Program-made: the position numbers and the translations under genes
Source: a virus
IMG/VR virus record: IMGVR_UViG_3300048113_000477
Span: 1-31,057 of that record
Strand: one strand, 5' to 3'
Length of the DNA stretch: 31,057 nt
Shown here: one piece after another, positions 1 through 31,057 of the stretch
Layout of the letters: each line of letters begins with the position of its first letter
Position numbering within the stretch: position 1 is the stretch's first letter
The notes under the pieces: generated by a model
Told to the model about the DNA's origin: nothing
Database searches by the model: none
Seen by the model: the letters and a program-made list of their open reading frames with translations, nothing else

Positions 1-246
1 TTGCGCTAACATATGTTTTTATCTCACAAGGCGTATTACCAATTAGCAGATACGAACCAACGTGACCTGATACAAAGTAACTACTGCTTGCAGTTACAAG
101 AACATTCGTGCCGGACGTAGCCGCAGGATCTAGTGTAACACCACCCTTTTGGAATTTGTAGTAGGGGTGTGTTGGAGAATCATCATTACCATTGTCCTCA
201 AACTCAAACACTTCAGAGACAAAAGTCTTCAACCCAGTCCGGCGAA
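1..246. repeat. Left copy of the terminal overlap (circular closure)
   Basis: These 246 bases recur at 30812-31057 with four differences, at 128 (A/G), 152 (G/A), 212 (T/C) and 224 (A/G). The copy lies inside the tail tubular protein B gene, and the reading frame is continuous across the join. I read it as the overlap of a circular assembly, not as a packaged T7-type terminal repeat, which would normally be non-coding and identical at both ends. The non-redundant circle is then 30,811 bp. Confidence 0.93.
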
Positions 247-691
247 TAAGGCGAGGGGGGAATGTTTCATGGCAGATAATTGTTACATCGCCAGAGGAGG
301 CCATTGTAATTTCTTTTAGTCTTGCCGTTGTCCACGGGCAACTGCTAGAGCCAGACAAGCTAACAGGTGTGGTATCAACCTCACCAGTAGTCGGGTTGAT
401 AAAGAAAATATCGAGGGCATTATTCTTAAAACAAAAGATATACTGCTCGTCATCCGAAAAGATAAACGGCTCAATGCGAATCTCTAACTCGTTTGCAGGA
501 GTTACAGTATCGCTAAACTGATAGATGAACTCACCACCAGCGCGTTTCTTTACACCACCCTCATTGATGATAATAAAGTTACGCACCTTCTGCGCGCCAG
601 CCTGATACACAGCAGCGTCCACACGGGATGTAAAGGATGGGCTAAGTTCGCCAAACTGAAAGCTGTGAAGCGGAATCTTAATCTTCGCCAT
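1..691 (-). CDS. Tail tubular protein B (gp12-like), N-terminal part
   Basis: This is the first 230 codons of the nozzle protein of the short tail. The start ATG at 691 sits in a TAATG overlap with the stop of the upstream tail tubular protein A gene, so the two are translationally coupled. The protein begins MAKIKIPLHSFQFGELSPSF, typical of gp12/phage stabilisation proteins ('F.gGElSP.l..R.D'), followed by 'GGVKKRAGGEFI'. The frame runs off the left edge and continues at 30811-29271 through the terminal overlap, giving 743 aa in total (T7 gp12 is about 794 aa). In T7 this protein forms the distal tail tube and joins the fibres. The truncation is only the contig edge, not a biological break. 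Confidence 0.93.
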   Translation of the reverse strand, partial: MAKIKIPLHSFQFGELSPSFTSRVDAAVYQAGAQKVRNFIIINEGGVKKRAGGEFIYQFSDTVTPANELEIRIEPFIFSDDEQYIFCFKNNALDIFFINPTTGEVDTTPVSLSGSSSCPWTTARLKEITMASSGDVTIICHETFPPRLIRRTGLKTFVSEVFEFEDNGNDDSPTHPYYKFQKGGVTLDPAATSGTNVLVTASSSYFVSGHVGSYLLIGNTPCEIKTYVSA

Positions 692-1278
692 TATGACAGC
701 CTTTCAGTGATAAACCTCGAAGTCGTAAGTTTGCGTGTCGTGTTCTGCTGGCTATCAAGATTGCGGGCTTTTGCCATAAGGTTGTTTGCCTTGATTTCCA
801 TAATCTGTGTCAGACCCTCGTTCCGAGCAATAGAACTTGCAAAGATGGCAGCAAGGGAATACTCGACAGCAAGTGTAAAGTAGGAAGGCCAATCAGACTC
901 ATCTGCACGATAGATGTAATCAGCAATAACCTCATCTTGGTCTGAGGTGTTGGTAAATACTTTGTCGCCGTAGATTGTATGGTTCGTGTTGTTACCATTT
1001 ACAGTAACGGCATTAAGCATCAAAAGGTTAGATGGAAGCTGATAGGCCGCATCAAAGCGTCCAGTCGGCTCATCTGATAAACGACTAAGCTGCGCTTGCT
1101 CAGTAGCAAAACGCCAGCGTGTGTTGCAGAGACTAGCTTGCGCTACGTCTTCATACATATTAACAGCGACCAGTGCCTCTGTTGTATTGTCTTCAAACGA
1201 AGTAATAGGCTCTGCCCCAATAAGGATCAAAGCCCGTGAACAAATGTCGATAGCACTGTTAGCTACTGTGGATGTCAT
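691..1278 (-). CDS. Tail tubular protein A (gp11-like)
   Basis: This 195-aa protein matches the size and style of T7 gp11, which forms the ring between portal and nozzle. The N-terminus 'AIDICSRALILIGAEPITSF' is the characteristic opening of the family ('a.nicN.AL..iG...I.sl'), followed by the conserved 'W.FA..QAqL' (WRFATEQAQL) and 'YQLPSNLL' segments. It starts at an ATG with GAGGTAAGT upstream. It follows the capsid gene after a hairpin and overlaps the start of tail tubular protein B by TAATG. The order capsid, A, B is the same as T7 genes 10-11-12, which supports the call independently of the sequence motifs. Confidence 0.93.
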   Translation of the reverse strand: MTSTVANSAIDICSRALILIGAEPITSFEDNTTEALVAVNMYEDVAQASLCNTRWRFATEQAQLSRLSDEPTGRFDAAYQLPSNLLMLNAVTVNGNNTNHTIYGDKVFTNTSDQDEVIADYIYRADESDWPSYFTLAVEYSLAAIFASSIARNEGLTQIMEIKANNLMAKARNLDSQQNTTRKLTTSRFITERLS

Positions 1279-1290
1279 ACTTACCTCGTC

Positions 1291-1326
1291 AAGAAAGGGG
1301 GGAGCAGCAGTTTCCCACCGCTCCCC
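1291..1326 (-). terminator. Hairpin terminator after the capsid gene
   Basis: Read on the minus strand, GGGGAGC (1326-1320) pairs with GCTCCCC (1305-1299) around a 14-nt loop and is followed by two C and TTTCTT. It lies in the only gap between the capsid stop and the tail tubular A start. T7 has its T-phi terminator at the same place. The U-tract is imperfect, so partial termination (attenuation) is likely, letting some transcription pass into the tail genes. Confidence 0.6.
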
Positions 1327-1334
1327 TACCAGAC

Positions 1335-2147
1335 TTAGTTGTTGTCCAGAACCTCGTAGATGCCGTTATCGTCGATACCGATAGCACCCATGCTCATGTG
1401 AGCAGTGACCAAGTGAGCCACTTTCTGCGGCACATAGTTCACTTCGGTTTGAACATCAGAACCAACACCCAGACCAATAGCAGAGCTGTGGTAGGCAAAG
1501 TTCTTACCGCCAGCAACAGCAGACGTTGAGAAAATCTTGAAGCCCAAGAACTCTTTCATTGTCATGCCGCCAGCAAACGGGAGGTTTTGGTCGCCAACAA
1601 AATCGCTAGATGCGAACTCGTTGATGCTGAACAGGTCAGCGTAACCAGCAGGAGACATTGCAAGATAGCGGTTGCCATCTTCCGGAATGTCAGCAGAACC
1701 CATTGTTTCAAACAGGGTCAGCAAGTCGCCTTTAACCAGCGCGCCAGAAGTGTCAGCAATCTGAGTGCTGTTTGCGCCAGCGTCGAGAGCAGCAACAATC
1801 AACTCGTCAGTCTTACGACCCAGAGCATAAGCAGCCGACTGAGCAACAGCTTGACGTTCGTCAATGTTGGTTTTCAGTTCGTCCAGCTTGTCGATATACT
1901 CAGGTGCGTAGTGATCGGTCAGCGTTGCTGATACGTTGGTGTGTGCGACTTCCATGCCAGTAACATCGCCGTTACGAGACTTGGTGTTAGCAGCACCTTT
2001 ACCAATTTTTTGAAATTTAACAGTAGAACCCGTTACGCCATTAACCTGACGGACAGTGTTACGGAGTTTAGACCCCATACGCTGATACGCCAAATGAACA
2101 TCAGATTCAAACTGCGTGATGAAGGCTTGATCAATAGTATTAGCCAT
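1335..2147 (-). CDS. Major capsid protein
   Basis: This is a 270-aa protein with the layout of podovirus HK97-fold capsid proteins. An N-terminal arm ('ANTIDQAFITQFESDVHLAYQ') is followed by 'VNGVTGSTVKFQKIGKGAAN', then 'LTDHYAPEYIDKLDELKTNID', and a C-terminal region with a hydrophobic 'GLGVGSDVQTEVNYVPQKVA' segment. Two in-frame ATGs lie six bases apart. GGAG sits only 2 nt before the first but 8 nt before the second, so I choose the second (2147). It follows the scaffold gene but is separated from it by a terminator, and it is followed by another hairpin. It is shorter than T7 gp10A (about 345 aa) but within the range of marine podovirus capsids. Confidence 0.92.
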   Translation of the reverse strand: MANTIDQAFITQFESDVHLAYQRMGSKLRNTVRQVNGVTGSTVKFQKIGKGAANTKSRNGDVTGMEVAHTNVSATLTDHYAPEYIDKLDELKTNIDERQAVAQSAAYALGRKTDELIVAALDAGANSTQIADTSGALVKGDLLTLFETMGSADIPEDGNRYLAMSPAGYADLFSINEFASSDFVGDQNLPFAGGMTMKEFLGFKIFSTSAVAGGKNFAYHSSAIGLGVGSDVQTEVNYVPQKVAHLVTAHMSMGAIGIDDNGIYEVLDNN

Positions 2148-2245
2148 TTTCATTCTCCAGTTTAGAAGTTTCAGTTACAATGTCAGGAATGGTTGTCCGT
2201 GCGTTGCATCATCTAGTTATCCGTTTCCGGGCTATCCGCGTATCA

Positions 2246-2275
2246 TCGGGCCTCTAACAAAAGAATAATGCCCGA
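2246..2275. other. Short inverted repeat in capsid leader region
   Basis: TCGGGC (2246-2251) and GCCCGA (2270-2275) form a 6-bp stem around an 18-nt loop. It lies between the scaffold terminator and the capsid gene and overlaps the candidate -10. It could be an operator or a leader hairpin. Nothing further supports it, and the rest of the 210-bp gap shows no ORF or RNA gene that I can recognise. Confidence 0.25.
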
Positions 2276-2293
2276 AACAATGTATTTTAGCAA
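2265..2293 (-). promoter_or_regulatory. Candidate sigma70-like promoter for the capsid gene
   Basis: On the minus strand TTGCTA (2293-2288), a 17-nt spacer and CATTAT (2270-2265) give 4/6 matches at each hexamer. It begins immediately after the U-tract of the upstream terminator. A promoter is expected somewhere here, because otherwise the capsid gene would depend on read-through. The match is modest and the position is inferred. Confidence 0.35.
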
Positions 2294-2296
2294 TAT

Positions 2297-2334
2297 AAAA
2301 AAACACCGCCCCAATCGAAAGAGGGACGGTGTTT
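2297..2334 (-). terminator. Rho-independent terminator between scaffold and capsid genes
   Basis: On the minus strand AAACACCG (2334-2327) pairs with CGGTGTTT (2308-2301). After one mismatch a further CCC/GGG pairing continues the stem, and the structure is followed by an uninterrupted run of seven T (complement of 2297-2303). It begins about 20 nt after the scaffold stop codon. This is the clearest terminator in the window. Confidence 0.85.
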
Positions 2335-2355
2335 AGGAGGGGTCTCGTGTATTAC

Positions 2356-3057
2356 TTATTTATAGAGCTTAGAAAAGCCTTCGTCAACTTGCTTGACAAA
2401 AGCTGCATCGCGTCGGGTGTTATCCCAGTAACGCGGGTCTTTCATCATAGACTCCAACTCAGCCTTGTCGAGAACTGTCGGGGCAGTAATATCGCCACTA
2501 ACAGAAGTGTCAGACATTGCACCCATGAAATGCTCGAGGAGTTCAATACCCTCGGCAGTTTCACCAAGACGCATAATCTCACCACTCAGTTCAGTAGGGA
2601 CATTCTTTTGCGACCACAGTGCCACAGCCTCAATACGAGCCTCGGCGTTGTCACCCAACTTGGCGGACTCAGCGTCAAGGTCGGGCTGGTCAGGCATCAT
2701 ACGAGCCAAACCTTCGTTAAACTCATCCTGAGAGAAACCGTTTTCCCAAGCAAAGTTTGCCCACCAATCTACATTAGGATCATCTGCCAGTTCGTCAGCA
2801 CCCTCTGGAAGGGTGTAGTCACCAGATGATTCAGGGCGATTAGCAAAAGCCTCTTGCTCAATCTCACCCATAATAGACTCGCGTAACTCATCTTGCCCCT
2901 TACCTAACTTGCTCTCTAGGGAGGAATAAGAAGTTACCAAATCTTCTGGCGACTTAAATTTTTCAGGAAGCCACTCAGGGCGGCTGTCTGCTACCTCAGT
3001 TGTTACGGCTTCAGGTGCTTCGGCTTGCGCTTCCACATTATCTGTTGCTTCACTCAT
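2356..3057 (-). CDS. Capsid assembly scaffolding protein
   Basis: This 233-aa, strongly acidic, mostly helical protein carries 'RPEWLPEKFKSPEDLVTSY' near residues 26-45, a sequence typical of T7-like capsid assembly (gp9-like) proteins ('pewLPekF.s.EdL..aY..LE.kl'). The Asp/Glu-rich middle contains 'DWWANFAWENGFSQDEF', and a basic, charged C-terminus ('KDPRYWDNTRRDAAFVKQVDE') probably contacts the coat. It lies directly upstream of the capsid gene, as expected, and overlaps the preceding gene by ATGA. It should guide procapsid assembly and leave the mature head. Confidence 0.88.
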   Translation of the reverse strand: MSEATDNVEAQAEAPEAVTTEVADSRPEWLPEKFKSPEDLVTSYSSLESKLGKGQDELRESIMGEIEQEAFANRPESSGDYTLPEGADELADDPNVDWWANFAWENGFSQDEFNEGLARMMPDQPDLDAESAKLGDNAEARIEAVALWSQKNVPTELSGEIMRLGETAEGIELLEHFMGAMSDTSVSGDITAPTVLDKAELESMMKDPRYWDNTRRDAAFVKQVDEGFSKLYK

Positions 3058-3305
3058 TTACTTTCTACCTTTTCTGCATGGTTAATGCGCCGTTCAATTA
3101 GCGCGACTATAAAGCGTTGACCCTCCAAGTGACGGAGTTCGCCATCGCTAATGCCTCCGCCAGCTACCGCATCTAATGTAATAGAGCGAAGATAACGAAG
3201 AACCTCTTTGCCTGCCGGAGTTCCCAGCAAGGCTTTAATATCCATAGAAATCTTTTCGTCCTCTTTTTGTGGTCGAGGAAAACCATCTACTCCAATATGT
3301 GACAT
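3054..3305 (-). CDS. Small Bbp19-like virion-associated protein
   Basis: This 83-aa protein has a core 'LGTPAGKEVLRYLRSI' followed by 'LRHLEGQRFIVALIERRI'. It matches in outline the small proteins between portal and scaffold genes of many podoviruses (Bbp19 type: 'f.spaG..vL..L', then 'EG.R....I...'). The ATG directly follows the portal stop with no gap, and its own stop overlaps the scaffold start by ATGA. An internal Met at residue 21 also has an upstream purine-rich stretch, so the N-terminus is uncertain. Its function is not established; the Bordetella phage homologue is described as a structural component. Confidence 0.6.
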   Translation of the reverse strand: MSHIGVDGFPRPQKEDEKISMDIKALLGTPAGKEVLRYLRSITLDAVAGGGISDGELRHLEGQRFIVALIERRINHAEKVESK

Positions 3306-4838
3306 CTATACCACACCACCGCCTTGTTGCTGCGCTTGCATTTGCGCTATCATTTGTTGCATCTGTTGAATCTGTTCACGCTCGGCTTCGTCTCTGATTA
3401 GGTTATCAGGAACGCCAAACTTCTTAGCCAAGTAAACCGCTGTCTCTTCTGAGTCGATAAGCAAGTTGACCATCTCCGGCCCGAAGTTTGCACCAACTAC
3501 CTCAAGGAATCTCGCAACAGTTGTGATGTCCTGATTAGACTGGGCTTGCGCCAAGGGAGATACACTCCGAATTTTTACTTCACGACCATTAACTGTTGGG
3601 AGATCAATGCGACCCTGCTTACGCAGAATGTAAACTACACGTTGCAGAATGGGCTGAACCATCTCTGCTTGCAAGCGACCAAAGGCAGAACCAATACGGC
3701 GGCTCAAGTCAGCCATGCGTTCTGCAATCTCGGTAGCCGTGGCGGGTGTCCGGTTCGGATCACCGAGCATATCATTATACAATGCGCGCTTAATGTTCAT
3801 CCGCATGTCGTTAAGAACAAGATTGGCAACATCAAAGCTTCCGGCTGCCGCAACAGGTTGTAACCCATTTGAGCCGGGTGCTTTAGGAATGACAGTCCCC
3901 GGCACAAGATTGATCGTATCGACATTGATAATCCCATCATCGTCCATCTGGTAAATGCCAGAGATAGCCATCTGTGCATTTTCCAATACAAGCTGGATTG
4001 TAAGGTTGGTTGTCTTAATTGCAGACAGAGCGTTTACCAATGGGCCACGACCATATACTTCGCCAGCAGCTTTAGACCAGCGGAAGCAAACAAACGGGTT
4101 GCTGCCCACGCCTTCAAAGGTGTCTTCAAAGATTAACTCGCCATGAGTTTTATCAATGGCGTAGTAGCCGTAACGCTCTTGGTTGGGTTTGTCATACAGG
4201 CGACATACAACCTCAAGAACCTTGCACTTCTCGTCACCCTTGCGGTTAATCATATCCTGCATCTTGGGGGAGAGTTTTGCTTTGGGGTAAACAATCTTTA
4301 TGTCGTTATGGCGAATCTCACGCTCACGATATACATGATCAATGCGGTCATCCGGCCCGTTCTCAAGAACGACCTTTGGAAGGGGGATAGCACTGAAACG
4401 GATTGGGTTTACTGCATCTCCCTCTTCAACCAGCAAGCAACCAGTTCCGACAGCCAAGTCCATGAATGACTCATGCACCTCTTGGGCAAAGTTACTGTTT
4501 GCAAGAATCTCAAAGATATACTCTGTGACTTCATCAAGGCTGTTGTTGATTTCATCTGCTTCTTCTGCGGGAACTTCCGAGCCAGCAACCAAGTCAGACC
4601 AACGAGCGAAGTTAGGAACAAGCCCAGACTGCAAACGAGAGGCAAACTCTTGAACGCCAACTACCGCAGTCTCGTCAAAGATTCGGTCATCACGGCGTTG
4701 ACCCGGCGCATTGAAGTAAAAGCCTTCACGCTGGGGGAGAGCATAGTCGTAACACTCTTGGAAGAGATCTTCAAAGGGAGTGCGTTGAGTTCGCGCAGTC
4801 TCATACTTCTTGATGTAATGTTTAGCTGTTTTGTCCAT
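3306..4838 (-). CDS. Portal protein (head-to-tail connector, T7 gp8 type)
   Basis: This 510-aa protein forms the dodecameric ring at the packaging vertex. Its size (T7 gp8 is 536 aa) and its segments fit the head-tail connector family: 'RTPFEDLFQECYDYALP' near residues 18-34, 'RDDRIFDETAVVGVQEFASRLQSGL' (seen here in parts), the 'YGRGPLVNALSAIKTTN' helix, 'TPATATEIAERMADLSRRIG' and the Gln-rich tail 'QQMQQMIAQMQAQQQ'. It starts in a TAATG overlap with the last of three paralogous small genes. Position between terminase and scaffold is normal. The C-terminal Gln/Met run is low complexity but common in this family. Confidence 0.94.
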   Translation of the reverse strand: MDKTAKHYIKKYETARTQRTPFEDLFQECYDYALPQREGFYFNAPGQRRDDRIFDETAVVGVQEFASRLQSGLVPNFARWSDLVAGSEVPAEEADEINNSLDEVTEYIFEILANSNFAQEVHESFMDLAVGTGCLLVEEGDAVNPIRFSAIPLPKVVLENGPDDRIDHVYREREIRHNDIKIVYPKAKLSPKMQDMINRKGDEKCKVLEVVCRLYDKPNQERYGYYAIDKTHGELIFEDTFEGVGSNPFVCFRWSKAAGEVYGRGPLVNALSAIKTTNLTIQLVLENAQMAISGIYQMDDDGIINVDTINLVPGTVIPKAPGSNGLQPVAAAGSFDVANLVLNDMRMNIKRALYNDMLGDPNRTPATATEIAERMADLSRRIGSAFGRLQAEMVQPILQRVVYILRKQGRIDLPTVNGREVKIRSVSPLAQAQSNQDITTVARFLEVVGANFGPEMVNLLIDSEETAVYLAKKFGVPDNLIRDEAEREQIQQMQQMIAQMQAQQQGGGVV

Positions 4839-5275
4839 TATCCAAAATACCTTTGAAAAAATCCAGCACCACCAGCAGGGCTAGATATAAGAGAAGCTTT
4901 ACCGCGCTTGCGTGTCATTGCAGCAATGCCCTCTTCTACAGTAGTCTTACGTTTACGCCGTATTGCTTGAAGTTCGCCTTGCTTTTTAACATCGCTTAAC
5001 AAACCCTTTTTTGCTTCTTCGACTTCGAGTTTGGCTTTTTGTGCAAGGTCACGATATTTTTCAACGCTACCGCCGCCACCAAGTTTTCTCAAAGCACCAC
5101 CGATGCCACGTTTCTTTTTTCTTAATGTAGATTGATAACGCATTTGCGCATCAAAAGCTTTTTTACGAGCAGTTTCGTAATGCTCAATAGTGCGTGGATC
5201 AACCCCAGCAGCGCGCGCCTCCCTAAGAAACGTCCGCCTTTTTCTCATTGCCTTTAATGCGTTGTCAAATGCCAT
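4838..5275 (-). CDS. Tandem paralogue 3 of a basic family with KRGKASLLS/GGAGFFQRYF ending
   Basis: This is a 145-aa, very basic protein, last of three adjacent paralogues between terminase and portal. Visible elements are 'AGVDPRTIEHYE' at residues 23-34, a Lys-rich middle, 'IRRKRK' and a C-terminal block (about 122-145) 'RKRGKASLISS' then 'AGGAGFFQRYFG'. All genes in the set are chained by TAATG overlaps. I do not recognise a named family. Many podoviruses carry a small protein near the portal ending in a Gly-Arg-Ala-Ser-Thr-rich motif, and this may be a version of it, so a virion or packaging-vertex role is possible. The basic character would also allow DNA binding. Confidence 0.82.
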   Translation of the reverse strand: MAFDNALKAMRKRRTFLREARAAGVDPRTIEHYETARKKAFDAQMRYQSTLRKKKRGIGGALRKLGGGGSVEKYRDLAQKAKLEVEEAKKGLLSDVKKQGELQAIRRKRKTTVEEGIAAMTRKRGKASLISSPAGGAGFFQRYFG

Positions 5276-5745
5276 TATGTAAAATACCTCTGAAAGAAAC
5301 CAGCACCACCAGCTTCGCCGGACAATAAGGATGCCTTGCCTCGTTTACGCTGCATACCAACAGTAGCTTGCTCTACCGCCTTCTCTCTGCGGCGACGAAT
5401 TTCTTGAAACTCAGGTTGCTTTTGGACATCAGACTTAAGTTGTCCGCGCAAATCAGATGCAAGAGAACCAACAGTCTCGCCAAGCCCTTTCAGTTTTGAA
5501 GAATAATAAGAGCCAACCGCGCCGGGACTGCGCGATTTTTTTCGTATTTCTTTTGCTTCGGAATATGCTTTCTCAGACTCTTTCCTAAAGTGAGAAATAG
5601 TTCGAGGGTCAACGCCAGCCGAAGCTGCTTCCTTAAATAAAGATTCAGGAACAGAGTAAGATGCAACAAAAGCAGCTTGTCTTTGTTTAGCTGCTAAAGC
5701 TTGACGCTCTCTCTGTCGTTTTTGTGCTGGCTGAGATAATCCCAT
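5275..5745 (-). CDS. Tandem paralogue 2 of the KRGKASLLS/GGAGFFQRYF family
   Basis: This is a 156-aa basic protein. 'AGVDPRTISHF' lies at residues 43-53, compared with 23-33 in its neighbour. 'QPEFQEIRRRREKAVEQAT' precedes the C-terminal block 'RKRGKASLLSG' plus 'AGGAGFFQRYFT' (133-156). The final residue is T where both paralogues have G. The N-terminus is rich in Gln, Lys and Arg. It has TAATG overlaps on both sides. The preserved ends with divergent middles suggest the C-terminus is a functional handle, for example for membrane, portal or partner docking. This is inference. Confidence 0.82.
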   Translation of the reverse strand: MGLSQPAQKRQRERQALAAKQRQAAFVASYSVPESLFKEAASAGVDPRTISHFRKESEKAYSEAKEIRKKSRSPGAVGSYYSSKLKGLGETVGSLASDLRGQLKSDVQKQPEFQEIRRRREKAVEQATVGMQRKRGKASLLSGEAGGAGFFQRYFT

Positions 5746-6341
5746 TATCCAAAATACCTTTGAAAAAAGCCAGCACCGCCAGCTTGACTTGAAAGAAGTG
5801 ACGCTTTGCCACGTTTGCGTGTCATGCCAATAGTAGCTTGCTCTACAGCTTTTTCTCTAGCACGACGAATACCCACCAAGTTTGCTTGCCGTGCAGCATC
5901 AGAAGCCAAGACATCTTTTGACTCTTGGGTTTGTTTAGCAACAGCAGCTTCGCGTTTTGCCTTCGATGTGGTTCTTGTTCGTTTTATTTTTGGTTTGGTG
6001 TAAGCCGAAACCAGATTGGCTGTCATAGCCTCGATTGTTCTAGGGTCAGACCCCGCAGCCATAGCCTCGGCTATTTGCGGTTGACCAATTTTTGCCAACT
6101 CTGCTTGATAACCTTTTGTAAAACGCTCCGCAGTTTCTTGCCTTGTTAACGCACGGCTACCCCTATACTGCCCCGGCACAGAAACCCTGTATGTAGGAGC
6201 AGCAACTCGACTAAAAATTGCCTCGGAAACTCGCGGGTCAATGCCCTCTGCCAAACTAAGTTCGGAAATAAGGCTCTTTTTTGCTTTAGCCTGAGACTCT
6301 CTGACTCTTTTCTGGCTTGCAGCTGAACTGGGTGGCGGCAT
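5745..6341 (-). CDS. Tandem paralogue 1 of the KRGKASLLS/GGAGFFQRYF family
   Basis: At 198 aa this is the longest of the three, and it directly follows TerL (TAATG overlap). It carries two copies of the DPR motif: 'EGIDPRVSEAI' (about 32-42) and 'AGSDPRTIEAM' (about 96-106). The shorter paralogues carry one each, so the length difference looks like an internal duplication. 'IRRAREKAVEQATIGM' leads into the C-terminal block 'RKRGKASLLSS' plus 'AGGAGFFQRYFG' (175-198). No enzyme motif is visible. Function is unknown; its place between terminase and portal points to the head vertex. Confidence 0.82.
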   Translation of the reverse strand: MPPPSSAASQKRVRESQAKAKKSLISELSLAEGIDPRVSEAIFSRVAAPTYRVSVPGQYRGSRALTRQETAERFTKGYQAELAKIGQPQIAEAMAAGSDPRTIEAMTANLVSAYTKPKIKRTRTTSKAKREAAVAKQTQESKDVLASDAARQANLVGIRRAREKAVEQATIGMTRKRGKASLLSSQAGGAGFFQRYFG

Positions 6342-7861
6342 TATTTCATCCTATTCCAAAAACTTTGTTTCCCCTGTTTGGGTTTCCGTGTAAATATATC
6401 AAAGTCCCGCTTCATAGTAAACGGTTTAGCGGTCTTGTTATTTCCGAGGACTTCACGGCCTTCACCACCACCAAGCATTAAGTATTGTAAAGCATCATGT
6501 ATATGAGAGAACCTATTCTTATCGGGCTTGTCATCGTAACGCTCGCCGGACACCTGCATACGCCGATACCCATAGCCACCATCAAAACCTTTGATCAACT
6601 CCTTGCATCGCGGGTCTATTAAGATACCCGACTTGCCCTCAACCAAACGGTTAAGTGTGCCAGCCACAGCCTCAATACGCAAGGAAACATCGTTGGATTG
6701 TGCTGGACGCGCAGTAAGACCAGCACCCCGAAGCACTTGAAACGGAGTGCTTTCATCCGTTTGCGCGCGGAAGTCACCAGCAGGGTCACCAATAATATTT
6801 ACCTCACACCCACTATAGCGTGTGGCAATCTCCTGCCTAAGTAACTCTGCAAACCGCACGATGCCCATGTCAAAAGCAACAATTTCTTGAAGTATCAACC
6901 AGCGACCACGAACCCGCTGACCAAACACAGCAGCAGGAGTAAGCCCAAAGTCAAGACCAATAAAGACCGGAACTCCAGCAGCGACAGGTATTTCTTCTTT
7001 AGCGATGTGTAAGTCTGGTGCAAACATTTGATATACTGGCTTCCCATCATTTATCTGTCCTAGCTTATTCATAACATAGACATCAATCCAGCTTTTAGTC
7101 TTACCCCTGATAAGGTTGGGGTAGTAGCTCTTCATCATGTTCTTTTGATTCTCTGCTTGCTTGTTAGGCACATAGTCTTGGATAGAGCCTTCTTTATCTT
7201 TCTCTTCTACCATTCCTGCAGGTTGTGTGTAGAAACTCCAGTTGTCAGGCTTCACCATCATACGCGCTTCATCAGCAGAAATATGGTCAGGGACAGGAAC
7301 TTCGCCAGACATAATAGGCCACCAATGGTCTTCTTCTGGGGCATTGGTATCAGCAATCACGCCAGTCCATGTGGGGCCTCCATCTCGCATAGAGGGGAAA
7401 CGACCAACACGCATGGTGCAAGCGTCAATGATTGACTTAGGCAATTCCCTCGCCTCGTTAATCCAAATGCCAGTCAACTCCAATGACAGAAGTTTCTTTA
7501 CATCCTCTGGTCTATCGAGAGCAAGAAAGATAACCTCAAGGTCTAGGTCGCCTTGCTTAATGTGATGCGTATAGGGGACTGACCATTGAAACCTTCCCCA
7601 CTGGTCTTCGGGAAACCAGTCAAGCCAAGTCTTAATAGTTGTAGTTCTTAGCTGTGGGTTGGTGTTACGAATGATTGCCCAGCGAGAACGGCGTATGCCA
7701 TCATCATTCTTTTGCTGTGCTAATGCCCTGCGAAATACTTCAACGCAGCAGCCCACAGACTTACCAGAACCAACAGGGCCGCGAATACCACGAAAGAAAG
7801 TATCATCTTTCATAAACTCCTTTAGGACATCGCCATCCGGCTTATACTTAAAGTTCGTCAA
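6341..7861 (-). CDS. Terminase large subunit
   Basis: This 506-aa two-domain packaging motor is clear. The ATPase has Walker A 'GPVGSGKS' (28-35) and Walker B 'GIWINEARE' with Glu136. The nuclease domain has the RNase H-like aspartates in 'IGLDFGL' (D304), 'IIGDPAG' (D359) and 'HIHDALQY' (D456). It cuts DNA and drives it through the portal. The start is a TTG at 7861, overlapping the upstream gene by 14 nt. There is no ATG before residue 17, and residues 1-16 look like the family N-terminus ('YKPDGDVLKEFM'), so the TTG start with translational coupling is the best reading. TerS lies about 2.7 kb upstream, not adjacent. Confidence 0.97.
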   Translation of the reverse strand: MTNFKYKPDGDVLKEFMKDDTFFRGIRGPVGSGKSVGCCVEVFRRALAQQKNDDGIRRSRWAIIRNTNPQLRTTTIKTWLDWFPEDQWGRFQWSVPYTHHIKQGDLDLEVIFLALDRPEDVKKLLSLELTGIWINEARELPKSIIDACTMRVGRFPSMRDGGPTWTGVIADTNAPEEDHWWPIMSGEVPVPDHISADEARMMVKPDNWSFYTQPAGMVEEKDKEGSIQDYVPNKQAENQKNMMKSYYPNLIRGKTKSWIDVYVMNKLGQINDGKPVYQMFAPDLHIAKEEIPVAAGVPVFIGLDFGLTPAAVFGQRVRGRWLILQEIVAFDMGIVRFAELLRQEIATRYSGCEVNIIGDPAGDFRAQTDESTPFQVLRGAGLTARPAQSNDVSLRIEAVAGTLNRLVEGKSGILIDPRCKELIKGFDGGYGYRRMQVSGERYDDKPDKNRFSHIHDALQYLMLGGGEGREVLGNNKTAKPFTMKRDFDIFTRKPKQGKQSFWNRMK

Positions 7862-8042
7862 TTTTATGATCCACGCCGACTTTGATTAGACGCTCAACCA
7901 CATCAGGGGCGATAATCGAGATAAGCTTGTCAGCTTCATAGTCAGTGCAGAACTCTTGGGGGTGATGCTTGAGGTGAACCTTCTTAACTATGTTGCGTAA
8001 GACTCGACGCTCTTGCTCACTAATTGCGTGTAGAAAACTCAT
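7848..8042 (-). CDS. Small conserved phage protein upstream of TerL
   Basis: This is a 64-aa soluble helical protein starting 'MSFLHAISEQERRVLRNIVKKVH', then 'FCTDYEADKLISIIAPDVVERLI'. Similar small ORFs precede TerL in marine podoviruses as I remember them, but no function is known. Its 3' end overlaps the TerL start by 14 nt, so its translation probably drives TerL expression from the TTG codon. Confidence 0.75.
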   Translation of the reverse strand: MSFLHAISEQERRVLRNIVKKVHLKHHPQEFCTDYEADKLISIIAPDVVERLIKVGVDHKIDEL

Positions 8043-8154
8043 CTGTTACCTTCCTTACCTCCTGCATAGCTTCCGAAAAGTGCATCTTGCGCGAACTATT
8101 GTTCTGCATCTTGATTGCTTTTCTCCGAAGCTTGCGAGTCTCTTGCTTAGACAC
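8020..8154 (-). CDS. Small basic protein of unknown function
   Basis: The open frame extends to 8262, but its 5' part lies across the preceding gene. I therefore start it at a GTG (8154) overlapping the stop of that gene, giving 44 aa: 'SKQETRKLRRKAIKMQNNSS' then 'SEAMQEVRKVTDEF'. An internal ATG at 8109 with GGAG about 13 nt upstream is an alternative. No recognisable domain. It belongs to the cluster of tiny basic proteins between TerS and TerL. Confidence 0.5.
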   Translation of the reverse strand: MSKQETRKLRRKAIKMQNNSSRKMHFSEAMQEVRKVTDEFSTRN

Positions 8155-8398
8155 GACGATGTTTCCGCGTCTTTTCAGCAATACCTTTCGGTTGTTTTGA
8201 GAACTGCTTGCCAGCACGACGAGCCGCACGTTTCTTTGCGGTGGTGCGAGCATACTCTTCATCGCTCAAGCTTTTGATTGCCTTCTCTGGCAAGTAGCGT
8301 TCACCAGTAGCCTTCGGCCCTTGGGTGCTAGGCTTGCCTGATTTAGTCCGCCACTTCTGTTTTGTCCAAGCGCGAAGAGATTTTTGCGGGGCTTTCAT
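8147..8398 (-). CDS. Small basic conserved phage protein
   Basis: This 83-aa protein (about one third Lys/Arg) contains 'SLRAWTKQKWRTKSGKPST', 'GERYLPEKAIKSLSDEEYA' and 'AGKQFSKQPKGIAEKTRKHR'. The same combination recurs in many phage small proteins located near terminase genes, as I recall it. No catalytic motif is visible. The start ATG overlaps the upstream stop by TAATG. A nucleic-acid-binding or packaging accessory role would fit the charge but is unproven. Confidence 0.8.
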   Translation of the reverse strand: MKAPQKSLRAWTKQKWRTKSGKPSTQGPKATGERYLPEKAIKSLSDEEYARTTAKKRAARRAGKQFSKQPKGIAEKTRKHRRV

Positions 8399-8565
8399 TA
8401 GCTAGTATAGCCTCCACCACGAGCCTTGTATTGACGCGCGAGCATCTGAGCCTTGCGTGCAGACCATTGCCCCGGCGAGCCACCTTTGCCACCGCGTTTA
8501 ATCTTCTCGAAAAGATTCTTACGCATCCCCGGCTTGGTGTAGTTTCCGGCTTCATTAACCGCCAT
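8398..8565 (-). CDS. Small basic Gly-rich conserved phage protein
   Basis: This 55-aa protein starts at the ATG at 8565: 'MAVNEAGNYTKPGMRKNLFE', then 'GGKGGSPGQWSARKAQMLA' and 'YKARGGGYTS'. This pattern is a widespread small phage protein ('NeaGnYTKPgmRk.lf..Ik.G.kGG.pGqWSARKAQml'). It is in a different frame from a longer, non-conserved open frame over the same bases. It overlaps its neighbours by TAATG downstream and 11 nt upstream. Function unknown. Confidence 0.85.
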   Translation of the reverse strand: MAVNEAGNYTKPGMRKNLFEKIKRGGKGGSPGQWSARKAQMLARQYKARGGGYTS

Positions 8566-8803
8566 TCTCTTCTTCCTTCAACTTACGCAAGGAGGTGGGA
8601 GTGTTTTTTGTTTTTACTTTTTGAACGCGCTTCTCCGGCACATGGGCTACTGCCTTCACGCCGCGATCAGTAAGTTCCTCTTCCGTGAAGAGACGAACAC
8701 TATCAGTGGTGAACGACTTGCCTGAGTGAGGGCGACCATCAGGAAGAACGAAATAATCTTTGCTGATGTATTCCGAACCATCAATCTTATAAAGCTTGCT
8801 CAT
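8555..8803 (-). CDS. Small unknown protein
   Basis: 82 aa beginning 'MSKLYKIDGSEYISKDYFVL', with 'SVRLFTEEELTDRGVKAVAH' in the middle and a Lys-rich tail. The opening resembles short phage proteins that describe an 'entry/field' beta segment, but I cannot name a family. Coupled to the upstream gene by ATGA and overlapping the downstream gene by 11 nt. Confidence 0.7.
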   Translation of the reverse strand: MSKLYKIDGSEYISKDYFVLPDGRPHSGKSFTTDSVRLFTEEELTDRGVKAVAHVPEKRVQKVKTKNTPTSLRKLKEEENGG

Positions 8804-8919
8804 TTACCATATCCTTTCAACATAGACTTCTTATCCTTTTTCTCCTTCTTCGCAGCTTCTTTAGCCTTGCGAATACCAGCAGGAGTATAGGGGAACTTCT
8901 TTTTACCAACTTGAGGCAT
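8800..8919 (-). CDS. Tiny Lys-rich protein
   Basis: 39 aa from the ATG at 8919: 'MPQVGKKKFPYTPAGIRKAK', then Lys/Glu-rich to 'MLKGYGK'. Short proteins with 'VGkkkFpYTpaGi..Ak' are frequent in this position of phage genomes. An in-frame ATG at 8931 would add four residues. I prefer 8919 because GGTGAT sits 5 nt before it and the shorter form looks like the family start. Confidence 0.7.
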   Translation of the reverse strand: MPQVGKKKFPYTPAGIRKAKEAAKKEKKDKKSMLKGYGK

Positions 8920-8924
8920 ATCAA

Positions 8925-9209
8925 TCACCATTTAACCTTATTAGCCCAGTATGCCGCAGACATCTTGCCTTTGGCAATATTTTTTCTGTGACGCGCTTTG
9001 AAGCTTGCGCGTTTCTTCTTCATACGTTCTGACTCACCAGCCTTCGGCTTGCCAGCAGTAGAAGCACCCTGCTCACCAAAGCGAATAGTTTTAACTTTAT
9101 CCCCCTCTTTGGCAACAACCACATGTGATTTCTTGGGGTGATTAGGGGTGCGTTTTGGTTTGTTGAAACCTTTAACACCCGCACGAACTAACCGAGGATC
9201 ACGCGACAT
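8925..9209 (-). CDS. Small basic conserved phage protein (DUF6321-like)
   Basis: This 94-aa, strongly basic protein carries 'TPNHPKKSHVVVAKEGDKVK', 'IRFGEQGASTAGKPKAGES' and 'RRASFKARH'-like residues (KRASFKARHRKNIAKGKMSA), ending 'AAYWANKVKW'. The 'I.FGdqga.tag.....ser...kr.sFkaRH..ni...k.saaYWA.k.kW' pattern recurs in phage small proteins of the DUF6321 type, by memory. A basic fold with conserved His, Cys-free. A nucleic acid or packaging role is only inferred. Confidence 0.8.
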   Translation of the reverse strand: MSRDPRLVRAGVKGFNKPKRTPNHPKKSHVVVAKEGDKVKTIRFGEQGASTAGKPKAGESERMKKKRASFKARHRKNIAKGKMSAAYWANKVKW

Positions 9210-10311
9210 CTAACTCTTCCTTATAGCGCGTGTGATACACATCACCACGCCACTCAAACTCTTCATTGCCAGCACTGCGATTGCGCGCAAAGGCTTGTGA
9301 GAATGTTAAATCCTCTGGCTCTGCTGGCTTTATAGTTTCAAACGCTTTACTTACCGCGTCTTTGGCTTGAGCCAAACGATCTGTGCTTAACGCAGCAACT
9401 GCAAGGCGAGGACGCTCAACATCAAAGTCAACATCAACATCAAGTATATCACCAAAGTCCACATCAATGCGGGGGACATTAAAGTCAACATCAAACCCAT
9501 TGGCAATCTTGTTGGAGATGTTATAGCCAGTATTTACAACTCTAGCCTGTAGATCAGAAACAAACTCAGGAAGGTCTGGCATCTCTGGGAAGTCAACTTC
9601 TGCTAGGTCAACCATCTCAGGAACTTCGGGCAGAGCAGCAACAAAGCGATCAATACCCTCACGCATAATAGCGTTAAACTCATAAGGAGTTTGCTTATCC
9701 AATAAACTCCCTCCAGCAAGCAAAGTATCAGAAACAGTATCGTAAGCAGCACGGGCAAACTTAGCGATATAATCAGTGTCTAATTTGCTGCCGCCTTTGG
9801 GAGGGATAGTCCCTGATAAAGAAAACTTATAGGTCTGCTTTATATCTTGAGCATCATACACAGCTTGGGAGTAATCATCTTTAGCCTTGCGACTCTTGGC
9901 AGACTTAGAGCGATCAAAGTCATACGGATCATTAGGAATAATAAACCCACCATCCGGCGAGTCCTGAAAGCGAAAGCCTCCAACAGAAGTAAACATTTCA
10001 AGAACAGGGTCAGTAGCAGACTCGGTATAGAGTTCCCAGAAGTCTCTCTCTGCCCTTTTGCCCTTATAAAAATTTTCGGGACGATCACCGGAAGCCATAG
10101 TGGGATAGTCTTTATACTCAACGTAATCACGCCCGGCCTTACGCGCATTAGCAACAGCCTCACGCAAGACATCCTTTGCGCCATCATCTAGCAAAGAAAG
10201 GTTCATATCTACTTGGCTGGCATACTCAGCACCAAGCATCTCAGTGATCTTATTCCCCAGTATGAATCGAGCATAAGCAACACCGTTAGCTGGGAGTATC
10301 TTGAAAGCCAT
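9199..10311 (-). CDS. 370-aa protein with Asp/Val-rich repeats and C-terminal WRG motif
   Basis: I do not recognise the whole protein. The N-terminal half (1-130) is mixed alpha/beta with 'DSPDGGFIIPNDPYDFDR'. Residues about 225-305 are rich in Pro, Asp, Val and Phe ('EVPEM', 'EVDFPEMPDLPEF', then 'DVDFNVPRIDVDFGD' and 'DVDVDFDVERP'), forming short DVDF-type repeats. The last 35 residues hold 'FSQAF.RNRSAG' and 'FEWRGDVYHTRYKEE', close to a C-terminal tag ('F..AF...R..G...F.W.Gk.Y.T..k.e') that recurs on phage virion proteins. It is first in the operon after TerS and starts at ATG with AAGG upstream. A virion role is likely; function unknown. Confidence 0.8.
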   Translation of the reverse strand: MAFKILPANGVAYARFILGNKITEMLGAEYASQVDMNLSLLDDGAKDVLREAVANARKAGRDYVEYKDYPTMASGDRPENFYKGKRAERDFWELYTESATDPVLEMFTSVGGFRFQDSPDGGFIIPNDPYDFDRSKSAKSRKAKDDYSQAVYDAQDIKQTYKFSLSGTIPPKGGSKLDTDYIAKFARAAYDTVSDTLLAGGSLLDKQTPYEFNAIMREGIDRFVAALPEVPEMVDLAEVDFPEMPDLPEFVSDLQARVVNTGYNISNKIANGFDVDFNVPRIDVDFGDILDVDVDFDVERPRLAVAALSTDRLAQAKDAVSKAFETIKPAEPEDLTFSQAFARNRSAGNEEFEWRGDVYHTRYKEELDVA

Positions 10312-10527
10312 GACGAACCTTTTGACCTAAAAAAAATTTACGCCCTAACTATACGGTTTTTAACCACGCTTGAGAAGGGGAATGTTGTAGAGCCTTGAGG
10401 AAGAAAAATGTTTGTTGGAGACCTGATATAGATAGGACGTGTCCGATTTTTGCCCCACCCCCCATCTACACTGAGTCACCACGCTAGATTTACGCCCGTG
10501 TTTGCCTAGTCTCTTTCAAGGGGTGTA
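10312..10527. other. Non-coding gap between TerS and the 370-aa gene
   Basis: About 216 bases without a convincing gene. It contains two copies of ATTTACGCCC (10336-10345 and 10488-10497), each near an ACCACGCT (10363-10370 and 10478-10485), a GGAC-GT-GTCC dyad around 10436-10445, a C-run CCCCACCCCCC at about 10453-10463, and an A-run at 10329-10336. Gap position next to terS makes a packaging initiation site or a late promoter region plausible. Confidence 0.6.
10348..10376 (-). promoter_or_regulatory. Candidate late promoter upstream of the 370-aa gene
   Basis: Minus strand TTCTCA (10376-10371), 17 nt, TATAGT (10353-10348): 4/6 and 5/6 matches to the sigma70 consensus. It would produce a leader of about 30 nt before the 370-aa gene and serve the long late operon. 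The -10 is good, the -35 is weak, and no experimental or comparative support is available. Confidence 0.4.
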
Positions 10528-10914
10528 TTAGCCCAAGTCAATCTCGACCTTGATGTCACCTGCATGCAAGTGCATATGCTTCTCAGGGGCTTTGAGTCCC
10601 GCCCTATCCATGATGTCCTTGCTCGCTTCAAGCTGGACGTATTCAGACTTTGCGTTGACTGCTAGACGGGCGACCTGATGGGCGGCTAGGGTTGCTTTAA
10701 CGCCCAATTCCTGCCTCATCCTTTCATGCATGTATGTCTGCACATGTGGAAGGGCTAAGGTCTTGGAAGCGCTGACTCTTCCCGTCTCACCCTCTGCATA
10801 TCCTGCGACCGCTGCCGCGTCTTTTATCGTTCCGCCATTCGTTACGAGGTGTTCGACTAACGCCGTTTGTTTCTCTGTCAATCCTGTTTCAGGATTCTTT
10901 ACCGCATTACCCAT
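10528..10914 (-). CDS. Terminase small subunit
   Basis: This is a 128-aa protein with the layout of Terminase_2-like small subunits. 'GLTEKQTALVEHLVTNGGTI' is followed by 'AAAVAGYAEG' (an HTH: 'kq..Fv......g...aA..AGYs'), 'SASKTLALPHVQTYMHE', then a helical 'SEYVQLEASKDIMDRAGL' oligomerisation region and an acidic tail 'DIKVEIDLG'. It should recognise the packaging site and recruit TerL. The open frame extends upstream to 11019, but I choose the ATG at 10914, which has AAAGGG about 11 nt upstream and gives the usual N-terminus. It is first gene of the leftward unit, divergent from the early genes. Confidence 0.85.
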   Translation of the reverse strand: MGNAVKNPETGLTEKQTALVEHLVTNGGTIKDAAAVAGYAEGETGRVSASKTLALPHVQTYMHERMRQELGVKATLAAHQVARLAVNAKSEYVQLEASKDIMDRAGLKAPEKHMHLHAGDIKVEIDLG

Positions 10915-11133
10915 TTCTTTTATTTCCCTTTCTTCACCTCTGCTAGATTGTCGCTTGCACATAATCCTATAAGCGGCACGAAGCGCGCCGCATAAGCGGA
11001 GTTTAAGAGGGTTCGTCAAGAGAAATCAAGAGAGAAAGAGAGGAGGAAGGCAAGAAAGCAATAATCTTTCAAGGAGACGAAACAATGTTGCGCAAACGGG
11101 GTAAACAAAACAATATCATTACACACTTTATTA

Positions 11134-11162
11134 TTGACGCTGATAAGGTTATCCCCTATATT
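11134..11162 (+). promoter_or_regulatory. Early sigma70-type promoter
   Basis: TTGACG (11134-11139), exactly 17 nt, TATATT (11157-11162): 5/6 at each hexamer, in an AT-rich setting. The spacer holds the dyad GATAA-GG-TTATC (11142-11153), an operator-like element. Transcription would start near 11169 and give a leader of about 30 nt containing AGGAGGT (11183-11189) before the ATG at 11199. Confidence 0.75.
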
Positions 11163-11169
11163 ATACACA
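11161..11169 (+). promoter_or_regulatory. DnaA box on the early promoter
   Basis: TTATACACA is a perfect match to the bacterial DnaA-box consensus TTATNCACA. It overlaps the last two bases of the -10 hexamer and reaches the expected start point. TTATCCCCT at 11149-11157 is a second, 7/9 match, 12 bp upstream in the same orientation. The phage itself encodes a DnaA domain IV protein 2.3 kb downstream. Confidence 0.65.
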
Positions 11170-11198
11170 TGGTTGAGACTGTAGGAGGTAACGCAATC

Positions 11199-11630
11199 AT
11201 GCAAATCGAATTTAACTTTGAGACAGCGCAGCGCAATCGACTATGCGGCGCCGCGACCAATCGCCTGCCATGCTGTGGCCTTTACGCATTAAGCAGCCAG
11301 TTCGATGTCGACATCCAGTCGGTGTATGATTCGATGGCTCAAATGTTCGACAAAAAGAAAAACTGGAAAGGTCGCACCCATAATTCTCAGCGCCGCGCAT
11401 GGATAAGCGAAAACGGTCACGAATGGGAAAGGGTAAAGGGTCAGAGAAATAAACAGGTTCTCACCGCAATCAAGAGCCTTGACCCTAATGAAACCTATGA
11501 CATCGAAACAGGCCAGCACTGCCTTACTTATCGCAATGGCCTTCTCATCGACCAATACGAAACCAAATCACCAGAGGCACACGGCAGCCGCAAGTTGCGT
11601 GTTCGCCTCATTCATCGAGTTATTAAATAG
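11199..11630 (+). CDS. First early protein, putative papain-like cysteine peptidase fold
   Basis: 143 aa from the ATG at 11199, preceded by AGGAGGT at ideal spacing. The pattern fits small phage papain-like proteins: a Cys at the N-terminus of a helix ('LPCCGLYALSSQFD', C25/C26), a helical segment with 'DIQSVYDSMAQMF', then 'NWKGRTHNSQRRAWI', and later 'GQHCLTYRNGLLIDQYE', where H107 and D118 stand as the His and Asp/Asn of a catalytic triad would ('gH..av.dG.i.D'). This is inferred from spacing alone. As the first gene behind the strongest promoter it would be made immediately after infection. Role could be host takeover. A 38-residue upstream extension (ATG at 11085) is possible. Confidence 0.75.
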   Translation: MQIEFNFETAQRNRLCGAATNRLPCCGLYALSSQFDVDIQSVYDSMAQMFDKKKNWKGRTHNSQRRAWISENGHEWERVKGQRNKQVLTAIKSLDPNETYDIETGQHCLTYRNGLLIDQYETKSPEAHGSRKLRVRLIHRVIK

Positions 11631-11639
11631 GAGTAGATA

Positions 11640-11861
11640 ATGACACAATCAGTCATCAAATCAATCAGCCGCTTGCAGAATAGCAAGGTTGGAAACCCAC
11701 GCTTTCACATTGAGATGGAAGACGGAACAAAAGCCGCCACGCTTTCTAATGCTGGCTGGGCTTATTCAATCGTGCCGCACGCATGGGAGGGGAAGCGGTG
11801 CAAGTATGAAGTCAAGGAATATAAATCAGGCTATCGCGTATTTGATAGCGTAGAAATTTAA
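11640..11861 (+). CDS. Small early protein of unknown function
   Basis: 73 aa, with 'SKVGNPRFHIEMEDGTKAAT' and 'NAGWAYSIVPHAWEGKRCKY', which looks like a small beta-barrel. GGAG lies 6 nt before the ATG, and the gene follows the preceding stop by 9 nt. I do not recognise a family. Beta-rich early proteins of this size often bind host enzymes, but nothing here shows that. Confidence 0.75.
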   Translation: MTQSVIKSISRLQNSKVGNPRFHIEMEDGTKAATLSNAGWAYSIVPHAWEGKRCKYEVKEYKSGYRVFDSVEI

Positions 11862-11874
11862 AGGAGTAGAATCA

Positions 11875-12156
11875 ATGAAACTATCACGCCAACATTTTGA
11901 ATTCATCGCAGATGACATTGCACCCCTGCTAGAGAAACCAACCAGCATTGAGGTCATAGCTGACAAGCTGGAAGACACCAACCCAAACTTTAACCGCGAG
12001 ACATTCACGCAACGCGCCTTGAAGAATTGGGAAGCGGTAAACATTCCCGCCGAACATATCGCAACGCTTGATGGATTGATTGAGCAAATCAAAGACACGC
12101 CACGGCAAGGCTTGGCTGCGTCAATCATGCAAAAGAAAGCCGAGGCCGCACAATGA
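11875..12156 (+). CDS. Small early helical protein of unknown function
   Basis: 93 aa, predicted helical: 'LSRQHFEFIADDIAPLLEKP', 'SIEVIADKLEDTNPNFNRET', 'FTQRALKNWEAVNIPAEHIA'. Short repeated helix-loop elements resemble small HTH or adaptor folds; no motif can be named. AAGGAG stands 9 nt before the ATG. The stop overlaps the next start by ATGA. Confidence 0.75.
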   Translation: MKLSRQHFEFIADDIAPLLEKPTSIEVIADKLEDTNPNFNRETFTQRALKNWEAVNIPAEHIATLDGLIEQIKDTPRQGLAASIMQKKAEAAQ

Positions 12157-12272
12157 AACTAGGTCGCGACATGATACGGGACGAACTGCACCGCCAAAGC
12201 CTCAACCGATGGCAATGGCGCAAAAGAAAATGGCAACGTTTAATAAATACTATTCTTTTTTGGAGGTCATGA
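12153..12272 (+). CDS. Tiny basic coupled ORF
   Basis: 39 codons beginning in an ATGA overlap with the preceding gene: 'MKLGRDMIRDELHRQSLNRW', then 'QWRKRKWQRLINTILFWRS'. It is rich in Arg, Lys and Trp. Its end overlaps the ribosome site (TGGAGG) of the next gene. The overlap and the absence of any other gene in this 117-bp gap favour it, but no family is known. Confidence 0.45.
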   Translation: MKLGRDMIRDELHRQSLNRWQWRKRKWQRLINTILFWRS

Positions 12273-12273
12273 A

Positions 12274-12459
12274 ATGAATTGGAGACGCACAATCGGGGTG
12301 TATATCGAAGCCCTAGAGACAGGCAACAAGCAGCAAGCAGACGCTGCGGCCTGTGAATTGATGGTCATTGCAGACCATTTGAACAAGCTGGAAGTCAAAT
12401 ATCCTGACATGATAGACGAGACACCCAGCAAAGTAGTTTACCCAAACGAGTGGAGATAG
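12274..12459 (+). CDS. Small early protein of unknown function
   Basis: 61 aa: 'MNWRRTIGVYIEALETGNKQ', then 'ADAAACELMVIADHLNKLEV'. Two helices likely. GGAGG stands 8 nt before the ATG. The start follows the preceding stop by one base. No recognised domain. Confidence 0.65.
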   Translation: MNWRRTIGVYIEALETGNKQQADAAACELMVIADHLNKLEVKYPDMIDETPSKVVYPNEWR

Positions 12460-12463
12460 AACA

Positions 12464-12808
12464 ATGAACGCGGAAGACATGCACGAATTCATGCAAGAGG
12501 ACGGTCATTATCAACACCTGCCAAGCTTTACAACATTGGCTAAAATATTTAATGCCTTGCAAGAGGTAACTGGCAACAAACTCAACGGCAACGAAGGATT
12601 TTATGCCGAGCATCCGCCGGTCAGCCCATCAGTCTTGATGCACACACTAGAGAACGAGGAAGGCCATGACATTTGGCGCATCGTCCAGCCCCATGAATAT
12701 GAGGCAGCAGCCAAATACGCAAATGTAAGCGCGGCATATGCAGAGGAATGGGCGATTGAGTTTTGCGATGGCGACGAAGGAAGAAGCTGGGCGGACTTGG
12801 AGGACTGA
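12464..12808 (+). CDS. Small acidic early protein of unknown function
   Basis: 114 aa, acidic, starting 'MNAEDMHEFMQEDGHYQHLP'. The C-terminal half has 'YEAAAKYANVSAAYAEEWA' and ends 'DGDEGRSWADLED'. The strong negative charge is reminiscent of DNA-mimic-type phage proteins, but there is no specific evidence. The upstream TGGAG serves as ribosome site. Unrecognised. Confidence 0.75.
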   Translation: MNAEDMHEFMQEDGHYQHLPSFTTLAKIFNALQEVTGNKLNGNEGFYAEHPPVSPSVLMHTLENEEGHDIWRIVQPHEYEAAAKYANVSAAYAEEWAIEFCDGDEGRSWADLED

Positions 12809-12809
12809 C

Positions 12810-12983
12810 ATGAAAAAAAGAAAGATAGACAAGCAGGGACAGCCAGCAAAATGCGACATCTGTGGCGAAGTAAGCCACCAATTTGTTTGCCTGTTGGTTA
12901 GTCCCGACCCTGTAGAACATGAGACATGGTGCGACCCCTGTTACACCAAAGCACAAACGGAGAAACAAAATGATTCACTATAG
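12810..12983 (+). CDS. Small zinc-ribbon-like protein
   Basis: 57 aa from the ATG at 12810, which has GGAGG upstream; the open frame extends to 12738 only through the preceding gene. A CxxC pair ('KCDICGEV', residues 15-18) and a second one ('WCDPCYTK') 26 residues on fit a zinc ribbon. The ligands are clear, the function is not; such small proteins in phages bind nucleic acids or host proteins. Confidence 0.7.
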   Translation: MKKRKIDKQGQPAKCDICGEVSHQFVCLLVSPDPVEHETWCDPCYTKAQTEKQNDSL

Positions 12984-13131
12984 TATTGCAGAGTGGTGCA
13001 GCTATTGGCTGGTGATTGAGATTGATGAGACTCAAGAAGAAGTAACGGCAGAAATTGTAATGGGCGGAGACGCTGACACAACTTATGAAGACTGCGAAGA
13101 ATGGATTCACCAACAATATGAGGCCGGATAA
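12970..13131 (+). CDS. Small acidic early protein of unknown function
   Basis: 53 aa from the ATG at 12970 (GGAG upstream): 'MIHYSIAEWCSYWLVIEIDE', then 'EVTAEIVMGGDADTTYEDCE'. Its beginning overlaps the zinc-ribbon gene by 14 nt and its stop shares a base with the next start (TAATG). I do not recognise it. Confidence 0.65.
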   Translation: MIHYSIAEWCSYWLVIEIDETQEEVTAEIVMGGDADTTYEDCEEWIHQQYEAG

Positions 13132-13478
13132 TGACCAGCAAGAGTAAAGCAAAAGGAACGTATCACGAGAATTGGTTCGTGAAACTGTTCAAGGAGTGGG
13201 GCTTGCCAGTCAAACGCCAGCCCCTATCTGGCGCGCTTGGAGGAGAATATTCGGGCGACCTAGTCATCAACTTAAATGGCCGGGACTACATTGCCGAGGT
13301 GAAATACCGCAAAGAGAAAGGTTTCCCCTCGCCATTCTCGGTCTTGAAAAATCGAGATGTTGCCCTGTTCAAACTGGGAAAGGGGGAAGAAGGCTCACCC
13401 AAATGGGTGCTGATTGTGCCTGATAGAATTGTAGAAGAACTAATGGAGAAAGAAAATGAACATGACAATAACGATTGA
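13131..13478 (+). CDS. PD-(D/E)XK nuclease, Holliday-junction-resolvase-like
   Basis: 115 aa. Family-like order: Glu13 in 'KGTYHENWFVKLF', 'SGALGGEYSGDLVINLNGR' with Asp43, and 'DYIAEVKYR' giving E56-x-K58. This spacing fits archaeal Hjc-like resolvases and related phage nucleases, which cut branched DNA. Conservation of 'gsG......GDl......i.EvK' is visible. It overlaps the DnaA-domain gene by 23 nt, so both are probably made together and act in replication or recombination. A simpler DNA-repair nuclease role cannot be excluded. Confidence 0.78.
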   Translation: MTSKSKAKGTYHENWFVKLFKEWGLPVKRQPLSGALGGEYSGDLVINLNGRDYIAEVKYRKEKGFPSPFSVLKNRDVALFKLGKGEEGSPKWVLIVPDRIVEELMEKENEHDNND

Positions 13479-13872
13479 AGCAGACAAACAAGAGACCTAC
13501 TCGGTCAAGAGTTTAGTCCGAGCAATATGCGAAAACTTTGGTGTCGAGCAAGACCTATTGCTAGGCAAGCGGCGGGTTGGTTTTGTAATGGCTGGTCGCC
13601 ATGCCCTGTATTATCTGGGCTATCGCAACACAGCACACACAACCACAACACTGGGCGATTATTTGGATCGTGACCATACAACTATCCTGCACGGGCTAAA
13701 GAAATGCGAATCTCTTATGGAGCAAAATAGTAACTATGCTTTCAAGGTAGAGCAAACTCACTTGCTTGCATTGCAGTATGAAATCAAACGGCGAGATGGC
13801 TTGGACAAACTAAAAGCCGAGGTTCAAGAGATGGTTGAACGCTTTCAAATGGAGAAACTCAATGGACTTTGA
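13456..13872 (+). CDS. Stand-alone DnaA domain IV (DNA-binding) protein
   Basis: 138 aa. Residues about 15-85 follow the C-terminal domain of bacterial DnaA: 'VKSLVRAICENFGVEQDLLL', 'GKRR', 'RHALYYLGY', and the signature 'DRDHTTILHGLKKC' (71-84; consensus 'RDHttVlhA..ki'). Domain IV alone binds DnaA boxes. The AAA+ domain is absent, so it cannot melt DNA by itself; the remaining C-terminus is helical. It might steer the host replisome to the phage, or block host DnaA. A perfect DnaA box lies on the phage early promoter. GGAG stands 7 nt before the ATG. Confidence 0.85.
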   Translation: MNMTITIEADKQETYSVKSLVRAICENFGVEQDLLLGKRRVGFVMAGRHALYYLGYRNTAHTTTTLGDYLDRDHTTILHGLKKCESLMEQNSNYAFKVEQTHLLALQYEIKRRDGLDKLKAEVQEMVERFQMEKLNGL

Positions 13873-14392
13873 GCAAAGAGAAGCACTGATTCACGAACAC
13901 TTTGTTCGCAAGATGGCGACGATGTATCTGCCGCCAAACAATGTGAAGCAGAGTGACGCATCAAAAAAGATGTATGGAGAAGAGATACGCAAGGCGGTCA
14001 ACCAACGATTGAGCAGCGACATACCCAATGCCGATGTCTTCAATGACTTGCTCGGCAAGGTATGGGATAGATGCGTGGCAGCGCATGACTTCCGCATCTG
14101 GTTTACGCCTCACTTGGTTGCCAAACATGCAGCCAAAGTAAATGCCGAGTGGCAGCAGCGTAATACAAAAGCAAACAAATTGTTTGAGATAGCTGGGCAA
14201 GCACCCGAAGAACAACCACGCCCGAACAAACTTGACCCTGCCGGACAAGGCTGGACAATCGAGAAGTGTGATGCAGCTATCGAGCAAACCAAGAAAGAAC
14301 TGGGCAACAGCCACATGGCAAAAGTGCTGTGCCGCATACCAGAAAAAGCAAAAGAACGGCTATTAAATGCTGGACAAACTGATACGAACTGA
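13862..14392 (+). CDS. Unknown protein, possible replication accessory
   Basis: 176 aa from the ATG at 13862 (TGGAG upstream; the open frame runs 9 codons further up inside the preceding gene). It starts 'MDFEQREALIHEHFVRKMAT' and contains 'VFNDLLGKVWDRCVAAHDFR' and 'NAEWQQRNTKANKLFEIAG'. Almost all helical. No nucleotide-binding motif. It stands where small phages often place a helicase loader or primosome protein, directly after the DnaA-domain gene and before the exonuclease. That is context only. Confidence 0.8.
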   Translation: MDFEQREALIHEHFVRKMATMYLPPNNVKQSDASKKMYGEEIRKAVNQRLSSDIPNADVFNDLLGKVWDRCVAAHDFRIWFTPHLVAKHAAKVNAEWQQRNTKANKLFEIAGQAPEEQPRPNKLDPAGQGWTIEKCDAAIEQTKKELGNSHMAKVLCRIPEKAKERLLNAGQTDTN

Positions 14393-14418
14393 CTTAATTT
14401 GTATTGAAAGGAAGGTAA

Positions 14419-15240
14419 ATGAGTAGAGATAACGAAATCAGAAAAGCATCTATCGGCGGCAGTTGTGCCTTGCGAATCATGGACGGTGATTGGCACGACC
14501 TTTGGCTAGAGAAGATGGGCTTGAAGAGTGGTGTTGACCTGTCCGATGTCTTGCCTGTTCAGCTTGGCGTTTGGACTGAGGAGTTTAACATCAAGTGGTT
14601 CTCAAAGCACATGCAAGTCGAGTGCTTCAAAGACCCCAACGCAGCCACGCATGAACAACGCTATCACTACAAGTGGGACGGTATCCCCTGCCGAGCAACG
14701 CTTGACGGGGAGTTTATGATGCGCGGTGAAAGATACGGCTTGGAGTGCAAGCACACAAATGACAGAGCCACCATCAATACCCAGCTTGAAAGATACATGC
14801 CACAGCTACAGCTTTACCTAGAAATCTCTGGGGTGAAGGCAATGTATTTCGCAAACATCTTTGGCAATGGTCGCTATGAATATGTGAAGGTTGCAAAGAA
14901 TGAGGAATACATTCAGACAATGCTCGAACATCTCAAAGAGTTTTGGGGTTATGTCGAGCGTAAAGAGGAGCCGCCGCTATCAATGCCGCACTTCTCTGCT
15001 GGCATAGACAGGATTGCAATCAACGATATGGTGGCGCGTGACGCAAGCAGCGACAACTATTTCAGAGTGAGAGCAGCCGAATACATCAGCACAAAGGAAG
15101 CCGCGAAAGAACACGCAGCAGCCGGGAAAGAATTAAAAGCAATGGTCGGGCTAGATGAACGCGAGGTCTATACCGATGAACTTAGCATCAAACGAGACAA
15201 ACGTGGATCGTTACGCATCAACATCAAGAAAGGAAACTAA
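14419..15240 (+). CDS. YqaJ / lambda-exonuclease-like recombination nuclease
   Basis: 273 aa. The N-terminal 'SIGGSCALRIM' and 'VQLGVWTEEFNIKWF' (E54/E55), 'ATLDGEFM' (D96), 'GLECKHTN' (E109-x-K111) and 'YMPQLQLYLEISG' (Gln129, Gln131) make up the YqaJ-type PD-(D/E)XK nuclease core. It should resect dsDNA ends 5' to 3', giving 3' tails for the annealing protein two genes on. The N-terminal 'IGGS...' matches the family's 'igaSd.a.ilG' region. AAGGAAGG precedes the ATG. The C-terminus (about 215-273) is charged and family-specific. Confidence 0.85.
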   Translation: MSRDNEIRKASIGGSCALRIMDGDWHDLWLEKMGLKSGVDLSDVLPVQLGVWTEEFNIKWFSKHMQVECFKDPNAATHEQRYHYKWDGIPCRATLDGEFMMRGERYGLECKHTNDRATINTQLERYMPQLQLYLEISGVKAMYFANIFGNGRYEYVKVAKNEEYIQTMLEHLKEFWGYVERKEEPPLSMPHFSAGIDRIAINDMVARDASSDNYFRVRAAEYISTKEAAKEHAAAGKELKAMVGLDEREVYTDELSIKRDKRGSLRINIKKGN

Positions 15241-15241
15241 T

Positions 15242-15409
15242 ATGATTAAACGTTATCGCATTTGCTTTGGCAAAAGCCATGAAGAACTTGCCGAAGATGT
15301 TAATGAATACATTCAATATAACTGGCAACCATTTGGCAGCTTAATTGATGATGACAATGGCTGCACTCAAGCTATGGTTTTATATGAAAATGGGGACAAG
15401 GCGGAGTAG
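15242..15409 (+). CDS. Small protein, DUF1737-like
   Basis: 55 aa from the ATG at 15242 (AGGAAACTAAT upstream). 'YRICFGKSHEELAEDVNEYI' and 'WQPFGSLIDDDNG' follow the DUF1737 pattern ('Y.ii.g.....l...V...i..GW.p.Ggl.v'). Members are tiny, of unknown function and often sit beside phage replication genes. One base after the exonuclease stop. Confidence 0.65.
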   Translation: MIKRYRICFGKSHEELAEDVNEYIQYNWQPFGSLIDDDNGCTQAMVLYENGDKAE

Positions 15410-15447
15410 AAAACGCCCTGCCCCCGCTGTCGAAAGGAGGTAACAGC

Positions 15448-15744
15448 ATGACCGATTATACAGCATCACCATTGATAAGTGAAGAGGCCGAGCCTCTTAT
15501 CCACCTAATAGGAAATGAATACCAGCTTGGCTGGCGTTCAGTGTGGCTTCACACTCCAGATGAAGCAGTGCGGATTGAATACCGCAACAGCAGACTTGTT
15601 CTAACAGTAGTGCGAAAGGAGAAACAGCATGACAGTGAACAACCTAGCCCCCAACGCAGCGAGGGCAGCAAACAAACCGACGAACAATATGGAACTATGG
15701 GAGAAGGTGTCCCCATCGGACTCAGCTTACCTGAAGCCGGTTAG
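15448..15744 (+). CDS. Unknown protein overlapping the annealing-protein gene
   Basis: 98 aa: 'ISEEAEPLIHLIGNEYQLGW', then 'EYRNSRLVLTVVRKEKQHDS', then a polar tail. AAAGGAGGT 7 nt before the ATG is one of the best ribosome sites here. The last 116 nt overlap the start of the next gene in another frame; the polar tail encoded there looks like overprinting. Unrecognised. Confidence 0.6.
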   Translation: MTDYTASPLISEEAEPLIHLIGNEYQLGWRSVWLHTPDEAVRIEYRNSRLVLTVVRKEKQHDSEQPSPQRSEGSKQTDEQYGTMGEGVPIGLSLPEAG

Positions 15745-16117
15745 CTTTGGGTCACGTTCTTTTACCAGCATTGACCCAATGTATCAGGTTCGAGAGGCCA
15801 CACGCGCTTTCGGGCCGGTGGGTCAAGGTTGGGGGTGGCATTCCCAAACAGAGACAATCACTATGGCGAATGGTGATGTGGCGTTTCTTGCACACATTAC
15901 AGTTTGGCATGGCAACGCACACAACAGCTTCGGGCCGTTCACTGGTTGCAGGACTTTCTATAAGAAAGACCGCATTGCAGAAGACGCACCCAAGATGGCT
16001 GTCACAGATGGGCTGACCAAGGCATTGTCGCACCTTGGATTCAACGCCGATGTGTTCCTCGGTGAACACGACAACAAGTATGCGGCAGATAGTAAAGGCG
16101 TAAAAGGAGAATGGTAA
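15629..16117 (+). CDS. Rad52/ERF-type single-strand annealing protein
   Basis: 162 aa. 'YQVREATRAFGPVGQGWGW' (a 'f.pyG.GWg' motif) and 'DAPKMAVTDGLTKALSHLGF' followed by 'NADVFLGEHDNKY' are typical of phage annealing proteins of the Rad52/Sak/ERF group. They coat the 3' tails made by an exonuclease and anneal them. It lies one gene after a 55-aa protein and one unknown gene downstream of the exonuclease and next to an SSB-like gene, which agrees. AAGGAG stands 8 nt before the ATG. Which branch (Sak3, ERF) cannot be decided here. Confidence 0.78.
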   Translation: MTVNNLAPNAARAANKPTNNMELWEKVSPSDSAYLKPVSFGSRSFTSIDPMYQVREATRAFGPVGQGWGWHSQTETITMANGDVAFLAHITVWHGNAHNSFGPFTGCRTFYKKDRIAEDAPKMAVTDGLTKALSHLGFNADVFLGEHDNKYAADSKGVKGEW

Positions 16118-16491
16118 TGAGCCAGACTTACGACAAAACTGATAGCGGAGCAGTATTCCCCCCGCGTGATAACCACAAGATGATTCTGACAGGCAAAGCC
16201 AACAATGATGGTCGTGACTCTCAGATGGTAGTAACCATGTCAACGCTGCCTGATGGTCGCAAGATTATGGATGTCTATGAAAAGGTCGGAACTCTTTTCG
16301 AAAACGAGAAGAAAGGTGAAAATCCAAACTCGCCGGATTACACCGGGCCGATGGGTAGCCGCCGAATCGCCGCATGGCGTAAGACCAAAGATGACATGGC
16401 ATATATGTCTCTTTCATTCAGCGACAAACAACAAGGTGGTAACAATGCAGAAGCACGTAGCAAGCCAGTGGACGACAGCATCCCCTTCTAA
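16117..16491 (+). CDS. Single-stranded DNA-binding-like protein
   Basis: 124 aa. The C-terminus 'PVDDSIPF' closely resembles the SSB acidic tip (DDDIPF) that recruits host recombination and replication proteins. The body contains 'HKMILTGKANNDGRDSQMVV', 'DYTGPMGSRRIAAWRKTKDD' and 'AYMSLSFSDK', which recalls DUF736-like OB folds. AAGGAG is 8 nt before the ATG at 16117 and only 2 nt before an upstream ATG (16111), so I use 16117, in a TAATG overlap with the annealing-protein gene. Confidence 0.72.
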   Translation: MSQTYDKTDSGAVFPPRDNHKMILTGKANNDGRDSQMVVTMSTLPDGRKIMDVYEKVGTLFENEKKGENPNSPDYTGPMGSRRIAAWRKTKDDMAYMSLSFSDKQQGGNNAEARSKPVDDSIPF

Positions 16492-16660
16492 GCTACTGAC
16501 CATCGAAGAGGTGGGGGCGGCACTGTCCGTCCCCCCTCAAGATGTGAAGAAGTTATGCCGCAAGCACAGTGTGGCAGTGGTCAAGATAGGCCACAAGATT
16601 AGAATGACCCTCAAGGACTACGAAGAATTAGTCGGGAAGATGACAACATATTATGGATGA
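16445..16660 (+). CDS. Small helix-turn-helix (excisionase/MerR-like) protein
   Basis: 71 aa from the ATG at 16445, preceded by AAGGTGG. It overlaps the SSB-like gene by 47 nt. 'LLTIEEVGAALSVPPQDVKK' is a classical excisionase-type winged-helix opening, followed by 'KHSVAVVKIGHKIRMTLKDY'. It could act as a regulator or a DNA-bending factor. The frame is open further upstream, but those codons fall inside the SSB gene and lack a ribosome site. Confidence 0.65.
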   Translation: MQKHVASQWTTASPSKLLTIEEVGAALSVPPQDVKKLCRKHSVAVVKIGHKIRMTLKDYEELVGKMTTYYG

Positions 16661-16994
16661 ACTAACAGCATGGCAGCAAAGAGCAATCCAAGCAGAGGGC
16701 AAGCTGCGCGAGATTGCATCTATGCCAAACGATTCAGTTGGTTGGAAACAAATGAGGGCAGCGACAGCAATGAAAGCCCTTGAAGAAATGGATGTGCCGG
16801 AAAACATTCTTATCTATATCCGACAATCAAACGACCCGCAGTATCCGGCGCAGCTATGTGTCCGAGATGATACAGTTGATCCCTCCTACAATGTATGGGG
16901 CATGACCCCTCGCGCCTTGTATAACATGGTGCGTATTGGGGTGGGGCTGATGTCACAAGAAAAGTTTTTCAATAATGCACACCACTCTGAATGA
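16653..16994 (+). CDS. Small protein of unknown function
   Basis: 113 aa. N-terminal helix 'MDELTAWQQRAIQAEGKLRE', then 'VPENILIYIRQSNDPQYPAQ' and 'NVWGMTPRALYNMVRIGVGL'. No known motif. Overlaps the preceding gene by 8 nt and the next by 20 nt, so translation is likely coupled. Confidence 0.65.
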   Translation: MDELTAWQQRAIQAEGKLREIASMPNDSVGWKQMRAATAMKALEEMDVPENILIYIRQSNDPQYPAQLCVRDDTVDPSYNVWGMTPRALYNMVRIGVGLMSQEKFFNNAHHSE

Positions 16995-17487
16995 AGCAGA
17001 GAAAAGACTCTGCCTCTTTGTAGCGCGTTCCCGTAACGCTGCTGCTCGTGAGGTCGCTCCAGAAGATGCACTAAGGGTATCTCCCAAAGACCCTATCTTC
17101 GTTGATTACGAAGGTGCGATGGGTGAACTGGCTTTCTCCAAAATGCTAGGCGTTTACCCAACAGAAATCTTCGAGATCTATCACCGCTCCTCCCTCAATG
17201 GTGAAGATCCGGGCGACCTCACATTTAATAACTTAGTCATCGATGTAAAAACAACCGTTCACAAAAACGGCAGATTAGTTTCAATGAGAAAAAATCCTGC
17301 TATCAATATGTTTGTGTTGATGACTGGACAAGATGGGGAGTATGACCTTGCTGGTGGTATGTGGTCGGCAGAACTCTACCTCCCCTCGCGCTATGGTATG
17401 CCACCAAACTTTAGAAAAGAGTGCTACAGCGCAACGCAAGATGAGTTGCTAGACCCCAAACAAGTAATGGAATCAATCACCTTCTAG
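16975..17487 (+). CDS. Putative PD-(D/E)XK nuclease-fold protein
   Basis: 170 aa, last early gene. 'VDYEGAMGELAFSKML' (Glu51), 'GDLTF' (Asp81) and 'LVIDVKTT' (D90-x-K92) reproduce the order E, D, (D/E)xK of the restriction-nuclease superfamily. The same arrangement is found in small phage and restriction-like nucleases that cut DNA or resolve junctions. The ATG has only a weak purine stretch before it. The stop TAG shares the CTAG tetranucleotide with the stop of the opposite-strand gene. Which substrate it cuts is unknown. Confidence 0.72.
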   Translation: MHTTLNEAEKRLCLFVARSRNAAAREVAPEDALRVSPKDPIFVDYEGAMGELAFSKMLGVYPTEIFEIYHRSSLNGEDPGDLTFNNLVIDVKTTVHKNGRLVSMRKNPAINMFVLMTGQDGEYDLAGGMWSAELYLPSRYGMPPNFRKECYSATQDELLDPKQVMESITF

Positions 17488-17648
17488 TGTAAGTATGATT
17501 GCGGCTCTTCGCCGGACATGATAGCGAACAACTCTTCTGATAGTTCTTCCGCTTCTTCCATATCAGCAAGCCCAGAAAACTCCAGCACTAACACGGGGAA
17601 ACCATCATCCCCTTCCACGATAGTCATCTTGAAATCATATTGGCTCAT
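17484..17648 (-). CDS. Tiny acidic protein, last gene of the late unit
   Basis: 54 aa, acidic: 'MSQYDFKMTIVEGDDGFPVL', then 'ADMEEAEELSEELFAIMSGE'. The start overlaps the endolysin stop by ATGA. It ends at the same CTAG as the converging early operon (4-nt overlap). No recognised domain; the coupling to the endolysin suggests a lysis-time role. Confidence 0.6.
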   Translation of the reverse strand: MSQYDFKMTIVEGDDGFPVLVLEFSGLADMEEAEELSEELFAIMSGEEPQSYLH

Positions 17649-18109
17649 TTAACTAGACCTTGCTGGTAACTGCGACCATTGAAAGTTAGGGCTTGTTTGC
17701 GGTTCTGTCCATCCCTCTTGTAGGACACATGCACCCAGCCGCTGTTGGGTTTGCCGGACTCGTAGTGTTCCAGTATCAACTGGTCATACTCTAGGTTGGC
17801 TTGAATCCAAGAAGCGACCTTGTGGTTATCGACCCCAATGATTTCAAAGTCAACAGCCTCCCCCTTACAGTGCTGACTGGTGGGCTTGCTGCCAATCTCC
17901 TCGCACAGAAACTCACTGCGGTAGCCGCTTGATACAATCACAGGGGCATTGAACTGGCTGCGCGTAGGTTCAAGGACTGCTTCACACAACGCCCGAAGGG
18001 AGGAGATGTGTTCCTCTGTTGGCGTGTTGTCGATTCCTAGTCGGGTCGCGGTCTGGCTCTTGGTCATCTCCTGCAAGGTGAAGTTGGGGGATAGGGTATT
18101 AACCCCCAC
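17645..18109 (-). CDS. Endolysin, peptidase M15A family
   Basis: 154 aa from a GTG at 18109 with AGGGGGT 7 nt upstream. The open frame goes on to 18223, but that part is inside the holin gene. 'LSPNFTLQEMTKSQTATRLG' is the conserved N-terminus of phage M15 peptidases. 'GYRS', 'SQHCKGEAVDFE' (H80, D87) and 'WVHVSY' (H127) hold the zinc ligands (HxxGxAxD...WxH). It should cleave the peptide stem or cross-bridge of peptidoglycan. It is released or exposed by holin and placed right after it. Confidence 0.88.
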   Translation of the reverse strand: MGVNTLSPNFTLQEMTKSQTATRLGIDNTPTEEHISSLRALCEAVLEPTRSQFNAPVIVSSGYRSEFLCEEIGSKPTSQHCKGEAVDFEIIGVDNHKVASWIQANLEYDQLILEHYESGKPNSGWVHVSYKRDGQNRKQALTFNGRSYQQGLVK

Positions 18110-18132
18110 CTTATTACCCCCTACAGGAGTCG

Positions 18133-18522
18133 CTACTTTTTTCCGCGCATACTCATCAGTTTGTCTGCACCCTTGATTCCAAAAGAACTGCTCACTGCCA
18201 AAAACAGGAGATACTGATACCACTGCGGGAGCGTATCCAACACCGCGAACCCCTCCCGCACTTGCTGGGTAAGCGATGGAATAAAAACTAGGATTGCAGG
18301 GAGCATCAAGACAACAAGAGCAAACTCATCTTTCCATGAGCCTTTGGTTGCGTCAGCCATGTTGGCTTCCCAATCAATCTTGCCTGTTGCAATCTTCTTT
18401 TGAACGGCAGCGTCAGCCTTTGCCTTCTCGACCTTGACCTCTGCTTTGGCTTTGGTTTCTTGAACCTTGCCATCTACCCAGTTTCCGGCGATGCCAGCAA
18501 CCGCACTAAAGATATTCATCAT
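18133..18522 (-). CDS. Holin of the 3-TM GTA type
   Basis: 129 aa. N-terminal amphipathic/basic region with 'AKAEVKVEKAKADAAVQKK', a Trp-containing linker 'SWKDEFALVVLMLPAILVF' (first transmembrane part), 'GFAVLDTLPQWYQYLLFLAV' and 'SSSFGIKGADKLM'. This fits holins of the gene-transfer-agent 3-TM family, which occur mainly in alphaproteobacterial prophages. It makes the pore that lets the M15 endolysin out. ATGATG start; its beginning overlaps the preceding stop by a few bases. Confidence 0.78.
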   Translation of the reverse strand: MMNIFSAVAGIAGNWVDGKVQETKAKAEVKVEKAKADAAVQKKIATGKIDWEANMADATKGSWKDEFALVVLMLPAILVFIPSLTQQVREGFAVLDTLPQWYQYLLFLAVSSSFGIKGADKLMSMRGKK

Positions 18523-18938
18523 TTCCTCTTCCTTACTTTATCCAATGCTTTGCGTATCTGCGTAGCTTCGGGTTCGTCAAACTCTGTGGCACGGACTGTT
18601 GTCCGCTTTTTCTCCACAGATGTAATACACCTTATCACGCACCTTCTTAGTGGCAAGGCCACGAAACAAACTAAGTCTGCGTCCTCACTATTGATAACGC
18701 GCTTTGATTTACTTCCCTTGCTGGTCATAAATTTATAGCGCAATCCACCAGACTGACTAACGCTGGCGGCTTTTACTTCGACCCGATAACTTTCATTGTT
18801 ATCATCAAAGATTATTAAATCAAAACCCTCGTGATTTACTCGACAGCATTTCAAACCAGTCTCTTCAAAGACAGCTTCGGCTATTAACTCCCCCACGCGA
18901 CCCAGTTGATGTGCATTACGCACAGTCTGATAGCCCAC
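18519..18938 (-). CDS. PD-(D/E)XK nuclease (Hjc/group-I-intron-endonuclease-like) in the lysis region
   Basis: 139 aa starting at GTG (18938), directly after the TAA of the preceding gene. 'LGRVGELIAEAVFEETG' (Glu17), 'GFDLIIFDD' (Asp40) and 'YRVEVKAAS' (E54-x-K56) give the complete nuclease core E, D, ExK. The rest is basic ('KGSKSKRV', 'EKKRTTVRA'). Holliday-junction cleavage or DNA degradation is likely. Odd: it stands between small membrane genes and the holin, away from the early recombination genes, so it is expressed late. Confidence 0.75.
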   Translation of the reverse strand: MGYQTVRNAHQLGRVGELIAEAVFEETGLKCCRVNHEGFDLIIFDDNNESYRVEVKAASVSQSGGLRYKFMTSKGSKSKRVINSEDADLVCFVALPLRRCVIRCITSVEKKRTTVRATEFDEPEATQIRKALDKVRKRK

Positions 18939-19166
18939 TTACTTGTCCTTTTCTTCTAGCCTGTCTAGCTTATCAAGCCTACGCTGCGTTGACTGGTTAA
19001 AGAAAGTAAAAAGTTGAGTGATTTTGGATTCGCTATCTTTCAAGCGTTCATCCATTCTATCTGTTTTGTTTTCGAGAGAAGATATAGCCCGGCTAAACCA
19101 CCAGAGCATAGCCATCGCTGCGGTGAGGATAGGCCAGTAAGCAAGAAGTGTCTCGCCAAAGTTCAC
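18939..19166 (-). CDS. Small membrane protein with coiled coil
   Basis: 75 aa from a GTG at 19166 (AAAGGTG upstream). Residues about 6-25 ('TLLAYWPILTAAMAMLWWFS') form one transmembrane segment, followed by a charged heptad-like helix 'SSLENKTDRMDERLKDSESK' to the end 'RRLDKLDRLEEKDK'. This resembles an inner-membrane spanin or an accessory holin, but there is no partner lipoprotein. Role inferred only from position in the lysis cassette. Confidence 0.65.
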   Translation of the reverse strand: MNFGETLLAYWPILTAAMAMLWWFSRAISSLENKTDRMDERLKDSESKITQLFTFFNQSTQRRLDKLDRLEEKDK

Positions 19167-19168
19167 GG

Positions 19169-19333
19169 CTAGTCACCTTTGAAAAACTTTTGAACCGTGT
19201 CAGTTTCCCAAATACGAATGATCCACCAGACCAGTGCAAACAGGGCGGCGATTTCCGGCAGTGCATCAAAGAACGCGCCGAGCGTTACGCCGCCGCTTGC
19301 AAGGTCAACAGTAGATTTCATTTCGTCTGTCAT
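19169..19333 (-). CDS. Small T7-type holin-like membrane protein
   Basis: 54 aa: 'MTDEMKSTVDLASGGVTLGA', then a hydrophobic stretch about residues 21-42 with 'LPEIAALFALVWWIIRIWE'. A single-TM protein with this 'LP.iaalf...W..IRi.e' segment recurs in lysis cassettes of marine podoviruses, where it is annotated as holin. Starts in an ATGA overlap with the preceding gene. Together with the 3-TM protein this gives two holin candidates. Confidence 0.65.
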   Translation of the reverse strand: MTDEMKSTVDLASGGVTLGAFFDALPEIAALFALVWWIIRIWETDTVQKFFKGD

Positions 19334-19479
19334 TTCTCTTTACGCAAGTTAAGGGCTAACTTCTGAATGAAGTCATCAATCTTTGCGAGGATTTCATTGT
19401 CTCGCAGAGAGGGGGTTACATTAGCAATCACCGAGGCGGCTGCTACGATGGCAGTGATATATGTAATTACAATTTCCAT
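19330..19479 (-). CDS. Very small membrane protein
   Basis: 49 aa: 'MEIVITYITAIVAAASVIAN' is one transmembrane helix, followed by 'LRDNEILAKIDDFIQKLALN', an amphipathic helix. TAATG overlap with the preceding gene, ATGA with the next. Possibly an antiholin or accessory of the lysis cassette; unproven. Confidence 0.6.
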   Translation of the reverse strand: MEIVITYITAIVAAASVIANVTPSLRDNEILAKIDDFIQKLALNLRKEK

Positions 19480-19661
19480 TATTCTGCTTCCTGTATGGTT
19501 AGAGTTCCAGCTTCTACTTGACGCATGATTTCGTCATAGTGGCGGTTGCCAGCCGTGGGAGGCACAGACATTTCTACGCCATCAATAATTATTTGTATTC
19601 TGACATTATTAGAAAATTCAGAAGAAACATATTGAGCGTTTGTAATATTCATTTCGTTCAT
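19479..19661 (-). CDS. Small conserved protein downstream of tail-fibre genes
   Basis: 60 aa: 'NITNAQYVSSEFSNNVRIQI', 'IDGVEMSVPPTAGNRHYDEI', 'QVEAGTLTIQEAE'. The 'V....IDGv.msVP...gNRhY.eI...V..G.L.I..a' pattern is common in small phage proteins next to fibre genes of marine phages. It may be a fibre-associated or assembly factor. GGAG stands 9 nt before the ATG. Confidence 0.65.
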   Translation of the reverse strand: MNEMNITNAQYVSSEFSNNVRIQIIIDGVEMSVPPTAGNRHYDEIMRQVEAGTLTIQEAE

Positions 19662-19663
19662 CT

Positions 19664-20722
19664 TTACAACTCCGCATCTGCTGTATATTTATCAAAAACA
19701 GCAAAGGCCCTACCAGTGTTATTGGCTCTAGCTACAATTCTAATATTCTCTGCATTATCACTTGTATGTATCGCAGGATTACTTTGCAAATTAGAGGTTG
19801 AGCCATATGTGATAGTTGCAGATGGGGCAGTCCTCATTGTAACTGTTCTGCTAGAGGCATAATGCAAATAATTGCTAATACCAAAATATCCATCAAACGG
19901 TCCGTAAATATTACCAAAATCAACCACTTGATAATACCTTTGACACAACGCCAACTCTTCACCATAGCTGCGATGCTCAAACTCGGTGGCTACTGAGCCT
20001 ACTTCGAGTTGAACGCCTGTAATATACCAGTTGTTATTTGTGCTGCCCAACAAGTCTAAGTTGTCCGAAGCGCAACTCGCATTGCCATTATCTCCCCAAG
20101 CATCAGCGGTAGCACCATCTCGGTTTGTGCCAGCACCTTGCCAAAAAAGAATAGACATGCCGTGGTTAGTCCCTGTTGGCTTAGTCTCACCTGTGCTGCT
20201 ATCCAACGTAATAGTTTCTGTTTTCTTTTCCCAAGTGTCGGCAACAGAAATGGAATAGGTGAAGGGGTAAATGCGTGTAGCTATGTTATTTTCTACACTG
20301 TTGTTATCACTCAACTTAAGTGCAGCTGAGAAAGAACCAGTGCGATTAGACTTGACCCAAAAACTAACTGTAACACTGTCAGGATTAGCTTCGTAAAACT
20401 TAAGCCAATTCATATTCTGCGCTTCAATTTGCTGCTGAAAATACATTTGGTTGTTTGCGTCTTGAGATGTGTCTTGAGTCGTGCAAGCAATCTTGTTGCT
20501 GTAAGTAAAACCATTAGGTGCATCTGTTGATTGCTCAACGCTATAAACACCAGTTCCCATTGTGTATGCTAGCATTTCCCAACGGTCTAGATGAAAGGCC
20601 GCGCTACTCTGCGATGTAAAGCTAGTCCCACGCTGCGCCACGTTCATAGCACCATTGATAATCAGGTTGCGCCGCCCGGAGGGGGTGCTGGGAATTTGCG
20701 CTAGTTCTCTTGCGTTACTCAT
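19664..20722 (-). CDS. Receptor-binding-like tail protein with lectin-type beta-sandwich
   Basis: 352 aa. The N-terminal 'PSGRRNLIINGAMNVAQRGT' opens many marine phage tail proteins. The centre contains 'VTVSFWVKSNRTGSF' and 'WYITGVQLEVGSVATEFEHR', typical of carbohydrate-binding jelly-roll domains (CBM4-like), with 'SYGEELALCQRYYQ' following. The C-terminal 90 residues form a separate beta domain. It starts in a TAATG overlap with the fibre gene, so it probably sits on or with the fibre and contacts surface glycans. The specific receptor is unknown. Confidence 0.75.
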   Translation of the reverse strand: MSNARELAQIPSTPSGRRNLIINGAMNVAQRGTSFTSQSSAAFHLDRWEMLAYTMGTGVYSVEQSTDAPNGFTYSNKIACTTQDTSQDANNQMYFQQQIEAQNMNWLKFYEANPDSVTVSFWVKSNRTGSFSAALKLSDNNSVENNIATRIYPFTYSISVADTWEKKTETITLDSSTGETKPTGTNHGMSILFWQGAGTNRDGATADAWGDNGNASCASDNLDLLGSTNNNWYITGVQLEVGSVATEFEHRSYGEELALCQRYYQVVDFGNIYGPFDGYFGISNYLHYASSRTVTMRTAPSATITYGSTSNLQSNPAIHTSDNAENIRIVARANNTGRAFAVFDKYTADAEL

Positions 20723-23130
20723 TATTCAGCCTCCAGTGCGGCAACTTTAGTTTCCAGTGTTTCAATCTTGGTGATTGCCTCTTGCAGGGCTGCGGTCAGC
20801 AACGGCACAAGTTTGGCTTGGTCGATGCCCTGATATTCTGGATTACCATCCTCATCAACTGCATCTTTTTCGCCGTGAACTGCCTCTGGCACAACCGTTT
20901 GCGCTTCGTGTGCAATAAAGCCATCGACAGTAGTGTCAGCATCAGCAATAAAGTTAAAGCGTGATGGGTTGAGTTGCTTAACACGCTCAATGCCATCTGT
21001 AATTCCAGTGACGTTTTCCTTGAGGCGGTAATCAGAAGTGGTGTTGTAGGCCACGCTTGTGCCAGTGGATGTAATACTACCCTTCTGATTGCCTCCGCCC
21101 GTCCCCCCAACACGAAAGTCACACAGATAACGAGTCCCGCTTGTAGCGGTGTGTGCAACAGTTAAGGCACCATAAGTAGCGTTGCTGTTTTCTACCATCA
21201 TACCAAATTGAGAGCCGCTAGTTTTTGCGTGAAGTTTTGCTAATCCGCTTGTCAGCCCCACCAGCACATTCCCGCTGCTGTCGATGCTGACCTTCTCCGA
21301 ATTATTATAACGAATTTGAAAACTGTCGCTTGCGCTGGCGTCTTGCTGTAAATTCCAGTAGTTGCCGCTGTCACCCAAAAGTTTAAGTGTCGGGTCGGCA
21401 GTTGCACCCGTACATTCAACAGTTACACCGCCAAACGAAGGGGTAACGACATGAAGAGTATCCGCAGGCGAACTCGTGCCGATGCCTACGCGATTGTTCG
21501 TGCTGTCAACATACAGTGTGTCAGTGTCAACAGTCAGGTCGCCATTGACTGCGACATTACCACTAAACGTGCCGCCCGTGCTGGCAGCAACCGTGTCAGA
21601 CACAGTAAAGGATTTGAACGCAATGACATTCAACTCGTCACCCGCAGCAGCACCTACAGTCAACACAATGCTAGTGCCGGAGGTAGCCGTATAGTCAGTG
21701 CCGTTTTCCAGCACAATGCCATTCAAGGTAACAATCAGGTTAGCCGCTGTGTAAGACAGCGTAGCCGAGTTATCGTCAGAACCAGTAAAGGTAGTCTGCC
21801 CAACTGTTGCCGTGTAGTTGTATTCTAAGATAGATGCTGTGCCAGCAGACGAGGCAGCAATCCAGTTAGCACCATCATATACGCGCATCTCATTTGCAGT
21901 GCTGTTGAAGTATAATGCGCCTTCCACCAAAGCGTCACCGTCATTATCGACTGTCGGGTCGGCTGTAAAACTTCCTAAATAAGTGTCATCGAAATTATCG
22001 AAGGCAGCAGCCGCAGCAGCAGCACTGTTAGCAGCCGCCGTAGCAGAGCCAGAGGCAGCAGTAGCAGATGTAGCAGCATTGGTTGCGCTAGTAGCAGCGT
22101 TGGTTTCAGACGTAGCAGCAGCAGTGGCAGAGGAGGAGGAGTTGGTAGCTGATGTAGCGGCGTTACTTGCGCTGGTAGAGGCAGCAGAAGCACTTGAGGC
22201 TGCGTTGGTTTCGCTCGTGCCAGCATTAGTTTCGCTGGTTGCCGCAGCAGTAGCACTATTAGCCGATGCAGTAGCACTCGTAGCAGACGCAGAGGCACTC
22301 GTGGAGGCCGCGCTGGCTGAGTTTGAGGCATTGGTAGCCGAGGTTGCAGCATTAGTCTCAGAGGTAGCCGCATTGGTTTCTGAGGTGGCAGCAGCAGTGG
22401 CAGACGCAGCAGCTTCGCTGGCCTTAGTTGTAGCAGTCGTGGCGTTGGTGGCTGCGTTTTGAATGGCAGTCAGGTTGTCTGTAACGTTTTGCATATTGGT
22501 CGTTTGACCAGCAACAGTCGTTACGTTTGCATTGTTAGTTGCCACAGTTGTTACATCGCTAGAAATGCCAGCAACAGTAGTTACGTTAGCAGAGATGCCA
22601 GCAACAGTAGAAATATCAGCCTTAATCTGAGCCACAGTGTTTGTATCGGCAATGGTCGGGCCGACCTCAACAGCACCAGTGGTTGCATTAAACGCAAGAA
22701 CCGTTCCCTTCCTAGTGTCCTTATTGGCAAGGACGAGGGTAGCGGATGTATCAGAGTCAGAAAGACGAAGGCCACGATCAGCCAAGTCCTTCATGTCTGC
22801 AATCATAGCAACGACTTTATCCAGTTCGGTGTTCAGTGACGCGACTTGGAATGGGCCGGAGGTGGGGAAGTCAGTTACACGTTCAAGGGTAACATCACGA
22901 GTAATAACGACAACATCATTGAGAGTAGCACCAGTTACCAGTGTAATGCTGCCAGTCGAGCCGCTACCACCAGTTACACTGTAATGCGTTGTCAGCGTTT
23001 GAAGAGTGTCATTGACATACACATTCAAGTCTGAGGCATCAAAGAACTCGAATGGGACTGTAAATGCAGTCTGCCCTGCCGTAGCAGTATAGGAGATACG
23101 AGGGCTGTTATCGCTAATTAAAATAGTCAT
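20722..23130 (-). CDS. Tail fibre with T7-type N-terminus and S74 chaperone domain
   Basis: 802 aa. Residues 1-150 follow the T7 gp17 N-terminal attachment domain ('ISYTATAGQTAFTVPFEFFD', 'DVVVITRDVTLERVTDFPTS', 'LNTELDKVVAMIADMKD'). Then come TVAGIS.NVTTV repeats (about 165-210), an Ala/Ser/Thr coiled shaft (231-378), and beta domains. The C-terminus is an intramolecular chaperone of the peptidase S74 type: 'SDYRLKENV' with the candidate cleavage serine S699, 'GFIAHEAQTVVPEAVHG' and a coiled 'ITKIETLETKVAALEA' end. The chaperone trimerises the fibre and is then cut off. AGGA stands before the ATG. Confidence 0.9.
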   Translation of the reverse strand: MTILISDNSPRISYTATAGQTAFTVPFEFFDASDLNVYVNDTLQTLTTHYSVTGGSGSTGSITLVTGATLNDVVVITRDVTLERVTDFPTSGPFQVASLNTELDKVVAMIADMKDLADRGLRLSDSDTSATLVLANKDTRKGTVLAFNATTGAVEVGPTIADTNTVAQIKADISTVAGISANVTTVAGISSDVTTVATNNANVTTVAGQTTNMQNVTDNLTAIQNAATNATTATTKASEAAASATAAATSETNAATSETNAATSATNASNSASAASTSASASATSATASANSATAAATSETNAGTSETNAASSASAASTSASNAATSATNSSSSATAAATSETNAATSATNAATSATAASGSATAAANSAAAAAAAFDNFDDTYLGSFTADPTVDNDGDALVEGALYFNSTANEMRVYDGANWIAASSAGTASILEYNYTATVGQTTFTGSDDNSATLSYTAANLIVTLNGIVLENGTDYTATSGTSIVLTVGAAAGDELNVIAFKSFTVSDTVAASTGGTFSGNVAVNGDLTVDTDTLYVDSTNNRVGIGTSSPADTLHVVTPSFGGVTVECTGATADPTLKLLGDSGNYWNLQQDASASDSFQIRYNNSEKVSIDSSGNVLVGLTSGLAKLHAKTSGSQFGMMVENSNATYGALTVAHTATSGTRYLCDFRVGGTGGGNQKGSITSTGTSVAYNTTSDYRLKENVTGITDGIERVKQLNPSRFNFIADADTTVDGFIAHEAQTVVPEAVHGEKDAVDEDGNPEYQGIDQAKLVPLLTAALQEAITKIETLETKVAALEAE
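21999..22440 (-). repeat. Ala/Ser/Thr/Asn-rich shaft repeats in the fibre gene
   Basis: About 148 codons consist of short units such as 'SETNAATSATNASNSASAAS', giving many near-identical 21- to 33-bp repeats. This low-complexity shaft resembles lambda Stf-like fibres. It can expand or contract by slipped pairing, so fibre length may vary between virions of a population. Confidence 0.85.
22500..22640 (-). repeat. TVAGIS/NVTTV repeats in the fibre gene
   Basis: Four to five units of about 7-14 codons ('ISTVAGISANVTTVAGISSD', then 'VTTVATNNANVTTVAGQ') are repeated at DNA level ('ccagcaacagtagttacgtt'-like). A beta or coiled spacer between the attachment domain and the shaft. Confidence 0.7.
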
Positions 23131-23168
23131 GGGTGAATCCTATCACAAGTGTTGTTTGCCATAAACGG

Positions 23169-26100
23169 TTATCTCTCATTTATTATGCCGATGTCTTCCG
23201 ACAGGTCGGCTAAATCATATTGCCACGGGATTGTTAAAAAATTTGGCGTATTTCTTGCCAACTCTCTAACGCCCTCATCCACATCGCCATTTACAAAGTT
23301 CGAGATTGTTTTGCCGTAACCATGCAGCAAGCCAGCAGGCGCGCCAAGCGGCGCGGACACAGCATCATATCCGTCAATTCCATAATACTTAGGCTTAATG
23401 AAAGACTTTTTCTCATCAATAACCCCAGCACCAGCCAGCACTTCAAGGCCCGTGTAAGCTATGTCTCCATAGATTCCAGCTAAACCAGCATAGTCAACAG
23501 ACCGGGCTAGTATATCTTGAGGGCTATTGTTTTCAAACCACCAGTCAGACTTACGCATTTTTAACACACCATAACCAAGTGCAACGGCTGACATTACTTG
23601 CACCGCGCGATGTCGTTGTGTTGGGTCTGCAAGTCGGGCAGTAACACGAGGCAAAGCACCAAGACCAAAACTCATAAAGACAAATGGTAAGGCTAATGCG
23701 CCATCAGAAACCTTAACAAGCTTTTCCTCTCCCACTGTCAGGCGCGGATCAGGTTCAAGGCCGAGTGGCTTCATCCATTTTCTATACTTTACATAAACTG
23801 CACCACGAACAAGAATTGGTTTATCTGCGTTAGAAGCAATCACAACAGTATTATGAATACCTGTTTCTAGCGCATTTACAAAAGACTGTTTAGCCGCGCG
23901 ATCTTTTGCTGTTCGCCCGCTCCACTCGCTTACATTCGCAAAGAACAATGAGTTTGGTTTGCTATACGGAGTTTCGCCAGCATCATTTTTAATGTTAGCT
24001 ATATTCTTAGCTGTGTCTTCGTCAATCCCCATACGAGCAAGAAAGGCAATATCTTTAGGATCAATCTTGCCATCTTGCCACTCAATAGAATGTTTAATAA
24101 TCCGGCTAGAACGCAACATGGCATCCATGCTCCGCCACATTTTTGTCATAGGAGTAAGAAAGCTGCCGACAACAGGAAGAGAATGGTATCGCTGCATAAT
24201 AGAGTTAATCAGTTTTTCCTCACGATACATTTCGCCCAAGCGAGTATTATCAGAGGTAATTCTGTTGTTCATGCCTGTTTGTGTGTAACCCAATGCCTCT
24301 ACATACTCTGCATTTTCTTTGCGGGAAAGTTGAGCGGTGGCTCGGTCGATCGGGCTAGTCACTAAATCAAACCACGGCTTTAATCCGTGTTGACCAATAA
24401 TGCCATGAAAGTCGCCCATAGTAGCTTGAGCCGCACGACCAAGATATGTTGCTTGAGTTAAGTTCTTTAACACGTTAGCAAAGCGACCAGTCCATCGCCC
24501 CGGGTCTGTAATAATTGCACCGCGCAATGAGTCAAAGTCAGCAACCATGTCTCTCTTGTAATCTTGAATGGCCTTATTGCTATATCCAGCTTTGGTTAAA
24601 TCAATTTCTGCCTGTTGCAAAAACTCATCAAAACTTTGATTGCCAAAAAACTTTCGATACTCAATAGACAGTGCCATTTTGCGGACATAATCATTCAAGA
24701 TTGATGGGTCTGTATGAATGAACTTAAGAAGTTCGTAATCTGGAATATTACCAAGACTTCTAAAGTTTACAAATTGACTGCTTAACTTGCCAGACACAGA
24801 TGGATCATAAGCATCAGTGCTAATAATAGTGTCAACAATACGCTCGGCACGTTCTCTTGCGCCAAGCTGAACATAATCACCAACAGCATCGTCCCAGTAA
24901 GATGACCGCTCATCTGGAGAATACCTTATAATTAACTGAATCAACTCCTCTTGCATCTGAGGGTTGGCTGCGATTTCTTTTGAGCGATATAGTCGGCTCA
25001 GGTAGTTTTGTTTTTGCTTAAACTCAGGTAGCCCATCCAACAATCGTTTTTTTCTTTCAAGGTTTTTAAGTTGTCTTTGAAGCAGCGAGTCTAGATTGCT
25101 TCCCTTTTCAATAGCATCTTGCAGATATGCCTTGTTAATTAAATCAATTTCGTCTTTTGTTGTCTTAATTAAAGACGGAATGTTTTCAACACCATCCATT
25201 AGGCCAACAGCTTTGGCCTTCTCAAGAATGTCATCATAAACTTTGTTAATTTTGCCAATAGCTTTCTTTTCATAGTCAGTAAGTGACCGAGAAAAAGATG
25301 GGTCAGCCATTTTTGCCCGGAGATGAATCAAATCAGAAAACTCCTCCGAGAAGCTATTTGTTCCAGACATTTTCTTTGTAAGAAACTCGTCGCGTTGACC
25401 AAATACAGAAGGGGCTTCCGTTAAGTCGCTTGCATTTTGCACTTGTAAGTCTTGCAACTCAGCAATCAGATTGTTCAAATCTGTTTCATACTTGCGAGTA
25501 TTGGTTTCAATAGATTGCACACCCAATCCCTCAACATTCCTATCGAGGGTTACAGCATTGTTCTCAACCAAATCAGCGTGTTTCTTTTTATAGTAGTCAG
25601 GCAAGTCCGAAGCACGAGTTCGTTTCAACGGAGTGGGAATCATGTTGAAAAGAGGGTGGTCAGAAAGAAGTGTTTTTCTTTGACCATAGCCCGATGTCAT
25701 TTGTTTTAATGCGCGTTCATTTGTTTTATCAATCCACTTCACAAGCGTTTCTGGGTCTTGTGGGCGACCTGATTGACGCGCAACCTCACGATGGACAAGA
25801 AACTCCATGTATTCAATCGGGCTTGGAATATCCATTTGAGCCAGTGGCTTTGCTCCTTTAATTTCAGGCTTAGTCCACGGCTTCCTGTAAAAGTTTTCAA
25901 CTACTTGCTCATAGTTAATGTTGACACCATCTTTGGCTAATTCAACGCCATCGCCGCGTTCATTTACTTTGCCTTCATAGTTCAGCTTAACCCCATCAAC
26001 CTCATCACCGAGAGTTGTGCCACGCATAGTGCCAACCTCAAAGTTTCGTTGCGCTGCATTGCCGCTTGGAATTAGATTTCTTGCAACAGATGGAACAGCA

Positions 26101-26657
26101 CCAACCAAGCCACCAAGCCCGGTATTAGCAGCCATATTAACTGCAACTTCTGTGGGGGTAGCAAGATCATCAAATGGAACGCGGATAGCCTCAGAGACAC
26201 CACCAACCACAGCACCACCTTTAGCACCAGCTTTGAAGGCTTGCCTAACGCCCATAGTGCCAGTAACCATGCCACCGATGCCCTTCATAATAGGCACGGG
26301 GAAAGCAAGGTTAAGGGGATCAAGAAGACCAGCTACCAACGAATTAAACATACCAGACTGCCCCAGCACGGAACGTCTCTCCATGTTTTTATTTATAGAG
26401 TTTACTTTGAAATCAAAGTGTTCCTGATTCCTTGCGCCAACCAAATGCTCGGCATACTCTTCATGCCCCTTAACAGCTTGAGCAAAGTCAAAGTCTGGGT
26501 CACGCGGAGCATCCGCAAAGTCTATAAGTTCGTGTGCAAAGTCTGCAATCGGAGCATACTGATAACCCAACTGAGCCTGTAGAGTTTCCACAAAGCTTGC
26601 AGGGGTATTAGATGTTTGGGAGTTACCAAAGTCAGCAGTGTAAACTGGACGCTTCAT
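23169..26657 (-). CDS. Large internal virion (ejection) protein, gp16-like
   Basis: 1162 aa. Very long, helical, with hydrophobic stretches near residues 105-165 ('LLDPLNLAFPVPIMKGIGGM', 'GGAVVGGVSEAI') and near 1020-1120 ('LALPFVFMSFGLGALP', 'AGLAGIYGDIAYTGLEVL'). The C-terminal third has 'NALETGIHNTVVIASNADKP', resembling the 'd..vvt.gv.DkPlf' segment near the end of T7-like core proteins. In T7 these are ejected and form the channel through the envelope. No transglycosylase motif is recognisable at the N-terminus, unlike T7 gp16. AAGGAAG is upstream of the ATG. Confidence 0.78.
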   Translation of the reverse strand: MKRPVYTADFGNSQTSNTPASFVETLQAQLGYQYAPIADFAHELIDFADAPRDPDFDFAQAVKGHEEYAEHLVGARNQEHFDFKVNSINKNMERRSVLGQSGMFNSLVAGLLDPLNLAFPVPIMKGIGGMVTGTMGVRQAFKAGAKGGAVVGGVSEAIRVPFDDLATPTEVAVNMAANTGLGGLVGAVPSVARNLIPSGNAAQRNFEVGTMRGTTLGDEVDGVKLNYEGKVNERGDGVELAKDGVNINYEQVVENFYRKPWTKPEIKGAKPLAQMDIPSPIEYMEFLVHREVARQSGRPQDPETLVKWIDKTNERALKQMTSGYGQRKTLLSDHPLFNMIPTPLKRTRASDLPDYYKKKHADLVENNAVTLDRNVEGLGVQSIETNTRKYETDLNNLIAELQDLQVQNASDLTEAPSVFGQRDEFLTKKMSGTNSFSEEFSDLIHLRAKMADPSFSRSLTDYEKKAIGKINKVYDDILEKAKAVGLMDGVENIPSLIKTTKDEIDLINKAYLQDAIEKGSNLDSLLQRQLKNLERKKRLLDGLPEFKQKQNYLSRLYRSKEIAANPQMQEELIQLIIRYSPDERSSYWDDAVGDYVQLGARERAERIVDTIISTDAYDPSVSGKLSSQFVNFRSLGNIPDYELLKFIHTDPSILNDYVRKMALSIEYRKFFGNQSFDEFLQQAEIDLTKAGYSNKAIQDYKRDMVADFDSLRGAIITDPGRWTGRFANVLKNLTQATYLGRAAQATMGDFHGIIGQHGLKPWFDLVTSPIDRATAQLSRKENAEYVEALGYTQTGMNNRITSDNTRLGEMYREEKLINSIMQRYHSLPVVGSFLTPMTKMWRSMDAMLRSSRIIKHSIEWQDGKIDPKDIAFLARMGIDEDTAKNIANIKNDAGETPYSKPNSLFFANVSEWSGRTAKDRAAKQSFVNALETGIHNTVVIASNADKPILVRGAVYVKYRKWMKPLGLEPDPRLTVGEEKLVKVSDGALALPFVFMSFGLGALPRVTARLADPTQRHRAVQVMSAVALGYGVLKMRKSDWWFENNSPQDILARSVDYAGLAGIYGDIAYTGLEVLAGAGVIDEKKSFIKPKYYGIDGYDAVSAPLGAPAGLLHGYGKTISNFVNGDVDEGVRELARNTPNFLTIPWQYDLADLSEDIGIINER

Positions 26658-26669
26658 ATAAAGGCTTCC

Positions 26670-28766
26670 TTATCTTGCAACCATTAAAGCAGCATCTTCC
26701 GGAGAAAGATCACCAATACCCTGTGGGGTTGTGTTTACAATTAAATTGTGCCTACGGATTGCTTCATCTTTTTTCTGCTCTGTGCGGCGATCCATAAACT
26801 GTTTAATTGCAGCAGCACCAAAAGATACCTGTCGCCCATTTGCGTTATACATCGGCGTTCCATCAGGTCTTACGAACTTATATTGAGCGGTATTGTTTGC
26901 ACCCATCTCGACATCAAGATAGTAATCAACACCCAAAGTAGGTTTCTTATAAGCTGGAACTCTGCCAGCTGCGTCCGGCTCTGGTTTGTAAAAAGACAAA
27001 AGAAGATTATTCATCTGTGAATCAAAAACCTTCAACTGCTCTCTATCAAGAAAAGCTTCTGGAGCATAACGGCTTCTCGCCTCAACACCCTTTTGTTGTC
27101 GCACTATAGATGGTCGAATATATTGACTTGCTACATAGTTTTGTCGATACGCGCTAGTAACAACAGAGTCAAGATTAGCCCGGTCAGACAAAGCAACGGC
27201 AATACCAAAGTCAGCCATTTCAGCAATATGCTCTGGCAAAATTTCTCCGAAATACTTTCCACCAAGCGCGCCGGGTCTATCTTTCAGATACTTAATCATC
27301 ATGCTTTGCATATCTTTCATAGGCTCACCAGACTTGGTGATCGTAGAAAAGTTTTCGCTCAATACAGAATGAAGAGTATCTAAATCTTCTGGTTTGTTTT
27401 GGGGTATGCGCCGAGCATATGCCAATGCCTTTTGGGGGTCATCGCCATAGTTTTGCATAAGGCTATCAAGCCTAATTAAAAATCCGGCCTCATCTTTAAG
27501 GCCATATTCAGAAAGATTTCCGTTATATTGTGTAGAAACATTTCTGTATAAATCTACAGCATTTCTGATTTGATCGTCACCAACCTCGCTTAAAAACTTT
27601 AGAGAGTCAAAAGCGCGAACCATTTCGCTGGAAGCAAATGGGGCGTTCAAAGCTATCTGAACAAGATTATTATGAGCCTCTGGAGCTTGGGTAAACATAT
27701 TGGCAGCATTGATTCCAACACCAGCATAAACAAGGTCGAGGTCATCCTGATTAGCTTTGGTTAATTCTGCGGGAAACCCATCGCTCATAAGATTTTGCAC
27801 ATTAAGCTGAGAAGACACAACTTGTTGCTGCTTAAACTTTGCCTCTCTAAGTGAAGAAAGAAAACTGTTTAGTGTATTTTTCCTTGCTGTTTCAGAGGAT
27901 GTTTCTTCAATAAAATCCTCAAGCCACGGCATATCTTTTTTGATTGCATCTGGAATAACACCAGATTCAACACTGGTTTCAAACAAAACCAACTCTTGAT
28001 ACCCATAACCCTTTACTGCATTTTGGATGCGACCATTGCGAAGCTGGTCGTTAAGTATGTTAGTTAACTCCCTACGCTTTTCTCCAGTCATATTGAAGAA
28101 CTGAATTGCATTGTTATCTAGGTCATCTAGAACAAGCTGTGCTGTGGTTTGCGCTTCTTCAAAGTCACCATTCAAAGCATAACTGCCGACCATGCCAATA
28201 GTCCGGCGAATGTCTAACTCATACTGAGAGCGTGACAGTTCTTGTTCTTGATTAAACTTTTGAGTTTTAATATCTGCAACATTACGTTGACGCAAAACAC
28301 CAGCATCATTAAGAAACGCACTAGCTACCGCATCACCACCGGAAGCGGAAAGATTCTTGGCAGTCTCATCCATCCAAGTGCTGAAGTTACGAGAGAACTC
28401 TTCTTCTGTTCTATATAGCTGACGAAACTCTATCGCTGTATTGACAGACTGCTCCTTGAGAGCAACTGCATACTTCTTGTTTAACTCTTGCTGTGCAGTC
28501 TCATAGCCAACCCTGCCCAAGCTTGAGGGCGGATCGTGATAAACTACCTGTCCATTCTCATCAAGAGCCTGAACCTTTGCGGCAAAGTCCTTACCAGCCC
28601 TTACTTGGCGCGTTTCTTCAAGTTGAAAAAAGCTACTCGCAACAGACCCAAGAGCCTCAGCTTTTTGCGCTAAGACTTTATCCTCGCCCGAAGCAAGACG
28701 AACAACACCAATTGGTTTGTTAAGGACACCTTGCCCGGCGCGTGTTCTTTTAATCTCAACAGCCAT
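26670..28766 (-). CDS. Internal virion protein, gp15-like
   Basis: 698 aa, almost fully helical. It begins 'MAVEIKRTRAGQGVLNKPIG' and has a long run of charged helices ('RSQYELDIRRTIGMVGSYAL', 'VLFETSVESGVIPDAIKKDM'). Size and place between a small helical protein and the very large one equal T7 gp14-gp15-gp16. It should form the middle of the ejection tunnel. Sequence similarity to T7 itself is not visible. GAGGATAG lies just before the ATG. Confidence 0.75.
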   Translation of the reverse strand: MAVEIKRTRAGQGVLNKPIGVVRLASGEDKVLAQKAEALGSVASSFFQLEETRQVRAGKDFAAKVQALDENGQVVYHDPPSSLGRVGYETAQQELNKKYAVALKEQSVNTAIEFRQLYRTEEEFSRNFSTWMDETAKNLSASGGDAVASAFLNDAGVLRQRNVADIKTQKFNQEQELSRSQYELDIRRTIGMVGSYALNGDFEEAQTTAQLVLDDLDNNAIQFFNMTGEKRRELTNILNDQLRNGRIQNAVKGYGYQELVLFETSVESGVIPDAIKKDMPWLEDFIEETSSETARKNTLNSFLSSLREAKFKQQQVVSSQLNVQNLMSDGFPAELTKANQDDLDLVYAGVGINAANMFTQAPEAHNNLVQIALNAPFASSEMVRAFDSLKFLSEVGDDQIRNAVDLYRNVSTQYNGNLSEYGLKDEAGFLIRLDSLMQNYGDDPQKALAYARRIPQNKPEDLDTLHSVLSENFSTITKSGEPMKDMQSMMIKYLKDRPGALGGKYFGEILPEHIAEMADFGIAVALSDRANLDSVVTSAYRQNYVASQYIRPSIVRQQKGVEARSRYAPEAFLDREQLKVFDSQMNNLLLSFYKPEPDAAGRVPAYKKPTLGVDYYLDVEMGANNTAQYKFVRPDGTPMYNANGRQVSFGAAAIKQFMDRRTEQKKDEAIRRHNLIVNTTPQGIGDLSPEDAALMVAR

Positions 28767-28767
28767 G

Positions 28768-29271
28768 CTATCCTCTATCCATCAATCCATCAGAAGGAGT
28801 TCCAACCAATGTTGTTGTTGTAGTCGTTGGGGCTTTGTAAAGACTTGCAGCAGTAAGGGCAGTGTTAAACAAGCTTTGGCGCGCTTGAGTTTTGTATTGC
28901 TCCGCAGTGATGCGTCCCTGCCTACGAGTTTCTTCCGCTTGACGCTCAATGTTTTCAACCTCGCGGCGTTCTTGTTCGCGCAGTCGGTCAACATCAACAC
29001 CATAGCGTCGAGCCTCTTCCTTGCGTAGTGCTTGGATGCTGCGATCACCACGACCCATAAAGGCAGCTAACGCAATGTTAGATGCAATTAGTTCATCAAA
29101 CTGCTCTGAGCGTTGCCTGTGCTGTTGTGTTGTAATCTCTTGCACATCAAAGCGTTGCTTGCGTATCTCGGCAGCTTGGCGTTCTGCTTCACGCCGTGCC
29201 GCTCTTGCAGCCCGCTTGCTTGCGCCATAACTGGCGATGCCAGAACCTACTGCTAGTGCTGCTTGCCACAT
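28768..29271 (-). CDS. Internal virion protein, gp14-like
   Basis: 167 aa. The N-terminal 'MWQAALAVGSGIASYGASKR' is a membrane-active or glycine-zipper-like helix, followed by a long Arg/Glu/Gln coiled helix ('RAARREAERQAAEIRKQRFD', 'EQERREVENIERQAEETRRQ') and a Thr-rich tail. Podovirus gp14-like proteins have this plan and form the outer-membrane end of the ejection channel. TAATG overlap with the nozzle gene stop. Confidence 0.78.
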   Translation of the reverse strand: MWQAALAVGSGIASYGASKRAARAARREAERQAAEIRKQRFDVQEITTQQHRQRSEQFDELIASNIALAAFMGRGDRSIQALRKEEARRYGVDVDRLREQERREVENIERQAEETRRQGRITAEQYKTQARQSLFNTALTAASLYKAPTTTTTTLVGTPSDGLMDRG

Positions 29272-31057
29272 TAGAAAGTCACCTCAATAACCATACCGTT
29301 TAGTTGTAAATCAAAAGGAACAGACTGACTAACTGTAACAGACGGGTCTTTTGAAATACCAATTAACCTAAACTCTTTTCTACCAGTAAACTTAGACCTA
29401 TCCAAAGAGAAATCATCGTTTACATTCCTGATAATCATATCCTTACTATTGACCGATGCAGACAAAGTATCCTGCAAATCAAGAGTAACCATATCAATTT
29501 TGCGCGGCGCAGCAGTCATCGGGCCGCCACCCATCAACGCATCAATAGGCATTGTCTGTAGGATGGGGGTAAATTGATAGCCGATGTAAGCTGTAGTAAT
29601 TTCCTTAACGCTAGATACATCAACCTTCCCAGAGGCCACAGTAAACTCGCCAATGTAATCTGTGCCGCTAACCACGCGAACCACAGCACCATCAGAGAAC
29701 TGGCTGCTAACGTCGAACACGCCATCATCGTTAACGATTGAGCTAAACTCATCGCAGTAATCCATCGGCATCTCTTCGTTAAACTTCTCAAGGTAGTAAC
29801 GATTAGTGCCATCACCCTGATCGCGAACAGCAATGCAATACACATTGCGGTCAACAGCGCAAACACTGTGGAACTTTCCCGATGTATCCCACAGCATCCA
29901 CCCAGCGCGTTGATCGCCGCGAGAGGAGTAGAAGACAGACATAGTGCCATCATTGTTAATCAAGAAGCAGTATGACTCAGCCCGGTCAAAGCCACCCTTA
30001 ATACTTGCAGACTGGATAGGAGAACGCATCAGATGGGTAGCAGTCACAGACACATTCTCTGTGTTGTAGGCTTGCTCCACCTCACTATACACATAAGACC
30101 CCAGCATCTTGCCGGAGGCTTGCGTATAGAGGGTTGCGCCATCAAAAGGCTGTGGTCGCATATAAGACGAGCCGTAAGGTGTCTGACGCTTAATTATGGC
30201 GTTTGCAGGGGTAACAGGTCTATCAGTGAAAGCAGGAATGAATGACTCAGAAGAAGCAGAGAATATCTGTAGGTCACGATTAACCACAAGATGACGGATA
30301 TGAGAGAACTCACCAAAGTTAGAGTTAAGATCAATGGCATCACTGTCCGCCCCCGTGCCTATGTCGAAGTTAAAGAAGTTGGCAGACTTGGAAGCCCAGA
30401 CATGACCGGGCTGTGCTGTCGTGCCAGCAAACCACAGGCGACCTTCGTGGAATGTTACAGCAGCAGGGTAGCCGCGAACAGCAGAGTAAGACTGCTCATA
30501 CCACTCTGGGGTAGCAGCACCGCTTGAGATTTCAACAGAACCGCCACCGATGGCAGAAGAAGAGGCATTAGACCCAGCAGTGTATTCAAATGTATTAAGG
30601 TCAATAACCTTGCTTACAGTTTTTGTTCCCTCCATGTGAGAGGCGTTAAGACCTCCCAAAGCCCCCACGCGATCAATAACAAAAACGTCACCAACACCCA
30701 TACCGTGAAGAGGCATAGTAACTTGAACAGCACTAGTGCCAGCAAACACCTCAATAGAATCTGGCGCAAGGCGACGAAGTATCGTGCCAGTAATGTCCAC
30801 CCTAACTTGAGTTGCGCTAACATATGTTTTTATCTCACAAGGCGTATTACCAATTAGCAGATACGAACCAACGTGACCTGATACAAAGTAACTACTGCTT
30901 GCAGTTACAAGAACATTCGTGCCGGACGTAGCCGCAGGGTCTAGTGTAACACCACCCTTTTGAAATTTGTAGTAGGGGTGTGTTGGAGAATCATCATTAC
31001 CATTGTCCTCAAACTCAAACACCTCAGAGACAAAGGTCTTCAACCCAGTCCGGCGAA
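29271..31057 (-). CDS. Tail tubular protein B (gp12-like), C-terminal part
   Basis: This is the remaining part of the 743-aa nozzle protein, running off the right edge and continuing at 691-1. An apparent ATG at 31043 is just residue 154 of the complete protein. Beta-rich segments: 'HGMGVGDVFVIDRVGALGG', 'GYPAAVTFHEGRLWFAGTTA' (a conserved nozzle motif 'GyP..v.f.q.RL.faGt'), 'FFNFDIGTGADSDAIDLN' and 'NRDLQIFSASSESFI'. The 3' end overlaps the next start by TAATG. The stop is intact at 29271. Confidence 0.93.
   Translation of the reverse strand, partial: RRTGLKTFVSEVFEFEDNGNDDSPTHPYYKFQKGGVTLDPAATSGTNVLVTASSSYFVSGHVGSYLLIGNTPCEIKTYVSATQVRVDITGTILRRLAPDSIEVFAGTSAVQVTMPLHGMGVGDVFVIDRVGALGGLNASHMEGTKTVSKVIDLNTFEYTAGSNASSSAIGGGSVEISSGAATPEWYEQSYSAVRGYPAAVTFHEGRLWFAGTTAQPGHVWASKSANFFNFDIGTGADSDAIDLNSNFGEFSHIRHLVVNRDLQIFSASSESFIPAFTDRPVTPANAIIKRQTPYGSSYMRPQPFDGATLYTQASGKMLGSYVYSEVEQAYNTENVSVTATHLMRSPIQSASIKGGFDRAESYCFLINNDGTMSVFYSSRGDQRAGWMLWDTSGKFHSVCAVDRNVYCIAVRDQGDGTNRYYLEKFNEEMPMDYCDEFSSIVNDDGVFDVSSQFSDGAVVRVVSGTDYIGEFTVASGKVDVSSVKEITTAYIGYQFTPILQTMPIDALMGGGPMTAAPRKIDMVTLDLQDTLSASVNSKDMIIRNVNDDFSLDRSKFTGRKEFRLIGISKDPSVTVSQSVPFDLQLNGMVIEVTF
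30812..31057. repeat. Right copy of the terminal overlap
   Basis: Same sequence as 1-246, with G at 30939, A at 30963, C at 31023 and G at 31035 where the left copy has A, G, T and A. All four differences are transitions at third codon positions of the nozzle gene and do not change the protein (Asp, Phe, Glu, Thr). Confidence 0.93.

Follow-up and report, generated by a model that had tools for sequence, protein, structure and literature searches.

What does a phage do with the DNA-binding domain of DnaA when the rest of the initiator is missing? The question is raised by a 31,057-nucleotide viral DNA (IMG/VR record IMGVR_UViG_3300048113_000477), the whole of which is referred to here as the window. 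An original prediction placed a DnaA domain IV protein without the ATPase part in this DNA and paired it with a DnaA box on its own promoter, suggesting a replisome-recruiting origin, an autoregulator, or a decoy for host DnaA. Our preferred reading, to which we give a probability of about 0.57, is that this protein, hereafter DnaIV, is a pared-down initiator that binds a pair of boxes in the promoter, represses its own operon, and serves replication.

A stand-alone DnaA domain IV in a small phage

The record closes with a repeat of its own beginning, about 246 bp long (positions 1-246 and 30812-31057 are identical at 242/246), and the window is thus circularly complete, close to one full circle, with four end mismatches due to strain variation or assembly. 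The virion genes form a T7-like set on the minus strand, and the early cluster lies on the plus strand at 11.2-17.5 kb. Judged by its terminase, the closest annotated relative is Pelagibacter phage Hodr (66%). Scans revealed recombination genes encoding a PDDEXK/resolvase, a YqaJ/RecE nuclease, and a Rad52/Erf-like annealing-type protein. No polymerase, primase, or helicase was found among the window proteins scanned, in agreement with the earlier description of a phage without polymerase genes. Rfam and tRNA searches of the window gave no matches. Within the tail-fibre gene, positions 21980-22460 hold an Ala/Thr/Ser-rich array of 21-bp (7-residue) repeats. The early cluster and the genes around DnaIV are as follows.

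11199..17487, plus strand: early gene cluster (recombination, initiator, and small unknown genes), from ORFs and family matches; read from the early promoter
13131..13478, plus strand: PDDEXK/Holliday-junction resolvase-like gene, flanking the initiator slot on the left (PHROG 23036, E=7e-12)
13456..13872, plus strand: DnaIV, 138 aa, stand-alone DnaA domain IV, with an HTH domain at residues 19-83 and a long C-terminal helix at residues 92-136
13862..14392, plus strand: 176-aa helical protein, candidate λ P-like helicase loader by synteny; its start codon overlaps DnaIV in relatives
14419..15240, plus strand: YqaJ/RecE-like exonuclease, flanking the initiator slot on the right (PF09588, E=2e-5; PHROG 434, E=1e-24)

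DnaIV matched PF08299 (Bac_DnaA_C) with E=2.1e-11 and 44.1 bits against a curated cut-off of 31.5 bits, residues 19-83 corresponding to profile positions 3-68 of 69, which confirms the predicted domain. A profile built from 16 phage homologues (25-93% identity to the window DnaIV) matched 1J1V, the structure of E. coli DnaA domain IV on a DnaA box, with E=3e-19. The AF2 model of DnaIV has a pLDDT of 88.3 and matched the DnaA-DBD:DNA crystal structures 3PVP and 1J1V in Foldseek with an rmsd of 1.0-1.3 Å. The AAA+ domain III is absent: the protein has 138 aa, and nothing was matched outside domain IV by Pfam or by the AlphaFold model. A sigma-like C-terminal DNA-binding domain is likewise absent, the C terminus being one long helix with no family match.

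Besides M1, only R40, R48, D73, H74, and T75 are invariant in the 16 phage homologues. In the 1J1V alignment, R40, D73, H74, and T75 fall on E. coli DnaA R399, D433, H434, and T435, which are listed box-contact residues (PMC7561715, PMC5742627), so that DnaIV is expected to have kept box recognition. The DnaIV gene showed no clear run of synonymous conservation. A scan of genome contigs returned distant cellular DnaA-type genes among the matches listed.

DnaIV thus shares with bacterial DnaA domain IV (1J1V, 3PVP) its fold, aligned base-contact residues, and TTATnCACA-type sites. Unlike bacterial DnaA, it lacks domains I-III, and with them the ATPase, the filament, and the DnaB-recruiting domain I; it also has a C-terminal helix of its own, boxes with A or C at position 7, and a fixed 12-bp pair.

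The box pair and the early promoter

The promoter of the early cluster and its two boxes are arranged as follows.

11134..11162, plus strand: early promoter, TTGACG-17-TATATT, with box 1 in the spacer and box 2 over the -10 element and start region
11149..11157, plus strand: box 1, TTATCCCCT, a 7/9 match within the promoter spacer
11161..11169, plus strand: box 2, TTATACACA, overlapping the 3' end of the -10 element and running to the start

Both boxes are present where the original prediction had put them, 12 bp apart. It had taken the perfect box as the signal and the 7/9 match as a side note, and here our results differ. Single DnaA boxes are not in excess genome-wide (2 TTWTNCACA observed versus 3.77 expected), and a lone TTATACACA in 31 kb is at chance level. 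The significant signal is the direct pair with 12-bp spacing, of which box 1 is one half. The two boxes stand head to tail and form the only 12-bp direct pair in the window that scores at least 13/16; the pair score was reached in none of 1000 shuffled versions of this promoter region. As for the claim of a single strong early promoter at the box, its score is the joint best within 10.3-18.3 kb, but promoter-like matches there are no commoner than in shuffles (11 versus 9.6).

We collected relatives by protein search and sampled 14 early promoters, all from phages with full-length DnaIV. The direct 12-bp pair occurs in 14/14, down to 34% DnaIV identity, in both orientations, and in several sequence contexts that cannot be aligned with one another; one promoter (L185) has three boxes in a row. 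Among all spacings between 9 and 40 bp, direct and inverted, the direct 12-bp one stood out with a mean best score of 14.2/16, compared with at most ~11.6 for all others. The pair score was reached by 0/1000 shuffles in 13/14 promoters and by 2/1000 in L180.

The 27 boxes read TTATnC(A15/C12)CA. Because TTATNCACA served as the scoring target in their detection, the consensus is somewhat biased towards it; the free choice at position 7 was not imposed by the scoring. Neither L164 nor L169 has any canonical box, and the L164 pair consists of TTATACCCA twice. In every locus that has it, the refined-consensus pair lies solely at the early promoter (L180 falls below threshold), against a chance expectation of 0.075 per shuffled 31-kb window. 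No such pair was found in the loci without full-length DnaIV (L166-168, L184, and Hodr).

DnaA genes have been noted in small marine phages (PMC6811365). The SAR11 phages (HTVC010P-related, HTVC203P, and Skadi) resemble the window phage in having a stand-alone Bac_DnaA_C domain and in being small and lytic, with a nuclease and an annealing protein (PMC6811365). Their DnaA-like proteins differ from DnaIV in a different N-terminal extension and are ~27-30% identical to it over the domain, and the SAR11 stretches examined have no 12-bp promoter pair. The parts examined of the phages with a DnaA domain IV outside the sampled set (HTVC203P, Skadi-4, ppBjS10J-1, ctOK67, and Mae-JY35) contain no such pair, and the circuit is therefore taken to be limited to this clade. 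A collection-wide pattern scan for the pair yielded mostly chance occurrences among the matches listed.

The position of the pair within the promoter suggests what its occupation would do. In window-type promoters it covers the spacer, the -10 element, and the start; in L016, L158, L170, L180, and L019, the reversed pair starts right after the -35 element and fills the gap to the -10 element, which box 2 overlaps. The candidate operator lies over the core promoter (-35/-10) of its own operon in 14/14 promoters. Because the boxes are wedged between or over these elements, an occupied pair should block RNA polymerase, and autorepression by DnaIV, one of the roles first suggested, is well supported by site geometry.

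Two head-to-tail DnaIV molecules would probably bind the TTATnC[A/C]CA boxes, 12 bp apart, in their own core promoter. Early transcription would supply DnaIV, which on accumulating would occlude the -35 and -10 elements and repress its own operon. Such negative feedback would resemble the control of dnaA by DnaA, which is known to regulate its own gene, or that of iteron initiator genes by their products. Counting against our reading, DnaIV is approximately the tenth gene of the early cluster, 2.3 kb from the promoter.

Two further blocks lie near the promoter. An AT-rich block, TTGCGCAAAC-N5-AAACAAAACAAT, is located at 11088-11114, ~45 bp upstream of the box pair. It is common to the promoters of the window, L007, L169, L171, and L185, is partly present in others, and is absent from those of L016, L158, L160, L170, L180, and L184. 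In L016, L158, and L170, the promoter is directly preceded by a hairpin-plus-T stretch and has no AT-rich block next to it; the pair therefore follows the promoter, not an AT-rich origin-like context. At 10988-11031, adjoining the terminase small subunit gene, a block of ~40 bp (AAGCGGAGTTTAAGAGGGTT...) is almost invariant in relatives, even in those with unalignable promoters, and is possibly a packaging site or leader.

The initiator slot and replication

In relatives without DnaIV, initiators hold its slot. The slot before YqaJ contains, in L166 (which lacks DnaIV), an HTH_36 protein matching "replication initiation O-like" families at 1e-11 and, in Hodr, an HTH protein that aligns with the C-terminal portion of replication initiation families. 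In ctOK67, the gene next after that for DnaA-IV encodes a replication-initiation protein. Since O-like and replication-initiation proteins hold the same slot in relatives without DnaIV, DnaIV is probably a replication initiator that does the job of the O-like proteins.

The protein encoded at 13862-14392 (AF2 pLDDT, 83.5) had λ P as its first-ranked structural match, but the match was weak (Foldseek E, 0.28; VIA Z, 8.1), and for helical models such a Z may arise by chance. Sequence-profile comparison found no match between this protein and λ P, and none with its L166 equivalent. The modelled product weakly resembles a λ P-like helicase loader. As in the λ O/P module, the early operon would have an initiator gene, here with a candidate helicase-loader gene behind it; it differs in that the DNA-binding domain of DnaIV is of the DnaA type, no iteron array was found in the gene, and the likeness of the next gene's product to λ P is weak and one of fold only.

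DnaIV would then be a phage initiator reduced to a DnaA box-binding domain plus a C-terminal helix. Its gene fills the slot of O-like initiators in the early operon, and a putative helicase-recruiting gene comes directly after it. If DnaIV does start replication, DnaA domain IV and a helicase recruiter would suffice for origin function. This would bear on how far the AAA+ machinery of DnaA is needed and on the way in which the host replisome is captured by phages that have no polymerase or helicase genes.

DnaIV could instead be purely a transcription regulator, acting as an early-to-late switch at the box pair, with replication started otherwise, for example by recombination-dependent priming or by an unrecognised gene. 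We regard this as unlikely, though a serious possibility. The conserved sites lie solely at the promoter, and the phage has a RecE/YqaJ nuclease and an annealing-type protein. There is also a precedent for a DnaA-like domain as a pure regulator in GafA, the gene transfer agent activator (PMC9638019). GafA shares with DnaIV a DnaA-like DNA-binding domain but is larger, carries a sigma-like domain at its C terminus, and interacts with omega; it activates, whereas the geometry of the DnaIV site predicts repression. What speaks against a regulator alone is the presence of O-like and replication-initiation proteins in the same slot of relatives, together with the failure to recognise any other initiator candidate among the proteins scanned.

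The box pair might also be the phage origin itself, at which DnaIV and the next gene's product would load host DnaB while the promoter provided activating transcription. This we consider doubtful. The pair is the sole conserved box cluster, clusters of weak boxes having no other recurrent place; the AT-rich block lies nearby in window-type promoters; and the GC skew changes sign near 11 kb. However, two boxes are few for an origin, and the AT-rich block is missing from the promoters of L016, L158, L160, L170, L180, and L184. Gene direction switches where the skew does, a confounding that led us to reject GC skew as origin evidence. Elsewhere in the window, we found no convincing iterons or tandem arrays that could serve as an origin, the repeats being in the tail-fibre and other virion genes. 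Of the replisome-recruiting origin first suggested, the initiator role is backed by synteny and slot replacement; no iteron array was found, and the sole candidate site is the promoter pair.

A single two-box site could combine both functions, as operator and origin, with DnaIV binding shutting the early promoter and nucleating host helicase loading there. This combination is speculative and improbable; if true, a single event would end early transcription and start replication without an AAA+ ATPase.

Co-variation of gene and site

Among relatives, gene and site vary in step. Loci L166-168 have neither DnaIV nor the pair. L184 encodes a 92-aa DnaIV variant without the C-terminal helix (9730-10008), and its promoter carries, in the same place as the pair, an inverted arrangement, ACATACACA-GGG-TGTGGATAA, between TTGACA and GATAAT; this arrangement holds the only full TTATNCACA match in the 15.9 kb of L184. 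It is tempting to suppose that the C-terminal helix of DnaIV may set head-to-tail binding. The DnaIV allele of L158 (3335-3739), L163, L157, and L159 is 34-35% identical to that of the window, versus 77-97% for the neighbouring genes, and the box pair of L158 and L163 is the same as that of L016. This looks like an in-place exchange of the initiator gene with site specificity retained. Sequence comparison thus strongly supports the pairing of gene and site that was originally proposed: the domain matches Bac_DnaA_C, and the site is conserved in relatives that keep the gene.

It is very unlikely that the boxes serve host DnaA, as a replication-state sensor or a decoy, with the similarity of DnaIV being incidental or DnaIV acting on the host oriC. 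TTATACACA does conform to the general DnaA box TTWTNCACA, but the pair goes with the phage gene and is absent where that gene is. The boxes with C at position 7 (12/27, nearly half) depart from the DnaA consensus, as do L164 and L169 in having no canonical box. The decoy that had been suggested finds no support, as the boxes are not enriched genome-wide and one pair embedded in a promoter does not make a titration array. Chance, by which -10 elements resembling TGTGTATAA would yield box matches as a by-product of promoter sequence, is most improbable: one box does overlap the -10 element in most promoters, but the second box, 12 bp away, is no promoter element, the effect is confined to this spacing, and shuffles do not reach it.

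The literature searched, which covers the field in part, gave no description of a conserved self-targeting pair or of initiator-slot replacement of this kind. The phage clade has kept the portion of DnaA that reads DNA, but not the ATPase, together with a conserved target of its own, and this provides an exact, testable site. As a separate observation, the early operon of L184 also encodes an ArdC-like anti-restriction protein with a zincin metallopeptidase domain (7772-8653).
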